A DNA stretch of 64,000 nucleotides, taken from positions 62,001-126,000 of the forward strand of contig JALVFE010000009.1 of assembly GCA_027030245.1 (NCBI GenBank). The letters run 5' to 3'. The position numbers were made by a program, and so were the translations under genes. The DNA comes from Melioribacteraceae bacterium (GTDB lineage: Bacteria > Bacteroidota > Ignavibacteria > Ignavibacteriales > Melioribacteraceae). The notes below the pieces were generated by a model. That model was given only the letters and a program-made list of their open reading frames with translations, made no database searches and was not told where the DNA came from. Each line of letters opens with the position of its first letter. Position 1 is the first letter of the stretch. Positions 1-64,000 of the stretch are shown piece after piece.

Positions 1-666
1 TCTATTTAGTTCTAATGGTTTATTGACTTGATTAATAAGCTCTTCAAACGAAGGAATATTGTAATATGGATCAGTTAAATGTAATGATAAATCTTTAGTT
101 GCACTTTTTTCAGCTTTTTGATTATAAGATTCATCATATCTCAGTATTTTACCATTCTTATTTTGAAAAATATACAGTCTTTCTGTATCATATAAATACC
201 CTATACAGAAGTCGGCTTCAGACTCTTTCATATATGCTTTCAATTGTTGATTAAAAACAGTTTCAATATCTTTACTATCTTCTTTCTTGAATTCTATTAC
301 TCCGACTAAATTTTTTCTTAACCAATCTAAATCGTCCTGTTTTCTTTCGTTCCAAAATCTTTTGTATTTTTCAAACCAATCTTTATCGTCGAAAATTGCT
401 CCATCTAATTTGATTGGTATAGAATTTTTATTTCCTTTAGGAAGATGAATTTCACAACCTAAATAATCTTTAGAGTATAACCCAGCATTAACTAATGCAT
501 AAAAGAATTGCCACTTATAATATTCTTCATTTGGTTCTCCTTTTGAATTTTTAATAGAGAATTCTTTATCAAGCTCAAAATGAACAGGTATAAATGATTT
601 GAACTTGTCTTTTGCAGAATATTTTCTATTGAACTTGTTTTTTTGTTCTAAGAATGTTCCATTCAT
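1..666 (-). CDS. N-terminal 222 residues of an HsdR-like PD-(D/E)XK nuclease-domain protein (partial)
   Basis: The reading frame starts at an ATG (666-664) and runs open off the left edge, so only 222 residues are visible. A PD-(D/E)XK nuclease core can be read: Asp88 in KLDGAIF, then Glu125-Phe-Lys127 (VIEFKKE), then Gln141-x3-Tyr145 (QLKAY). The QxxxY element is typical of the RecB-like nucleases, including the N-terminal domain of type I restriction R subunits. The full protein could be a type I R subunit or a nuclease-methylase fusion; the missing C-terminal part decides this. It lies 113 bases downstream of a HerA-type ATPase on the same strand, which suggests a two-gene nuclease/translocase module. 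Very AT-rich codon use sets it apart from the housekeeping genes to its right. The family call is moderately sure, the function inferred. Confidence 0.6.
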   Translation of the reverse strand, partial: MNGTFLEQKNKFNRKYSAKDKFKSFIPVHFELDKEFSIKNSKGEPNEEYYKWQFFYALVNAGLYSKDYLGCEIHLPKGNKNSIPIKLDGAIFDDKDWFEKYKRFWNERKQDDLDWLRKNLVGVIEFKKEDSKDIETVFNQQLKAYMKESEADFCIGYLYDTERLYIFQNKNGKILRYDESYNQKAEKSATKDLSLHLTDPYYNIPSFEELINQVNKPLELNR

Positions 667-691
667 TTTTCTTCACCTTTTTCTTGTTGTA

Positions 692-747
692 TTATACACG
701 GTGTGCGGAATTTCTGCTAACGGTTCCGGCTATGAGCATGCGGGTTT
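692..747. repeat. cassette-boundary-like intergenic element
   Basis: Between the HerA-like gene and the nuclease gene is a GC-richer patch in AT-rich surroundings. On the plus strand it reads TACACGGTGTGCGG, then GCTAACGGTTCCGGCTATG, then GCATGCGGG. Sequences of this style (CTAACGG..GGCTATG next to CACACCGTGTATAA) recur between small accessory genes in Bacteroidota genomes as I remember them, and resemble recombination-site or REP-like elements. It does not match the strict integron attC core. A looser relative lies on the other side of the HerA-like gene. Function is unproven. Confidence 0.35.
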
Positions 748-779
748 TATTGCATTTCATTTACAAATCACTATGTTTT

Positions 780-2942
780 TTATTTATACTTATTATTTTC
801 AATTCTATCATTTTCACCTGCTTTGCTTATAGCCTTTGTTGAGCGTTCGTTATTATCTTCTTTTGGTTTATCTTCTGGTTCCTTAATTTCAGGAACTTCA
901 AAAATCATCGGAACACTTGATTTTAAAGCTTTTCCAGCGGCTATTGCTTGTTTAAATTTTAAGTTAGGTAATACTTTTGATATTTCTTGACCAAAATAAT
1001 TTGCCAAGAAATCACTACTCGTTTTGTCAAATTCTTGAAAAGAAATCACTGTGTTGCATTGCGTTAAAATTGTTTTAGAAACATTTGCTGTTCTTTGGGC
1101 GATTACTAATAAACCTACATTATATTTTCTACCTTGTAATGCTATTTGAGCAATACTGTTTAGCAATGGTTGTGAAATTTTATCTGAAACACCAGAAAAA
1201 TTCCATTCTGGTATTACTGTATGTGCTTCTTCTAGAACAATACATATCCGCTTTCCAAAATTTTTTTCTGTTTTTGCAATATGAAATAAAATTCTGAAAA
1301 ATGTTTTTGTATAAGTAAGAACGCCAGATGTATTTGCAACTTCTGGTAATTCAAATATAGAAATACTATTATTACCGTTTAAAAATGTTTTTATTTCTTG
1401 ATAGATACTCTTTGAAACTTCTTCCTTTAATTTTTTGGATTCATCATTATCTCTATTGAAATTGTTCCCAATTATGGTTTCTATATCATCGATTTTTTTA
1501 AAAAGACCTTTTGCTGTTTCTTCATTTATTGTTTTTACAGGATTTATATCTGAAAATTTGTTTAGATATTCCCCGGTAAAATCAATACAAATAACTTTTG
1601 TGTTTTCATCTTTTAGATATTGGCGAATTAGATTACGTGAAAAAATTGATTTTCCAGTTCCAGTTACGCCAATCACGGCAAGGTGGTGAGAAAGAGCAGT
1701 ATCTTTGTTAATAATTATTGGATAATTAGTATTTGGGATTTTTCCAATTATATATTCATTGTCTTTAATTTTTGGCTCATCAATTTTAGAAGCAATATAT
1801 ACGGGTGTATTAATTGAAGGAACCCAGCCAAATTGTTCAAATTGAAATTTTTCATTGTTCCAAGTTCCTAATTGAATAGCTTCACCGATAATTAAACCGG
1901 TTTGATTTTTTTGTTCTAATGTTTCAATTTTTGTTACACCCTCAATAATTTGATACAATACTTTTATTCCTTGAATATTTACTTCCAATAATTGACCTTC
2001 CGATATCTCTGTTTTTGAATTATAAATAAACCTAATCTTAGCAATTGTCGAATTTTCAGTAATGATTCCAATGAACTTGTCTAAATATTCCGTCTCTGGG
2101 ACATCTTTGATTAAATAAATCAAATCATCAGAATGTTCAGAATAAATATTTCTATTTTCAAAAATTTCGTTTATTTCTTTTGTTGTTAATACTTTAATCC
2201 ATTGTTGCTCATTTAATAAATAAGAATCTAATATCATTCCTTTTCTTATTTTTCTTTTTTCGTCGATGGAATATACAAATTCAACAAAATCAAACAATTT
2301 TATGGATTCTTTCCTTTCAGGAAATAATTTTACCAGGAATGTATTTTTTGATTGAACTCCAAATATCATTCCCAGAGCAAATTCTTGTTTTTTTTCTATA
2401 TTTTTTTCAAATAATCCATTTAAAATTTTTGAAATAGAGGGAAGGTTAAAAATCATAAATAAAACCCAATACAAGAGCAAAGCATTAAATTGGTTGCTGT
2501 TTACTCCAAATTTATTAATTGCACCCCAAAGAAAGAATGCTGAAAATAAAGTTTGTGGTTTGCCAATTTCCCTATTTATTCGCGAAAAGAATTGTAGCCA
2601 TTTATTTTCTTGATTTAATGGTTTATTTCGCAACCATAAAATAATATAACTGCTTATAGCTAAATAAAATGTAACCCCCAAGAATAGCCAAAAAATCCAA
2701 TTTCTATTTTCTTCATTTACAAGCAACAATGAAATTCCGGCAGTAACAGCATTAATAAAAATACTTGAATCTTTTGAAAAATGTGGCTGGTCTATAAGAG
2801 AAAGCAAAATCAATAAAAGAAAACCAGAAGTAAACCAAAACTCTTTTAATAGAAATTCAAAATTACCAGACACATATCTTCCCACTATCACAAGAAGTAA
2901 AAGAGATAGTGCCAAAAAAATTAATCTTGTTCTTCTGTTCAT
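780..2942 (-). CDS. Membrane-anchored HerA/DUF87-type ATPase
   Basis: 720 residues. Residues about 7-170 hold four to six hydrophobic membrane segments. Residues about 280-400 are beta-rich and fit the HAS-barrel that precedes HerA ATPase domains. The ATPase core follows: Walker A GVTGTGKS at 425-432, Walker B ICIVLEEAH at 566-574, and the conserved LQGRKYNVGLLVIAQR stretch at 602-617. HerA-family hexamers pump DNA and work with nucleases such as NurA in repair, or with SIR2, DUF4297 and other effectors in phage defence. Here the downstream partner is a PD-(D/E)XK protein. The membrane segments are unlike soluble archaeal HerA and recall FtsK-like anchoring. The gene is much richer in AT than the right-hand flank, consistent with transfer. 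The family call is firm; the defence role is inferred. Confidence 0.85.
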   Translation of the reverse strand: MNRRTRLIFLALSLLLLVIVGRYVSGNFEFLLKEFWFTSGFLLLILLSLIDQPHFSKDSSIFINAVTAGISLLLVNEENRNWIFWLFLGVTFYLAISSYIILWLRNKPLNQENKWLQFFSRINREIGKPQTLFSAFFLWGAINKFGVNSNQFNALLLYWVLFMIFNLPSISKILNGLFEKNIEKKQEFALGMIFGVQSKNTFLVKLFPERKESIKLFDFVEFVYSIDEKRKIRKGMILDSYLLNEQQWIKVLTTKEINEIFENRNIYSEHSDDLIYLIKDVPETEYLDKFIGIITENSTIAKIRFIYNSKTEISEGQLLEVNIQGIKVLYQIIEGVTKIETLEQKNQTGLIIGEAIQLGTWNNEKFQFEQFGWVPSINTPVYIASKIDEPKIKDNEYIIGKIPNTNYPIIINKDTALSHHLAVIGVTGTGKSIFSRNLIRQYLKDENTKVICIDFTGEYLNKFSDINPVKTINEETAKGLFKKIDDIETIIGNNFNRDNDESKKLKEEVSKSIYQEIKTFLNGNNSISIFELPEVANTSGVLTYTKTFFRILFHIAKTEKNFGKRICIVLEEAHTVIPEWNFSGVSDKISQPLLNSIAQIALQGRKYNVGLLVIAQRTANVSKTILTQCNTVISFQEFDKTSSDFLANYFGQEISKVLPNLKFKQAIAAGKALKSSVPMIFEVPEIKEPEDKPKEDNNERSTKAISKAGENDRIENNKYK

Positions 2943-3216
2943 ATTATTATTCTCTTAATGACACACACCATTCCCACTAAACGCAATTACGTTCATCCCG
3001 GAATATCTCGTTAATCGTACCACATTTACCCCGCCTTAAATTTTTCTACACTTTTTTTAATTTAATTAAAATCTATCAAAATTTCACAAGCTCCGCAATA
3101 CAAAATGTTAAAACGGTTTAATTATTTGAGTAATAACATTTGCGGAATCTAAGCCGGGGCTGTCTTGTTTTACGGATTGAATTAACCGCTGAGAAAAGTT
3201 AAGTTTACAATGATAT
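2943..3216. other. Intergenic spacer between accessory HerA gene and nth
   Basis: About 270 bases between divergent genes. Next to the HerA-like start codon, the minus strand reads GCGTTTAGTGGGAATGG then TGTGTGTCATTAA (2958-2984), arranged like the boundary-like element at 692-747. An interrupted inverted repeat, CCGCAA(TACA)AATGTT at about 3093-3110 against AACATTTGCGG at about 3137-3147, may be a hairpin. No RNA gene or intact ORF was recognised. The change in base composition to the nth side falls here, so this is the likely edge of an inserted segment. Confidence 0.4.
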
Positions 3217-3240
3217 TTGGAAAACAAAAAGAAAATCGGA

Positions 3241-3873
3241 ATGACGGAAAAGGAAAGGGCAAAAAAGATATTCTCGTTGTTGAAAAAAGAATATCCCAAC
3301 GTTAAATCCGCGTTGAATTTTAATTCACCGTTCGAGCTTCTGGTTGCCACAATTCTCTCGGCTCAATGCACGGACGAGCGGGTAAACATTGTAACGGAAA
3401 GTTTATTTAAAAAGTATAAAACCCCGGAAGATTACGTTAAAGCAAATCAAGAAGAATTGGAGAAGGATATTTACTCTACCGGCTTTTACCGGCAGAAGGC
3501 AAAAAGCATTAAAAAATGCTGTCAAGCTCTAATTGAAAAATACAACGGGGAAGTGCCGGCGGATTTCGATGCTTTAACAAAACTGCCCGGCGTGGGAAGA
3601 AAAACCGCATCGGTTGTTGCCGGAAATGCTTTCGGAATACCAGCAATTGCAGTGGATACTCATGTAATCAGGCTTTCCAATTTGCTCGGTTTTGTAAACA
3701 CGAAAGATCCCGTTAAAATAGAAACCAAATTGAAAGAGTTGCTTCCAAAAAAAGATTGGGTAAAAGCTTCGCATTTGCTTGCAAGCCACGGCAGAAAAAT
3801 CTGCATTGCACGCAGACCCAAATGTGCGGAATGCGTAATTGCGAATTTTTGTCCTGCGTTTAATAAAAATTAA
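3241..3873 (+). CDS. nth: Endonuclease III, base-excision repair DNA glycosylase/AP lyase
   Basis: Removes oxidised pyrimidines from DNA and nicks the resulting abasic site. With the ATG at 3241 the protein has 210 residues, against 211 in E. coli Nth. The helix-hairpin-helix LPGVGRKTASVV carries catalytic Lys121, and Asp139 sits in VDTHV. The C-terminal [4Fe-4S] ligands Cys188, 195, 198 and 204 have the canonical C-x6-C-x2-C-x5-C spacing. An in-frame TTG at 3217 would add eight residues, but the ATG gives the family length and numbering. It is followed 20 bases later by an HD-domain gene and is the first clearly housekeeping gene after the AT-rich segment. Confidence 0.95.
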   Translation: MTEKERAKKIFSLLKKEYPNVKSALNFNSPFELLVATILSAQCTDERVNIVTESLFKKYKTPEDYVKANQEELEKDIYSTGFYRQKAKSIKKCCQALIEKYNGEVPADFDALTKLPGVGRKTASVVAGNAFGIPAIAVDTHVIRLSNLLGFVNTKDPVKIETKLKELLPKKDWVKASHLLASHGRKICIARRPKCAECVIANFCPAFNKN

Positions 3874-3893
3874 CTAACCAAACCGGTGGAACC

Positions 3894-4448
3894 ATGAAAG
3901 ACAGAGATTATTGTTTGAACCTGTTAAAAGAATACACAAAAAGCGAAAGTCTTTTAAAACATGCTTACGCTGTGGAATCTTGCGTACGCTTTTACGCCCG
4001 TAAATTTAACGAAGACGAAGAATATTGGGGAAACGCGGCTTTATTGCACGACTTCGATTACGAGATGTATCCGAGTCTGGAAGATCATCCGTTCAAGGGC
4101 GCGGAAATATTAAGAGAAAAAGGCTTTGACGAAGATTTTATACAAACCATTTTATCGCATGCAGATCATACCGGCGTACCGCGGGATACGCTTCAGAAAA
4201 AAGTTCTGTACGCCTGCGATGAAATAGCGGGATTTATCACGGCGGTAACGCTTGTGCGTCCTTCCAAATCTTTGGATGAAGTTTCGGTTAAATCGGTTAA
4301 AAAGAAAATGAAAGACAAAGGATTTTCCCGCGCCGTCAGTCGCGAAGATATTAAAAAAGGCGCCGAAGAGTTGGGAATTCCGCTCGAAGAACATATTCAA
4401 AATTGTATCGACGCAATGAAATCGGTTAAAGATGTATTGGGGCTGTAA
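3894..4448 (+). CDS. HD-domain metal-dependent phosphohydrolase
   Basis: 184 residues. A compact HD fold is indicated by His23, the His52-Asp53 pair in ALLHDFDYEMYPS, HPFKGAEIL, and a later SHADHTG. These are the usual metal ligands of HD-type hydrolases acting on nucleotides or related phosphoesters. Small HD proteins of this length are widespread in Bacteroidota and other phyla, and their substrate is generally unknown. It probably shares a transcript with nth (20-base gap) and is followed by a strong terminator hairpin. Family sure, substrate not assigned. Confidence 0.8.
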   Translation: MKDRDYCLNLLKEYTKSESLLKHAYAVESCVRFYARKFNEDEEYWGNAALLHDFDYEMYPSLEDHPFKGAEILREKGFDEDFIQTILSHADHTGVPRDTLQKKVLYACDEIAGFITAVTLVRPSKSLDEVSVKSVKKKMKDKGFSRAVSREDIKKGAEELGIPLEEHIQNCIDAMKSVKDVLGL

Positions 4449-4509
4449 TCGAATATATTGCCAAGCAGTCTAAATATCCGTTTAATCGTGCCGATAATAA
4501 TATAAATCA

Positions 4510-4553
4510 GACCGTCCGGTCATTTGCAAACCGGTTATCCGGTCGTCTTTTTT
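4510..4553 (+). terminator. Intrinsic terminator after the HD gene
   Basis: Two stacked stems: GACCG (4510-4514) pairs with CGGTC (4540-4544), and CCGGT (4516-4520) pairs with ACCGG (4530-4534) around a nine-base loop. A run of six T follows at 4548-4553. It separates the nth/HD unit from the T9SS operon. Confidence 0.8.
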
Positions 4554-4556
4554 GAC

Positions 4557-4586
4557 TTGACAAAGTAGGGTGAAGTTCCCTATTTT
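4557..4586 (+). promoter_or_regulatory. Sigma-70-like promoter of the T9SS block
   Basis: TTGACA at 4557-4562 and TATTTT at 4581-4586, spacer 18 bases. A TAGGG/CCCTA inverted repeat lies between and over the two boxes (about 4566-4582) and could bind a regulator. The start codon of porU is about 110 bases downstream, leaving an untranslated leader of about 100 bases with no riboswitch that I recognise. Confidence 0.6.
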
Positions 4587-4695
4587 AAGGGCGTAAATAA
4601 AAAAGGGAAGGTAAATATAGATAATTCTGTTACTTTTTGGTAAAATTCGATTTTTTCCGGTATCGTTGTGGTTTAGAAATTAAAAAGTAAGTGTA

Positions 4696-7600
4696 ATGAA
4701 AAACAGATTATCTATATTACTTGTTTCCCTATTTTTATATTCGGGCATAAATGCCGGAAATATAAAAGTAATATCTTCCTCCAAATCTTCACTGGTTTTC
4801 AGTTACACCTTAGGAAAATTCGATACCTCGGTTGTTACTCTTAACGGGGAAAAGTTTATTCGAATCAATTCGGGCAACCTTATTCCCGATCCGGACGTAA
4901 AATTCGGCGAACCGCAAAGTTTAATTTCCGTAGTGAACGTAGGCGTTCCGCAAGAGTTTGGCAATACCGTACAAATTTTGAAAACCGGTTTCCGTACATT
5001 AAAAGGAAAACTGATTCCCAAAATCGATTTCGATAATCCGGAAGTTGATGAACAATTATATAATGAAAGCCCGACAAACCAAGGTGAAATTGTTACTTTC
5101 GGTGAATTCGGGAAAATCAGGGAACTTAACGTACAAGAAATTATTATACGACCGGTAATATTTAATCGACGGTCAAATGAAATAAAAGTTTTCACAAACA
5201 TAGTTGTAAAAGTTAATTTTCCTCAAGTGCAATTTTCCGGTGTTGAAAAAGAAAGCGACGAAATCGAATTTTTGAAAAACTCGGTACTTAATTTCGACGT
5301 TGCAAAGAATTGGATTAAAGAAAAACGTAATGTCAAAAAAACTTCTTCCCGTTCCGTTATGGAAGAGGGAACCTGGTACCGTTTCGAAGCTCCGGAAGAA
5401 GGAATTTATAAAATTACCCGCGATATGCTTTCCTCGCTGGGAATTGATGCGGATAACGTTGATCCCCGTACGATTAAAATTTATAACAACGGCGGTTATA
5501 TTTTACCTTGGAAGGTTAGCGCTAAAAGACCGAACGGCATTACGGAGAACGCAATTTATATTAAAGGCGAAGAAGACGGAAGTTTCGATGCCGGTGATTA
5601 TATACTCTTTTACGGAAGGGGTACTTCGTTTTTTGAATATGATAAAGACGCGGGTAAATTTGTTAGAAATAAACATTGGTACTCAAAACAAAATTATTAC
5701 TATATCACTTCCGGCGGTGAAAACGGGAAAAGAATGCAGCCCAAAGTTTCTTTGAACGAAAGCAATGCCTACAAACAAACTTCCACAAAAGCATTTAAAT
5801 TTTGGGATGAGGACAAAAACTATATTTTGCCTTCGGGAATCATAGTCGTAGGCGATGATTTTTCGCTTAACAACAATTCCCGTTCCTATGTTTCTATGTT
5901 GGATAACAGAATTGAGACCGAACCGGTTAAATATACTTTGCAATTTGTAAATACTACCGAAAATGTAAGTCAGCTTCAAGTATACGAAAACAGCAAACTG
6001 ATTTTGGTGCGTGGATTACTCGGAAGAAGAACCAGTGTTCAACCCGACTATAATTTTGGTCGGCTTTTTAACGGAACCGCGTTATACGAAGGGGCATTAC
6101 CCGAAAACAGAAGTGTGTTGAAATTCGTTTTTAATCCTTCCGAGTCAATATCGAAAGGATATTTGGATTATTTCGAAATCGAGTATACGGCGGCTTTAAG
6201 AGCGGTGAATAATTCTTTGATAATCTTCGGGGAAAAGAGAGACACCGTAGCTGAGTTTAAGGTCTCCGGTTTCTCCAGTACGGATATTTATTGTTTCGAC
6301 ATTTCCGATTTTTCGAACTTGAAAATTTTTAAGGATGATAAACTTAACGGCGGCGAAGTTGTTTTTCAAACAAGACTGAGTTCCGATGAACGATACAAAT
6401 TCATTGCGGTGGAATCGAGCGTTTTCTTGAAACCCGAAAATTTTAAAAAGGTTGAAAACTCAAATCTTCTTTCCGAAAAAAACGGCGCCGAGTATTTAAT
6501 AATTACAAACAAAAAATTTCATGATGCAGCGGAAAGATTGGCAGAATTCAGACGCAACGAATCACCTTACCCGCTTTCTTCATTAGTCGCTTATGTTGAT
6601 GAAATTTTCAATGAATTTTCGATGGGAATGTTAGACCCGACGGCAATTCGCGATTATATAATGTGGGGTTATAACAATTGGAACGTAAAACCGAAATACG
6701 TTCTATTGTTCGGCGACGGAAATTACGACTATTTAAATTTATTGGAATTGGATAAAAACTTTGTCCCGACGTTCCAACACCAGCAATTAAATCCGTTCGG
6801 TACAAAAATATTCAATGAAATTTACACTTATTCGATGGACGATTATTTTTCCAGAATATCGGGCGATGACGATAAAGCCGATATAGGAATTGCAAGATTA
6901 CCCGTTGTTTCGGTTGAGGAAGCGGAAAGTGTGGTCGATAAAATTATTACTTACGAAACCGGAACGGAGAAAGGATTATGGAGAAATACGATTACGCTTG
7001 TTACCGATGACGGAATCACTTCACAAGGAAGGGATCAGGCGTATCACTGGATTCAATCGGAAACTTTATCGGAAAATTACATACCGGCTTCTTTCGATCA
7101 AAATAAAATTTATTTATCGGTTTACCCGACCGTAATTTCCGGGTTCGGCAGAAGAAAACCGGAAGTGAATAAAGCCATTATCAGCTCGATAAATAACGGA
7201 ACTCTGATAATAAATTATATCGGGCACGGAAGTCCCGACTTATGGGCTCACGAGCGGGTATTCGAAAAAGATATTACTATTCCGCAATTGCATAACGATA
7301 AATACTTTTTCCTCACCGCCGCAACTTGTGATTTCGGAAAATTCGATGATCCGAATAACACAAGCGGTACGGAAGAATTATTGGCAATTAAAGACAGGGG
7401 GGCAATTGGAGCTTTAACGGCAGTTCGTCCCGTTTATTCCGGTGAAAATGCTGCTCTGAATAACGTTTTCTATTCAAAACTGTTCGGCAGCAGAGACGAT
7501 GAAGGATATCCGAAAAGAATAGGACAAGTTTATTTCGAATTGAAGCAGAACAAAACCGGCGAGAACGACGAAAAATTTCATTTGTTCGGTGATCCGGCAT

Positions 7601-8676
7601 TAAGATTGGACGAACCGATCCTCCGTTCGAAAATCGATTCGGTTAATAATTTGGCTTTGGATGATACCGTTCAAATTAAAGCTTTGGGCGATGTTAAAAT
7701 TGAAGGAACGGTTTACAACGTTGACGGTTCGCCCATGAATTTTGACGGCGAGGCAATAATTTCGGTGTTCGATTCGGAAAGGGAAGTGGAACTTAAAGAC
7801 GTCAACGGAACAATGAAGACTCAAGGCGGAATTATCTTCCGTGGGAAAGCCAGTATTGAAAACGGAAAATTTTCTACAGGGTTTGTAGTGCCCAAAGATA
7901 TCTCTTACGAAAATAAAAACGGGAAAATTATTGCTTATGTGCTAAACGATGAAGAAGACGGCGTCGGCTTTACTAAAAATATAATTGTCGGCGGAATCGA
8001 TTCGACAAAAACAAACGATAAAGCGGGACCGGAAATAGAAATCTTCTTTGACGACGAAAAATTTGCCGATTCGTATTTGGTTAATCCCGATTTTACTTTG
8101 ATTGTGAAACTTAAAGACGAAACCGGATTGAACACAACCGGCTTGGGCGTTGGGCATAAGCTCGAAGCTATTTTGAACGACGACGTAGAGAATTCCATTG
8201 ATCTCACAAATTATTTTATCGGCGATCTTAATTCTTTCGGTCGTTCGGGTGTTGTAAAATATAAATTCAATTCTTTGGAACCCGGCGATTATAATTTGAA
8301 GATAAAAGCATGGGACGTGTTTAATAATTACTCTATCGCGGAGAGTTATTTTACCGTTGTTGAAGATAACGGTTTGGTTATACACGATTTATATAATTAT
8401 CCGAATCCGTTTTCCGGTTCGACCTCGTTTACTTTTCAGCATAATCTTGCTCAGCCCGTGGATGTGAATATTAAAATCTTTACCATTGCCGGAAGAATGA
8501 TTAAAGAAATAAAACGGTACGGTCTTTTGGAAAAGTTTGTTAAAATAAATTGGGACGGAACCGACGAAGACGGAAATGTTTTGGCTAACGGAACTTATCT
8601 TTATAAAGTAAGTGTAAAAACGATAGACGGCGCTTTCTCGGATAATTTACTTGGAAAATTATCTATAATTAAGTAA
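4696..8676 (+). CDS. porU: Type IX secretion system sortase, C25 (gingipain-like) protease
   Basis: 1326 residues. PorU is the cell-surface sortase that cuts the C-terminal signal off T9SS cargo and attaches the product to A-LPS. Residues 1-20 form a Sec signal peptide. The C25 catalytic pair is present: His844 in IGHGSPD and Cys878 in AATCDFG, 34 residues apart as in gingipains. The C-terminal 90 residues (YNYPNPFSGSTSF onward, ending NLLGKLSIIK) are a type-A T9SS sorting domain; PorU is known to keep its own. The protein is longer than P. gingivalis PorU, with extra beta-sandwich sequence before the tail. It heads a same-strand run with porV 57 bases downstream, and PorU and PorV work together in the attachment complex. 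High confidence. Confidence 0.92.
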   Translation: MKNRLSILLVSLFLYSGINAGNIKVISSSKSSLVFSYTLGKFDTSVVTLNGEKFIRINSGNLIPDPDVKFGEPQSLISVVNVGVPQEFGNTVQILKTGFRTLKGKLIPKIDFDNPEVDEQLYNESPTNQGEIVTFGEFGKIRELNVQEIIIRPVIFNRRSNEIKVFTNIVVKVNFPQVQFSGVEKESDEIEFLKNSVLNFDVAKNWIKEKRNVKKTSSRSVMEEGTWYRFEAPEEGIYKITRDMLSSLGIDADNVDPRTIKIYNNGGYILPWKVSAKRPNGITENAIYIKGEEDGSFDAGDYILFYGRGTSFFEYDKDAGKFVRNKHWYSKQNYYYITSGGENGKRMQPKVSLNESNAYKQTSTKAFKFWDEDKNYILPSGIIVVGDDFSLNNNSRSYVSMLDNRIETEPVKYTLQFVNTTENVSQLQVYENSKLILVRGLLGRRTSVQPDYNFGRLFNGTALYEGALPENRSVLKFVFNPSESISKGYLDYFEIEYTAALRAVNNSLIIFGEKRDTVAEFKVSGFSSTDIYCFDISDFSNLKIFKDDKLNGGEVVFQTRLSSDERYKFIAVESSVFLKPENFKKVENSNLLSEKNGAEYLIITNKKFHDAAERLAEFRRNESPYPLSSLVAYVDEIFNEFSMGMLDPTAIRDYIMWGYNNWNVKPKYVLLFGDGNYDYLNLLELDKNFVPTFQHQQLNPFGTKIFNEIYTYSMDDYFSRISGDDDKADIGIARLPVVSVEEAESVVDKIITYETGTEKGLWRNTITLVTDDGITSQGRDQAYHWIQSETLSENYIPASFDQNKIYLSVYPTVISGFGRRKPEVNKAIISSINNGTLIINYIGHGSPDLWAHERVFEKDITIPQLHNDKYFFLTAATCDFGKFDDPNNTSGTEELLAIKDRGAIGALTAVRPVYSGENAALNNVFYSKLFGSRDDEGYPKRIGQVYFELKQNKTGENDEKFHLFGDPALRLDEPILRSKIDSVNNLALDDTVQIKALGDVKIEGTVYNVDGSPMNFDGEAIISVFDSEREVELKDVNGTMKTQGGIIFRGKASIENGKFSTGFVVPKDISYENKNGKIIAYVLNDEEDGVGFTKNIIVGGIDSTKTNDKAGPEIEIFFDDEKFADSYLVNPDFTLIVKLKDETGLNTTGLGVGHKLEAILNDDVENSIDLTNYFIGDLNSFGRSGVVKYKFNSLEPGDYNLKIKAWDVFNNYSIAESYFTVVEDNGLVIHDLYNYPNPFSGSTSFTFQHNLAQPVDVNIKIFTIAGRMIKEIKRYGLLEKFVKINWDGTDEDGNVLANGTYLYKVSVKTIDGAFSDNLLGKLSIIK

Positions 8677-8733
8677 ACTATAAATTTATTAAATAAAGGA
8701 AAAGAATATTAAAGTATTCCAGGAGGAAATAAA

Positions 8734-9894
8734 ATGAAGCAAACAATCATGATAGTGTTAGTTCTGTTGACGTTTATGGGAATTGACAGTTATGTGCGGG
8801 CACAAGGCGAAGCGGCTGTACCGTTCTTATTATTAGCCCCGGATTCCAGAGCCGGAGGTTTGGGAGAATCGGGAACCGGATTAGCGGATAATTCCGCCGC
8901 AATCTTTTGGAACCCCGGCGGTTTGGCGTTTCAAAAAGGTACCGAAATTAGCATCACCCACAGTAATTGGCTTCCGCAATTTGGTCTCGACGATTTATTT
9001 TACGATTATTTAACCTATCGTCAATACATTGATGAATTGGAAGGTAATATTTCGGCAAGTATTACTTATATGAACTTTGGTGAATTCATCAGAACCGGGG
9101 AAGATTCACCCGACCCGTTGGGTACATTCAGATCTTTCGATGCGGCGTTAACTCTCGGCTATGCAACCAAAGTCCATCCCGATTGGGGACTTGGATTCAA
9201 TTTCAGAATAATTCACAGTCGTCTTTCCGATAAACCTACCGCCGGAGAAAAAGGCGAAGGGGTTGCAACATCGGTAAGTTTCGATATCGCTACAATGTGG
9301 CGACCTGCAAAACTCGAACTGCCGTTATTGGGAGATATCGGTAACAAATTCAGTTTGGGTATGAATTTAAGTAATATCGGTCCGGCAATTTATTATATCG
9401 ATCAAGCTCAAGCCGACCCGATTCCCACAAACTTCAGATTGGGAATGGCATTCAGACTGTTTGAAGACGAATATAACTCGCTTACATACACTTTGGATTT
9501 CAGCAAATTGTTGGTCGATAGACCCGACAGCACAAAACCGCGCGCAAAATTTTACGAAGCAATTTTCACCGCATGGTTCGACGATACCTTTAACGAAGAA
9601 CTGAGAGATATTGTGACCTCGATGGGATTGGAATATTGGTACGGCGGGGACGATTTCAAATTTGCTTTCCGCACAGGCTATTTTTACGAAGACCCTGCAT
9701 ACGGAAACAGAAAATTTATTACGCTCGGCGCAGGTATCCGTTACGACTTGTACGGGTTTGATTTTGGTTACATTACCACCGACGTTTTCAAAGACGGTGA
9801 AAACCACCCGCTTTCCGATACACTTAGGTTTACGTTGCTAATCGGTTGGGGCGGCGCTTATACTCATCAAAAAGGATTTCCCAGAGGTATTTGA
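8734..9894 (+). CDS. porV: PorV (LptO) outer-membrane barrel of the T9SS attachment complex
   Basis: 386 residues. PorV is a 14-strand FadL-like barrel that receives folded cargo from the SprA translocon and shuttles it to PorU. Seen: a signal peptide (about 1-23), the family N-terminal signature AVPFLLLAPDSRAGGLGESG just after it, then NSAAIFWNPGGLA and repeated amphipathic strands to the C-terminus. An unusually good Shine-Dalgarno (AGGAGG, 8721-8726) sits seven bases before the ATG, suggesting strong translation. Its place right after porU matches its function. Confidence 0.92.
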   Translation: MKQTIMIVLVLLTFMGIDSYVRAQGEAAVPFLLLAPDSRAGGLGESGTGLADNSAAIFWNPGGLAFQKGTEISITHSNWLPQFGLDDLFYDYLTYRQYIDELEGNISASITYMNFGEFIRTGEDSPDPLGTFRSFDAALTLGYATKVHPDWGLGFNFRIIHSRLSDKPTAGEKGEGVATSVSFDIATMWRPAKLELPLLGDIGNKFSLGMNLSNIGPAIYYIDQAQADPIPTNFRLGMAFRLFEDEYNSLTYTLDFSKLLVDRPDSTKPRAKFYEAIFTAWFDDTFNEELRDIVTSMGLEYWYGGDDFKFAFRTGYFYEDPAYGNRKFITLGAGIRYDLYGFDFGYITTDVFKDGENHPLSDTLRFTLLIGWGGAYTHQKGFPRGI

Positions 9895-9899
9895 AAATA

Positions 9900-12887
9900 A
9901 TGAAGAAATATATCTTCCTTTTATCGTTGATTTTCGGTTTGGGCAGTTTAGCTGCCCAAACTTTTTTACCCGAATTTAAAGTGATGCCTAAAATTTCCGT
10001 TCAACCGGACAGGACCGCTGGCAATGACACGCTCAATATCCTTGCCGTAATGGTTGAATTTCAACCCGATGATTATAATCTGACGTTCGGCGACGGAACT
10101 TTCGGTTCTATTTACACGAAAGATTACGGCACATCGATTATCGATCCGCTTCCGCACGACGAAAATTATTTCCGTAGTCATTTGGAATTTGCGAAAAGAT
10201 ATTTCCAAAAAGCTTCGAACGGGCGCGTGAAAATAAATTATTCCGTTTTGCCCCAAGTGATTACCGTTTCGCAAACGATGAGGAATTACTCTCCCAATAA
10301 AAAATCAAACGATTTTTCACCGCTTGGAAAATTCGCCGAAGAGGTATGGAACTTGGCGGATAAAACTTTCGGGAATGTGGATTTCAGCCGGTACGATTTA
10401 TTTATAATTTTCCATGCCGGAGTCGGTGGTGAAGTTTTATTGCCGGGTTCGCTCGGGAACGAAAAAGATTTACCTTCTTTGTATTTGAGCGAAAAAAATC
10501 TAAAAGAGATTTTCGGTGAAACGTTCAACGGTTTTCCGGTTAACAACGGGAATTTCAGAATTACTAATACGGTTATTTTGCCCGAAACCGAATCGAGGGA
10601 AACTTCCAGTTTCGGAGAATCTTTTTTGTACGAACTTTCGATTAACGGATTGATTGTATCCAACATTGCAAGTTACATGGGTTTGCCAGATTTATTCGAT
10701 ACTGAAACGGGACATAGCGCTATCGGTCGGTTAGGATTAATGGACGGACAATCGATTTTTGCTTACGGGGGACTTTTCCCGCCGGAACCTTCCGCTTGGG
10801 AAAAAGTATTTCTCGGTTGGGAAACGCCCGTTGTACTTGAGCCGGCTTCAGCCGAAATTAAACAAACCATTGTCAACAGATTTACCGCTTCCTTTTCGGA
10901 TACAACTCTTTTGAAAATACCCATTAACAGCACGGAATATTATTTGATTGAAAACCGTTTGAGGGATGCAAATTCTAACGGTTGTGTAATTACATACAGA
11001 AAAGGGAATGACACGGTAACGGTTACTTTTAACAAAGATGATGAACAAGGTTTTAACAACGATAACATTAGTTTGCTCGAAGGCGTTGTTTTGGATGTTG
11101 ACGAATACGATTGGGCTTTGCCGGGTAACGGTATTGTAATTTGGCATATCGACGAAAAAGTGATAAACGAAAAGCTCGCTGAAAATAAAATTAATGCAGA
11201 TAAAAACCGGCGCGGCGTTGATGTTGAGGAAGCGGACGGAATTCAAGATTTGGGGGAATTGTTTACGAATTTTCTTGGGGAAACTTCCGAAGGCGTGGCA
11301 ACGGAATTGGATTTTTGGTATAAAGGAAATAAATCGGAATTGTATGAAAACAAATTCGGTCCCGATACCAAACCGAACACAAATTCCAATGACGGAGCTA
11401 ATACTCTTTTAACGTTAAAAGATTTCTCGCCCGTTTCAACAAGAATGAGTTTTAAAGTAATTTTTGGCAATGAGAAATTCCGTTTGACAGAAAATAAAAA
11501 ACTGAACCTTTCAACAGGAAATAAATTTATTAATCTTGCCACCGGAAATTACGGTCTGCTCGTTTTAGATGATACCGTGCTGAAAATATATGGCGCAAAC
11601 GGAGAACTTGTAAAAAGCATCGACAGTTTCAGCGTTAGTAAACCGGCTAAAATCATAGATAACGGGACGGAATACTTGCTTGGTTTTTCCGGGAATAAAT
11701 TAAACATTGCCGTACTTGCAGATTCGATAGAAACTTACACTTACGTATATGAAAATAATTTTACTACGCAACCGGCTGTCATTCTTGAGAATAACGGCAA
11801 GCTTATTGTTTACGGCGGGGTAACGGGTGGTTTGGTGAAAATCGGTTTTGATGTATTAACAAAAAATTTTGAAGCGATTGAAAAATACAATGTTCAAACA
11901 AACGAAAACATTTCCGGTTTTGCCGTAAATGGAAACTATTTCGTTTTGTCTGCCGGTAACAAAATATTCGATTCGGACGGAAATGTTGTTGATTGCGGAA
12001 ATGAAATATTGCAAGTAACCCTTACGGAAAATACGGGCGGTGAATACTTGACCGTTGCTTTAACTCAAGGCAACAGAATATTTATTGTTAAAAACGGAAC
12101 TATCGGGAATGAATTTAACATAAACGCTCCTTTAGAGTTAACACATTTTGCCCTTGCCGGTATTAGTGATGACGGGAACAGCTATATTTTATATAGCGCA
12201 GGCGGTGAATTGAATGCGGTAAATTTTCAAGGGGCAACCGCAAGTAACTTCCCGTTTGGAATCAAAGATGAAGAATTTTACGGATTGCCTGCCGTAGTTG
12301 ATTTTAATAACGATAATGGTAACGAAATAATATCTTTCACCGGAAAGAATATTTACGGAATAGAAGGTAAAAGCGGAAAAACTTTTGCTCCGTTTCCCGT
12401 TTCCCTTGGCGGAAAAATTAAAGCGTTCGATATCTCCGGTAATTCAAATAATTCGTTTGAATTAGCTGTGTTGCTCGAAGATAACACTTTGTTAAAATGG
12501 GAAGGGAAGGGCGGACTTAAAACTTTATTTAAAAACTTTTACGCAAACGATGCCAATACCGGATTTGTTGCGAAGCCGGAAGCAAGAGCATTGACCGGGA
12601 CTTTCTTTCCGGAAGATAGAACTTATAATTGGCCGAACCCCGTTTACGGCAACCGGACATTTATCCGTACTTTTGTTGAGGAAAACTCTCAAGTGAAAAT
12701 TAAAATATTCGATTTGGGTGGAGACTTGGTGAAAGAAATTGAATTTAGTGCGGTGGGCGGAATGGAAAACGAAGTTGCCTGGGATGTTAGAGATGTTCAA
12801 AGTGGAGCGTATTTCGCAAGCGTGGAAGTAAAAAGTGTTTCCGGGAAAACCGCGAATAAAATCATTAAAATTGCTGTTGTTAAATAA
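9900..12887 (+). CDS. M6-like secreted protein with degenerate zinc site and T9SS sorting tail
   Basis: 995 residues from the ATG at 9900, which begins a clean signal peptide (MKKYIFLLSLIFG..LAAQ). An upstream in-frame ATG at 9846 lies inside porV and would bury the signal. The N-terminal half follows the immune-inhibitor-A/M6 metalloprotease pattern, including MGLPDLFDTETG and LGLMDGQ. Where active members have HEFGH just before GLPDLYD, this protein has Ser254-Asn-Ile-Ala-Ser258, so the zinc-binding and catalytic residues are gone. The middle is beta-propeller-like. The C-terminus (YNWPNPVYGNRTFI to IIKIAVVK) is a T9SS type-A sorting domain. Likely a cell-surface non-enzymatic protein delivered by its neighbours PorU and PorV; its exact role is unknown. 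Confidence 0.75.
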   Translation: MKKYIFLLSLIFGLGSLAAQTFLPEFKVMPKISVQPDRTAGNDTLNILAVMVEFQPDDYNLTFGDGTFGSIYTKDYGTSIIDPLPHDENYFRSHLEFAKRYFQKASNGRVKINYSVLPQVITVSQTMRNYSPNKKSNDFSPLGKFAEEVWNLADKTFGNVDFSRYDLFIIFHAGVGGEVLLPGSLGNEKDLPSLYLSEKNLKEIFGETFNGFPVNNGNFRITNTVILPETESRETSSFGESFLYELSINGLIVSNIASYMGLPDLFDTETGHSAIGRLGLMDGQSIFAYGGLFPPEPSAWEKVFLGWETPVVLEPASAEIKQTIVNRFTASFSDTTLLKIPINSTEYYLIENRLRDANSNGCVITYRKGNDTVTVTFNKDDEQGFNNDNISLLEGVVLDVDEYDWALPGNGIVIWHIDEKVINEKLAENKINADKNRRGVDVEEADGIQDLGELFTNFLGETSEGVATELDFWYKGNKSELYENKFGPDTKPNTNSNDGANTLLTLKDFSPVSTRMSFKVIFGNEKFRLTENKKLNLSTGNKFINLATGNYGLLVLDDTVLKIYGANGELVKSIDSFSVSKPAKIIDNGTEYLLGFSGNKLNIAVLADSIETYTYVYENNFTTQPAVILENNGKLIVYGGVTGGLVKIGFDVLTKNFEAIEKYNVQTNENISGFAVNGNYFVLSAGNKIFDSDGNVVDCGNEILQVTLTENTGGEYLTVALTQGNRIFIVKNGTIGNEFNINAPLELTHFALAGISDDGNSYILYSAGGELNAVNFQGATASNFPFGIKDEEFYGLPAVVDFNNDNGNEIISFTGKNIYGIEGKSGKTFAPFPVSLGGKIKAFDISGNSNNSFELAVLLEDNTLLKWEGKGGLKTLFKNFYANDANTGFVAKPEARALTGTFFPEDRTYNWPNPVYGNRTFIRTFVEENSQVKIKIFDLGGDLVKEIEFSAVGGMENEVAWDVRDVQSGAYFASVEVKSVSGKTANKIIKIAVVK

Positions 12888-12901
12888 AAAATATTCTAAG
12901 T

Positions 12902-15900
12902 ATGAATTATATCCGATTATTTTTTCTTTTGATTGCATTTGTAAATCTGCACGCTCAGTTTAACGAATACGATGCCGATTACGATTGGTATACAATAAAA
13001 GGAAAGCATGTCTACGTTCATTTCCACCCCGAAGCTGAACGGACGGCAAGGGTGGTTTTGAAAATCGCCGAGGAAGTCTGGGAACCGATAACTTCTCTGT
13101 ATAAGTACGAACCGGAAACAGTACATTTTGTTATCAAAGACATTGACGATTATTCGAACGGCGCCACATACTTTTTCGATAATAAAATTGAGATATGGGC
13201 TTCGGCTCTCGATTTTGATTTGCGCGGAACTCATAATTGGCTGCGCAATGTTATATCTCACGAATTTACGCACATGGTGCAAATCCAATCTTCCATGAAA
13301 ATCGGTCGCTCCATTCCTGCTGTGTATTTACAATTTCTGAATTACGAAGATAAACGCCGGCAAGATATACTTTACGGTTTCCCGAACGTGATTGTTTCGT
13401 ATCCGCTTGCTACGCTTAACATGCCGGCTTGGTTTGCCGAAGGTACGGCTCAATACATGAGAAAAGAATTTAATTACGATAACTGGGATACTCACCGCGA
13501 TATGATTTTGCGTTCGTATGCACTCGACAATAACTTCTTGACATGGAACCAAATGGGGGTTTTCGGTAAAACAAGTTTGGGAAACGAATCCGTTTACAAT
13601 ATGGGATTTGCTCTTACACGTTATATCGCCCAAAGATACGGCGAAGACAAACTTAGAGAAATTACTTATAAGTTAGGCGATTTGTTCAATTTTACCATCG
13701 ATGCCGCTTTCAAAGATGTTTTGGGAAAAGACGGTCAGGAAATTTACGATGAATGGACTTCGCTCTTGAAAAAAACTTATGCGGAACGTTCGGCAGCGGT
13801 TAAAAATAATTTGGTTGCCGGAAAAATAATCGCGGAAAAAGGGTTCGGTAATTTTTATCCGTTGATTTCCGGAGACGGCAATAAAGTTTATTACGTATCC
13901 AATAAAGACGCGGATTATTTTTCACAGTCGAGTTTGTTTGAATACGATTTAAAATCCGGAAAAGAAAAATTAATTAAAGAGGGCATTCGCTCATCGTTAG
14001 GATTATCGGGCGACGGGAAGTTTTTGATTTATGCCAAGTTGAGCGATGACAATCCGAAATGGAGAAAAATTCACGATGTGTATTTGTATGATTTACAAAC
14101 AGAAGAAGAAAAAAGATTAACATACGGTTTAAGGGCAAATAATCCTTCTCTTTCGCACGACGGCAAACAAATTGTTTTTGTGTTTCAGAAAGACGGAACT
14201 TCAAATATCGGAACTGTTGACATTAATGGTAAAAATTTCAGAAGATTAACATTCTTCGATCACGGCGAGCAAGTTTTCAATCCTAAATTCTCCCCGGACG
14301 ATTCGTTTATAATTTTCGGTTATGCAATTCATCACGGTCGCGATATCGCCCGCGTAAACACAGACGGTTCGGATTTCGGTTTCATAATTAACGATAAAAA
14401 TCTGGACGAGAGAAACGCGGTATTTGCCGGAAACGGTAAATTGATTTATTCGAAGGACGAAAACGGTATTTTCAATTTATACGAATTTGATTTAAATTCG
14501 AAAAAAGAGAAACAAATTACAAATGTACTGGGCGGCGCGTTTATGCCCGCAGTGGACGGAAACGGTAATATTGCTTACGCAGGTTACACTTCAAAGGGAT
14601 ATAAAATATTTTATTTGCCAAAAAAATCACGAAAGGAAATTCCGGCAGAGGCAAAATATAAGAGGTTTGTAAACTATCCCGTTAAGCAAGCGTCGTCGTT
14701 GAATGATTTTCCCGAAGAATATTTTAAAAAATTAAGAAACTTCGACGATACGAAAGTTCCCGAAGTAAAAAAAGAACCGTACAAAGGCTTTTTCACCAGC
14801 CTAACGGTTTTGCCTTTCATCAGATACGACAATTATAATACAAGTAATTCGGGAATCGATAAAATCAAACCTGGTGTTTATTTGGGCTCAACCGATATGC
14901 TTAACCGTTACAGTTTGTTTGCCGGAGGTAGTATAAATAAAAGGTTTGAGCGGGATTTGTTCTTATTGGTTGAGTACAGAAATAAATTGCCGCTGTTGTA
15001 TGATTTGGGATTAAAGCCCGAACTATCGCTTGAGCTTTACAGTATAAGCAGAAAAACCGACGTTGATATTTTCTTCGGAGTGGATAAAACTTTTGATCCG
15101 CCCAAATACGAAGATTCGGTTAAAACCGGAGTAACCTATAATTTATTGGAGTTTGATTTATCTGCAAAGCACAAAATTTTTAACAAGAAAAACGAATTGG
15201 AATTCCGCTTTACTTTTAGCAAATATTCCGCTGCGTTGGGAAGTTTTATTTTACCGAATTCCAATACTCTTTATCCGGCAACAAGCGATAATTACTTTAT
15301 CGGCAGAAGTTTAATGCTCAAATACACATATCAAAAATTTGTTCCTTATGTAGATTCGGACATCAATCCGGTCGGAAGAAAAGTGGAATTAAAATACAAT
15401 TACGATTTTGATAAATATAATCCCGACAGTGAATACGAAGTGGAAAACGGAATTTTGGTTCCTGTATTTAAAAAGTTTAATTTCCACCGTGTTGAGCTTA
15501 ACTGGGAAGAACATTTGAGTTTATTCGATAATCACACATTAAGTTTGAGATTACGCGGAGGTTCTATTCTCGGTCCTACTGTACCCGACTTTTTCGATTT
15601 TTACCTTGGCGGATTGGTAGGAATGAAAAGCTATCCCTTCTATTCGGTTAGCGGAAACGAAATAGCCTGGTTAAATTTAACTTACAGATTTCCGTTATTC
15701 CGGAATATCGATACGAGAATCGGGCATATTTATATCGATAAAATTTATTTTTCCGTTTACGGTGATTTGGGAAACGCTTGGAACGGGGAAATCCCGGAAT
15801 TCAATTCGTTTAAAAAGGGCGCCGGAGCGGAATTAAGAATTAAGATGAATTCGTTTTATTTATTCCCGACGAGCTTGTTTTTCAGCGCCGCTTATTCTTT

Positions 15901-15994
15901 CGATACTTACACGCGTAAAGTTTTTAACGAAACCGTTACGTATGGAAAGGAATGGCAGCTTTACGGCGGAATTTTATTTGACTTCAATTTTTAA
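12902..15994 (+). CDS. Peptidase-MA-like, TolB-type propeller and outer-membrane barrel fusion
   Basis: 1030 residues in three parts. After a signal peptide, a gluzincin-type peptidase domain (about 30-290) has His120-Glu-Phe-Thr-His124 and a probable third zinc ligand Glu180 in WFAEGTAQYM. From about 310 to 570 come PD40/TolB-like propeller blades, for example GDGKFLIYAKL and HDGKQIVFVFQK. The final 380 residues look like an Omp85/BamA-type barrel, with many aromatic beta strands and a C-terminal YGGILFDFNF ending in Phe as outer-membrane barrels do. The predicted protein sits in the outer membrane with its peptidase in the periplasm or on the surface. It is 14 bases downstream of the M6-like gene. 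Domain calls are good; the substrate is unknown. Confidence 0.75.
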   Translation: MNYIRLFFLLIAFVNLHAQFNEYDADYDWYTIKGKHVYVHFHPEAERTARVVLKIAEEVWEPITSLYKYEPETVHFVIKDIDDYSNGATYFFDNKIEIWASALDFDLRGTHNWLRNVISHEFTHMVQIQSSMKIGRSIPAVYLQFLNYEDKRRQDILYGFPNVIVSYPLATLNMPAWFAEGTAQYMRKEFNYDNWDTHRDMILRSYALDNNFLTWNQMGVFGKTSLGNESVYNMGFALTRYIAQRYGEDKLREITYKLGDLFNFTIDAAFKDVLGKDGQEIYDEWTSLLKKTYAERSAAVKNNLVAGKIIAEKGFGNFYPLISGDGNKVYYVSNKDADYFSQSSLFEYDLKSGKEKLIKEGIRSSLGLSGDGKFLIYAKLSDDNPKWRKIHDVYLYDLQTEEEKRLTYGLRANNPSLSHDGKQIVFVFQKDGTSNIGTVDINGKNFRRLTFFDHGEQVFNPKFSPDDSFIIFGYAIHHGRDIARVNTDGSDFGFIINDKNLDERNAVFAGNGKLIYSKDENGIFNLYEFDLNSKKEKQITNVLGGAFMPAVDGNGNIAYAGYTSKGYKIFYLPKKSRKEIPAEAKYKRFVNYPVKQASSLNDFPEEYFKKLRNFDDTKVPEVKKEPYKGFFTSLTVLPFIRYDNYNTSNSGIDKIKPGVYLGSTDMLNRYSLFAGGSINKRFERDLFLLVEYRNKLPLLYDLGLKPELSLELYSISRKTDVDIFFGVDKTFDPPKYEDSVKTGVTYNLLEFDLSAKHKIFNKKNELEFRFTFSKYSAALGSFILPNSNTLYPATSDNYFIGRSLMLKYTYQKFVPYVDSDINPVGRKVELKYNYDFDKYNPDSEYEVENGILVPVFKKFNFHRVELNWEEHLSLFDNHTLSLRLRGGSILGPTVPDFFDFYLGGLVGMKSYPFYSVSGNEIAWLNLTYRFPLFRNIDTRIGHIYIDKIYFSVYGDLGNAWNGEIPEFNSFKKGAGAELRIKMNSFYLFPTSLFFSAAYSFDTYTRKVFNETVTYGKEWQLYGGILFDFNF

Positions 15995-16008
15995 TTAACG
16001 GTGATAAA

Positions 16009-16875
16009 ATGAAAACAAATGTTTTTATCTTAACTTTATTTTTTGTTTCTATCATTTACGGGCAAGAGGAAAACGTTATTCTTTCCCATAGCATGAATCT
16101 TGATAATCAAATATCTAAAAATTTAATTAAAAATAATGTTGAGGATAAAAACGAAGCGGTAAATAAAAAATTAAGAAGTCCGTTTCTTGCCGGTGTGTTG
16201 TCTTTTGCCGTTCCGGGCGCCGGAGCGATTTATAACAATCAATACTTGAAAGCCGCCATTTATTTGGGAATTGAAGCTGTTGCAATTGCAGTGGGAGTTA
16301 CTTATGATAAAAAAGGCGATGACCAAACGGAGTTCTTTCAAAATTACGCAAATCAACATTGGAGCGTTGAAAGGTATGCGCGGTGGACTCTGGCAAACGC
16401 AGATAAAATTAATCCGCTCGTAAATCCTTCGGATTATAAAGTATTCGACGATAACGGGAAAGTAAATTGGAGCGAGTTAAACCGTTTGGAAGGAGATCTC
16501 GGCGGTTATTATTCGCACAGACTTGCGCCTTACGGCGATCAGCAATATTACGAAATGATTGGCAAATATTCGCAATTCAATGTTGGGTGGGAAGAATTCG
16601 GCGACGATCCCAACAAACCTTTCCGTTACGGCGATCCGCTTACAAACCAGTTTGAATATTATTCCGAGCAAAGGGGTTTGGCAAATACTTATTACGACTA
16701 TGCCAAATGGGCGGTAATTTCAATTATTTCCAATCATATCATCAGCGCTTTCGAATCGGCTTGGGCAACCAAACAGTATAACAAAACCGTTCAGATGAAT
16801 GTATCCGTGGAAAAAGTAAATTTCGGGTATTTTGTTGAATACTTTCCTAAATTTAATGTTAAAATTCAATTCTAA
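16009..16875 (+). CDS. DUF5683-type membrane protein
   Basis: 288 residues. A signal peptide (about 1-18) is followed by a region that recalls DUF5683: SPFLAGVLSFAVPGAGAIYNNQYLKAA, a glycine-rich hydrophobic stretch seen in many Bacteroidota envelope proteins, then a second hydrophobic segment (AIYLGIEAVAIAVGV). A late hydrophobic stretch (WAVISIISNHIISAF) may be another helix. The middle, rich in Tyr, Asp and Asn, has no motif that I know. It follows the barrel fusion by 14 bases and precedes der by 19, so it is probably the last envelope gene of this transcript. Function unknown. Confidence 0.6.
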   Translation: MKTNVFILTLFFVSIIYGQEENVILSHSMNLDNQISKNLIKNNVEDKNEAVNKKLRSPFLAGVLSFAVPGAGAIYNNQYLKAAIYLGIEAVAIAVGVTYDKKGDDQTEFFQNYANQHWSVERYARWTLANADKINPLVNPSDYKVFDDNGKVNWSELNRLEGDLGGYYSHRLAPYGDQQYYEMIGKYSQFNVGWEEFGDDPNKPFRYGDPLTNQFEYYSEQRGLANTYYDYAKWAVISIISNHIISAFESAWATKQYNKTVQMNVSVEKVNFGYFVEYFPKFNVKIQF

Positions 16876-16894
16876 AATTTAACCGACAGTTAAA

Positions 16895-18208
16895 ATGAAA
16901 ATACCGATTGTGGTTATTGTTGGGCGTCCGAACGTCGGAAAGTCCACGCTTTTTAACAGGCTTACCAAAAGTAAAAGTTCGATTGTGGACGATGTAAGCG
17001 GTGTTACGCGTGACAGGATTTACGGCGAAGTAGAGTGGAACGGAAAAATATTTCGCGTATTGGATACCGGCGGATACGTTCCCGATTCCGATGACAAATT
17101 TGAAGCGGCAATCCGTGAACAAGTTAAAATCGCTTTGGAGGAAGCCGATGCAATTCTGTTTGTTACCGACGCAAGAACGGGCGTTACGCCTATCGACGAA
17201 GAAGTTGGCCGGTTGCTTAGAATTTCGGAAAAACCTTCGCTCTTGCTTGTTAATAAAGCCGACAACGAAAAATACGGCGAACTGAAATCGGAATTTTACA
17301 AGTTCGGTTTGGATAACGTTTTCGATATTTCGGCTCTGAGCGGTAGAAATCTCGGCGATGTTCTTGACCGCCTGGTTGAAATGTTAAACTTTAAAGAAAA
17401 TGCAATTGAAAAAGAAAAAAGGTTGAAGATTGCCATTGTCGGCAGACCGAATGTCGGGAAGTCTTCGCTTACTAACGCCTTGCTCGGAAAAGAAAGAAGT
17501 ATTGTTACCGATATTCCCGGCACAACAAGGGACAGCATCGATTCGGTTTTAAAATATTACGGTGAGGAAATAATTCTTGTTGATACGGCCGGACTTAGAA
17601 AAAAAGCCCGGGTTAAAGAAAATATTGAGTTTTACTCGAATGTCCGTACCTTCAAAGCATTAGGCGAATGCGATGTTGCGATTGTTCTTCTCGATGCGCA
17701 AGCGGGTTTGGAAAAGCAAGACCAACGCATTATCGATGAAGCTATAAGAAGAAGAAAGGGTTTGATACTTGCGGTTAATAAATGGGATTTAATCGAAAAG
17801 GAAACTAATACGGCAAAGCAATTTGAAGATAAGATTAGGGAAAAACTCGGCTCGGTAGATTATATTCCGGTTATTTTCATCTCCGCGTTGACGAAAAAAC
17901 GGATTTTCAAATTGATTGAAATTGCCAAGCAGATTCAAGCCGAGCGTACGAAAAAAATATCCACATCGAAATTAAACGACGTATTGCTGCCCGAAATTCA
18001 AAAAAATCCACCGCCCGCAACAAAACGGGGCAGGGAAATCAAAATTAAATATATTACGCAAGTGGGAGAGAAATATCCTATTTTCTTTTTCTTCGCAAAC
18101 GACGTGAACGAAATTCCCCAACATTACAAAAGGTTTATTGAAAAATTAGTGAGAAAACATTTCGGTTTCGAAGGCGTACCGCTTTCAATAATTTTTAAAG
18201 AACGGTGA
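16895..18208 (+). CDS. der: Double-GTPase ribosome assembly factor Der (EngA)
   Basis: 437 residues, the usual Der length. Two tandem Ras-like GTPase domains are visible: the first P-loop GRPNVGKST at about 9-17 with DTGGY as G3, the second GRPNVGKSS near 185 with DTAGL and the G4 motif NKWD. A KH-like domain closes the protein (about 350-437). Der is needed for late 50S subunit maturation. It is on the same strand as the envelope genes and 19 bases behind the DUF5683 gene; the link is probably positional only. Confidence 0.97.
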   Translation: MKIPIVVIVGRPNVGKSTLFNRLTKSKSSIVDDVSGVTRDRIYGEVEWNGKIFRVLDTGGYVPDSDDKFEAAIREQVKIALEEADAILFVTDARTGVTPIDEEVGRLLRISEKPSLLLVNKADNEKYGELKSEFYKFGLDNVFDISALSGRNLGDVLDRLVEMLNFKENAIEKEKRLKIAIVGRPNVGKSSLTNALLGKERSIVTDIPGTTRDSIDSVLKYYGEEIILVDTAGLRKKARVKENIEFYSNVRTFKALGECDVAIVLLDAQAGLEKQDQRIIDEAIRRRKGLILAVNKWDLIEKETNTAKQFEDKIREKLGSVDYIPVIFISALTKKRIFKLIEIAKQIQAERTKKISTSKLNDVLLPEIQKNPPPATKRGREIKIKYITQVGEKYPIFFFFANDVNEIPQHYKRFIEKLVRKHFGFEGVPLSIIFKER

Positions 18209-18264
18209 AATTTGACGGAATAATTTTTAACTTAAATTTTATTTTTTATTTATCTCTGTAAAAT

Positions 18265-19632
18265 ATGAATCGACTCGGTAAGCAAAAAATTATTGTAGTT
18301 GGCGGAAATGCAGCCGGACCAAGCGCAGCGGCGAAAGCCAAGCGCGTTAATCCCGATGCCGAAGTGATTTTATTCGAAGCGGATAAATATATTTCTACGG
18401 GAACGTGCGAACTGCCTTACGTTATTTCCGGAGAAATTGAAAACGCTAACAAACTAGTTTACTTCGACGAGGAATCGTTCTACCTTAAAAAAGGCGCTAA
18501 AGTCTTCACTCAACATCCCGTGGAAAGTATAGACCGCCGCCGGAAATTTGTAGTTGTTAAAAATCTGAAAACCGGCGATTACCAAAAAGTTGAATATGAT
18601 AAGTTGATTCTTACGACCGGCTCGAAAGCGAAAACTTTGGAAGCATTGCCGGATTCTCTCCAAAACGTTTTCAATCTGAAAAAAGTTACCGATTTGGAAA
18701 AAATCAAATCTTATTTAGACAATAATGTTGTGAATAACGTTCTAATTGTCGGGTCGGGATATATCGGATTGGAAACAGCCGAAGCATTTTCGGAATTGGG
18801 CAAAAATGTTTCCGTTCTGGAAATTGCCGGTATGCCGTTGCCTACTGCCGAACCTGAAATTCAACACTTGGTAAAAACATTGCTCGAAAATAAAAACGTA
18901 AGGTTTTTGGGAAATGCAAAAAATTCGGAATTCGTTCACGACGGAAATAAATTTAAAAGATTAAAATATAACGGAAGATTTATCGAGTTCGATCTTGCGG
19001 TTGTTGCGATTGGCGTAAAACCGAATGTGGATTTGGCTTTAACCGCAAACTTGGAAACGGGAAAGTTCGGCGGATTAAAGGTCGATTCGAAACTTAAAAC
19101 TACCGATCCCAATATTTTTGCCGCAGGCGATAACATAGAGGTAATTAACAAAATTACCAACCGTCCGGATTATATTCCGATTGCTACTTTGGCGCATCAA
19201 CACGGACACATTGCCGGAGCAAATGCGGTGGGCGAGAATCATTTCGCAAAACCGGTTATAAAAAATATGGCGGTAAAAATATTCGGCAATGCTTATGCTT
19301 CCGTCGGATTGAATTTTGAGGAAGCTAAAAATCTTTCCGTCCATGTTGCCGAAGTCCACGCCGTTGCTTACAGTCTGGTTAAAGTAATGCCCGGAAGTAA
19401 AAAAGTTTTCGGTAAGATTGTCTTCGATAAACAAACCCGGCAAATTTACGGAGCTTCATTTTTCGGCGGGAAGGAAACAACAGGTTATGCCGATCTTATT
19501 TCTTCGTTAATTCACACCAAATCGGAAACGGATATTCTGGCGGAATTATATTTCAATTATACACCGCCTTATTCTCCGTTTATAAATTTATTATCCGTTT
19601 TAGGCAGAAAAATACGGGAACTTTCAAAATGA
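18265..19632 (+). CDS. CoA-disulfide-reductase/NADH-oxidase-like flavoprotein
   Basis: 455 residues. The N-terminal FAD motif VVGGNAAGPSAA (11-22) and the second dinucleotide motif VLIVGSGYIGLETAEAF near 160 place it in the pyridine-nucleotide-disulfide oxidoreductase family. A single redox cysteine, Cys48 in TGTCELPYVISG, lies where CoA-disulfide reductases and NADH oxidases have their one active Cys (usual context NCGLPY). A C-terminal dimerisation domain follows (about 330-455). Likely reaction: NAD(P)H-dependent reduction of CoA disulfide or a related small disulfide, or NADH oxidation; sequence alone does not settle which. The stop overlaps the upp start by four bases. Confidence 0.8.
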   Translation: MNRLGKQKIIVVGGNAAGPSAAAKAKRVNPDAEVILFEADKYISTGTCELPYVISGEIENANKLVYFDEESFYLKKGAKVFTQHPVESIDRRRKFVVVKNLKTGDYQKVEYDKLILTTGSKAKTLEALPDSLQNVFNLKKVTDLEKIKSYLDNNVVNNVLIVGSGYIGLETAEAFSELGKNVSVLEIAGMPLPTAEPEIQHLVKTLLENKNVRFLGNAKNSEFVHDGNKFKRLKYNGRFIEFDLAVVAIGVKPNVDLALTANLETGKFGGLKVDSKLKTTDPNIFAAGDNIEVINKITNRPDYIPIATLAHQHGHIAGANAVGENHFAKPVIKNMAVKIFGNAYASVGLNFEEAKNLSVHVAEVHAVAYSLVKVMPGSKKVFGKIVFDKQTRQIYGASFFGGKETTGYADLISSLIHTKSETDILAELYFNYTPPYSPFINLLSVLGRKIRELSK

Positions 19633-20255
19633 GTAATCTTCACATTATCGATAACCCTTTAATTAAACGCGACATCACTTATTTAAGGGACAAAAACACA
19701 AAAGAATACCAATTCCGTCTTGCTTTGAAAAGGATTTCTTTTATATTGGCGGCGGAAATCGGGAAAGAATTTCCGACGAATGAAATTGAAGTGGAAACCC
19801 CGTTGGAAAAAACGACCGGGCATAAAATAACCCGTCAAATCGTATTAATTCCCGTTTTGCGTGCGGGACTCAGCATGGTATCGGCGTTTATCGAAATGAT
19901 TCCGCAGGCAAAAGTAGGTCATATCGGAATGGAACGCGACGAAGAAACTTTGAAGGCAAGAACTTATTATTTCAAAACCCCTAAAAATTTGGATAAATCC
20001 AAAGTAATTGTGCTTGATCCCATGCTTGCCACCGGTGGCAGCGCCGTTGCGGTGTTCGATTATCTGAAGAAAAACGGAGCACGGGATTGTGTGTTTGCTT
20101 GTTTAATCGCTGCTCCCGAAGGAATTGACAGGTTGGAGGAAAACCATCCGGATGTACCGATTTACACGGCGGTAAAAGACAGGCAACTTAACGATAAAGG
20201 ATACATTCTGCCCGGTTTGGGTGACGCAGGAGACCGGACATTTGGCACGTTATAA
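19629..20255 (+). CDS. upp: Uracil phosphoribosyltransferase
   Basis: 208 residues, standard for the family. It converts uracil and PRPP to UMP in pyrimidine salvage. The PRPP-binding loop is VLDPMLATGGSA (128-139). The PVLRAGLSM motif (75-83) and the C-terminal uracil-binding PGLGDAGDRTFGT are intact. ATG overlaps the stop of the flavoprotein (ATGA), so the two are translationally coupled. The next gene starts inside the 3' end of upp. Confidence 0.97.
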   Translation: MSNLHIIDNPLIKRDITYLRDKNTKEYQFRLALKRISFILAAEIGKEFPTNEIEVETPLEKTTGHKITRQIVLIPVLRAGLSMVSAFIEMIPQAKVGHIGMERDEETLKARTYYFKTPKNLDKSKVIVLDPMLATGGSAVAVFDYLKKNGARDCVFACLIAAPEGIDRLEENHPDVPIYTAVKDRQLNDKGYILPGLGDAGDRTFGTL

Positions 20256-21276
20256 ATTCATTCTTACAATACTTTTATTTCCTGTAATTACCTTTCCGCA
20301 AAAATTTCCCGATACGGAAATCGATAGCCTTTTAACGCTCGGAATAAGTCAGATAGTAAATCAAAATTACGGTAATGCAAATAAAACATTTAACGTTTTG
20401 GATTCGCTTCATCCCGAACTTCCGCTTGGAAAAACTTATAAAGCAGCATTGTTAATTGCAAAATCAACCGATTATGCGGAGAAGTATAACGTTAAGAGAA
20501 TTAATAAGTTACTGGATTCGGCTAAAGTAAGATGTGAGGCGCTTCTGAATTCAAATGAAGCTGATGTGTGGAATAATTATTTTATGGCTTTAACTTTGGG
20601 TTACAAAGCGTATTTCCGGATTTTAACGGATAATTATATCGATGCATTTCTGGACGGTTACCGTTCCGTTCAATATTTTGAAAGATGCAAAGACATCGAA
20701 CCGGATTTTTACGAATCGTATTTGGCAATCGGAACATACAAATACTGGAAAAGCGCTAAAGCAAGTTCGCTTAATTGGCTCCCGTTTTTTACCGATAACA
20801 GAAAAGAAGGAATTAAACTTCTGGAAGAAGCGGTGAGGAACTCAAGTTACAACAAATATCTTGCTCTTAACTCTCTGATTTGGATTTACATTAATGAAAA
20901 GAATGATGAAAAAGCGATTGAGGTTGCGGAGCAAGCATTGAAAGATTTTCCCGGGAGCAGATTTTTCATGTGGGGTTTGGCCAGGGCTTACGAAGATGTT
21001 GACATAGACAAAGCCATTAATATTTTTTACCGGATTCGTAAATCTCTACAAGCCGAATCTCATTTAAGTAACATTAACAACGTTATACTGCTTCATAAAA
21101 TTGCCATGCTAAATCATAAAACCGGTAATCTTTCCGAATCGTTGAAACTTTTAACCGAAATTGAGAATATAAAACTAAACGGGGAAGAAAAGGAACGGTT
21201 GGAAAACAGATTGAGGCGGGTCAAACAACTTAAAAACGAAATTCTCCAATCCCTTTCCGGCCGGCAAAATCGCTAA
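20242..21276 (+). CDS. Secreted tetratricopeptide-like protein of unknown function
   Basis: About 344 residues from the TTG at 20242; a GTG at 20221 in the same frame is possible. TTG puts a basic residue and a hydrophobic signal peptide (ARYKFILTILLFPVITFPQ) directly at the N-terminus. The mature part is all-helical with TPR-style pairs, for example ALNSLIWIYINEKNDEKAIE and FMWGLARAYEDVDIDKAI. The start lies inside the end of upp, so translation is probably coupled. It is likely periplasmic and could be a scaffold; no specific role can be given. Confidence 0.65.
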   Translation: MARYKFILTILLFPVITFPQKFPDTEIDSLLTLGISQIVNQNYGNANKTFNVLDSLHPELPLGKTYKAALLIAKSTDYAEKYNVKRINKLLDSAKVRCEALLNSNEADVWNNYFMALTLGYKAYFRILTDNYIDAFLDGYRSVQYFERCKDIEPDFYESYLAIGTYKYWKSAKASSLNWLPFFTDNRKEGIKLLEEAVRNSSYNKYLALNSLIWIYINEKNDEKAIEVAEQALKDFPGSRFFMWGLARAYEDVDIDKAINIFYRIRKSLQAESHLSNINNVILLHKIAMLNHKTGNLSESLKLLTEIENIKLNGEEKERLENRLRRVKQLKNEILQSLSGRQNR

Positions 21277-21367
21277 TATCTCCGGTTTGCTATTATTCCT
21301 TTTTTTGTGGAAAATAAAAATTATTTTGAGTAAGATATAAATTAATATTTTAACGCTATTAATTAAA

Positions 21368-23551
21368 ATGGATGCACCGGTTGTAAAATACGATAGCATG
21401 TTAAATTCTCTGCTGGAAACGTGCAAGAATAATCTTTCCAGCGTTAACGAAGAATTGATACGCAAGGCTTTCAGACTGAGCTATGAAGCGCATAAAAACG
21501 ACTTCAGAGCATCCGGTGAACCATATTTTATTCATCCCTACGAAGTTGCAAGAATTGTCGCCGAAGAAATGCCGTTGGATGATATTTCCGTAATTAGCGC
21601 ATTGTTGCACGATGTTGTTGAAGATACGGATATCAGTCTCGATTTTATCCATCAAGAGTTCGGAAAAGAAGTTGCGGAAATAGTGGACGGCGTAACTAAA
21701 ATAGGCGGCGTTTTCCGCGGGCAATATATTACGCAAGCCGAAAACTACCGTAAAATGCTTCTTTCAATGATTAAAGACGTGCGCGTTATTCTTGTTAAAT
21801 TTGCCGATAGACTTCACAACATGCGTACGCTTGAGTTTGTAAGTCCCCACAAACAACGTAGAATAGCTAAAGAAACATTGGAAATATATGCGCCGTTTGC
21901 CCATCGCTTCGGGTTGGCAAGAATAAAATGGGAAATGGAAGATATAGCTTTCAAATATTTGAACAGGGAAGCTTACGAAGAAATTGCGCAGAAGTTAAAA
22001 GAAACGAGGCAGGCAAGGGAAAACTACATAAATAGAATTTGCGAACCGATTTCGGAAAGATTAAAAGAACACGGCTTGAAATTCGAAATAAGCGGCAGAC
22101 CGAAACACTTTTACAGCATTTACCGGAAGATGATTAAGCAAAACAAACCGCTGGAAGATATTTACGATTTGCTTGCAATCCGTATAATCATCGAAAGCGA
22201 CGACGTAAACGAATGCTATTATGTTTTGGGAATCATAAACCAATTGTTCACTCCGATTCCCGATAGATTCAAAGATTTCATCTCCATTCCGAAAAAGAAC
22301 GGTTACCAGTCGATACATAACACGGTAATCGGTCCCGACGGCAGACTTGTGGAAATTCAAATAAGAACACGCCGGATGCACGAAGTTGCGGAAAAGGGTG
22401 TTGCGGCGCATTGGAAATACAAGGAAGATATTGTTTCCACCGATAAGGATTTGGAAGAATGGGTCAATTGGGTGCGCGATATTTTCCAAACCGCTTCCGA
22501 CGATGAAGCTTCCAAAGAATTGCTTGCAAGTTTCAAACTTAATTTATACCAGGATGAAATTTACGTTTTCACTCCTAAAGGCGATCTGAAAAGGTTACCG
22601 ATAAATTCAACTCCGGTGGATTTTGCTTTCGAAATTCACAGTCGCGTTGGTTACCATTGCATCGGAGCAAAAGTGAACGGAAAGATTGTTCCGCTTAACA
22701 CAATACTTCACAGCGGGGATCAAGTTGAAATAATCACTTCGAAAAATCAACACCCGAATAAAAGTTGGCTCCAGTTTGTTCAAACCCACAAAGCAAAATC
22801 GAACATACGCAAATACATCAAAAAAGAAGAAGCGAGAATCGTTGAAATCGGTAAACAAATTTGGGAAAGAAAGATTAAGAAACTGAAACTCAGTTTTTCG
22901 AACGAAGAGATAGGTAAACTTGCAAGAAAATTGAAATTTGCAAATCCTTCGGAATTTTTCTCAGCGATTGCGCAGGACAAAGTTAATTTGGACGAAATAT
23001 TAAACCCGCCGGCACCGGAAGAAAAACCCGAAGCCCATCAACTTGAATTTGATGATTTTGCGGAGCAAGCGAGAAAAACCGCAGGCGGGGTTTTGGTGGA
23101 AGGGGAACACAAAGGTATTGTTTACGAATATGCAAGATGCTGTAATCCGATTCCGGGCGATCCGATTATCGGATTTATTACGGTAGGGCACGGCGTTAAA
23201 ATTCACAGAAAGAATTGCAAAAATCTAATCTCGATGTCTCAAACCGAACCCAACCGTCTCATACCCGTTGAATGGCCGAAAACCAACGGAAAATATTTTG
23301 TCGCCGGCATTACGATTAAAGGCGAAGATAAACCCGGTATTCTTAAAGATTTGTCGAACAGCATTACTTCGTATAAAAATACCAACATTAAATCGGTTAA
23401 CATTAACACTACCGATTCCATGTTCGTAGGTCAAATAACCGTTTATGTTGAAAATATTGAACATTTAAACAGATTAATCGAACGGTTGAAAAAAAACCAA
23501 GGGATTTATTCCGTGGAAAGATTTGAAGCCGATTCGCGAACTTTTGTATGA
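21368..23551 (+). CDS. rel: Bifunctional (p)ppGpp synthetase/hydrolase
   Basis: 727 residues with the full long-RSH layout. The HD hydrolase domain has HPYEVARIV, LLHDVVEDTD and FADRLHNMRTLE. The synthetase domain has GRPKHFYSIYRKM, RFKDFISIPKKNGYQS and EIQIRT. A TGS domain follows at about 390-450 (IYVFTPKGDLKRLP), then a zinc-finger-like region with CCNPIPGD, and a C-terminal ACT domain (about 650-727). The intact HD motif argues for both making and degrading the alarmone. The stop overlaps ruvX by four bases. Confidence 0.96.
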   Translation: MDAPVVKYDSMLNSLLETCKNNLSSVNEELIRKAFRLSYEAHKNDFRASGEPYFIHPYEVARIVAEEMPLDDISVISALLHDVVEDTDISLDFIHQEFGKEVAEIVDGVTKIGGVFRGQYITQAENYRKMLLSMIKDVRVILVKFADRLHNMRTLEFVSPHKQRRIAKETLEIYAPFAHRFGLARIKWEMEDIAFKYLNREAYEEIAQKLKETRQARENYINRICEPISERLKEHGLKFEISGRPKHFYSIYRKMIKQNKPLEDIYDLLAIRIIIESDDVNECYYVLGIINQLFTPIPDRFKDFISIPKKNGYQSIHNTVIGPDGRLVEIQIRTRRMHEVAEKGVAAHWKYKEDIVSTDKDLEEWVNWVRDIFQTASDDEASKELLASFKLNLYQDEIYVFTPKGDLKRLPINSTPVDFAFEIHSRVGYHCIGAKVNGKIVPLNTILHSGDQVEIITSKNQHPNKSWLQFVQTHKAKSNIRKYIKKEEARIVEIGKQIWERKIKKLKLSFSNEEIGKLARKLKFANPSEFFSAIAQDKVNLDEILNPPAPEEKPEAHQLEFDDFAEQARKTAGGVLVEGEHKGIVYEYARCCNPIPGDPIIGFITVGHGVKIHRKNCKNLISMSQTEPNRLIPVEWPKTNGKYFVAGITIKGEDKPGILKDLSNSITSYKNTNIKSVNINTTDSMFVGQITVYVENIEHLNRLIERLKKNQGIYSVERFEADSRTFV

Positions 23552-23988
23552 TTTCCAACGAAGAAAAAGAAAGAATTCTCGGTATTGATTTCGGGACCGT
23601 CCGCATCGGATTGGCAATTACAGATCCTTTACGGATGTTTGCTTATCCGCTTACCACAATATCAAACGATTCCAAACTCTGGAGCAAACTGAAAGAAATT
23701 CAGAAGGAATATAAAATCAAAGAAGTTGTATTGGGTTATCCGCTGAAGGAAAACGGGGAATCTTCGGAAAGCACAATAGCTGTGGAGAAATTCAAAAACC
23801 AATTGGAAGATAAACTGAAAGTTACGGTTCATCTTATCGACGAACGGTATACATCGGAAATAGCCAAAGAAAGAATACTTGCCACAACGGTTTCGAGAAA
23901 GAAAAGACGCGATAAAAGTCTGATAGACAAACATGCCGCGGCAATCATATTAGAAGATTATTTGAACGAAAAGGGATATAAAACCTAA
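23548..23988 (+). CDS. ruvX: YqgF/RuvX-type resolvase or 16S rRNA 5'-end processing nuclease
   Basis: 146 residues, RNase H fold. The first acidic site is Asp14 in GIDFGTVRIGLA, followed by VVLGYPLKENG, the middle acidic motif IDERYTS, and the C-terminal DKHAAAIILEDYL. YqgF proteins are essential in many bacteria and have been tied to pre-16S rRNA maturation; the Holliday-junction role is less certain. ATG overlaps the rel stop (ATGA). Confidence 0.93.
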   Translation: MISNEEKERILGIDFGTVRIGLAITDPLRMFAYPLTTISNDSKLWSKLKEIQKEYKIKEVVLGYPLKENGESSESTIAVEKFKNQLEDKLKVTVHLIDERYTSEIAKERILATTVSRKKRRDKSLIDKHAAAIILEDYLNEKGYKT

Positions 23989-24006
23989 AATTTATCCAAT
24001 AAATAT

Positions 24007-24035
24007 TTGACATTTTTGCGTTTATAAGCTATTTT
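24007..24035 (+). promoter_or_regulatory. Sigma-70-like promoter of the microcompartment shell genes
   Basis: TTGACA at 24007-24012, a 17-base spacer and TATTTT at 24030-24035. The first shell gene starts at 24071 with GGGAG (24059-24063) as its ribosome-binding site. The promoter lies in the 82-base gap after ruvX, so the shell genes can be transcribed independently. Confidence 0.65.
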
Positions 24036-24070
24036 CACAAAGAATATAAATCAAATTTGGGAGCACACTT

Positions 24071-24349
24071 ATGACACTTGACGCACTTGGAATGATTGAA
24101 ACCAAAGGTTTGGTCGGTTCGATTGAAGCGGCCGACGCAATGGTAAAAGCAGCAAAAGTTGAATTAATAGGAAAAGAAGTAATCGGAGGCGGTTACGTAA
24201 CCGTTATGGTAAGAGGCGATGTAGGAGCCGTTAAAGCTGCCACAGATGCCGGTGCAGCTGCGGCGCAAAGAGTAGGTGAATTGGTTTCCGTCCACGTTAT
24301 TCCTCGTCCCCATTCGGATGTTGAATTAATTTTACCGAAACGTTCATAA
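24071..24349 (+). CDS. Bacterial microcompartment hexameric shell protein (BMC-H)
   Basis: 92 residues, one BMC domain across the whole protein: [20 protein letters not shown] at 5-24, the pore loop KEVIGGG at 35-41, and [20 protein letters not shown] at 62-81. This is close to the EutM/PduA/CsoS1 type, whose hexamers tile the shell facets and let small metabolites through a central pore lined here by Gly-Gly-Gly. A second shell gene follows 13 bases later. No signature enzyme (aldehyde dehydrogenase, diol dehydratase, glycyl-radical enzyme, RuBisCO) is within the window, so the cargo is unknown. Confidence 0.95.
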
Positions 24350-24362
24350 TTGGTAAGTTAAA

Positions 24363-24947
24363 ATGGAACTAGCGCTTGGTCTTATAGAGACCAAAGGACT
24401 TGTTGGTGCAATAGAAGCCGCCGATGCAATGGTTAAAGCGGCGGAAGTTAAACTCGTTGGTAAGGAAAAAGTAACGGGCGCTTTAATGTTGGTAAAAGTA
24501 ATCGGCGAAGTTGCTGCCGTAAAATCGGCGGTAGATGCCGGATCGGTTGCAGCACAACGTGTCGGAGAATTAGTTTCCGTTCACGTTATCCCGCGCCCCG
24601 ATGATCAAATCGATCCGCTGATCATCGAACAATTTAAAAAAGAGAAAAAGGCGTCAAAAGAAGTTAAAACTGTTGAACAACCTGCCGAACCACAACCGGA
24701 AGAATTTACGGAAACAAAAACGGAACCGGAAATTCCGCAGATGCCGGAGCCGGAAGAAAAATTACCGGACGAAACCGGAAGCGGTGAAGCAGGCGGAAAT
24801 ATTCCTCCGGAAGATGATTTGAATAAAATGAATGTTCATCAATTACGAAAACTTGCGCGGAGTTTCGAAAACTTCCCGATTCACGGAAGACAAATTTCCA
24901 AAGCTAACAGACAGCAATTGTTGGATTATTTCAAATCGATGCGCTAA
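24363..24947 (+). CDS. BMC shell protein with a C-terminal Rho-N/SAP-like extension
   Basis: 194 residues. Residues 1-80 are a BMC domain paralogous to its neighbour ([40 protein letters not shown]). The pore loop differs, with KVTGAL in place of the Gly-Gly-Gly, so pore size or charge should differ. A linker rich in Pro, Glu and Lys (about 95-150) leads to a short helical domain (about 152-194, MNVHQLRKLARSF..SKANRQQLLDYFKSM) that resembles Rho-N or SAP nucleic-acid-binding folds. Extended shell proteins such as EutK and PduK also carry non-BMC tails. The tail could bind cargo, DNA/RNA or a scaffold; this is inference. Confidence 0.88.
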   Translation: MELALGLIETKGLVGAIEAADAMVKAAEVKLVGKEKVTGALMLVKVIGEVAAVKSAVDAGSVAAQRVGELVSVHVIPRPDDQIDPLIIEQFKKEKKASKEVKTVEQPAEPQPEEFTETKTEPEIPQMPEPEEKLPDETGSGEAGGNIPPEDDLNKMNVHQLRKLARSFENFPIHGRQISKANRQQLLDYFKSMR

Positions 24948-24971
24948 ATTATTTACATATTGATAAATTGA

Positions 24972-24998
24972 AACTCCACAACTCGTGGAGTTTTTTTA
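24972..24998 (+). terminator. Intrinsic terminator after the shell genes
   Basis: AACTCCAC (24972-24979) pairs perfectly with GTGGAGTT (24985-24992) around a five-base loop, followed by a T run to 24997. With the promoter at 24007 it makes the two shell genes a self-contained transcription unit. Confidence 0.88.
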
Positions 24999-25010
24999 TA
25001 TTTAAATGAT

Positions 25011-25922
25011 ATGAAAAAAAAATTTACCCCCATATTTTTAATCTTCATGTTTTCCGTTCTCCTTTGGGTTTACGTATCCTTTTCGGGAGAATACACGATT
25101 AACTTAAGAGTACCGATCGAAATTAAAAACATTCCCGAGGGTTTTGCAGTTAGTTCTTATTCCGCCGATTATGTTTCGCTTAGTCTGAAAGGAAGGGGTT
25201 GGCAGCTGGCACAACATACCGTGGGGCGAAATCCAAAATTTTATATTTATTGCAAGGGAAAACAAAGACACCAATCGGTCTCCATACGGAATGAAGTGGA
25301 AAACAATAAATGGATTTCATCAACACTTCAAATTGTGGAAACATCGCCCCAAATTTTTGAATTTACAATCGAAGAAATTAAAAGCAAAAAAGTGGAAATA
25401 ATTCCCGTTATTTCGATGGTCTTTAAGCCCGGTTACGGACTTGTTTCCGATATTGAGGTAATTCCCGATTCGGTTGTTATCATCGGTCCGGAAAGCAGAG
25501 TGGAAGACGTGGATTTGGTAAAAACGGAATTGAAAATATTCGAAAATTTGGACAGACCGGTCGAGGAAGTTCTGAAACTGGAAAAAATAAACTTTGTTAA
25601 GTTCAACAGAGATGAGTGCAAAGTAAAGTTTGATGTCCAAAAAATTGTCGATAAAAATTTTGAAAATGTAACCGTCGAAACAAGAAACGTTCCGCCTTCG
25701 CAACAGCTTGTTTTGTCACCTGCAAAAATAACGGTTGTGTTACGCGGAGGAATAAAAATACTTACTAAAATTAAGGACGAAGATATCAAGGCATATGTGG
25801 AGTTTTCTCAAGCTCTCCATGATACTTTGGGTGCAATAAAACCGACGGTTATTGTTCCCGAAAAAACTTCGTTAATTGATATTAAACCACCAAGATTGGA
25901 TTATATAATTAAGAAATATTGA
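25011..25922 (+). CDS. YbbR-domain membrane-anchored protein
   Basis: 303 residues. One N-terminal membrane anchor (about 6-25, FTPIFLIFMFSVLLWVYVSF) with the LLWVYV style common in YbbR/CdaR proteins, followed by repeated YbbR-type beta domains (for example PVISMVFKPGYGLVSDIEVIPDSV at about 131-154). In Firmicutes CdaR regulates the cyclic-di-AMP synthase CdaA and is encoded next to it. No cdaA is adjacent here; tmk follows one base after the stop. Function in this organism is open. The start is 12 bases after the terminator T run, so its promoter may overlap that hairpin or lie upstream. Confidence 0.75.
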   Translation: MKKKFTPIFLIFMFSVLLWVYVSFSGEYTINLRVPIEIKNIPEGFAVSSYSADYVSLSLKGRGWQLAQHTVGRNPKFYIYCKGKQRHQSVSIRNEVENNKWISSTLQIVETSPQIFEFTIEEIKSKKVEIIPVISMVFKPGYGLVSDIEVIPDSVVIIGPESRVEDVDLVKTELKIFENLDRPVEEVLKLEKINFVKFNRDECKVKFDVQKIVDKNFENVTVETRNVPPSQQLVLSPAKITVVLRGGIKILTKIKDEDIKAYVEFSQALHDTLGAIKPTVIVPEKTSLIDIKPPRLDYIIKKY

Positions 25923-25923
25923 T

Positions 25924-26553
25924 ATGTTCATAACATTCGAAGGATTGGATTTTTGCGGTAAATCTACTCAAGTAAAACTTCTTGAAAAATACTTTACGGC
26001 GAAAAATAAAAAAGTAAAAATAATCCGCGAACCCGGAGGCACAAAAATATCCGAAAAAGTGCGGGGGATTTTGCTTGACCGGAATAATTTGGAAATGTCT
26101 CCTGAAACTGAACTGTTGCTTTTTACCGCCAGCAGAATTCAATTGGTTAAAGAAGTAATTGTACCGAGTATCGAAAAAGGTGATGTTGTTATTTCCGACC
26201 GTTTTCATCATTCATCCATTGCTTATCAAGGGTTCGGAAGGGGAATAGACTTGGAATTTGTTGAAACATTGCAAGCCTTTGCAATTAAAGGCGCTCAACC
26301 CGATATAACTTTTTTTCTTGATGTACCTGTTGAAACGGTAGTTGAACGCAAAGCTAAAAAAGAACATGCCGAACTTGACAGAATTGAAATTTCGAAAAAT
26401 AATTTTTACGAAAAAGTTAGGGAAGGTTACTTTTATTTAATGAAGAAAGATAAGTATATCGTAAAACTCGACGGCACACTCTCGATAGAAGAAATTCACA
26501 AAAAAATTGTTAGTGAAATAGAAAAATATTTAAGTAGTAAAGGTATCAAATGA
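25924..26553 (+). CDS. tmk: Thymidylate kinase
   Basis: 209 residues, family length. Phosphorylates dTMP to dTDP. The P-loop reads GLDFCGKST, with Cys where many bacterial enzymes have Gly or Ala. EPGGTKISEKVR is the dTMP-binding region, SDRFHHSSIAYQG carries the DR(Y/F/H) motif, and the lid region follows. Its stop overlaps the start of the protease gene (ATGA). Confidence 0.95.
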   Translation: MFITFEGLDFCGKSTQVKLLEKYFTAKNKKVKIIREPGGTKISEKVRGILLDRNNLEMSPETELLLFTASRIQLVKEVIVPSIEKGDVVISDRFHHSSIAYQGFGRGIDLEFVETLQAFAIKGAQPDITFFLDVPVETVVERKAKKEHAELDRIEISKNNFYEKVREGYFYLMKKDKYIVKLDGTLSIEEIHKKIVSEIEKYLSSKGIK

Positions 26554-28193
26554 AAAAATCAAATAAAATATATTTGGTTTTGGTATTATTGCTTTCCGCC
26601 GGTTTGGTTTTTTCGCAGACCGACATTTACTTTAAAATATCCAAAGCCATTGATATCTTCGGAAGAATTTACAAGGAAATCACGCTCAATTACGTCGATG
26701 AAATTGACCCCGAAGAATTTATGCTTGCGGGAATAAGGGGAATGCTCTCCTCACTCGATCCTTACACCGTTTACATCGACGAAAACCAACAAAAAGACAT
26801 AGAACTGATAACCACCGGAAAATACGGCGGAATAGGCGCTACGGTTTCCTTAAAAAACGGAAAAGTGACTATTGTAGATTTAATCGAAGGTTATTCCGCA
26901 CAACGTCAAGGCATTAGAATCGGCGATGTAATTGTCAGTGTGGATTCGGTTAAAATCACAAAAGATAATTACGATGAGTTGGGTTCTTTGCTTAAAAAAA
27001 CTCCCGGCACCGAAATAGAAGTTGTTGTAAGGCGCGAAGGCGTTGACGAAGATTTGGTTTTTAATTTGGTAAGCGAAGAAGTCGAAATAAAAAATTTAAC
27101 TTATTATGCTTTTGTTCCGCCGAACAGCAATAACGCATATTTGAAATTAAGCGGCTTTACAAGAAGTGCCGGAGCAGAAGTTAAAAACGCTTTATTTGAA
27201 TTGGAAAAGCAGAAGGAAATTAAATCTATTGTACTCGACTTGAGAGGAAACCCCGGCGGTTTGCTCGATGCCGCAGTTGATGTAGCGGAAAAATTTTTGA
27301 AGAAAGGAAATCTCATCGTTTCTGTTATCGGACGTGATACAACAAACGTACAAAAATATTTTTCACGCGAAGAACCTGTAGCAGGTAAAGCGAAATTGGC
27401 AGTATTGATAAACGGCGGTTCGGCATCCGCTTCCGAAATTTTAGCCGGCGCTATTCAAGATCACGATAGGGGAGTAATCATAGGTACGCCATCATTCGGT
27501 AAAGGTCTGGTACAAACGGTTGTTCCGCTTTCTTTCAATACTTCGCTTAAACTTACAACCGCTAAATATTACACTCCAAGCGGTCGTTGCATTCAGAAAA
27601 TAGATTACTCAAAAAATAAAGTTTTTACGAAGCACAATCTGATTGTTGAAGAAGAATTCAAAACCGATAACAAACGTTCCGTATTCAGCAGCGGCGGTAT
27701 TATTCCGGATTCTACCGTACCCGAACGTCCCGAATCGGAACAAATCGAATTTTTACTTGCTCGCGGAATGTTTTTTAAATTTGCTTCTTTCTATTTCAAT
27801 ACAAATAATTTTTCCGACCTGGGTTTAGTTAGTAAAAATGAATTATTCGACCGGTTCGTTGGTTATCTCGACACACAAAAAATCAATTATACTTCCAAAG
27901 AGGAAAAAGTACTTGCCGAATTGACATCAATGGTAGAAAAGAAAAAATATAATTCGGGACTCGTGGAGAAATTGAACAACATCAACGAACAGTTACAAAA
28001 AATTAAGAGGGAAGAACTTAAAAAATTTAAGGATGAAATTGTAATTGAAATAATGACCGAACTTGCGGCAAGAATCAACGGAAGGAAAGGAAGAATAGAA
28101 GAAATGCTGAAAAACGATAAGCAATTCAAAACGGCATATCACATTTTAAATAAACCCGGACTTTACAGAAAAATTTTGGAGGCAGTTGACTGA
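26550..28193 (+). CDS. C-terminal processing peptidase (S41, CtpA/Prc type)
   Basis: 547 residues. Signal peptide at 1-22. A PDZ domain at about 80-170 (GKYGGIGATVSLKNG, QGIRIGDVIVSVD). The S41 core has LDLRGNPGGLLDAAVDVAE, the motif NGGSASASEILAGA with likely nucleophile Ser293, and GTPSFGKGLVQT with Lys318 as general base, 25 residues apart as in E. coli Prc. About 150 further helical residues follow (coiled-coil-like, 440-547). Located in the periplasm, it trims or degrades envelope proteins. Overlaps tmk by four bases and tauE by eight. Confidence 0.93.
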   Translation: MKKSNKIYLVLVLLLSAGLVFSQTDIYFKISKAIDIFGRIYKEITLNYVDEIDPEEFMLAGIRGMLSSLDPYTVYIDENQQKDIELITTGKYGGIGATVSLKNGKVTIVDLIEGYSAQRQGIRIGDVIVSVDSVKITKDNYDELGSLLKKTPGTEIEVVVRREGVDEDLVFNLVSEEVEIKNLTYYAFVPPNSNNAYLKLSGFTRSAGAEVKNALFELEKQKEIKSIVLDLRGNPGGLLDAAVDVAEKFLKKGNLIVSVIGRDTTNVQKYFSREEPVAGKAKLAVLINGGSASASEILAGAIQDHDRGVIIGTPSFGKGLVQTVVPLSFNTSLKLTTAKYYTPSGRCIQKIDYSKNKVFTKHNLIVEEEFKTDNKRSVFSSGGIIPDSTVPERPESEQIEFLLARGMFFKFASFYFNTNNFSDLGLVSKNELFDRFVGYLDTQKINYTSKEEKVLAELTSMVEKKKYNSGLVEKLNNINEQLQKIKREELKKFKDEIVIEIMTELAARINGRKGRIEEMLKNDKQFKTAYHILNKPGLYRKILEAVD

Positions 28194-28983
28194 AGCACTA
28201 ATCTTTACGGTTTTTACATTTACCGGTATTGTTACCGGAATAGCATCGAGTATGTTGGGGATTGGAGGAGGTTTAATATTTATTCCCGTTCTTACTTTAC
28301 TATTGCCGCACTTTAATTTGCCAACCAACCGATTGATTCAAATTGTTGTTGCTACTTCTTTGTTTGCGGGAAGTTTTTCTTCTTCCGGTGCCTTTATTCA
28401 GCATTGGAGAATGCATAACGTTGTATTTAAAAAGGCTTTACCGCTACTTACGGGAAGTTTAATCTCCGCGTTTATTGTACCGGAATTTGTAATCTCGCTG
28501 GATGCCAGCGTGCTGAAAATTCTTCTTCTTGTTATTCTTCTATCCGTGGCTGTAAAACTTCTGTTTGAAAAAAACGGTGAAATCAGAATATCCAAAAAAT
28601 TGAACGATATTTTTCTGTTCCCTTTCGGATTGATTGTAGGAGGTATTTCCGCATTAACCGGATTGGGCGGAGGTATTATCTTCGTACCAATTCTTACTTT
28701 CTTTTTCGCCGAAGATATAAAAAGCGCAATAGGAACATCTACGTTGGTAGTTGCCGTAACTATGATTAGCTCGGCTGTTGCCTACGGTTTGTTAAGCTCC
28801 GGTATTGAGGTTACAAAAGGTTTAATCGGTTATATTCATATCTATTCCGGTTTATTGCTCGGGATGGGTGCGTTAATCGGAAATTTTGCCGGAGCAAGGT
28901 TTTTCAAAAAATATCCGTCAAAGATTATCAAAAAATTATTTGCCGTATTTATCATAATCATTATTTTGAAATCGTTTATTTAA
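28186..28983 (+). CDS. TauE/SafE-family membrane permease
   Basis: 265 residues, eight or so membrane helices in two homologous halves, each opened by a glycine motif: GIGGGLIFIPVLT near 26 and GLGGGIIFVPILT near 157. The family exports sulfite, sulfonates and related anions, but individual substrates are rarely known. The start codon is TTG at 28186, overlapping the protease stop, with GGAGG just upstream (28178-28182). Its stop ends the operon that began at ybbR. Confidence 0.85.
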   Translation: MTEALIFTVFTFTGIVTGIASSMLGIGGGLIFIPVLTLLLPHFNLPTNRLIQIVVATSLFAGSFSSSGAFIQHWRMHNVVFKKALPLLTGSLISAFIVPEFVISLDASVLKILLLVILLSVAVKLLFEKNGEIRISKKLNDIFLFPFGLIVGGISALTGLGGGIIFVPILTFFFAEDIKSAIGTSTLVVAVTMISSAVAYGLLSSGIEVTKGLIGYIHIYSGLLLGMGALIGNFAGARFFKKYPSKIIKKLFAVFIIIIILKSFI

Positions 28984-29202
28984 CCATGTTTTCCTGTCAA
29001 AATTTACCGCTTATTATGATTAGATCTGGGCAACGTTCATTAAAATAACAGACAGGCTTTCTCCTTATTGCGTTTAACGAATATATTCTCGTTTCAAAAT
29101 ATTTAACTTATTTTAAGTAGCACAAATTTTGTATCTTTGTGATTACTTTTTATTGCTTTTAGTTGAAAAAACAAATAAATTCAAAATTCTAAATAATAGC
29201 TG
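28984..29202. promoter_or_regulatory. Intergenic region with a Bacteroidota-type -7 box before yggS
   Basis: About 220 bases. TATCTTTG at 29132-29139 matches the Bacteroidota -7 consensus TAnnTTTG; the expected -33 TTTG is only weakly matched (TTA at 29108-29110). The yggS start is 64 bases downstream. A long-loop inverted repeat CCTGTC (28993-28998)/GACAGG (29051-29056) is probably chance. Nothing else was recognised. Confidence 0.35.
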
Positions 29203-29883
29203 ATGATTGCCGAACGGATTAAAATTGTCGAAAAAAAAATTGACGAGGCGTGCACCCGCGCCGGTAGAAACCGTTCCGAAATAACACTTATTGCGGTTTC
29301 CAAAACTCAGCCGAACGAAGCAATTATTGAGGCTTTTAATTATGGTATTAAAGATTTCGGTGAGAACAAAGCGCAAGAATTCAAACGGAAAACCGATGAG
29401 ATTAAAGAGAAAATTACTTGGCACTTTATAGGGCATTTACAAACGAATAAAGTTAAGGATGTGGTAAAATCCGCGGAATTTATTCATTCTGTTGATTCAC
29501 TGAAATTGGCAAAAGAAATTAATAAAAGGGCGGCGAAAATAGATAAAAAGCAAAAAATTTTTTTGGAAATAAATACATCGGGCGAAGAGTCGAAGTTCGG
29601 TTTGAGAAACGAAGACGAAATTTGGGAGCTTGCGGAATTTTGCTCGGGTGCGGCAAACTTGGAGTTGGTTGGTCTCATGACAATGGCTCCGTTTGTATCC
29701 GATGAGGAAACTATCAGAAATTGTTTCCGTTCTTTGAAGAATTTGAAGGAAAAATTAAACTTAGCCGGATTCGCTGTTTCGGAGCTTTCTATGGGAATGA
29801 CTAACGATTACGAAATAGCGATTGAAGAAGGGGCTACAATGTTGAGAATCGGGACGGCAATTTTCGGTTCCAGAAATTATTGA
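29203..29883 (+). CDS. yggS: PLP homeostasis protein (YggS/PROSC family)
   Basis: 226 residues, family length. It binds pyridoxal phosphate and buffers cellular PLP. The Schiff-base lysine is in LIAVSKTQPNEAI near residue 36; other signatures are DFGENKAQEF, WHFIGHLQTNKVK and LSMGMTNDYEIAIEEGATMLRIG. In many bacteria yggS sits beside cell-division genes, and here divIVA follows eight bases after its stop, keeping that link. Confidence 0.94.
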   Translation: MIAERIKIVEKKIDEACTRAGRNRSEITLIAVSKTQPNEAIIEAFNYGIKDFGENKAQEFKRKTDEIKEKITWHFIGHLQTNKVKDVVKSAEFIHSVDSLKLAKEINKRAAKIDKKQKIFLEINTSGEESKFGLRNEDEIWELAEFCSGAANLELVGLMTMAPFVSDEETIRNCFRSLKNLKEKLNLAGFAVSELSMGMTNDYEIAIEEGATMLRIGTAIFGSRNY

Positions 29884-29890
29884 GGGTAAA

Positions 29891-30445
29891 ATGAAATTCA
29901 CACCTTACGGTATTAAAAGTCAAGAGTTCACCAAATCCGTTATGGGATACGATAAGGATGAAGTGAAAGCTTACTTGGAAAAATTAGCCGACGAGTTCGA
30001 AAAACTTGCCGAAGAAAATTCAAAATTGAATGAGGAACTCGGCGAGTTAAAAGAAAGGATGGAAGATTATAAACAAATCGAAAAAAACTTTCAGGAATCT
30101 TTGCTTTCCGCACAAGAAGCGGCTAACCGTGCAATTGAAGATGCAAAAAAACAAACGGCAATTATGATTAAAGAAGCGGAGCTGAAAGCAAAACAAATTG
30201 TGGATAAAGCTCAAGAAGAAGCTCAATTTATAAGGGAAGGCGTATTCCATTTGAAAGAGGAAAAGGAATTGCTCGTAGCAAAATTAAAAGCAATAATTAA
30301 TTCGCAACTTGAATTGTTGGATGTTAAACTTTCCGAAAAAGAAATAGAAATTCCTAAAGACGAAGAACTTCAAGAAAAAGAAAACCCCGATTCAAAAGAT
30401 GACGGGGAAATGGATGTTGACGATATAGTGGAGAAATTAATATGA
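29891..30445 (+). CDS. DivIVA-domain coiled-coil protein
   Basis: 184 residues. The N-terminal membrane-curvature-binding DivIVA signature is clear: [27 protein letters not shown] (4-30). Coiled coil follows from about 34 to 135, with an [12 protein letters not shown] / [17 protein letters not shown] pattern, then an acidic tail. In Gram-positives DivIVA marks poles and septa; in Bacteroidota-side bacteria the role is much less known. Its stop overlaps punA (ATGA). The membrane protein two genes downstream has a coil of very similar composition and is a candidate partner. Confidence 0.85.
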
Positions 30446-31263
30446 GTGAACTAATCGAAAAAATTAACGAAACAATCGAAGTAATACGCAAAACCACAAC
30501 GGATAATTACGGAATAGGCATTATCCTCGGAACCGGTCTCGGCGGATTGGTTGATGAAATAGAAATCGAACACGAAATCAACTATTCGGATTTGCCGCAT
30601 TTTCCGCTGTCGACCGTAGAATCCCATAAAGGCAAATTGATTTTCGGGAAAATCGGGGATAAAAAAGTTGTTGCAATGCAAGGGCGCTTTCATTACTACG
30701 AAGGATATTCGATGCAACAAATCACATATCCTGTCCGTGTAATGAAATTTTTGGGCGTTCAAACGTTATTCGTCTCGAACGCTTGCGGTGGGATGAATCC
30801 TTTGTTCCGTAAGAGTGATGTGATGATTATCGTCGATCATATCAATCTTTTGGGCGATAATCCTTTAATCGGAAAGAACGAAGATGAATTGGGTCCGCGC
30901 TTCCCCGATATGAGTGAACCGTACAGTAAAGATTTGATTGAACTTGCGGAACGTGTGGCTCTGGAAAATAAAATTAAATTACAAAAAGGCGTTTACGTTG
31001 CAGTTCCTGGACCAAACTTGGAAACCAAAGCCGAGTATAGATTCTTGAGGGCTATCGGTGCCGATGTAGTTGGAATGTCCACAATTCCGGAAAACATCGT
31101 GGCAAACCACATGGGAATGAAAGTTTTGGGAATCAGTATAATTACAGACGAATGTTTCCCCGAAGCTCTTAAACCCGTTGACGTGGAAGAAATAATAGCA
31201 ACCGCAATGGAAGCGGAACCGAAAATGACATTAATAATGAAAGAGGTAATAAATAAGCTGTGA
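30442..31263 (+). CDS. punA: Purine nucleoside phosphorylase (trimeric PNP class)
   Basis: 273 residues, matching the trimeric inosine/guanosine PNP class. Phosphate-binding [11 protein letters not shown] near 31-41 and HKGKLIFGK, then [22 protein letters not shown], and the purine-site [11 protein letters not shown] with [15 protein letters not shown]. It splits purine nucleosides to base and ribose-1-phosphate for salvage. Start and stop both overlap neighbours by four bases, so four genes from divIVA on are tightly coupled. Confidence 0.94.
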
Positions 31264-31886
31264 AAGAAATAAAAAAAATTTATTACGTTACGCCTATTAT
31301 TTTGGCGTTGATTATTTTCTTTTCAAATTTTCTCGGAACGGATTTAATTTCCGGAGAAATTTATAAATTTACCGTTTGGTTTGTGCTTTCTTTGTTCGCT
31401 TTCGCTTGCGGCTGGATTATCAATCTTACGCTCGGTTGGGAATTCGGTGGGAAAATAACTTTTGCTGTTATTGTCGCCGCTACGCTTTTAAGCCTTGTTC
31501 TAATTTTAGCATTCGTTGGCTATTTCGAACAGGCGGAGGAAAAAGCCGTGCTGCCTATCGATACTCTGGTTCTTTACAGTTTGCGGAATATTTTCTTGGG
31601 ACTGATGGGAGTTTTTGGTATGGCAGTGTCGAACGTTTTTCAGTTGCAAAGGAAAGTGGAACAGATGTCCGCCGGGTGGCATGGAGCCGATAGAATAATA
31701 CAAAATGCCGAAAAGGAAGGCGAGATAATTGTTCGCGAAGCTAAAATTACCGGCGAAAAAATAATTATGGACGCTAAAAAACAAGCAAATCAAATAATTG
31801 AAGTTAGAAATAAAATCGAAAGGCAGATTAAAGAGTTTATTCAAATAGAGAAAGATTTAATAAAAAAATACGAAGAAAACGAGTAA
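31260..31886 (+). CDS. Four-helix membrane protein with DivIVA-like coiled-coil tail
   Basis: 208 residues, GTG start overlapping the punA stop. Four membrane helices are read at about 6-24, 37-60, 66-88 and 102-124. The C-terminal third (about 130-208) is cytoplasmic coiled coil with [20 protein letters not shown] and [17 protein letters not shown], whose heptads and composition echo the coil of the DivIVA protein just upstream. No family recognised. Position between divIVA/punA and ileS and the shared coil style suggest a membrane tether for DivIVA; that is inference. Confidence 0.6.
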
Positions 31887-31912
31887 CCAACTAAAACCGG
31901 TGAAAATTCACT

Positions 31913-34900
31913 ATGAAATTCAAACAATATGACAAAATAAGCTATCCGAAGATTGAGGAACAAATATTAAAATTTTGGGAAGACAATAAGATTTTTGAAA
32001 AGAGCATTGAAACAAGACCCGAAAATAAACCGTTTACTTTTTACGAAGGACCTCCCACGGCAAACGGTAAACCGGGCCTTCATCATGTAATGGCAAGAAC
32101 TTTGAAAGATTTGGTATGCCGTTATAAATCCCTTCAAGGCTATCGCGTGCATAGAAAAGCCGGTTGGGATACTCACGGACTGCCTGTTGAAATTGAAGTT
32201 GAAAAGCAATTGGGTATAAAAAACAAAAGCGAAATACCCGAGTTCGGAATTGCAAAATATAATGCCGAATGCAAAAGGTCTGTTTTCACATATAAAGACC
32301 TCTGGGAAAAAATGACAACCCGTATGGGTTATTGGTTGAATCTCGACGACCCTTACATTACTTGCGATAATAATTACATCGAATCCGTTTGGTGGGCATT
32401 AAAAAATTTATTTGATAAAGGTTTAATTTACAAAGATTACAAAATTGTGCCTCAATGCCCAAAATCGGAAACGGTTCTCTCTTCGCACGAATTGGCGCTC
32501 GGATATAAAGAAACAAAGGATCCGTCGGTATATGTTTTAATGGAATTGGAAGAATCGGAATTAACCAAAGACGGAAAAACATATTTTCTTGTTTGGACCA
32601 CAACGCCGTGGACTTTAATCTCCAACGTTGCTTTGGCCGTTGGTCCTCAATTCGATTACGTAAAAATTAAAATCGGCGACGAATATCTGATCCTTGCTAA
32701 AGACCGGTTGGATGTAATAAAACACGATTACGAAATAGTTGATGAATTTAAAGGAGAGAAATTAGTCGGGCAGCGCTATAAACAATTATTCGATTATCTT
32801 AAAGTCGATAAAGATGCCTTTTACGTTGTGCCTGCCGATTTCGTAAGCACGGAAGATGGTTCCGGAATTGTTCACATGGCTCCCGCATTTGGCGCGGACG
32901 ACTATGAAGTTTCCAAAAAATATAACTTACCGTTTCTGCAGCCTGTTACACGCGGCGGAAAATTTACGGACGAAGTTACCGATTTCAAGGGAATGTTTGT
33001 AAAAGATGCTGACGAAGGAATAATCAAAAAACTTCGTGAAATGGGCAGACTTTACAAAAAGGAAACAATCGTTCACTCATATCCGTTCAGTTGGAGGTTC
33101 GATAATGTGCCCGTAATTTATTATGCGAGGGAATCCTGGTTTATTAAAACCACAAAAGTTGCCGATCGAATGGTTGAACTGAACAAAACAATTAATTGGC
33201 ATCCGCCGGAAGTGGGAAGCGGTAGATTCGGGAATTGGTTGGAAGAAAATAAAGATTGGGCTCTTTCCCGCGACAGATTTTGGGCAACCCCTTTACCAAT
33301 TTGGATTAGCAGCGACGGCGATATGTTTGCCATAGGAAGTATAGATGAATTAAAGGAAGGTTACGTTGAACGGGACGGGAAAAAAATTAAAGTTGCGGAT
33401 TTACCCGAGGAAGAAATAGATTTGCATAAACCTTTTGTTGACGAAGTAAAATTCGAAAGGAACGGCAAAGTATATACAAGAACTCCCGAATTAATAGATG
33501 TTTGGTTCGATTCCGGTTCAATGCCCTTCGCACAGTTTCATTATCCTTTTGAAAACAAAGAAACATTCGAACGGAATTTCCCGGCGGATTTTATTTGTGA
33601 AGGAATCGATCAAACAAGAGGATGGTTCTACACTTTGCACGCAATAGCTACGATGCTGTTTGATAGTGTTGCTTATAAAAACGTTATTGTAAACGAATTG
33701 ATCCTCGATAAAAAAGGAATGAAAATGTCGAAGTCGAAAGGCAATACCGTAGATCCTTTCGAACTGTTCGATAAGTATGGCGCCGATGCAACAAGATGGT
33801 ATTTAGTTACCGCCAGTCCGCCGTGGAAGACAACTTTGTTTGACGAGGAAGGAATCGTTGAAGTTCAAAGAAAATTTTTCGGAACGTTGATAAACACATA
33901 TTCGTTCTTTGCGTTATATGCTAATATTGACGGTTTTAACTTTTCCGAAGAAAAAATCCCTTACGAAGAAAGACCTGAAATCGATAGGTGGATTATTTCT
34001 AAATTAAGCAGCTTGATTGAAGAATATACGAATTACATGGATAATTACGACGTTACAAAAGCCGCAAGGGTAGTTGCCAATTTTACGATTGATCAACTCT
34101 CGAATTGGTATGTAAGGCGTAACAGAAGAAGATTCTGGAAGTCGGAAATAAGCGAATCGAAAATAGCTGCTTATCAAACGTTGTATGAAGCATTGATAAC
34201 GGTTGCAAAACTTACATCTCCGTTTGCTCCTTTCATAGCCGATGAAATTTATAAAAATCTAAACGATATAACGAAATTGGAAGAATATGAATCGGTTCAC
34301 TTGGTCGATTTCCCAAAACCGCTTTATATAGACAAAGAACTGGAATTTAAGATGGACGTTGCACAGAAAGTTGTTTATTTAACGCGGTCTATGAGAGCAA
34401 AATCGAACTTGAAAGTAAGACAGCCGTTAAAGAAAATTATGGTCGCTACCGATACGAAGAAAAAAGCGGCTGTTCAAAGTATGAAAGACTTGATTCTTGA
34501 AGAGGTAAATATTAAAGAGTTGGTTATTCTCGATGACGATTCCGGTATTGTAACAAAGTCGGCTAAACCTAATTTTAAAACATTAGGACCGAAATACGGA
34601 AAGCTGATGAAACAATTGGCAAATGTAATACGGAATTTCTCTTCCGAAGAAATAGCTGAATTCGAAAAAAACGGTAAAATTGAAATAGACGTGGAAGGGA
34701 ATAAAATAGAACTTACAAAAGACGATGTGGAAATTGTAAGTCAACAAATAGAAGGTTGGTTGGTGGAATCGGAAGACGGAATAACCGTTGCAATTGACAC
34801 CGAATTGGATGAAGAACTGATTGCGGAAGGATATGCAAGGGAATTTGTAAACAGAGTACAAAACATAAGAAAAGAAATCGGATTGGACGTTGTGGACAGA

Positions 34901-35077
34901 ATTGACGTACATGTTAAAGGAGACGAAAAATTAATCGAATATATTAAACGTTCGGAAGATTATGTAAAAAACGAAATTTTGGCTAATAACATTTTTTATA
35001 ACGGCTCGGAAAAAAACGGGCAAGAATTGAAACTTGGTGAGTTCAATTGTTTTGTTGCAATTGACAAAGCAGAATAG
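31913..35077 (+). CDS. ileS: Isoleucyl-tRNA synthetase, type 2, with GXHH signature
   Basis: 1054 residues. It charges tRNA-Ile. The overall sequence (YEGPPTANGKPG.., GWDTHGLPVEIEVEKQLG) matches the eukaryote-like IleRS2 class. The class I first signature, normally HxGH, is Gly55-Leu-His57-His58. The second is Lys604-Met-Ser-Lys-Ser608, intact. The CP1 editing domain (TTTPWTLISNVALAV, DDGSGIVHMAP-like segment) is present. IleRS2 enzymes resist mupirocin, and a subset with GXHH has been described as hyper-resistant. The gene follows the coiled-coil membrane gene by 26 bases and precedes the TraR/DksA gene. Confidence 0.95.
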   Translation: MKFKQYDKISYPKIEEQILKFWEDNKIFEKSIETRPENKPFTFYEGPPTANGKPGLHHVMARTLKDLVCRYKSLQGYRVHRKAGWDTHGLPVEIEVEKQLGIKNKSEIPEFGIAKYNAECKRSVFTYKDLWEKMTTRMGYWLNLDDPYITCDNNYIESVWWALKNLFDKGLIYKDYKIVPQCPKSETVLSSHELALGYKETKDPSVYVLMELEESELTKDGKTYFLVWTTTPWTLISNVALAVGPQFDYVKIKIGDEYLILAKDRLDVIKHDYEIVDEFKGEKLVGQRYKQLFDYLKVDKDAFYVVPADFVSTEDGSGIVHMAPAFGADDYEVSKKYNLPFLQPVTRGGKFTDEVTDFKGMFVKDADEGIIKKLREMGRLYKKETIVHSYPFSWRFDNVPVIYYARESWFIKTTKVADRMVELNKTINWHPPEVGSGRFGNWLEENKDWALSRDRFWATPLPIWISSDGDMFAIGSIDELKEGYVERDGKKIKVADLPEEEIDLHKPFVDEVKFERNGKVYTRTPELIDVWFDSGSMPFAQFHYPFENKETFERNFPADFICEGIDQTRGWFYTLHAIATMLFDSVAYKNVIVNELILDKKGMKMSKSKGNTVDPFELFDKYGADATRWYLVTASPPWKTTLFDEEGIVEVQRKFFGTLINTYSFFALYANIDGFNFSEEKIPYEERPEIDRWIISKLSSLIEEYTNYMDNYDVTKAARVVANFTIDQLSNWYVRRNRRRFWKSEISESKIAAYQTLYEALITVAKLTSPFAPFIADEIYKNLNDITKLEEYESVHLVDFPKPLYIDKELEFKMDVAQKVVYLTRSMRAKSNLKVRQPLKKIMVATDTKKKAAVQSMKDLILEEVNIKELVILDDDSGIVTKSAKPNFKTLGPKYGKLMKQLANVIRNFSSEEIAEFEKNGKIEIDVEGNKIELTKDDVEIVSQQIEGWLVESEDGITVAIDTELDEELIAEGYAREFVNRVQNIRKEIGLDVVDRIDVHVKGDEKLIEYIKRSEDYVKNEILANNIFYNGSEKNGQELKLGEFNCFVAIDKAE

Positions 35078-35104
35078 TAACTTTCCGAGAAAGCGGAGGT
35101 AATT

Positions 35105-35830
35105 ATGGCTAAAAAGGAAGAGAAAAAGAAAACGGCAAAAGAAAAGCCTAAAGCGGAAAAAACTACTAAAAAGAAAAATACAAAAGCAGCATCGGCGAAA
35201 AAGACTGCGAAAAAAACATCGACAAAAAAATCTTCAACAGCAAAACCGGTAAAGAAAACAACTACCGCAAAAACAACGAAGACTAAAACAACAAAAACCA
35301 AAGCGACGGCTAAAAAAACTATTGGTAAAAAAACAAAAACCGCTAAAAAAGTATCCTCGCGTAAAAGCTCCGTAAGGGAAGTTGAAGTAATTTCCCCGAC
35401 GAAAAAAGTAAGGAAAATTAAAGGATACGGTAAAAAAGATTTGGCAATGTTTAAAAAAGTAATTTTGGAAAAACGCGCCGAAATACTTGACCAGCTTCAG
35501 AACCTTCGCGATCAGATGATGGATCCTACAACGGGACAGTATGTGAACGAAAACTCTCCATATTCTTTACATATGGCGGAACAAGGTACCGACGCGCAGG
35601 AAAGGGAAAAGCTTTATTTGTGGGCTCAAAGGGAAACCAAGTTTTTAAGTTATCTCGAAGACGCGTTGGCAAGAATCGAAAACGGAACATACGGAATTTG
35701 TATTGAATGTATTGACGAACCTCAAAATCTTTGTCCTACATGTCCCTTGATTCCTAAAGAACGGCTTTTAGCTGTTCCACATACTCAACATTGCGTTCAA
35801 GTTAAACAAAAAATGCAGAGGAAATTTTAA
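35105..35830 (+). CDS. TraR/DksA-family protein with a lysine-rich histone-H1-like N-terminal arm
   Basis: 241 residues. Residues 1-110 are almost only Lys, Ala, Thr and Ser in degenerate KKTxxKK repeats, like histone H1 or AlgP tails and likely to bind nucleic acid. Residues about 115-185 form the DksA coiled-coil pair (KKVILEKRAEILDQL..LSYLEDALARIENGTYG). The finger is altered: Cys199-x2-Cys202, then an inserted stretch with Cys210-x2-Cys213, then LIPKERLLAVPHTQHC with the last CxxC reading CVQV. Classic DksA binds the RNA polymerase secondary channel and works with ppGpp; rel is in this window. Whether this protein does so is not known. SD GGAGG precedes the ATG. Confidence 0.82.
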   Translation: MAKKEEKKKTAKEKPKAEKTTKKKNTKAASAKKTAKKTSTKKSSTAKPVKKTTTAKTTKTKTTKTKATAKKTIGKKTKTAKKVSSRKSSVREVEVISPTKKVRKIKGYGKKDLAMFKKVILEKRAEILDQLQNLRDQMMDPTTGQYVNENSPYSLHMAEQGTDAQEREKLYLWAQRETKFLSYLEDALARIENGTYGICIECIDEPQNLCPTCPLIPKERLLAVPHTQHCVQVKQKMQRKF

Positions 35831-35832
35831 GC

Positions 35833-36501
35833 GTGAGAGTTTTATATATTTCTCTGCTTGTGGTTGTAGTCGATCAAATAACCAAATTGTTAGTTAAAGG
35901 TATTACAATCCCAATTTTGAATATTAACCTTAAAGGAATGGAGTACGGCTCAAACTTCGATGTGTTCGGATCGTTCTTTAAAATCTGGTATGTGGAAAAT
36001 CCCGGTATAGCTTTTGGCTTTAGTGTTGGAGACGGAACCGCAAAGTTGTTGCTTTCTTTGTTTACAATTGTTGCAAGTATTTTAATTTTGTATTTTCTCT
36101 GGAAAGTACGGCATGAGAATTTACTTTTAAGAGTAGCATTGGCATTGATTTTAGGCGGCGCCGTGGGAAATCTTATCGACAGAACATTCTACGGCGTGAT
36201 TTTCGGTTACGCACCGCTCTTCTACGGTAAAGTAGTGGATTTTTTCAGCGTTGACTTTTTTGATTTTACTTTATTCGGACGTACATATGATCGTTGGCCT
36301 ATTTTTAATGTAGCCGATGCCTCGGTTACTATTGGTGTAATTCTGATGTTATTTGCAAATGTAAGCGCCGGCAAGCAATCAAAGAAGGAAAATGAAACAT
36401 TTGCTTCATCGGTTAATGACGATGGAAGCGAAAAAGATAAATTGACGGAAGATGGCGATAATACAAGAAAAGAAATTAACGTTCAAAATACCGGAGGGTA
36501 A
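35833..36501 (+). CDS. lspA: Lipoprotein signal peptidase (signal peptidase II)
   Basis: 222 residues, somewhat longer than the usual 160 because of inserted loops and an acidic C-terminal tail. It cleaves prolipoprotein signals before the lipidated Cys. Four membrane helices; the catalytic aspartates are in GNLIDRTF and FNVADASVTIG; the VENPGIAFGF motif is also present. GTG start, two bases after the TraR/DksA stop. Several predicted lipoproteins later in the window would be substrates. The 3' 50 bases overlap rluD. Confidence 0.94.
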   Translation: MRVLYISLLVVVVDQITKLLVKGITIPILNINLKGMEYGSNFDVFGSFFKIWYVENPGIAFGFSVGDGTAKLLLSLFTIVASILILYFLWKVRHENLLLRVALALILGGAVGNLIDRTFYGVIFGYAPLFYGKVVDFFSVDFFDFTLFGRTYDRWPIFNVADASVTIGVILMLFANVSAGKQSKKENETFASSVNDDGSEKDKLTEDGDNTRKEINVQNTGG

Positions 36502-37447
36502 AAAAAAGGAACGCATCGATACTTTCCTTGCAAACTCGATTGAACATGCCTCTCGTGCGAAAGTCCAAAAATTATTAAAAAGCAACCTGGTAACCGTAAA
36601 CGGTAAAGTTGTTAAAGCAAACTATAAGGTTACGCCCGGCGATATTATTAACGTAACGGTGCCGGTTTCTCCCCGTCCGGATAAAATTGAACCGGAAGAT
36701 ATTCCACTCAATATCGTTTATGAAGACGAACATCTGCTTGTTATTAATAAACCCGCGGGAATGGTTGTTCACCCTTCAGCCGGAAATTACACCGGAACTT
36801 TGGTTCATGCGCTTATGCATTATACCAACGAATTAAGTAAAGTAAACGAGGAAGTGCGGGCCGGTATTATTCACAGATTGGATAAAGATACCACCGGCTT
36901 GCTGGTTGTTGCCAAAGACGAATGGGTTCATCTTAAATTGGCTGAGCAGTTCAGTTCCCATACGATTAAGCGTGAATATTGGGCTGTTTGTTGGGGGCAT
37001 TTCGATAAACCGCAAGGCGAAATAATCGGAAACATAGCGAGAAGTAAAAGAGACCGGAAGAAATTTGCGGTAAGCGAAACCGAAGGGAAACACGCGCATA
37101 CATTTTATGAAGTTATAGAAGAATTTGAGTTTACTACGTTAGTTAAATTGAGATTGAAAACCGGAAGGACGCATCAGATACGGGTGCATCTATCAAGTAT
37201 CAATCATCCGGTTTTCGGGGATCCAACTTACGGAGGGAGAAGAATCTCATACGGAACAAATCTTCCTAAAATTAAGGAAAGGGTAAACAACCTTTTGGAA
37301 ATTATGCAGAGGCAAGCGCTACACGCTAAAACATTAGGTTTTATTCATCCTGTAACAAAGGAAGAGATTATCCTTAATTCCGAATTACCGGAAGATTTCG
37401 ATTTACTTTTACGCGAATTGAGAAAAACCGTTAAAAATCGGGTATAA
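36452..37447 (+). CDS. rluD: RluD-type 23S rRNA pseudouridine synthase
   Basis: 331 residues. The S4 RNA-binding domain (about 18-75, RIDTFLANSIEHASRAKVQKLL) is followed by the catalytic RluA-family domain with HRLDKDTTGLLVVAK (catalytic Asp in HRLDKDT). The RluD class modifies helix 69 of 23S rRNA. The start lies inside lspA, overlapping by 50 bases; upstream residues EKKLTFKIPEG match the normal start of the family, so this start is likely. The 3' end overlaps the convergent transglycosylase gene by 17 bases. Confidence 0.93.
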   Translation: MAIIQEKKLTFKIPEGKKKERIDTFLANSIEHASRAKVQKLLKSNLVTVNGKVVKANYKVTPGDIINVTVPVSPRPDKIEPEDIPLNIVYEDEHLLVINKPAGMVVHPSAGNYTGTLVHALMHYTNELSKVNEEVRAGIIHRLDKDTTGLLVVAKDEWVHLKLAEQFSSHTIKREYWAVCWGHFDKPQGEIIGNIARSKRDRKKFAVSETEGKHAHTFYEVIEEFEFTTLVKLRLKTGRTHQIRVHLSSINHPVFGDPTYGGRRISYGTNLPKIKERVNNLLEIMQRQALHAKTLGFIHPVTKEEIILNSELPEDFDLLLRELRKTVKNRV

Positions 37448-38399
37448 CATAAATGCTTCCTTCTACTGGAAGTTTAATTTTATATGTTTTGCGTTTTTTG
37501 TTTGTTAAATAATGTTTTCTTAACCAAGGATTAAGCATTTTCAAAATTTTATAATTTATGCCGTGTGCTTTTGCAAAATCCACCCAACTCTTAACTTCTT
37601 TGTTAACGGCTATTTCGTAAGTTTTGTAAGGTTGATATAAATCCTTTTCATCAAAATAAAAGCCGTATTTCTTGGGATTAGTTAAAATTTCTTTAATAGA
37701 TAAAATTCTGAAAATGTATCTCGAAGTTTCTTCCGGTAAAACAAGATTGTAGTAATTATTTGCCTTCTGTTTTTCAATTTGTTCGTCTATAGCGGACTTA
37801 CCATAATTATAAGAAGCTGCAGCCATCGTCCAATTACCATACTTTTTGTACGAATCGATTAAATATTTGCAAGCGGCTTCGGTTGCTTTTTCTATATGGT
37901 ACCTTTCGTCGATTTCCTTATTTACTTCAAGTCCGTATTCACGTGCCGCATCTTTTTTAAATTGCCAGAAACCTACCGCACCGGCCGGGGAAATTACGTT
38001 AGTGAGCATGCTTTCGGTAAGAGCCAGATATTTGAAGTCATCGGGGACATTATATTTTTTTAGTATCGGTTCGATAACGGGAAACCATCTGTTTGCTCTT
38101 TTTGCAGAAAGCAGAGTAAGCGAATGCCAATATGTATTTACAATTAATTCTCTTTCAAGTCTTTCTTTTACGTCAATATTTTCAATTGGAACCCGCTCGC
38201 CGCAAAAGTAGAAATCGCCTTGAATTTTGGGTGTTACAATTTTATAGTTCTGCGGAAAGAATAAAGAATCTTCCGAGTTATTTTTGGCCGGATGAATATT
38301 GCTTTTGTTTCCGGTATAAAAACTTGAGAAAGCAAAAAGAAACACGATGCCGGTAATTGTTAGAACCAATAGTGTGGTTAAAAATTTTACTGTTCTCAA
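37431..38399 (-). CDS. Membrane-anchored lytic transglycosylase (MltD/SLT type)
   Basis: 322 residues. An N-terminal membrane anchor (about 6-28), then an SLT domain: catalytic Glu129 in ALTESMLTN, SPAGAVGFWQFKKDAAREYGL, and AAASYNYGKSAID. The C-terminal 70 residues have a weak LysM-like ending (INYKILKMLNPW..SIYVIPDF). It cuts murein glycan strands to 1,6-anhydro products and is likely periplasmic and inner-membrane-bound. It converges on rluD with a 17-base overlap. Confidence 0.87.
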   Translation of the reverse strand: MRTVKFLTTLLVLTITGIVFLFAFSSFYTGNKSNIHPAKNNSEDSLFFPQNYKIVTPKIQGDFYFCGERVPIENIDVKERLERELIVNTYWHSLTLLSAKRANRWFPVIEPILKKYNVPDDFKYLALTESMLTNVISPAGAVGFWQFKKDAAREYGLEVNKEIDERYHIEKATEAACKYLIDSYKKYGNWTMAAASYNYGKSAIDEQIEKQKANNYYNLVLPEETSRYIFRILSIKEILTNPKKYGFYFDEKDLYQPYKTYEIAVNKEVKSWVDFAKAHGINYKILKMLNPWLRKHYLTNKKRKTYKIKLPVEGSIYVIPDF

Positions 38400-38533
38400 A
38401 ATAAATTCCCCTTAGTGTTAATTAAAACTAAACTTTCTTGAAAGATTACCGATAATATATTGATTTATACAGATAGTATATGATAAAAAAACATACTTTT
38501 TATTTAATAAGTAGTTTTATTCCCCGGAAAATG

Positions 38534-38562
38534 TTGACACGCGTCACATTGTCCATTAACTT
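38534..38562 (+). promoter_or_regulatory. Sigma-70-like promoter of the PorV-like gene
   Basis: TTGACA at 38534-38539, 17-base spacer, TAACTT at 38557-38562; the gene starts at 38607 after a GGAGG Shine-Dalgarno. The 200-base divergent spacer (38400-38606) also holds AT-rich sequence that must drive the transglycosylase; no firm boxes were read there. Confidence 0.55.
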
Positions 38563-38606
38563 GCCAATAATAATATTACCAAAATTTTCCATTTTACGGA
38601 GGGAGT

Positions 38607-39860
38607 ATGAAAGGAATGGGTGTATTTGTACTGACTCTGTTCATTGCGGTAGTTTCCACATTGAACGGTCAATATTACCATCAATTTGAAAGAAAAGGAA
38701 GTTATGCCCGGATTTTGTCCATGGGCTCAAACGATTATATTGCCGATCCGTATTTTATAACGGTTAATCCGGCTTGGATTTCAAAGTACGATAATTTTGT
38801 TTTTGGGGATATCGGTTCAACGGTTGCAAATAATTTTGAAAGCGGTGGAATAGGTCAATTTATAGGTGTTAATTTAAGGGCAAACAGAAATTTTTCATTC
38901 GGAGCACTATTTACAAGAAGGGATTTCAACGGCGGATCGATAGCCAAACTGGATCCGTACGGTTTGGTAAACGAAACAAATGCCACAATCGGGGGTGCTC
39001 CCGTTACGCCATTAGACAATAACGTCGTGCTCCTTGGATCATATTCTTCGGGAGGTCATACTTTAGGATTAGGAATATCTTATACATCATCAACAAAAGA
39101 AAATAAACCGGCAAACGGCGGGTCTGAAGTCGGAACCGCAAGTCAATTAGGTGTAAATGTCGGTTATCTTTCGAGTTTATCGAGGGAATTGTTCCTTGAT
39201 TTGGGAGCATACATGATTTTCCCCGCCACAAGTTTGGAAACCCAACAAACTTCTGAAACTACTTTTTCCCAGACAATTATCGGAGCACGAGCCCGCGCAT
39301 TTTATTATACATCTGCCCGGGTTGCCATTGTGCCGGTAGTTTCATTTCTTAACTCAAAAGGAAGCGCTAAAATTGGTGATCAGGCCGGAGTTACTACCAC
39401 AGATTTGCCTGCTTACACTCTGTTTTCGATAGGCGTTGGTATTAATTATAAAATAGGCGATTTCCTTTTAGCCGGAGGTCCCAGTTACGAAATATTTTCG
39501 GTGACGGAACCGGAGATATCGGGAGTAAGGCCCAAACTTACCAGTACAAAAACTTCCTTTCCACATTGGAAAGTGGGAGCCGAATGGAATTTAACCGATT
39601 GGTTTATCGGAAGAATCGGTTATAATGTTTCTACAAGTAAAGAATCGGTTCAAAGCGCTACTTCGCCCACGACAAAGAACGAAGTGATATCTACCGCTTA
39701 TTCTCCCGCAAACGGAGGTCTTACGCTTGGAGTAGGATTCCGTTTCGGCGGATTTTCGTTAGATGCAACGGTTAACGAAGATGTGCTTCGCCAAGGTTTT
39801 AATAATATCGGCGGAGGCGGGGCAACGTTTTCATATCTTTCCGCATCTTTCGCATTCTAG
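38607..39860 (+). CDS. PorV-like outer-membrane beta-barrel protein
   Basis: 417 residues. Signal peptide (about 1-21, ending NGQ), then a start like PorV/UPF0164 proteins: GSYARILSMGSNDYIADPYFITVNPAW, with the NPAW/NPAG turn that marks the first strands of FadL-like barrels. Many amphipathic strands follow; the last residues are SYLSASFAF, ending in Phe as outer-membrane barrels often do. It is not a full PorV match and may be a different FadL-like porin. Single-gene unit with its own promoter. Confidence 0.65.
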   Translation: MKGMGVFVLTLFIAVVSTLNGQYYHQFERKGSYARILSMGSNDYIADPYFITVNPAWISKYDNFVFGDIGSTVANNFESGGIGQFIGVNLRANRNFSFGALFTRRDFNGGSIAKLDPYGLVNETNATIGGAPVTPLDNNVVLLGSYSSGGHTLGLGISYTSSTKENKPANGGSEVGTASQLGVNVGYLSSLSRELFLDLGAYMIFPATSLETQQTSETTFSQTIIGARARAFYYTSARVAIVPVVSFLNSKGSAKIGDQAGVTTTDLPAYTLFSIGVGINYKIGDFLLAGGPSYEIFSVTEPEISGVRPKLTSTKTSFPHWKVGAEWNLTDWFIGRIGYNVSTSKESVQSATSPTTKNEVISTAYSPANGGLTLGVGFRFGGFSLDATVNEDVLRQGFNNIGGGGATFSYLSASFAF

Positions 39861-40025
39861 TTGCTTAAGTAAAAATTACACGTAATTATTTTAGGTTAAT
39901 TACAAAGTAGTTACGAATAGTGGGAAAATTATATGAAATTCAAACTTTTTGATTTAAATCACACTGGTATTCTTTTTGAAATAAAACTAAACGGTTCATA
40001 TCATTTAATTTACCGAAGGTAATCA
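39861..40025. other. Short intergenic spacer before the DUF1800 gene
   Basis: 165 bases, AT-rich. A 29-codon frame (39933-40022) ends just before the next start; it has no recognisable protein and poor ribosome-binding context. No terminator hairpin was found for the upstream barrel gene. Confidence 0.35.
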
Positions 40026-41375
40026 ATGAGCGCAAAAAATTTACATCAAGTAGCCGAATGGAATACGAGAACCGCATCACATTTACTATCGAGAGCATTG
40101 TTCGGTTTTACGAAAGAGGATTTGGAATTTGCTCTTTCTCTTACCATCGATGATTTCGTTGATAATTATTTGTTGAAAGATCTTCCGGAACCACAAAGTC
40201 CGGGTTTTTGGGTAAGCGACCCTTCTAATACGAACAGAACCGAAAGGTCTTACGAATTGACCTTTTGGTGGTTTAACTTAATGTTAACGCAAGGATATTC
40301 GTTCCGGGAAAAGATGGTTCTTTTTTGGCACAATCATTTCGTATCCCAACTTTCGGTTGTGCGGTTGCCGCAGTATATGTATTGGCAAAACAAACTTTTC
40401 AGAGAATATGCATTCGGTAATTTTAAGGAATTAACTAAGAAAGTAACAACCGACCCGGCGATGCTGATATATTTAGACGGTCAGAAAAATCATAAAGACG
40501 ATCCTAATGAGAATTATGCGCGTGAGTTGATGGAACTTTTCACGTTGGGAATAGGAAATTATACAGAAAACGATATTGTGGAAGCGGCAAGGGCACTAAC
40601 CGGTTGGCGCGTTGAAGATCTGAACTCTTATTTCGATCCGGATAGATTCGACGATACTCCTAAAACATTTATGGGGCAGACGGGAAATTTTAATTATGAA
40701 GATATTATCGATATAATTTTTACGAAGGAGGCAGTCTCCAAATTTATTTGTCGTAAGCTTTATAAGGAATTTGTATTCGTCGAACCGGATGAATCATTGG
40801 TCAATCAAATGGCTCAGATTTTCAGAGACAATAACTACGAAATAAAACCTGTTCTTTCCGCTCTATTAAAATCGGTTATTTTTTATACCGATGAGGTAAT
40901 CGGAGCTAAGATTAAAAGTCCCATTGAATTTATATTAACATTAATTAAACAATTAAAAATTAATCAACCGAATTATGATTATTTGCGGCGCACCGCAAAC
41001 CTGCTCGATCAAGTCCCGTTTGAACCGCCGAATGTAGCAGGGTGGGAAGGCAATAAAAAATGGATTTCAACAACAACCTTACCGGCACGGCATGTTTACA
41101 CAGATAAAATTGTTTCCGGCGATGAATCGGAAATTAACATTGTGGAATTTGCCCGGACGTTCGCTACCGCCGAAAACGCCGAGCAGTTTGTTGATGAAAT
41201 AATCGGACTTTACCTGCAGTTTCCGGTTAGCGATAACAAAAGACAATTCTTGTTGGAAACATTGTTAGACGGTTCCGCCGTTTACGATTGGTCTACTCAT
41301 AATGAGAATTCCGAAAAAAGATTGGAATCGTTTTTTAAAGCTTTGTTCAGATTACCAGAATACCAACTTTGTTAA
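40026..41375 (+). CDS. DUF1800 family protein
   Basis: 449 residues. The family motifs are present: HLLSRALFGF near 19, FWHNHFVSQ, DPNENYARELMELFTLGIGNYTE, and AARALTGWRV. DUF1800 proteins are nearly always encoded directly before a DUF1501 protein, as here (10-base gap), and are thought to act in the envelope with unknown chemistry. No clear signal peptide is present at this start. The pair is probably cotranscribed. Confidence 0.88.
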   Translation: MSAKNLHQVAEWNTRTASHLLSRALFGFTKEDLEFALSLTIDDFVDNYLLKDLPEPQSPGFWVSDPSNTNRTERSYELTFWWFNLMLTQGYSFREKMVLFWHNHFVSQLSVVRLPQYMYWQNKLFREYAFGNFKELTKKVTTDPAMLIYLDGQKNHKDDPNENYARELMELFTLGIGNYTENDIVEAARALTGWRVEDLNSYFDPDRFDDTPKTFMGQTGNFNYEDIIDIIFTKEAVSKFICRKLYKEFVFVEPDESLVNQMAQIFRDNNYEIKPVLSALLKSVIFYTDEVIGAKIKSPIEFILTLIKQLKINQPNYDYLRRTANLLDQVPFEPPNVAGWEGNKKWISTTTLPARHVYTDKIVSGDESEINIVEFARTFATAENAEQFVDEIIGLYLQFPVSDNKRQFLLETLLDGSAVYDWSTHNENSEKRLESFFKALFRLPEYQLC

Positions 41376-41385
41376 AGGGAAGTAA

Positions 41386-42918
41386 ATGGATAGAAGAAAA
41401 TTTTTACGTCAATTAGGATTAATAACCGGCGCGGGTTCAATTTCGATGACTTTGGGGAATGTGCCGGTCAGGGCTTTTTCAAAATCTATTTTTAAAACCA
41501 CGAAAAATAACGGCAAGGTTTTGGTTTTGGTTCAACTAAGCGGCGGTAACGACGGATTGAATACCGTTGTCCCCTTCGAAGACGATTTGTATTATAAATT
41601 CCGGCCGAATATTGCAATACCCAAATCGGATGTGCACCGCGTTAATACACTTACGGGTTTGCATCCTTCGATGGATGGTTTTAAACAACTTTACGACGAA
41701 GGGAAATTATCAATTGTGCAGAATGTAGGTTACGAGAACCAAAACCGTTCGCATTTCAGATCGACGGATATTTGGCTTTCCGCATCGGATTCCGACGAAT
41801 ATATAAGTGACGGATGGATCGGAAGATATTTGGGTTATTCGGTAATGAACGACCCGGAATTCAACCCGGATCATCCGATGGCAATTCAACTCGGTTCCGC
41901 ACAATCTACTTTACTCGAATGTACATGCCAAAGCGGTTCATTGGGAATTGCTTTTGAAGATCCCAACAGATTTTTTCAATTAATTAACGGTAGCTCTGCC
42001 GATAACGATCCGCCGCCCGATACTTTAGCAGGTCACCAATTAAAATTTATTAAAGAGATAGAAGCGCGTTCCATTCGTTATGCGGAATTAATAAAAGAAA
42101 AAGCCGATACAGTTGAAAACAAAGTTAATTATCCGAATTCCAACTTGGCGGAACAGTTATCGATTGTTGCGCAATTGGTCGGCGGTGGTTTGGAAACACC
42201 GGTTTATTTAACTTCGATGGGCGGATTCGATACTCACTCGAATCAGCTTAGCCGGCATGCCAGTTTGCTTTCGAGACTTTCGGAAGCAATAACGGCTTTC
42301 CAAAGGGATTTGGAAGCGCTCGGCGTTGCGGACAGGGTTGTTATTATGACGTTTTCCGAATTCGGCAGAACGGTAGAACAAAACGGAAGTATGGGAACGG
42401 ACCACGGCGCAGCCGCTCCGTTATTCGTAATCGGTAAAAACGTAAACGGCGGTGTGTTCGGTGATAATCCGGATTTAACAGATTTGGATAATAGCGGTGA
42501 TAATAAATATCATTACGATTTCAGATCGGTTTATGCAAGTATATTACGCGACCATCTGGGAGCGGATCCGGACGATATGAATCAAAAAATACTGCTCAAA
42601 AAGTTCGATACTCTTCCACTGATTTCTGTTAAAAGTATTGCCGCGGGCGGACCAAAAACTTTCGATATCCAGCAAAACTATCCAAACCCGTTCAATCCTG
42701 TAACCACAATAAGATATACACTGAGAATACCACAAATAATTTCTCTAAAAGTTTACGATGTTAGAGGCAGGGAAGTGGAAACTCTTTTCCAAGGATACAA
42801 GGATGCGGGAAATTACACTGCCAAATTCGGAGGAAGAAGATATCCGAGCGGCATATATTTTTGTCATCTTGTTTCCGGTTCATACAGGAAAACAATCAAA
42901 ATGACTCTGGCAAAATAG
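41386..42918 (+). CDS. DUF1501 protein with Tat signal and T9SS sorting domain
   Basis: 510 residues. The N-terminus MDRRKFLRQLG is a twin-arginine motif followed by a mild hydrophobic stretch (residues 12-25). DUF1501 (sulfatase-like fold) runs from about 35 to 410: VQLSGGNDGLNTVVP, GFDTHSNQ, and FSEFGRTVEQNGS..GTDHGAAAP. The last 85 residues (QQNYPNPFNPVTTIRY to IKMTLAK) are a T9SS type-A sorting domain. It should be exported folded by Tat and then carried to the surface by the T9SS, whose PorU and PorV are encoded 30 kb away. Its enzymatic activity is unknown. Confidence 0.9.
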   Translation: MDRRKFLRQLGLITGAGSISMTLGNVPVRAFSKSIFKTTKNNGKVLVLVQLSGGNDGLNTVVPFEDDLYYKFRPNIAIPKSDVHRVNTLTGLHPSMDGFKQLYDEGKLSIVQNVGYENQNRSHFRSTDIWLSASDSDEYISDGWIGRYLGYSVMNDPEFNPDHPMAIQLGSAQSTLLECTCQSGSLGIAFEDPNRFFQLINGSSADNDPPPDTLAGHQLKFIKEIEARSIRYAELIKEKADTVENKVNYPNSNLAEQLSIVAQLVGGGLETPVYLTSMGGFDTHSNQLSRHASLLSRLSEAITAFQRDLEALGVADRVVIMTFSEFGRTVEQNGSMGTDHGAAAPLFVIGKNVNGGVFGDNPDLTDLDNSGDNKYHYDFRSVYASILRDHLGADPDDMNQKILLKKFDTLPLISVKSIAAGGPKTFDIQQNYPNPFNPVTTIRYTLRIPQIISLKVYDVRGREVETLFQGYKDAGNYTAKFGGRRYPSGIYFCHLVSGSYRKTIKMTLAK

Positions 42919-42928
42919 TAGTATATAT

Positions 42929-43810
42929 TTATAGTATCGCTTTCTCGCGGACATCAGTTTTTAGGGCATATTCGGTTCTGCCGATATAAATTAAAGCGAA
43001 AAGAAGTATTAAACCGCCGGCAATCAGATTTACGGCATTGGTCTTTTCACCAAAAAACAAAAGCGATACGGTAACCGCAAGCGGAATTTTTAAATTGTTA
43101 AAAACGGCTAAGGTTCCTACTTTGGTTTTAACCGCGCCGGTGTTCCACAAATAAAAACCGATTCCCGAGGCAACAATTCCCAAATATATTAACGTGAAAA
43201 TTTGTTTTTGTGAAAGATTTATTTGAGTGTAATCAACCGTGAAAAGCGAGGTTAAAAGGGTGAAAATAACTCCGCCGGCAAATAACAGTGCAAAAATTTC
43301 ATGATCTTTTAATTCCGGACGTTTTTGTTTGTAATTTTTATAGAAAATTTGTCCCGCAGCAAAACACAAATTGGAAATTTGTAATAATACGAATCCTGCA
43401 AACAAACCGCTTAACCCGATTTTTCTGAATACGATTATTCCGGTTCCTATTATTGCCAACACGGCGGCGGTTAATGCTTTTCCGTTAAATTTTTTCTTTA
43501 AAAAATCGTTCAAAAGTGTAACGTAAATAGGCGTGAAAACCGTAAAAAGCGCTACTTCGTAAGCTTGCAAATATTGATATGAAAAAATGTAAGTAACATA
43601 CATTACACCGTATTGAATTACGCCGATAAGAATTAAGCGAAATGAATCTTTAATATTTAAGGATTTAAATCTAAAGAACGGTAAAAACACAAGTAAAGAA
43701 ATAAACAAACGTACGAATGAAACAAAAATCGGGTTAAGTCCGGTTAAATTTCCTTTTATTAATCCGAAAGAAAACGCCCAAATGAGTGAAGCCGTAAGTA
43801 GATAAATCAT
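42929..43810 (-). CDS. EamA/DMT-family transporter
   Basis: 293 residues, ten hydrophobic helices in two EamA repeats (about 5-135 and 145-280). The second repeat shows the family pattern LGIVASGIGFYLWNTGAVKTKVGTLAVF. Members move amino acids, nucleotide sugars or drugs; the substrate cannot be read from sequence. Convergent with the DUF1501 gene, 10-base gap. Confidence 0.85.
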   Translation of the reverse strand: MIYLLTASLIWAFSFGLIKGNLTGLNPIFVSFVRLFISLLVFLPFFRFKSLNIKDSFRLILIGVIQYGVMYVTYIFSYQYLQAYEVALFTVFTPIYVTLLNDFLKKKFNGKALTAAVLAIIGTGIIVFRKIGLSGLFAGFVLLQISNLCFAAGQIFYKNYKQKRPELKDHEIFALLFAGGVIFTLLTSLFTVDYTQINLSQKQIFTLIYLGIVASGIGFYLWNTGAVKTKVGTLAVFNNLKIPLAVTVSLLFFGEKTNAVNLIAGGLILLFALIYIGRTEYALKTDVREKAIL

Positions 43811-43934
43811 TTTCCGGTAGTGAATTAATCAAAATTAAAAAAACAAATTTACCGATTAAACTGGAAAAAATTTTAAAAATAAAATGCCGCTCATATTCAA
43901 AGGAGCGGCACCGAGGGAAATAGGTAGTTATTTT

Positions 43935-44543
43935 TTACATTGCTTCTTTAAATCGTCTTGCAACTTCATCCCAATTAACAACGTTCCAAAAATTGGAAAT
44001 ATATTCGGGTCTTCTGTTTTGGTATTTAAGATAATAAGCATGTTCCCAAACATCGAGTCCGAGAATAGGGGTGCCTTTAACTTCGGCTATATCCATTACC
44101 GGATTATCTTGATTCGGCGTTGAAGTAATTACCAGTGTATTGTTGGTAACCAATAACCAAGCCCAACCCGAGCCGAATCTGTTTGCCGCTGCTGAAGAAA
44201 ATTGTTCTTTAAATTCAGCGAATGAACCGAAGACCGAATTAATTTTGTCTGCCAATTCGCCGGTGGGTTCTCCGCCTTTTTCTGGTCCCATAACCGTCCA
44301 GAACAAAGAATGGTTAAAATGTCCGCCGCCGTTATTTCTTACAGCAACCGGATATTTGGAAACGTTGGACAAAAGTTCTTCCAAAGAAAGATTTTCCATT
44401 TCCGTTCCTTCTACAGCGGCATTAAGTTTTGCAACGTATCCGCCGTGATGTTTGCCATGATGAATTTCCATAGTTCTTGCGTCTATGTATGGTTCCAAAG
44501 CATCGAAGCCGTAGGGTAACGCAGGTAATTCGAATTTACTCAT
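43935..44543 (-). CDS. sodA: Iron/manganese superoxide dismutase
   Basis: 202 residues. Metal ligands are recognised: [10 protein letters not shown] (N-terminal His), [11 protein letters not shown], and [16 protein letters not shown] carrying Asp and His. It has no signal peptide and is cytoplasmic. Metal specificity (Fe or Mn) cannot be fixed by eye. It is the last gene of the minus-strand operon headed by the Rrf2 regulator: rrf2, unknown 101-residue gene, iscA, sod. This puts superoxide removal and Fe-S handling under one promoter. Confidence 0.96.
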
Positions 44544-44577
44544 TATTTTACTCCTTTTTATTTATTGATGAAAATTA

Positions 44578-44922
44578 TTATACGCTAAAAGATTCGCCGC
44601 ATCCGCAAGTGCGGGAAGCGTTTGGGTTTGTGAAAACAAATCCCTTTCCGTTTAATCCGTCGGAAAAATCCAGAACGGTACCGGTAAGGTAAAATAAACT
44701 TTTACCGTCGATTAACACTTCCAAACCGTCATATTGCAACACAGAATCGCCTTCTTTTTTGCCTTCGTCGAAAGACATATCGTACATTAAACCCGAACAC
44801 CCGCCGCCCTTTACGCTTACGCGCAACGGAACATTATCGGGAATCGAATTTTCGGTTTTGATTTTTTTTATTTGTGTAAGAGCTTTATCTGTTATCGTAA
44901 TTATTTGGCCGGTGTCAATCAT
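44578..44922 (-). CDS. A-type iron-sulfur cluster carrier (IscA/ErpA/SufA family)
   Basis: 114 residues. The three cluster-binding cysteines are Cys42 (KGGGCSGLMY) and Cys106/Cys108 (TCGCGESFSV), in the canonical positions. A-type carriers pass Fe-S clusters to target enzymes such as the complex I subunits encoded next door. The gene sits 28 bases after the unknown gene and 34 bases before sod in the Rrf2-headed operon. Which subtype (IscA, ErpA or SufA) is not distinguishable by eye. Confidence 0.93.
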   Translation of the reverse strand: MIDTGQIITITDKALTQIKKIKTENSIPDNVPLRVSVKGGGCSGLMYDMSFDEGKKEGDSVLQYDGLEVLIDGKSLFYLTGTVLDFSDGLNGKGFVFTNPNASRTCGCGESFSV

Positions 44923-44950
44923 GTTTTTTCCCTTTCGGACTTGTTATTAA

Positions 44951-45256
44951 TTATGCGTCTTGGGTTTCGGGTTCTTTTTCCTTCAAATCAAAATTTACTA
45001 CCCAAGTTTTATGATCAACTGGTAATAGTTTTTTCTCCGAAACCAAAGAATCGATAAAAAGTTTTGCAGCTTCTTCAACTTGATCGTAGGTTAATTTTAC
45101 GTCCTTCATTTCAAAATAATGTTTTATTCCGTATTGGATGTCTTTCAGAAAAACGTTGGATTTGTAAACAACCGGATATTGCTCGTGTAAATACTTCAAG
45201 AAAATTTCTTCGTTACGTTTTAATTCTTCGAAAATTTCTTTTGATGATTTTCCCAT
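44951..45256 (-). CDS. Small protein of unknown function in the Rrf2/IscA/Sod operon
   Basis: 101 residues, acidic and helical, with no signal peptide, membrane segment or cysteine. I do not recognise the family. It lies between the Rrf2 regulator (one-base gap) and the IscA carrier (28 bases), so it is surely co-expressed with them. Absence of Cys argues against a cluster-binding role of its own; it might be a partner protein. Coding nature is supported by tight packing and codon use like its neighbours. Confidence 0.75.
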   Translation of the reverse strand: MGKSSKEIFEELKRNEEIFLKYLHEQYPVVYKSNVFLKDIQYGIKHYFEMKDVKLTYDQVEEAAKLFIDSLVSEKKLLPVDHKTWVVNFDLKEKEPETQDA

Positions 45257-45257
45257 T

Positions 45258-45665
45258 TTAAATTATTTCCTCCAATGTTGTTGAAGTGAACAGTTGTATT
45301 ATTTTATTTTGAATGTTACTTAATGGACTTCTCAGCGAGCAATCGTTTAAACGTTTACAATCGTCTTCGGTAGCATTCTCAAACATGCAATCCGTTAATC
45401 TTATTTCGCTGTCGACCGCTTTGATTATTTCATTCAAATTAATTTGCTTTGGTGATTTACTTAAAAAGTATCCGCCTTTTGTGCCCTGCACGGATGAGAC
45501 TATTTCGGTTTTAACAAGTTTCTGCATTATTTTTGCCAACAAATCGTAAGGAATATTCATACTTTCCGAAAGCTCTTTGGTGCTAACCAATTTATCCGAT
45601 GGTATGTAATTCAGATACTTTATTGCAAACAGGGCATATTCAACGGATTTGGAAAGTTTTATCAT
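45258..45665 (-). CDS. Rrf2-family transcriptional regulator, probable Fe-S sensor
   Basis: 135 residues. Winged-helix N-terminus typical of Rrf2/IscR (SKSVEYALFAIKYL, STKELSESMNIPYDLLAKIMQKL, SSVQGTKGGYFLSK). Three cysteines lie in the sensor loop: Cys93, Cys103 and Cys109 (TDCMFENATEDDCKRLNDC). IscR has Cys at 92, 98 and 104, so the first gap is longer here, nine residues instead of five. It may hold a [2Fe-2S] or other cluster. It heads the operon and has a palindrome immediately upstream that could be its own operator. Confidence 0.88.
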   Translation of the reverse strand: MIKLSKSVEYALFAIKYLNYIPSDKLVSTKELSESMNIPYDLLAKIMQKLVKTEIVSSVQGTKGGYFLSKSPKQINLNEIIKAVDSEIRLTDCMFENATEDDCKRLNDCSLRSPLSNIQNKIIQLFTSTTLEEII

Positions 45666-45696
45666 TTTATATACGACCGATTTAGTCCGATATAAA
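45666..45696 (-). promoter_or_regulatory. Palindromic operator candidate for the Rrf2 regulator
   Basis: Interrupted palindrome centred at 45681: TTTATAT-N2-GAC-N7-GTC-N2-ATATAAA. Its arms are symmetric base for base over the AT and GAC/GTC parts. It begins directly next to the -10 box of the promoter below and covers the expected transcription start and the leader up to the start codon. Rrf2/IscR proteins bind such dyads as dimers, so autorepression is likely. Confidence 0.6.
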
Positions 45697-45723
45697 ATTA
45701 AACAATTAAACCGCTACTGTCAA
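45695..45723 (-). promoter_or_regulatory. Sigma-70-like promoter of the rrf2 operon
   Basis: On the minus strand TTGACA (45723-45718), a 17-base spacer and TAATTT (45700-45695). The start of transcription should fall near 45688, inside the palindrome, giving a leader of about 20 bases. Confidence 0.75.
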
Positions 45724-45762
45724 GTTAAAAACTTCAATAGAGAAATGTTTTTCCGAATCCGT

Positions 45763-47274
45763 TTAAAAACTAAGGAATGCCAAACAACTTTCCGCAAAAT
45801 TTACCAACGGAGAGAAATATATACCTAAAACAAGCACAGGAATCAGCAACACGATTACATAAACAACATTTGCGGTGGACAATTTAATTTCTTTGACTTC
45901 GCCGTTTGGTTTTGTAAGAAACATGTGTTTGAGAACGCGGATGTAATAATAGAGTGATACAACGCTGTTTAAGACTGCAATAACGGCAAGCGTTGTCATT
46001 TTTGCATCGATTAAAGCGATAAACAAATAAAGTTTTCCGATGAACCCGGCTGTTGGCGGCAAACCGGTGAGTGAAACAAGGAAAACAGCAAACGAAACAC
46101 CGAGGAAGGGCGTAACGTAACCGAGACCGCTGTAATCATGAATATCTTCCGATCCGGTTTTATCTGCAATTAACATAACAATGTAAAACGAACCGAGATT
46201 CATCAACATATAAATTGCAAAGTAGATTAAAATAGCTTCAATACCGATTTGTGAGAAAACAACAACGCCTAACAAAAGGTAACCGGCGTGTGCGATGCTT
46301 GAATAGGCAAGCATTCGTTTTAAGTTATCTTGCCAAAGCGCCGCAAAGTTTCCGAGCGTCATCGTTAAGATTGCAAACACGGAAATCAAAGTTTTCCAAT
46401 CGAATACCGGAACAAGGAGCCAGTTTCCGGAACCGTCCACATTGGTAACAAATGCGGTTTTGATAAATCTGATTAAAATCGCAAAGCCCGCCGCTTTACT
46501 GGCGACGGATAAAAATGCAGTGATTGAGATAGGCGCGCCTTCGTAAACGTCGGGAGTCCAAAAATGAAAAGGAACGGCGGATATTTTGTAACCGATTCCC
46601 GCAACAATTAACAAAAGAGAAAAACCGAGAACAATCAAATTAATGTTTCCCGATTGCAATGCCGCATTTATCGAGTATAGATTTGTTGTGCCGGTTAAAC
46701 CGTAAATAAGTGAAATTCCGAACAGCATAACTCCCGAAGCGACGCCGCCGAAAATAATATATTTTAATGATGCTTCACTGTTTCTGTCGCGAAGTTTTAT
46801 AAATCCGGCTAATACATAAGAAGAGAATGACAATAGTTCCATAGAAACATAAATCATAATTAAGTCAGAAGCGGAAACCATAAACATCATTCCCAAAATC
46901 ATTCCGAACAACAAAGTATAGAATTCACCTTGACGTTTACCGGTGTTTTCGATTTCGACGGAATGTTTTGCAAAGAAAACTATAAGCACGGATGTAAGGA
47001 TTATCAAAAGTTTGAAATACGATCCGAAAGAATCCAGCGCCAGTAATCCGAATTTATTGGATGTTGCGCTCATCTTGAAAGCAAAACCTTCGTTGGCAAT
47101 ATCCGATAGAATATAAATCCCGCTTACGATAAGTCCCAACAAAGCAAGATAGGGCACAAGTTTTTTATTTTTATCGTAAATAAGGTCAAGTACTACAATT
47201 AATACCAACGTTACGGAAATAATAATTTCCGGTTTTATCAATGCTAAAGAATCGTATAAGCTTGAAAAGTCCAT
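45763..47274 (-). CDS. nuoN: NADH-quinone oxidoreductase subunit N
   Basis: 503 residues, about 14 membrane helices. It is one of the three antiporter-like proton-pumping subunits of complex I. Proton-channel helices with central Lys/Glu can be read, for example MIYVSMELLSFSSYVLAGF and GYKISAVPFHFWTPDVYEGAP, the second being the family hallmark. Last gene of the eleven-gene operon; downstream the spacer carries the rrf2 promoter. Confidence 0.96.
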   Translation of the reverse strand: MDFSSLYDSLALIKPEIIISVTLVLIVVLDLIYDKNKKLVPYLALLGLIVSGIYILSDIANEGFAFKMSATSNKFGLLALDSFGSYFKLLIILTSVLIVFFAKHSVEIENTGKRQGEFYTLLFGMILGMMFMVSASDLIMIYVSMELLSFSSYVLAGFIKLRDRNSEASLKYIIFGGVASGVMLFGISLIYGLTGTTNLYSINAALQSGNINLIVLGFSLLLIVAGIGYKISAVPFHFWTPDVYEGAPISITAFLSVASKAAGFAILIRFIKTAFVTNVDGSGNWLLVPVFDWKTLISVFAILTMTLGNFAALWQDNLKRMLAYSSIAHAGYLLLGVVVFSQIGIEAILIYFAIYMLMNLGSFYIVMLIADKTGSEDIHDYSGLGYVTPFLGVSFAVFLVSLTGLPPTAGFIGKLYLFIALIDAKMTTLAVIAVLNSVVSLYYYIRVLKHMFLTKPNGEVKEIKLSTANVVYVIVLLIPVLVLGIYFSPLVNFAESCLAFLSF

Positions 47275-47292
47275 AATCCGTTCAACTAAATT

Positions 47293-48894
47293 TTATAATC
47301 CGCCAATTGAAATATTACCGATATTTACAGAAAGAAATTCTACCAAAGTATTTACCGAAGTATTCATAATGTTTAACATTGCCGATGGATAAACCCCCAA
47401 GAAAATTATAATGATTGTTAGAGGAATAAACATTGCATATTCCCTTGCGTCAATATCGGTAAGGGATTTCCATTTTTCCGGCAATTGCCCGAAGAACACT
47501 CTTTGCAAAGTCCACAACATATATGCGGCACCGAGCAAAATTCCGAGGGCAGAAATCATCGTAAGGGTTCTCAGGGTATCCACGCCGAAAGCTCCGACAA
47601 ATACAAGCGCTTCGGAAACGAATCCGCTTAAACTCGGCAAACCGATAGCGGCGAAGAAAGCCACGGTAACAAAGCCCGTATAGACCGGCATTTGATTTGC
47701 AAGTCCGCCGAATTCGTATAGTCCACGTGTATGAGCCCGGTCGTAAACCACGCCGACAATTAAAAAGAGCATTGCCGTAATCGTTCCGTGGTTAAACATT
47801 TGGAATATAGCTCCATTTATACCCGTTGTGGTTAAAGAAGCCATTCCCAACATCACGTAACCCATGTGGGAAACCGATGAATAAGCAATAAGTTTTTTGA
47901 AATCTTTTTGTGCAAGAGCGACCAATGCTCCGTAGATAATATTTATCATTCCGAACAGTCCGATGTACCAAGCTATATCATTGGTGATTTGCGGAAAAAT
48001 CGGATAACTGATACGGAGAATTCCGTAAGTTCCCATTTTCAGCAATACGCCGGCAAGAATAACGCTTATAGGCGTAGGCGCTTCAACGTGCGCGTCGGGC
48101 AGCCAAGTATGGAAAGGGAACATCGGAATCTTAATTGCAAAACCGATGAACAACGCAATATAAGCTATAAATCTTAAATTATGAGGATTCAACGGCGAAA
48201 GAATGCCGTCTTTTAAGTAGTTAGCTTTATCCATCAAAACGAGAAAATCGAAAGAAAATGCTTTCGAACCGTTTGCCAACGTTTCGGTTGCGCTGAAGTA
48301 TAATCCGATCATTACCAAAAGCATAAACACGCTGCCTACGAGAGTGTAAATAAAGAACTTAATTGCCGCATATTCTTTTCTGGGTCCGCCCCAAATACCA
48401 ATCAGGAAATACATCGGCAACAACATCAATTCCCAGAAAATGTAGAACAGGAAGAAATTAAGCGAAACGAAAACTCCCATCATTGCGGCATCGAGTAAAA
48501 GGAAAAGAGCGAAATAGCCTTTCACGGATTTATTAATATTCCAAGAAGACAATGTTGCAATAAATGAAATCAAAGCCGTTAACAAAATCATGGGAACGCT
48601 TAATCCGTCGGCTCCGACGAAATAATCGATTTTAATAGTTCCGATCCATGAGCCGCCGAAAATTTCAATCCATTTATATTTTTCTATAAACTGGAACGAA
48701 TCTTTTTGAAATATACCGCCTGCGGAATAATCGAAATTGGAAAGCAAAATAACCGCAAGGATAACCTGTATTGCCGTGGAAAGAAGCGTAACGTATTTAA
48801 TCTCCTTTTCCATTTTGCCCGGCATTGCCAAAACAATTATCATTCCGATTACCGGTATAAACGTAAGCAACGTTAAAATTGGGAATCCATCCAT
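47293..48894 (-). CDS. nuoM: NADH-quinone oxidoreductase subunit M
   Basis: 533 residues, about 14 membrane helices. Antiporter-like proton-pumping subunit with FYIFWELMLLPMYFLIGIWGG (conserved Glu), KIPMFPFHTWLPDAHVEAPTP, and KKLIAYSSVSHMGYVMLG, all NuoM hallmarks. Follows nuoL by 41 bases on the minus strand. Confidence 0.97.
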   Translation of the reverse strand: MDGFPILTLLTFIPVIGMIIVLAMPGKMEKEIKYVTLLSTAIQVILAVILLSNFDYSAGGIFQKDSFQFIEKYKWIEIFGGSWIGTIKIDYFVGADGLSVPMILLTALISFIATLSSWNINKSVKGYFALFLLLDAAMMGVFVSLNFFLFYIFWELMLLPMYFLIGIWGGPRKEYAAIKFFIYTLVGSVFMLLVMIGLYFSATETLANGSKAFSFDFLVLMDKANYLKDGILSPLNPHNLRFIAYIALFIGFAIKIPMFPFHTWLPDAHVEAPTPISVILAGVLLKMGTYGILRISYPIFPQITNDIAWYIGLFGMINIIYGALVALAQKDFKKLIAYSSVSHMGYVMLGMASLTTTGINGAIFQMFNHGTITAMLFLIVGVVYDRAHTRGLYEFGGLANQMPVYTGFVTVAFFAAIGLPSLSGFVSEALVFVGAFGVDTLRTLTMISALGILLGAAYMLWTLQRVFFGQLPEKWKSLTDIDAREYAMFIPLTIIIIFLGVYPSAMLNIMNTSVNTLVEFLSVNIGNISIGGL

Positions 48895-48935
48895 ATCGCT
48901 AATTACCTTAAATAATTAATTTTTAATTAACACAA

Positions 48936-51020
48936 CTAAAATGGTTCGAAAAACAGTAACAAAATTATTAACGAGAAAATTACCAATACCAAATAAGTTT
49001 GGATTCTTCCGGATTGTAAACGGCGGAAACCGAGTCCTAACAGACCGCTAAGGAATGCGGTAAAGTTTACAAATCCGTCAATAATATATTTATCGAAAAT
49101 ACCGCTGATAGTAGAAATTACCCGCGTAACATAAGCGGTACCGTTTACTATGCCGTCAACCACATATTTATCGAATAAAGAAAGAAGATAACTCAGTTTT
49201 AAAGTTCCGCTAATAAAAGTAGCTTCGTAAAATTCATCCACATACCATTTGTTTAACGAGAATAAGTATGCTGGTTTCAATTTTTCAGCAAGTTCGTCCG
49301 GATCGATTTTTCTCCAATGATAAATTAAAAATGCGAATAAAATTCCCAATCCGCCGAGTAGTAAAGATAAAACAAGCGTTGGGATATGCGCCCAGTGCAT
49401 CGCATGTTCGTATTCTTCGGAAAATGCTACTGCGCTTTCTGTTACTCCTTCGGTTTCCGTTTTCATAAAATCGAATCTCGTTTCTTGCGGAACTACAGAT
49501 TCCGGAGTATGCACCCATTCGGATAAAAACCACCCTTGTTCGGGCGCCACCGGATTAGGCGTGTACCAAAAGAATAAAGAAAGCGTTGTTAAAACTATTA
49601 ACGGCAGAACCATAACAAACGGGGATTCGTGAGCATGGTCGTATTTTTCTTTATTTCTCGGTTCGCCGTGGAATGTCATTATTACAAGCCGGAACATATA
49701 AAATGCGGTCATCAGAGCAACCAAAAATCCGAAGGTCGGTAAAAGCCAATGACCGGTAAGATGAGCAAACGCCAAAGAACCGGCAAGGAGTCCGTCTTTA
49801 CTTAAAAATCCTGAAGTTAGCGGAATACCCGAAATTGCGAGGGACGAAACGATAAATGCCGCGTAAGTAATCGGCATTTTCTTTCTCAGTCCGCCCATTT
49901 CTCTCATGTCTTGTTCGTGATGCATCGCATGAATAACCGAACCGGAACCGAGGAACAGATTCGATTTGAAAAACGCATGCGTAATCAGATGGAAGAATGC
50001 GTATTGAAACGCTCCGACGCCAACAGCCATAACCATGTAACCGAGTTGACTGACGGTGGAATAAGCCAACACACGTTTGATATCGTTTTGTGTAATTGCA
50101 ATTGTAGCGGCAAGGAATGAAGTAAATCCGCCGACTACCGCAATAACAAGCATTGCATCTGCAGTCAGCATAGCAAAAATCCGCAATGACAAATAAACAC
50201 CGGCTGCAACCATTGTAGCCGAGTGAATCAAAGCGCTGACGGGCGTGGGACCTTCCATCGCATCGGGAAGCCAAACGTGTAGCGGGAATTGCGCCGATTT
50301 GCCTACGGCTCCCATAAAAATTAATATTCCCGTTGCCGTAAGCCATGCGTTACTGTCAAAGGGTAATACACCGTTGGAAATTTGTTCGAATATCGAATCG
50401 AACGTAAAAGTATGGTAAGTGGTAAATACAATTAAAATTCCAATGAACATTCCGAGATCGCCGACGCGGTTTGTAATGAATGCCTTTTTGCTTGCATCGG
50501 CGGCAGATTTCTTTTCGTACCAAAATCCGATTAATAAATAAGACGAAAGACCAACCAATTCCCAGAAAATGTAAATCATCAATAAATTATTGGCAATCAC
50601 AATTCCGATCATCGAAAAAGTAAATATTCCCAAATAAGCATAGTAGCGGTTGAACCGTTTATCGCCTTTCATATATTCCAAAGAGTAGATATGCACCAAC
50701 ATACTGATAAGGTTCACAACGAAAAGCATTATCACGGTGATGTTATCGATTTTTATCCCGAGATCGATGTGAACATTACCGAAAACCGGCACGTTTCCAA
50801 AATCAATCCACGTGAATTGAAAATTAATATCCTGTGAAATATAATTGGATAGTTTGGCGTATAACAAAACCACCGAAAGGAAAAAATTTATTATCAGCAA
50901 ACCGATTCCGGCCATATACAATTTGGGGAAGCGTTTGCTGAAAATAATAATCAACCCGAAACCGAATAACGGCAGCAGTAATGTAATAATCGAGATGTTA
51001 ACTAAAATTATATCGTTCAT
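48936..51020 (-). CDS. nuoL: NADH-quinone oxidoreductase subunit L
   Basis: 694 residues. The largest antiporter-like subunit, with motifs FWELVGLSSYLLIGFW, KSAQFPLHVWLPDAMEGPTPVSAL and KRVLAYSTVSQLGYMVMA. The C-terminus (about 580-694) contains the long amphipathic lateral helix that couples the antiporter units. Length is within the usual range with a modest loop of charged residues near 500-540. Eight bases from nuoK. Confidence 0.97.
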   Translation of the reverse strand: MNDIILVNISIITLLLPLFGFGLIIIFSKRFPKLYMAGIGLLIINFFLSVVLLYAKLSNYISQDINFQFTWIDFGNVPVFGNVHIDLGIKIDNITVIMLFVVNLISMLVHIYSLEYMKGDKRFNRYYAYLGIFTFSMIGIVIANNLLMIYIFWELVGLSSYLLIGFWYEKKSAADASKKAFITNRVGDLGMFIGILIVFTTYHTFTFDSIFEQISNGVLPFDSNAWLTATGILIFMGAVGKSAQFPLHVWLPDAMEGPTPVSALIHSATMVAAGVYLSLRIFAMLTADAMLVIAVVGGFTSFLAATIAITQNDIKRVLAYSTVSQLGYMVMAVGVGAFQYAFFHLITHAFFKSNLFLGSGSVIHAMHHEQDMREMGGLRKKMPITYAAFIVSSLAISGIPLTSGFLSKDGLLAGSLAFAHLTGHWLLPTFGFLVALMTAFYMFRLVIMTFHGEPRNKEKYDHAHESPFVMVLPLIVLTTLSLFFWYTPNPVAPEQGWFLSEWVHTPESVVPQETRFDFMKTETEGVTESAVAFSEEYEHAMHWAHIPTLVLSLLLGGLGILFAFLIYHWRKIDPDELAEKLKPAYLFSLNKWYVDEFYEATFISGTLKLSYLLSLFDKYVVDGIVNGTAYVTRVISTISGIFDKYIIDGFVNFTAFLSGLLGLGFRRLQSGRIQTYLVLVIFSLIILLLFFEPF

Positions 51021-51028
51021 CTAAACCG

Positions 51029-51340
51029 TCAAGAATTTAGTTCGTCAATTTCATCAATATTAATATGTGTAAACGTTTTGTAAAGGTTCAGAACAATTGC
51101 CAAAGCAATCGCCGCTTCCGCCGCGGCAAGAATAATTACGAAGAGTGCGGTAACTTGTCCGCCCAAACCGTAGTTTCCGTATTTTGAAAAAGCTACAAAA
51201 TTTATATTTGCAGAATTTAAAATCAGTTCTATTCCCATTAAAACCATAATCGCATTCTTTCTTGTAACAACGGAATAAATTCCGAGAGAAAACAGAATGG
51301 CGCTAACGACCAAAAAATGATTTAATCCAATAGTTTCCAT
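51029..51340 (-). CDS. nuoK: NADH-quinone oxidoreductase subunit K
   Basis: 103 residues, three membrane helices. The conserved glutamates lie in LMGIELILNSANINFVAF and AAAEAAIALAIVLNLYK, which form part of the proton path next to nuoJ and nuoA. The stop of nuoJ is immediately upstream with no gap. Confidence 0.96.
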   Translation of the reverse strand: METIGLNHFLVVSAILFSLGIYSVVTRKNAIMVLMGIELILNSANINFVAFSKYGNYGLGGQVTALFVIILAAAEAAIALAIVLNLYKTFTHINIDEIDELNS

Positions 51341-51841
51341 TTATTTATCCCCGTCTCTTCTTGCTATTGTAGCCGCACCGATCATCGCAACGAGTAATAA
51401 AATTCCGAGCAGTTCGAAAATCAAAACATATTCGGTAACCAAAGTTTTCCCGAGAGATTTAGTAGTAGTAACGGGAATCTCTGCCGGATTTACAGCCCAA
51501 TGCGTCGAATACATTAATCCGATAAGCAAAGCGGCAAAAATTCCGATTATAATAACAGCCGGGATTGTTTGAACGGAACCGGCTTTAATATCGACGCTTG
51601 TAATTTTGTGAGTTAACATAACACCAAATAACAATAAAACCAGGATTCCACCGATATAAACCATTACCTGAACAATCGCTATAAAATCGGCGCCAAGTAA
51701 AACATAAAGACCCGATACGCCGAAAAATGTAAACAGCAGACTGAATGCGGCATAAACTATATTTTTAGCATTTACCACAATAAAAGCCGAAACTATTGTG
51801 ATTGCAGCGAACAGATAAAATATTATGTCGTATAAATTCAT
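51341..51841 (-). CDS. nuoJ: NADH-quinone oxidoreductase subunit J
   Basis: 166 residues, five membrane helices. Family motif NIVYAAFSLLFTFFGVSGLYVLLGADFIAIVQVMVYIGGILVLLLFGVML can be followed at about 27-75 in shortened view; the helix with the pi-bulge (YVLLGADFIAIVQVMVYIGG) is intact. Eight bases downstream of nuoI. Confidence 0.95.
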   Translation of the reverse strand: MNLYDIIFYLFAAITIVSAFIVVNAKNIVYAAFSLLFTFFGVSGLYVLLGADFIAIVQVMVYIGGILVLLLFGVMLTHKITSVDIKAGSVQTIPAVIIIGIFAALLIGLMYSTHWAVNPAEIPVTTTKSLGKTLVTEYVLIFELLGILLLVAMIGAATIARRDGDK

Positions 51842-51849
51842 TTTCTAAA

Positions 51850-52425
51850 TTATTTTTTGTCGCTATTGTTTGGATTATCCGTTTTAGCTTGAGCAGCTTT
51901 TGCGGCTGCAGCTTTAGCTTTTGCCGCGGCTTTTTCCGCCATGAATTTTTCGTAATTTTTCTTTTTCTCTTCGGCTTCTTGCGGAGTTAAAACCGAAAAA
52001 TTGTAAATCAAATCTTCTCTCTTGTATTCCGAAAATTCATAAACATCCGTCATGTAAATACATTCCGTTGGGCAAGGATATGTGCACAAACCGCAATAAC
52101 AGCATTTGGCAATGTCTATATCGAATTTAGTTACCCACAACGCTTTTTTCTTTCCGTTTGAAGTTACGCCGAGATCATCCGTGGGTAATGCTTTTACTGT
52201 TTCAATTTCGATACAATCGACAGGGCACGCACGGGCACATTGATCGCAGCCGATACAATCGTCCATGTTCACATAAAGTCTGTTTCTTGCCCTTTCGGGA
52301 AGGGGAAGTTTCACATCGGGATATTGAATTGTTACCGAGGGAACGAAAAGGTGCTTAAGCGTTACTTTCATTCCAACGAGAACCGTCCATATTCCTTCCC
52401 ATGTATTTTTCAAATATTCTTTCAT
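51850..52425 (-). CDS. nuoI: NADH-quinone oxidoreductase subunit I, two [4Fe-4S] ferredoxin-type
   Basis: 191 residues. Two CxxCxxCxxxCP sets: Cys57, 60, 63, 67 (CIGCDQCARACP) and the CCYCGLCTYPCP set near 105-116, holding clusters N6a and N6b between the quinone site and the peripheral electron input. The C-terminus (about 160-191) is an Ala/Lys-rich tail absent from most NuoI proteins, of unknown use. One-base gap from nuoH. Confidence 0.96.
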   Translation of the reverse strand: MKEYLKNTWEGIWTVLVGMKVTLKHLFVPSVTIQYPDVKLPLPERARNRLYVNMDDCIGCDQCARACPVDCIEIETVKALPTDDLGVTSNGKKKALWVTKFDIDIAKCCYCGLCTYPCPTECIYMTDVYEFSEYKREDLIYNFSVLTPQEAEEKKKNYEKFMAEKAAAKAKAAAAKAAQAKTDNPNNSDKK

Positions 52426-52426
52426 A

Positions 52427-53497
52427 TCAAATCAGCGTAATTATTCCGACAATTAATAAATTAAATACCGCATAAGGAATTAAATATTTCCAGCAAACCG
52501 TCATTAGTTGATCTACCCTTAAACGCGGTAAAGTCCATCTCAACCACATTTGCACAAATACGAAAAAGACGCCTTTGCTTAAGAACCAGAACAATTGTTC
52601 AAACGGAATTAGAGCAGGAATACCAAGCGTGTTTCCCAAATAACCGAAAGGCGATTGATAACCGCCGAACAGTAAAGAAACAATTATCGCCGAAACCGCA
52701 AACATATTGGCATATTCGGCTAAGAAAAACATTGCGAATTTCATTCCGCTGTATTCGGTATGGAAGCCCGCAACCAATTCCGATTCCGCTTCGGGTATAT
52801 CGAAAGGTGTTCTGTTTACTTCCGCCAAAGTGCTTATAAAAAGAATAGTGAATGCAACAACCATAAAGGGAATTAAAAGTATCTGTTGAATTCCTTCGCC
52901 CGCTCCGCCGAGAATATTCCAGTTCCAGAAATATGCTGTTTGTTGTTCGCTCATTGTTCCCAAATTCAATGTACCGGTAATCATCACCAAAGTTAAAACG
53001 ACAATAGCAGTGGGAATTTCGTAACTTACAATTTGCGCGGCGGATCGCATTGCACCGAGAAGCGAATATTTGTTATCGGAAGCCCAACCGCCCATTAAAA
53101 TACCGGCTACCACAAATCCCGAAACGGCAAGTATATAAAAAATTCCAACTTCGGCATTTGTTCCGATAAACTTGCTTGAGAAGGGAAGTGCCGCAAAAAC
53201 CGCATAACTTCCGATGAATACAAGGAACGGAGCAAGGTTAAATAATTTTTTATCGGCTTGCGGAATGATAATATCTTCTTTTTGTATAAGTTTCAGAATA
53301 TCGGCAACGGTTTGCAATATTCCGTGATAACCAACGCGCATCGGTCCAAGGCGGTCTTGCATGTGTGCCGATACTTTTCTTTCCGCCAGAACGGCAATTA
53401 AAGCAAACGGAAGAACAACAAGGAAAAGCGGTAAAGCCGCAACGACAAAATATGTAATTACTTCATTTCCGACTATATTATTTAGGTATTCGTACAT
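52427..53497 (-). CDS. nuoH: NADH-quinone oxidoreductase subunit H
   Basis: 356 residues, eight or nine membrane helices. The quinone-channel subunit, with ERKVSAHMQDRLGPMRVGY, EVNRTPFDIPEAESELVAGFHTEYSGM and VFVQMWLRWTLPRLRVDQLM. The ATG shares a base with the stop of nuoD, so nothing lies between; in fourteen-gene operons nuoE, nuoF and nuoG sit here. Confidence 0.97.
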   Translation of the reverse strand: MYEYLNNIVGNEVITYFVVAALPLFLVVLPFALIAVLAERKVSAHMQDRLGPMRVGYHGILQTVADILKLIQKEDIIIPQADKKLFNLAPFLVFIGSYAVFAALPFSSKFIGTNAEVGIFYILAVSGFVVAGILMGGWASDNKYSLLGAMRSAAQIVSYEIPTAIVVLTLVMITGTLNLGTMSEQQTAYFWNWNILGGAGEGIQQILLIPFMVVAFTILFISTLAEVNRTPFDIPEAESELVAGFHTEYSGMKFAMFFLAEYANMFAVSAIIVSLLFGGYQSPFGYLGNTLGIPALIPFEQLFWFLSKGVFFVFVQMWLRWTLPRLRVDQLMTVCWKYLIPYAVFNLLIVGIITLI

Positions 53498-54630
53498 TAT
53501 CTGTCAATCTCCCCTAGAACAATATCCAAACTACCGAGAATAGCAATTAAGTCGGCAACAAGATGCCCCTTGCTCATTTCCCCGATAACGGAAAGGTTAA
53601 CGAACGAAGGCGCGCGTACCTTTACTCTGAACGGATTGACCGTTCCGTCGCTTATAATAAAGTATCCAAGCTCGCCTTTCGGATTTTCCGTACGTGAATA
53701 AACCGTTCCTTTCGGAGGTTTTATTCTTCGCGGAATTGCCGCTTTAACGTCTCCATCGGGAATTTGATCAATTGCCTGTTCAATAATTTTCAAACTTTCT
53801 TCCATTTCCCGGACCCGAACGAAGTAACGGTCCCATGAATCGCCAACGGTTCCCATACGACCGTCTCCGACGGGAATTTCAAAATCGAATTTATGATAAA
53901 TCGAATACGGATCGTTTTTTCTCAAATCCCATTTCAAACCGCTTGCTCTTAAAACGGGACCCGTAACGCCGTAGTTCACTGCGGTTTCCAAAGGAAGAAT
54001 TCCTACGTTTGCTGTTCTTTCTATAAAAATTTTGTTATAGGATAACAGCTCGTTCAGTTCTACAATTTTCGGTTTGAAGTATTCTATAAATTCTTTTGTA
54101 AGACGAACGAAATCGGGATGAATATCGTGGGACAATCCGCCAACCCAAATATAATTGTATAAAAGTCGCGCCCCGCAAGTCATTTCGAAGAGTGTCAGAA
54201 TTTTTTCCCGTGCTATAAAGCAATAGAGAAAAGGAGTAAACGCTCCGATGTCAACCCCGTAAGTACCAAGCGCAACCAAATGGGAAGCAATTCTTTGGAG
54301 TTCGGCCATAATAACCCGTATGTATTCAACGCGTTCCGGAACTTCTATTCCCATTAATTTTTCCACGGCAATTGCATAACCGAGATTATTAGACATCGAA
54401 GCCAGGTAATCCATTCTGTCTGTGTAAGGCACTACTTGCGGGTAAGTCATTGCTTCAGCGTGCTTTTCAAAACAACGGTGCAAGTAACCGATATATGGTT
54501 TAACGTTAACAATCAACTCACCTTCGAGCTCAACGACAAGTCTCAACACTCCGTGCGTGGAAGGGTGTTGAGGTCCCATGTTCAAAACAAGTTCTTCTGT
54601 CTTTACATCAAGTGTTTTAATCTTATCCAT
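53497..54630 (-). CDS. nuoD: NADH-quinone oxidoreductase subunit D (49 kDa)
   Basis: 377 residues. The hydrogenase-like subunit that with NuoB forms the quinone pocket. Motifs: MGPQHPSTHGVLRL with the quinone-site His, GYLHRCFEKHAEAMTYPQVVPYTDRMDYL, and the C-terminal ending LDIVLGEIDR. Separate from nuoC, unlike the CD fusions of enterobacteria. Eleven bases after nuoC. Confidence 0.97.
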   Translation of the reverse strand: MDKIKTLDVKTEELVLNMGPQHPSTHGVLRLVVELEGELIVNVKPYIGYLHRCFEKHAEAMTYPQVVPYTDRMDYLASMSNNLGYAIAVEKLMGIEVPERVEYIRVIMAELQRIASHLVALGTYGVDIGAFTPFLYCFIAREKILTLFEMTCGARLLYNYIWVGGLSHDIHPDFVRLTKEFIEYFKPKIVELNELLSYNKIFIERTANVGILPLETAVNYGVTGPVLRASGLKWDLRKNDPYSIYHKFDFEIPVGDGRMGTVGDSWDRYFVRVREMEESLKIIEQAIDQIPDGDVKAAIPRRIKPPKGTVYSRTENPKGELGYFIISDGTVNPFRVKVRAPSFVNLSVIGEMSKGHLVADLIAILGSLDIVLGEIDR

Positions 54631-54641
54631 CTCGGCTCAAA

Positions 54642-55169
54642 TTAATATGGAACTTTCATCCCTTGGTAATACTCGGGATTTTTATAATCTTTTCTTAAAG
54701 GATAACCATCCCAATCTTCCGGCATCAAAATTCTTCGTAAGTCCGGATGATTAAGAAAAACAATACCGAACATATCGAAAGCTTCGCGTTCGTGCCAATC
54801 GGCTGCTCTCCAAACGGATTCAACCGATTCAACTTCGGGATTTTCACGGTTTACGGAAACTTTAAGAGTTACCTTGTGTCCTTTTTGAATGGAATCAAGA
54901 TGATAATACACACTTAACGTTCCACCGCTGATTACATCGTATCCTTCTTCATCTTTTGTTTTTTCCCCGTTGGCGTCATCCACTCCGGATAAATTCATTA
55001 GCGTATCGAACAGTAAATCGTCGTCGTCCCTTAGAAACAAACAAACATCTTTAATTGCAAGCGGATCGACTGTAATAATCGGTTCGACAGGCAAATCCGT
55101 TTCGAATCCGGTGATTTTTTCGCCGAACTTTTCTTTTAGAATGTTAAATATTTCTTCGGAAGTTTTCAT
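54642..55169 (-). CDS. nuoC: NADH-quinone oxidoreductase subunit C (30 kDa)
   Basis: 175 residues. The conserved end [38 protein letters not shown] is clear from about 125 on; the first half is variable as usual, with [15 protein letters not shown] as an acidic loop. ATG overlaps the nuoB stop by four bases. Confidence 0.95.
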
Positions 55170-55657
55170 GCCGTTTTCTTTCTTAATGTTTCGTGTCTGA
55201 TTTTTTCCTGTAACTTAATCAAACCTTCCAATAATGCTTCGGGTCTCGGCGGACAACCGGGAACGTAAACATCGACCGGTATTACGCGGTCCACTCCTTT
55301 CAAAACGTGATATCCGTGTTCCCAATACGGACCACCGCAATTTGAGCAACTTCCCATCGAAATTATATATTTCGGATCGGGCATTTGTTCATAAAGTCTT
55401 TTAATACGTGTTGCCATTTTAAGAGTTACAGTGCCCGAAATGATAATGATATCCGCTTGACGCGGGGACGGGCGCGGAATTACTCCGAATCTATCGAAAT
55501 CATAATGGGAGGCTGATGTAGCCATCATTTCGATTGCACAGCATGCCAATCCGAAACTCAACTGCCAAAGGGATGATAAGCGTGCCCAATTCAATAAATC
55601 TTCTGTTTTCGCTATTACAATATTACCGTCTGAAAACTCTCTATCTAATAATCCCAT
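55166..55657 (-). CDS. nuoB: NADH-quinone oxidoreductase subunit B, cluster N2 carrier
   Basis: 163 residues. The N2 ligands are Cys39-Cys40, Cys104 and Cys135 ([28 protein letters not shown]). The protein passes electrons to quinone at the top of the membrane arm. Eleven bases after nuoA. Confidence 0.97.
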
Positions 55658-55668
55658 AATTTCTCTTT

Positions 55669-56118
55669 CTATTCAACTTCGGAAACTGTTTTTTCTTCCA
55701 CCGGTCTGGGAGCTATTTCCGGTTTGAATTTAATATCCATTTTCGGAGGTTCGATTTTGGGGCGTGCCCATTCCAAATCGCCTTTACGCCATTCGTATGC
55801 CATTCCTAAAAATAGAACAAGCAAGAAAATTGCTCCCACGATAAATCCGTAAACTCCGAAATTTTTATAGACCAACGCCCACGGAAATAGCATAACTACT
55901 TCAACATCAAAAATTATAAATATTAATGCTACAACATAAAAACGAATATTGAAACGCACCCAAGGCGAGCCTACGGGGTCTTCGCCGCATTCGTAAGTTT
56001 TTAATTTTTCCTTGGTTGGTCTTTTGGGTCGGATTAAACTTGCGGCTACTAAAGCTATTGCCACAAATCCGCCGGCGAGTAAAATAAATACGAAAATCTT
56101 TCCAAATTCGGTTAACAT
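55669..56118 (-). CDS. nuoA: NADH-quinone oxidoreductase subunit A
   Basis: 149 residues, three membrane helices; conserved [40 protein letters not shown] can be followed, with the loop Cys in YECGEDP. First gene of the operon; the 30-residue C-terminal tail ([15 protein letters not shown]) is extra and charged. Confidence 0.95.
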
Positions 56119-56141
56119 AGTCCTTTAAAAATTTTCTCTCA

Positions 56142-56170
56142 AAACTACTACAGACGCTTTACAATGTCAA
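56142..56170 (-). promoter_or_regulatory. Sigma-70-like promoter of the nuo operon
   Basis: Minus strand TTGACA (56170-56165), spacer 17 bases, TAGTTT (56147-56142), 24 bases ahead of the nuoA start at 56118. The 125-base spacer downstream of the DUF2156 gene holds this single good promoter; no operator was recognised. Confidence 0.7.
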
Positions 56171-56243
56171 GAAATCCAAATAATAACGATGTGAAAAATA
56201 GGACTTTTTTGGCTAATTAAAAAATAAAATCGACAAAAAAATC

Positions 56244-57164
56244 TTAATTTATTGAAGGGAAAATTTTGGAGAACACGAGTTTGTGAAGATTGATTTTCAA
56301 AACGAAAAGAAACAACGTGCTCAGTTTAACTTTTGGGCGGGCACAAACATATACGTCGTCCCATCTCGGATTAAATTTATTTTTAAAAAAGTATAATCCT
56401 TCGTAATTATAGGCGAATTTCAACATCCTTCCGGCAAGGGTAACGAACGCCGATTTGGAAAAAGGTTTTGCCGAATTTTTATTTTTTAGGAATGGCACTT
56501 CGCCCAAACTCCATTCCTTAAACCCTTCGTTTTCCAGTTTGCGGAAAATCTCGGAAATCAAAAATTCCATAACTCCAACCGGTGCATCCTTTTTCCGAAG
56601 AAGAAGTTCGGTGTGTAGTTTTTCATTCGAATTAACCGAAATTTGAACGGCGGCTAACCAGCTATTTTCTTCCGTTGTAAGAACAAACATTCTGGTATTC
56701 GGAACGAAAGATGAGAAATATAGGAATTTCAGTTGCGGTTCGTTCCCGTGTGCGGAGATTTTTTTGAACTTTTCTATTTTATTTCTGTTTTCTTCATTGT
56801 AGGGAAGTTCAATTACTTTACCGTATTTCGAACCCCGTTTTATCAATTTTTTCAAAGATTTTTTTTCGAAGTGATCCTTTCCGAATTCCAATACGGCTTC
56901 CTTTCCGATGTAAACACTACCGAAACCTTTTGATTTCAAATATTGGCGTATATCGGAATTACAACCCCGTAAAATCGAAAATTTACCGGAATGTTTTTCG
57001 ATATAATCTAAAACGATATGCGGCGTTGTTTGTTTGGAAACCTTTGCCAATGAAATCCATTCGCAATTTTTATTAATGGGAACATTGGTAAAATCGAATG
57101 TGTTGTTTTCGTGGCGTATCCAACTTAACGGTAAACTTTTGGGTTTGTTGAGTATGTAATCCAA
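56244..57164 (-). CDS. DUF2156/GNAT-fold acyltransferase-like protein
   Basis: 306 residues. No signal peptide. The C-terminal half resembles the aminoacyl-phosphatidylglycerol synthase/DUF2156 fold seen in MprF and in FemAB-like proteins: VGVMEFLISEIFRKLENEGFKEWSLGEVPF at about 198-228 and GLYFFKNKFNPRWDDVYVC at about 255-273. Those enzymes transfer amino acids or acyl groups to lipids or cell-wall precursors. There is no membrane part like the MprF flippase. The substrate cannot be given. Same strand as nuo but with its own spacing. Confidence 0.65.
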   Translation of the reverse strand: MDYILNKPKSLPLSWIRHENNTFDFTNVPINKNCEWISLAKVSKQTTPHIVLDYIEKHSGKFSILRGCNSDIRQYLKSKGFGSVYIGKEAVLEFGKDHFEKKSLKKLIKRGSKYGKVIELPYNEENRNKIEKFKKISAHGNEPQLKFLYFSSFVPNTRMFVLTTEENSWLAAVQISVNSNEKLHTELLLRKKDAPVGVMEFLISEIFRKLENEGFKEWSLGEVPFLKNKNSAKPFSKSAFVTLAGRMLKFAYNYEGLYFFKNKFNPRWDDVYVCARPKVKLSTLFLFVLKINLHKLVFSKIFPSIN

Positions 57165-57202
57165 GCTTTTAAGTTTATGTTGTTAAAAAATAAAGCATAA
57201 AG

Positions 57203-57263
57203 ATAAAAAAATAGAGGTTGCTTCCAAAACCGGAATAAATTTACCCAATTTCGCAGCAACCCC
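57203..57263 (-). terminator. Probable terminator after the PEGA lipoprotein gene
   Basis: On the minus strand GGGGTTGCT (57263-57255) pairs with AGCAACCTC (57223-57215), with one G-C edge mismatch, across a 31-base loop, followed by TATTTTTTT (57212-57205). The loop is long, so the call is moderate. Lies just downstream of the PEGA stop. Confidence 0.5.
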
Positions 57264-57279
57264 TTGGAAGATTTGAATA

Positions 57280-58224
57280 TTAGAATTTCGTATTATCGGT
57301 GGCTTTGTTGTAAATCCATTGAACTTCTACCCAAGCCGGATTTCCCGGTTCGCCCCCGCCCCAGGCTACTATTTTTATTTTGGAGTAGTTGTGATCGTTA
57401 TCGTATAAGAAAACATAATTGCTCTCCCTGTCGGACATGCTGTTTGTCCAACTGTCATCTTTAACCGGAGAATCAATACCGTCGTTCAGGTCTGTGCCCG
57501 AACCTACTTTGAACCATGTTACTCTTGTCATTTGGGAATGATCGGAAGCGCTTCGAACTATAAATCCGTCGGAGGAATAATAAATATCAACTTTATCTTT
57601 ATCGGAACTCGAAATTCCGTAAGCAGAGCCTGAAGATAAATCCAAACCGCTGGGCTGATCGGCAGATGTACCAACGGTTTCCCAAAGTCTTACGGGACCA
57701 TAAACTGCATATTCCGGTGTAAGTTCAATATTTACTTTTTCGGAATGTCCCGCAATAATTGTTACGGTTAATGTAGTATCTTGATAGTTGGTCAGTTGTA
57801 ATGTTACGTCGTAAGTCCCTTCGGCTAAATCGGCGAATGTATGAGGGGTTGTAAAACCGGAGTTTGAGCCGTTTAACCAAATCTCCGCACCGGGGGGCAT
57901 TGATTCTACTGTTAATTGACCAACCGTGGGTCGTAGATCTATCGATATCACTCCGGTTTCCGTTTCGGAAAAACTGATGGAAAAAGTCGTGTCCGCATAA
58001 TTTGTTTTAGATAAAGTTATATCGTGAACTCCCACTGATGCTTGAACTGTATCGGGGGTAACTTTCCCGGTATTGCTTCCGTCGATAAATATTTTTGCCC
58101 CTTGAGGATTGGAGGAGACGAAAACTTTACCTGTAACCGGTTCAACCAAGGTGTCTTCCGAGCATCCCCAAAACGTAAGTCCTACGGCAAATAAAATCAA
58201 AGCAAAAATTTGTAATTTCTTCAT
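57280..58224 (-). CDS. PEGA-domain lipoprotein
   Basis: 314 residues. Lipobox FWGCS with Cys21 as the lipidation site. Two PEGA domains follow: about 33-95 (GKVFVSSNPQGAKIFIDGSNTG) and about 102-165 (GQLTVESMPPGAEIWLNGSNSG). PEGA domains are short beta modules of surface proteins. The C-terminal half (about 175-314) is beta-rich with many Ser, Asp and Trp, and has no motif I know. Thirty bases downstream of another lipoprotein gene, so probably cotranscribed. Confidence 0.85.
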   Translation of the reverse strand: MKKLQIFALILFAVGLTFWGCSEDTLVEPVTGKVFVSSNPQGAKIFIDGSNTGKVTPDTVQASVGVHDITLSKTNYADTTFSISFSETETGVISIDLRPTVGQLTVESMPPGAEIWLNGSNSGFTTPHTFADLAEGTYDVTLQLTNYQDTTLTVTIIAGHSEKVNIELTPEYAVYGPVRLWETVGTSADQPSGLDLSSGSAYGISSSDKDKVDIYYSSDGFIVRSASDHSQMTRVTWFKVGSGTDLNDGIDSPVKDDSWTNSMSDRESNYVFLYDNDHNYSKIKIVAWGGGEPGNPAWVEVQWIYNKATDNTKF

Positions 58225-58254
58225 TTTTACACCCCATTAAATATTAAAATAAAA

Positions 58255-58749
58255 TTATTTTCTGCTTAAAGAAAATTGAAATTTTTTCTTTCCCACGTCC
58301 ATTGTGAATATACCGCTGAAGGTTTTCCCATCTTCCGATAATGTTCCTTCGTATGTACCTTTGTATCTGCTGTGTAAAAGGTCTTTCATAGTAATTTTTT
58401 TCGTTTTCGGATTAATTGCTCCTTCCACTTTTTGTTTAATCACATTACGGTAATTTATGGTGATGTTGCCTTTAAAAGCATTACCGTTTTGTTCCGTGAT
58501 AACCAATTTTGTATTACGTTTATCGAACTTACCTTGCCAAACGCCTTTTAAGTCCGGCACAGACGTAACAACTTTGGCTTCTTCCATGTTTTTTGCTTTG
58601 GATTTAATTTCGTCGATATTTTTAGAAACTTTTTGTTTAACTTCTTCTTTAACAGCGTCTGTTTTTTTCTCGCATCCGGCAAATATTACAAAGCCAATTA
58701 GAAGAACAAATACGGAAAACGCCAGATTATTTTTAATATTCGTTTTCAT
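58255..58749 (-). CDS. Small lipoprotein of unknown function
   Basis: 164 residues. Lipobox FAGC with Cys26. A Lys/Glu-rich helical linker (about 27-60) leads to a C-terminal beta domain (about 65-164: LKGVWQGKFDKRNTKLVITEQ, YRNVIKQKVEGAINPK, KGTYEGTLSEDGKTFSGIF) that looks like a small lipocalin/avidin-like beta barrel. Divergent from the tRNA-Glu gene. No function assigned. Confidence 0.8.
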   Translation of the reverse strand: MKTNIKNNLAFSVFVLLIGFVIFAGCEKKTDAVKEEVKQKVSKNIDEIKSKAKNMEEAKVVTSVPDLKGVWQGKFDKRNTKLVITEQNGNAFKGNITINYRNVIKQKVEGAINPKTKKITMKDLLHSRYKGTYEGTLSEDGKTFSGIFTMDVGKKKFQFSLSRK

Positions 58750-58842
58750 TTTCTCTCCTTTAATTTTATAATTTGTTTAAAATAATATAAGAAATTCCGC
58801 AAGAAAAGTATGTAACCGAATATGTTATTTGTCGGGCTCATT

Positions 58843-58871
58843 TTGGTTGTTAAAAGCGAGAATTGTATATT
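58843..58871 (+). promoter_or_regulatory. Promoter of the tRNA-Glu gene
   Basis: TTGGTT (58843-58848), 17-base spacer, TATATT (58866-58871); the tRNA begins 14 bases downstream. Confidence 0.6.
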
Positions 58872-58884
58872 TACAATAAAGAAT

Positions 58885-58958
58885 GGCGCGTTCGTCTAGC
58901 GGTTTAGGACGCCGCCCTCTCAAGGCGGAGATCACGGGTTCGAATCCCGTACGCGCTA
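58885..58958 (+). tRNA. tRNA-Glu (anticodon CUC)
   Basis: 74-base cloverleaf. Acceptor GGCGCGT pairs with ACGCGCT with one G-U at the first pair; D arm GTCT..GGAC; anticodon stem CCGCC/GGCGG with loop CTCTCAA, anticodon CTC (reads GAG, Glu); T arm ACGGG-TTCGAAT-CCCGT. Discriminator A; CCA is not encoded. CUC is a less usual Glu anticodon, so a UUC tRNA must lie elsewhere. Confidence 0.93.
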
Positions 58959-59123
58959 CAAATTCCAAGGGGTTCCCGTTTTAGCCAGCTAAATTCGTCC
59001 GTTTATACTCTTGGCTGGGTTCCCAAATCAAATTTACCGGAACTAAAGCCACACCGAAGGTCATTCAAATTTATAAACAAATCCTGCAATAAAACGGAAA
59101 CGCTGATTTTCGCGGATGTTAAA

Positions 59124-59154
59124 TTGCTAATTCATCCTGCCCGTGTTATCTTTG
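59124..59154 (+). promoter_or_regulatory. Bacteroidota-type promoter of tgt
   Basis: TTG (59124-59126) and TATCTTTG (59147-59154), 20 bases apart, fit the TTTG/TAnnTTTG promoter of Bacteroidota; tgt starts at 59177. The rest of the spacer after the tRNA (58959-59120) shows an inverted AGCCAG/TGGCTG pair and nothing else that I recognise. Confidence 0.45.
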
Positions 59155-59176
59155 ATGTTCACAATTTCGGAATTAA

Positions 59177-60325
<1,149 letters not shown>

Positions 60326-60643
60326 GTGGATTTATTATTAGCAATGGCTCCGCAAGGAGGTCAACAACAGGGCGGAGGTATGATTTCCACCTTGATTATG
60401 TTTGCCGCAATTTTTGCAATTTTTTATTTCATGATTATCAGACCCCAGCAGAAAAAAGCAAAAGAGCGCGAAGCAATGATAAACGCTTTGAAAAAAGGTG
60501 ATAAGATTGTTACGACTGGCGGTATACACGGAACTATTGCGGGTATGGACGACAAAACCGTTTTGTTGGATGTTGGTAACAATACCAAAATTAAAATAGA
60601 AAAATCGGCAATCGGTCAAGTTCTTTCGAACAAAGATAAATAA
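60326..60643 (+). CDS. yajC: YajC, accessory subunit of the preprotein translocase
   Basis: 105 residues, GTG start directly after the tgt stop. One membrane helix (about 19-38: MISTLIMFAAIFAIFYFMII) ending in the hallmark RPQQKKAKER, then GDKIVTTGGIHGTIAGM. YajC associates with SecDF. secD and secF are not downstream here; an arginase-family gene follows. Confidence 0.95.
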   Translation: MDLLLAMAPQGGQQQGGGMISTLIMFAAIFAIFYFMIIRPQQKKAKEREAMINALKKGDKIVTTGGIHGTIAGMDDKTVLLDVGNNTKIKIEKSAIGQVLSNKDK

Positions 60644-60658
60644 GAAAAAGAGTATTAA

Positions 60659-61552
60659 TTGATTGGAATACTGAGTAAATCCAATAATTTTTTGGGGATT
60701 GGGAGTAAACATTCTTCTTATCCGCATTCCCAAATCGTTATAGTTTCAGCGCCGCTCGAAAAAACCGTAAGTTACGGAAAGGGAACTGCGGCGGCGCCCA
60801 AAGCAATCTTGAAAGCTTCGCACTATGTGGAATTTTACGACGAAGAAACAAAAAGGGAACTTTGTTTCGAAAAAGGTATTTGCACTTTAGCCTCACTTAA
60901 TTTCAATAAAATAAGAGTCGACGAAAGTTTAAATAAAACGTATAAACTTGTAAAAGAAATTTTGGAAGACAATAAATTCGTTGTTACGCTCGGAGGAGAA
61001 CATACGGTTTCTTATGCACCGGTTAAAGTGCATCTTGAAAAATACCCGCGTCTTTCCGTTTTACAGATTGATGCACATTCCGATTTACGTGACACTTACG
61101 AAGGCACGAAGTATTCCCATGCTTGCGTAATGGCAAGGGTTGCCGAACATACTAAAAATATTGTGCAAGTCGGTATTAGGGCGCAAGCCGCAGAAGAAGC
61201 CGAGTTTATCAAAAAGAATAAAATCAATACTTTTTATGCGAGGGATATACGTCAAAATAAATTGGGGCGAGACTGGAAAAAGAAAGTATTATCTAAACTA
61301 AATAAAAATGTCTATATTACATTCGATGTGGACGGACTCGATCCGTCGGTCATACCCGCTACGGGAACACCGGAACCCGGCGGTTTGATGTGGGATGAAA
61401 CAATGGATTTGTTAAAGTTAGTCGGTAAGGAAAGAAATATAGTCGGTTTCGATGTGGTAGAACTTGCGCCAAATAAACATCATACGGCATCGGATTTTAT
61501 TACCGCAAAACTGGTTTACAAAATTTTAAATTACGCATTCATCAAAAAATGA
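60659..61552 (+). CDS. speB: Agmatinase/arginase-family ureohydrolase
   Basis: 297 residues from a TTG start. The binuclear manganese site is complete: GGEHTVSYAP, DAHSDLRDTY, and TFDVDGLDPSVIPATGTPEPGG. Family members release urea from agmatine, arginine or related guanidino compounds; the SFDVDGLDPS and GTPEPGG pattern is most like agmatinase, giving putrescine for polyamine synthesis. Substrate is inference. 15 bases after yajC. Confidence 0.85.
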   Translation: MIGILSKSNNFLGIGSKHSSYPHSQIVIVSAPLEKTVSYGKGTAAAPKAILKASHYVEFYDEETKRELCFEKGICTLASLNFNKIRVDESLNKTYKLVKEILEDNKFVVTLGGEHTVSYAPVKVHLEKYPRLSVLQIDAHSDLRDTYEGTKYSHACVMARVAEHTKNIVQVGIRAQAAEEAEFIKKNKINTFYARDIRQNKLGRDWKKKVLSKLNKNVYITFDVDGLDPSVIPATGTPEPGGLMWDETMDLLKLVGKERNIVGFDVVELAPNKHHTASDFITAKLVYKILNYAFIKK

Positions 61553-61556
61553 TTTT

Positions 61557-62885
61557 ATGAACCTAAAATTAAAAATATCGATTTATTTCTTTGCCGTTAT
61601 TAGTGTGTTTGGCAATGCCTTCGCACAAAACGGTTTTGTATATAAAGCCGAAATAGAGGGAATGATCGATTTGGGTTTGGCTCCGTACGTTCGCAGGGTA
61701 ATAAGCGAAGCGGAATCCAACAAAGCAAAAGCCGTGATTTTCGAAGTCAATACTTTCGGTGGAAGGGTTGATGCAGCAACGCAAATAAAAGATGCAATAT
61801 TAAACAGTGAAGTTTTAACAATTGCTTTCGTTAACAAGCGCGCAATTTCGGCAGGTGCGTTGATATCACTTTCGTGCGAAAAAATTGTGATGGCGCCCGG
61901 TTCGGCTATCGGAGCAACAAGCGTTGTTGATCAGGCAGGTAAAAAAATGTCGGAAAAAGCGCAATCGTATATGCGGGCCGAGATGCGTGCGACTGCGGAA
62001 AAGCGGGGAAGACGGAAAGATTTAGCGGAAGCAATGGTTGACGAACGTGTTGTTGTTGAGGGATTGGTGGATAGCACACAGCTACTTACACTTACCGCAG
62101 AAGAAGCTTTGAAATACGGAATTGCGGATACCGTGCTGACGAGCATTGACGAAATATTAAAAGTTTACGGATTGGAAGGTACCGAAGTAAAATCGTTAAA
62201 AAGCAATTGGGCAGAGGATTTCGTAAGATTTTTGAACCATCCCATTGTTTCTTCTTTGTTAATCATGATTGGACTTGTAGGTTTATTCGCCGAAATTAAA
62301 ACTCCCGGTTGGGGTTTGCCCGGCACTGCTGCTTTAATTGCGTTGGCTTTGTTTTTCGGTTCGGGTTATATTTTGGAACTCGCTTCCGTAATAGAAATAT
62401 TGATGTTTGTTATTGGCGTGATTTTATTGTTAATAGAAATTTTTGTTATTCCGGGATTCGGAGTGTTCGGTATTCTGGGAATTATTTTAATGGTTTCCGG
62501 ATTGTTTCTCGGGTTGATCGCGGATCTTCCGATGGTCGATTTCGATATGATTTCCGTTGCCATAATTCAACTTGCCGGCGCTTTTGTTGCCGGTATTGCT
62601 TTCATTACCGTGCTTTTAAAGTTTCTTCCAAAAACAAGTATGTGGAAAAACCTTATTCTCGAAAAAAATATCCAAGCGCAATCGGGTTATACGAGTTACG
62701 AAAATTATGAAAGCCTGATAGGTAAAGAGGGAAAGGCATTAACGGTGTTAAGACCTTCCGGAACGGCATTGATAAACGGTAAACGCTTGGACGTTGTTAC
62801 CACCGGCGAATTTCTCACAAAAGGAACAAAAATAAAAGTAGTGGAAGTAGAAGGCTCCAAAATAGTCGTGGAAAAGTCCAGGTAA
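61557..62885 (+). CDS. NfeD-type membrane-bound serine protease
   Basis: 442 residues. Signal peptide, then a ClpP-class domain (about 25-215) with the probable nucleophile in RAISAGALISLS and a Lys in VVDQAGKKMSEKAQS, four membrane helices (about 230-355), and a C-terminal OB-fold NfeD domain (about 375-442). Usually paired with a stomatin/SPFH gene, which is not next to it here. It starts four bases after the speB stop. Confidence 0.88.
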   Translation: MNLKLKISIYFFAVISVFGNAFAQNGFVYKAEIEGMIDLGLAPYVRRVISEAESNKAKAVIFEVNTFGGRVDAATQIKDAILNSEVLTIAFVNKRAISAGALISLSCEKIVMAPGSAIGATSVVDQAGKKMSEKAQSYMRAEMRATAEKRGRRKDLAEAMVDERVVVEGLVDSTQLLTLTAEEALKYGIADTVLTSIDEILKVYGLEGTEVKSLKSNWAEDFVRFLNHPIVSSLLIMIGLVGLFAEIKTPGWGLPGTAALIALALFFGSGYILELASVIEILMFVIGVILLLIEIFVIPGFGVFGILGIILMVSGLFLGLIADLPMVDFDMISVAIIQLAGAFVAGIAFITVLLKFLPKTSMWKNLILEKNIQAQSGYTSYENYESLIGKEGKALTVLRPSGTALINGKRLDVVTTGEFLTKGTKIKVVEVEGSKIVVEKSR

Positions 62886-62892
62886 CTTCTTT

Positions 62893-63927
62893 CTACAATC
62901 TTTCAATCACATTTTTCGTAGAAGTAAAATCTTTTCGTGTCCCTTTCTTTAATTCACTGTCGGGGTTTTGGGTTTCTATCAACACTTCCATTGTGATGCC
63001 TGTTTCGGTCTCGGCTTTTTTAACCATTCCCGCATCGATATCAAAATCGATTGTTCCGCCGCCGGTAATTACAGGATTGGAGAAAGTGTAATCAAAACCG
63101 TTTTCGCTGATATGGTTTTGTCCTTCCCATTTCGCATTAAGCGAAGCTGCAATTTTGGCTATAGTTGAATTCTTGTCCTTTGCAATATCTTTTACTTTAT
63201 AAGTTGCAATATTTTCAACTTGAAAAGAGCCGAGCGTGGAAGGGTAAGAAAATTGCCAAATGGAATCCACACCGACCGGATAATCCGGAATAATTTTGAA
63301 AAGTTGTTGTACAAGCGGAATAACGGTAATGTTTTCCAATTGTTTTTTCATTTTCGCTTTTGTCTGTTTCGAGAGAGTGTCGGGAACCATTTGAATTTCC
63401 AGTACATTTTTGAACAACCGGTTGATATCCGTTGTTTCAATAACTTTGCCCATTTTGTCTATCTTCACTGTGAAAGGTGTTTTCTTCAACGCTTCGTATT
63501 CCAGAAATTGTTGTCTTTCCCTTTTGCTGTAAAGAAATTTGGAATCGTATTTTATTTTCTGACCGTTAAAATCCACATCGGCTAAAATTTTACCAATATA
63601 AACTTTTACTTCGGCGGAACTGTCCGGTAAGACATTTTGCACCGTTAAATTAATCAGGTATTCAACATTCTGCTCGATTTTTGTTTCGAAAGTTGTATCG
63701 GCGGTAATGGTCTGAATATTTGTAAACGAAGTTTTCACGCGGTATTTGTGTTTATCGCCTTTGTTAAATTTATACCGCAGAACGTACAAATCTTCTTGCT
63801 TATTAAGGGGTTGCCCGGTTACGGCAGAATCTTTTACCGCTTGATTTTCCGAACCGGCTTGCTCTTTCTTTTTTCCGCAAGATGCCAATAAAATCAATGA
63901 TATGGCTACAATCAAAATTCGTTTCAT
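62893..63927 (-). CDS. Lipoprotein, DUF6263-like
   Basis: 344 residues. Lipobox LLASC with Cys17, then a Lys/Gln-rich linker and a long beta-rich domain with KFNKGDKHKYRVKTSFTNIQTITADTTFETKIEQNVEYLINLTVQN style repeats, similar to DUF6263 proteins. No enzyme motif. Convergent with nfeD, 7-base gap. Confidence 0.7.
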   Translation of the reverse strand: MKRILIVAISLILLASCGKKKEQAGSENQAVKDSAVTGQPLNKQEDLYVLRYKFNKGDKHKYRVKTSFTNIQTITADTTFETKIEQNVEYLINLTVQNVLPDSSAEVKVYIGKILADVDFNGQKIKYDSKFLYSKRERQQFLEYEALKKTPFTVKIDKMGKVIETTDINRLFKNVLEIQMVPDTLSKQTKAKMKKQLENITVIPLVQQLFKIIPDYPVGVDSIWQFSYPSTLGSFQVENIATYKVKDIAKDKNSTIAKIAASLNAKWEGQNHISENGFDYTFSNPVITGGGTIDFDIDAGMVKKAETETGITMEVLIETQNPDSELKKGTRKDFTSTKNVIERL

Positions 63928-63937
63928 TGAATTACCT

Positions 63938-64000
63938 TTAATAAAGTAGATATTTCTTTCTCTCTTTTTTGAATTTTTCCAATTCTTCTTTCCACAAAGA
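63938..64000 (-). CDS. 3' end of an unknown gene (partial)
   Basis: The last 20 codons of a frame that enters from the right edge and stops at TAA (63940-63938), ending in ..LEKFKKERKKYLLY. It ends 10 bases before the lipoprotein start on the same strand, so an operon is likely. Too little for a family call. Confidence 0.4.
   Translation of the reverse strand, partial: SLWKEELEKFKKERKKYLLY

Follow-up and report, generated by a model that had tools for sequence, protein, structure and literature searches.

The gene described here encodes a microcompartment (BMC) shell protein of the BMC-H type that carries a linker and a C-terminal tail. It lies in a window of 64,000 nucleotides, by which we mean the whole stretch of DNA that was analysed. 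The features of the locus and of the tailed protein are listed below (window coordinates, strand, description, basis).

23548..23988, + strand: RuvX, upstream neighbour (domain scan of neighbours)
24071..24349, + strand: plain BMC-H paralogue, 13 bases upstream of the tailed gene, partner gene in shell-bearing genomes (Pfam)
24363..24947, + strand: tailed BMC-H shell protein, 194 aa, ATG start (ORF translation, Pfam, AlphaFold2)
24372..24599, + strand: BMC (PF00936) domain, residues 4-79, with K25 and R78 (Pfam, alignment)
24468..24485, + strand: pore loop K36-V-T-G-A-L41 (alignment of BMC domains)
24609..24656, + strand: predicted helix after the BMC domain, residues 83-98 (AlphaFold2)
24657..24809, + strand: acidic Pro/Glu/Lys linker, about residues 99-149, of low predicted confidence (AlphaFold2, composition)
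24801..24944, + strand: predicted C-terminal Rho-N/SAP-fold domain, residues 147-194, with basic residues R162, R166, R176, K180 and R183 (alignment, AlphaFold2, Foldseek, VIA-align)
25011..25922, + strand: YbbR-family protein, downstream neighbour that adjoins the tailed gene in other genomes, too (domain scan of neighbours)

The N-terminal part of the protein matches PF00936 with 88.9 bits at a cut-off of 24.5 (Pfam; E 2.2e-25, residues 4-79). As expected of a BMC-H protein, it has both K25 and R78, which we take to be the inter-hexamer edge residues of the BMC domain. The 60 residues that separate the matched BMC stretch from the matched tail contain 27% Asp/Glu, 13% Lys/Arg and 13% Pro. 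AlphaFold2, run with 44 relatives in the alignment, returned a BMC fold, the helix at residues 83-98, a linker of low confidence that is probably disordered, and a tail with helices at residues 150-155, 158-167, 176-180 and 183-193. Block means of pLDDT were 94-98 from residue 151 onward in the full protein, and the tail modelled alone reached 95.7. The initial annotation had proposed a small helical domain at about residues 152-194 on a Pro/Glu/Lys-rich linker, and this is borne out by the confident helices at about residues 150-194 and by the acidic linker of low confidence.

A phmmer search with the tail as query yielded 51 ORFs among 117 loci, every one of which is also a BMC ORF; these loci had been picked by BMC similarity, and their occurrence in BMC ORFs only is thus no proof of exclusivity. 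After removal of identical tails 47 of the 51 were aligned, and 44 of these, excluding three without a clear Met start, made up the alignment for AlphaFold2. V158, L161, R162, A165, R176, A181 and L186 are invariant in the 47 distinct tails, Lys or Arg is found at positions 162, 166, 176 and 183 in all 47 and at position 180 in 43, and the loop NFPIKGREISKAN is strongly conserved. The invariant columns are common to tails of several phyla and rule out that the tail represents chance or low-complexity sequence. The net charge of the tail ranges from -1 to +6 and the linker is acidic at most loci, so that binding of nucleic acid is not compelled.

The predicted structure of the tail likely represents the helix-extended loop-helix fold of Rho-N and SAP domains (PF07498 and PF02037), with scores that stay below the curated family cut-off. 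When the tail model was compared with solved folds by VIA-align, the Rho N-terminal domain ranked first (Z 5.8, 1.6 Å, 42 residues), followed by TFIID chains (Z 5.3), FAN1 (Z 4.9, 1.7 Å), CDNF (Z 3.6) and FKBP3 (Z 3.5), with the histone-mRNA 3'-exonuclease 1zbh (Z 3.3) in a lower row; Z values below 8, including the 5.8 of the tail, are below the safe level, may reflect merely a common arrangement of elements and are no proof alone. The FAN1 stretch matched by the tail is presumably its SAP domain. Foldseek also ranked Rho first (E 2.2); of its 26 PDB matches with an E of 10 or less, not one reached 0.001, and a PDB sequence search with the tail profile gave nothing useful (best E 0.25). In a Pfam scan of the 47 single tails at E up to 1, Rho_N was the commonest of the 16 families matched (18 tails), followed by SAP (six tails). 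None of the 47 attained the curated Rho_N cut-off of 24.9 bits: the highest score was 23.4 bits, with 38 of 43 model positions covered, for the tail of Candidatus Formimonas warabiya, and the tail of the window protein scored 14.2 bits. The Rho-N/SAP likeness that had been proposed from the letters alone thus holds at the level of the predicted fold and is suggestive only at the level of sequence. A profile-profile comparison, recommended at the same time, was run by hhalign against Rho_N and was not significant (probability 2.3%, E 0.02); the one against the peripheral-subunit-binding domain (PSBD) was not significant either (4.7%, E 0.0086, 10 columns). The tail also differs from Rho in the inter-helix loop, for which the comparison of the hhalign profiles gave 33 columns in Rho and a longer loop of 38 columns in the tail. 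Small ORFs of 108-121 aa at loci L183-L187 have a tail-like N-terminal stretch (tail profile E 3e-4 to 2e-3) and a basic, probably helical C-terminus. They were considered as a sequence bridge to Rho_N and rejected, since the two that were scanned gave sub-threshold SAP matches only in Pfam.

In register, the pore segment reads E-K-V-T-G-A-L in the tailed protein and E-V-I-G-G-G-Y in its plain BMC-H neighbour. The difference seen in the initial annotation (KVTGAL versus KEVIGGG) is therefore real, although those two strings were out of register. Among deduplicated single-BMC domains, whose loci were retrieved by similarity and cannot be taken as independent, Thr occupies position 38 in 41 of 70 tailed and 5 of 203 untailed domains and Gly in 7 of 70 and 171 of 203, respectively; Ala is found at position 40 in 46 of 70 tailed versus 16 of 203 untailed domains. 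As judged by these alignments, an altered pore is frequent among tailed proteins, mainly on the Ignavibacteria side, and the tail does not require it. A strict coupling of tail and pore change was rejected, as five of the six Firmicute tailed proteins have VGGGL (L049, L053, L059 and L087) or SGGGL (L112); the protein of Formimonas (L047) has VTGGL.

The tailed gene is flanked by ruvX, itself following rel/spoT, and by ybbR. Homologues of the two flanking genes occur together in the fetched stretch at 34 of 44 loci, of which six belong to genomes without detectable pentamer genes (see below), and YbbR also follows the tailed gene at five more distant loci, two of which belong to Rhodothermales. 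The BMC genes of the window's genome are distributed over several contigs: C9 carries the BMC-H pair, C20 a tandem BMC-T, C16 two BMC-P genes and C25 a third one. Scattered shell genes together with three BMC-P genes characterise the FRAG type, which is known from Ignavibacteriae according to the part of its description available (PMC8217296, Sutter et al. 2021). The layout of the genome, with scattered shell genes and a BMC-P triplet, matches this type, and the window protein is probably an accessory BMC-H of such a fragmented microcompartment. The type is further marked by shell genes that are mostly distant from known BMC enzymes; no BMC enzymes were recognised among the scanned neighbours of the shell genes on C9, C16 and C25. 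Upstream of the only tandem BMC-T of the genome (C20; L119:7680-8996, 9539-10090) we noticed a PduS-like protein with Nuo51, SLBB, 4Fe-4S and RnfC_N domains, which may serve the FRAG compartment as an electron conduit. The two BMC-P genes on C16 (L118:10702-13830) stand beside genes for a sigma-70 factor, a PIN-domain protein and the phosphopentomutase DeoB. PF06130 (PduL) had no match in 18 of 19 genomes searched, among them the window's genome and nine of ten shell-bearing ones, and so the FRAG type seems not to use PduL here. Elsewhere in the window (35105-35830, + strand) lies a gene for a protein that by eye is DksA/TraR-like and has a long Lys/Ala/Thr-rich N-terminal arm.

The distribution of the tail was determined by a profile search in a phylum sample of 395 genomes, drawn evenly out of a larger group, with up to 17 candidates scored per genome and matches of E 8e-12 or better regarded as strong. 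Strong tails were found in 76 of the 395 genomes, at one locus per genome, and the 30 of these loci that were fetched were all BMC ORFs; of the 76 genomes, five contained an additional weak match, and a weak match alone was seen in three more. The tail largely coincides with shell genes: PF00936 exceeded its cut-off in 79 genomes, 75 of them with tail, and BMC-P (PF03319) was detected in 74, of which 72 have the tail. For the window's own family, the numbers are 72 of 79 genomes for the tail and 70 of 79 for BMC-P. BMC-P occurs without a tail match in G305 and G396 (81% complete) of the 395 and, in the window's family, in G015, G022, G038, G061 and G071 (66-93% complete); G305 has seven PF00936 matches, and four BMC ORFs fetched from it lack the tail. 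PF00936 above its cut-off with neither tail nor BMC-P was found in G190, G334 and G444 (E 1e-20 to 4e-22), and G137 showed only a marginal PF00936 match (E 5.8e-4). Beyond the phylum sample, tails are present in BMC ORFs of Rhodothermales, Chlorobiales, Neomarinimicrobiota, Gemmatimonadetes and Firmicutes, as named in the record titles. The loci of the tailed genes in Desulfosporosinus and Clostridium sulfidigenes encode a choline TMA-lyase CutC that scores above its cut-off; in C. sulfidigenes the same applies to a CutC activase, an acetaldehyde dehydrogenase and a phosphate propanoyltransferase, and an EutQ-like protein stays below its own cut-off. Both operons are of the GRM1 type. The Formimonas locus looks Eut-like by eye.

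In eight genomes the tail is present without any BMC-P match (G001, G002, G003, G005, G035, G213, G298 and G271); each of these genomes is 94-100% complete, G298 being a single contig. G013 (87% complete) and G068 (75%), which also have a tail without BMC-P, were left out of this count as assembly gaps; G023 (84%) and G004 (90%, 480 contigs), in which neither was matched, were not included either; G197, with a changed tailed protein, was not counted because its genome has one BMC-P and ten PF00936 matches. The plain BMC-H is absent from the locus in G001, G003, G005 and G213, and only a 37% (G298) or 68% (G035) identical relative is found there in two others, versus 92-100% identity at the 34 shell-bearing loci that have one. 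Genome-wide, PF00936 is matched only once each in G001 and G213. The BMC domains of these proteins are only 40 (G001), 38 (G035), 31 (G003), 30 (G005), 30 (G298) and 28% (G213) identical to that of the window protein, whereas the tails are 57-64% identical in all eight genomes; for shell-bearing relatives from the family and order of the window, the values are 64-100% in the BMC domain and 54-100% in the tail. In G197 (L258), which has no plain BMC-H alongside, the values are 37% and 47%, and between the sister genomes G298 and G197 the BMC domains share 32% and the tails 70% identity. K25 is replaced in G003 and G213. Position 78 is Asn in G001, G035 and G005, Tyr in G003 and Lys in G213, and is unaligned in G298; the shell-bearing genomes G221, G406 and G325 have Gln at this position, and loss of R78 alone is therefore not diagnostic.

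Among G001, G003 and G005, the BMC domains are 45, 54 and 68% identical and the tails 61-70%, and dN was below dS in both parts alike by NG86, a rough guide here because it is near saturation. The BMC domain is thus nearly as conserved as the tail among these three genomes and seems constrained rather than simply decaying. Open frames, counted from stop to stop, of 211-412 residues are retained in the shell-less genomes except G002, in which the ORF ends at the contig end and the BMC domain is cut off. In a RelSpoT tree of 36 genomes (a gene tree with midpoint root that does not include G271, a member of another family), shell status must have changed at least four times to account for the six shell-less rows, as dictated by well-supported branches. 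The N-terminal half of the G271 protein had no BMC match in Pfam. Its interpretation as a changed BMC domain was rejected, because hhalign scored 15.8 for this half versus up to 18.0 in 40 shuffles; the 22% BMC identity of G271 consequently means little, and its tail and YbbR neighbour stand. Several of the lineages without detected BMC-P seem to have lost the compartment and to have kept the protein, whose tail is preserved and whose shell-forming portion is altered.

The linkers are otherwise variable and mostly acidic, and some of them contain a short, amphipathic-looking motif that resembles HLERLRKEALKEL, for example at L205 and L200. The pattern [LI]-x-x-[LI]-[RK]-x-[EQ]-[AI], which was composed after the linkers had been inspected, matched 15 of 42 linkers; across 200 shuffles it matched 0.13 on average and never more than 2. 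The window's linker lacks the motif; those of the shell-less G001, G213 and G298 contain it, and by eye, near-matches occur in G003 and G005.

Two tailed shell proteins of other compartments offer themselves for comparison. Loss of EutK leaves Eut BMCs mostly polar and more static, and its positively charged tail could bind nucleotides (PMC12487888); the tail of EutK has been proposed as a nucleic-acid-binding shell tail in the sections available of PMC12487888 and PMC12058022. A compartment that binds nucleic acid, regarded as unusual in the initial annotation, would thus have a precedent. The window protein does not qualify as an EutK: it scored 80.4 bits with the NCBIfam EutK model at residues 3-107, below the cut-off of 218, and PF16365, the C-terminal domain of EutK, had no match in the protein (E up to 5) or in its tail (E up to 1), where the predicted Rho-N/SAP-like domain is found instead. 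The available text of the literature compared does not mention retention of EutK after shell loss, in contrast to the tailed protein, which is kept in seemingly shell-less lineages. When PduK is lost, Pdu BMCs are found mostly at the cell poles; like the window protein, PduK is a minor tailed BMC-H with a tail proposed to face outside (PMC9132943). The extension of PduK is said to be flexible and to bear a small Cys-rich motif (PMC12058022), whereas the window protein contains no cysteine and has a predicted folded helical tail. For the FRAG type, C-terminal extensions of BMC-H of up to 200 residues are mentioned in the part of PMC8217296 available, and that part describes neither this domain nor survival without a shell. 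In the open-licence PMC literature we found no published account of a Rho-N/SAP-like tail on a microcompartment shell protein among the matches listed, which were partly judged by title.

We propose that tailed hexamers sit among plain BMC-H hexamers in the shell and that their arms would leave the concave, outward-facing side, so that the tails hang outside. The concave side of BMC proteins can harbour termini (PMC5534457, in part); we infer the outward orientation from papers on related proteins. There they would tether the compartment at many points to a ligand in the cell, most likely nucleic acid (RNA or the DNA of the nucleoid), and this multivalent anchoring would position and partition the FRAG compartments, a function reported for EutK and PduK, which have tails of other types. 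As the protein persists, with a much changed BMC domain, in lineages seemingly without a shell, the ligand or function of the tail would be independent of the shell. We assign a probability of roughly 0.45 to this reading. Retention without a shell is not explained by a pure positioning role; anchoring could be just one of two roles, or else the protein was recruited to a different task once the shell had gone. A second, organelle-independent job is possible, if rather unlikely: after loss of the shell a free, probably non-tiling hexamer with six Rho-N-like domains on long arms could serve as a multivalent nucleic-acid-binding hub, and this job would already be done in the shell-bearing relatives.

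Other roles of the tail have to be weighed against the anchor. PSBD and LEM domains bind proteins, and a helix-extended loop-helix of this kind could recruit an enzyme or a housekeeping protein to the hexamer without any nucleic acid. The strongly conserved loop and the modest net charge of the tail agree with such an adaptor, the hhalign score for PSBD was slightly higher than that for Rho_N (over 10 columns only and not significant), and a cellular partner protein would fit retention without a shell. Lower rows of the structure comparison also include CDNF and pyrin domains, which to our knowledge are not nucleic-acid binders. The top-ranked solved folds, however, are Rho, TFIID and FAN1, and E3_binding (PSBD) is not one of the 16 families that the Pfam scan of the tails gave; we consider an adaptor doubtful, though conceivable.

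Tuning of shell assembly (curvature, size or stoichiometry) would require the shell-less copies to be relics. C-terminal elongations such as those of CmcC and CmcE alter the particle size in GRM2 (PMC6971018, in part), and the tail is almost always accompanied by a shell. On the other hand, the shell-less tails are as similar to the window's as are tails of shell-bearing relatives, whole genes retain open frames of the length given above, and at least four lineages show retention, which makes this role improbable. Similarly improbable is a bifunctional regulator with RNA or DNA from the operon that encodes it (rel-ruvX-BMC-ybbR-tmk) as its target, through which shell assembly would feed back on expression. 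The predicted Rho-N fold and the recurrent ruvX and ybbR neighbours, also in shell-less genomes, would suit a regulator, but the Firmicute tailed genes are located in GRM1 and Eut-like operons.

We thus favour the outward anchor. Tails of the EutK and PduK type are a lead to the positioning and inheritance of microcompartments other than carboxysomes, and the present tail is of a different kind and widespread. Its conserved basic positions make the proposal directly testable, and the shell-less lineages represent natural experiments that separate the role of the tail from that of the shell. Judging by these lineages, a BMC protein may be retained to do work outside any compartment.
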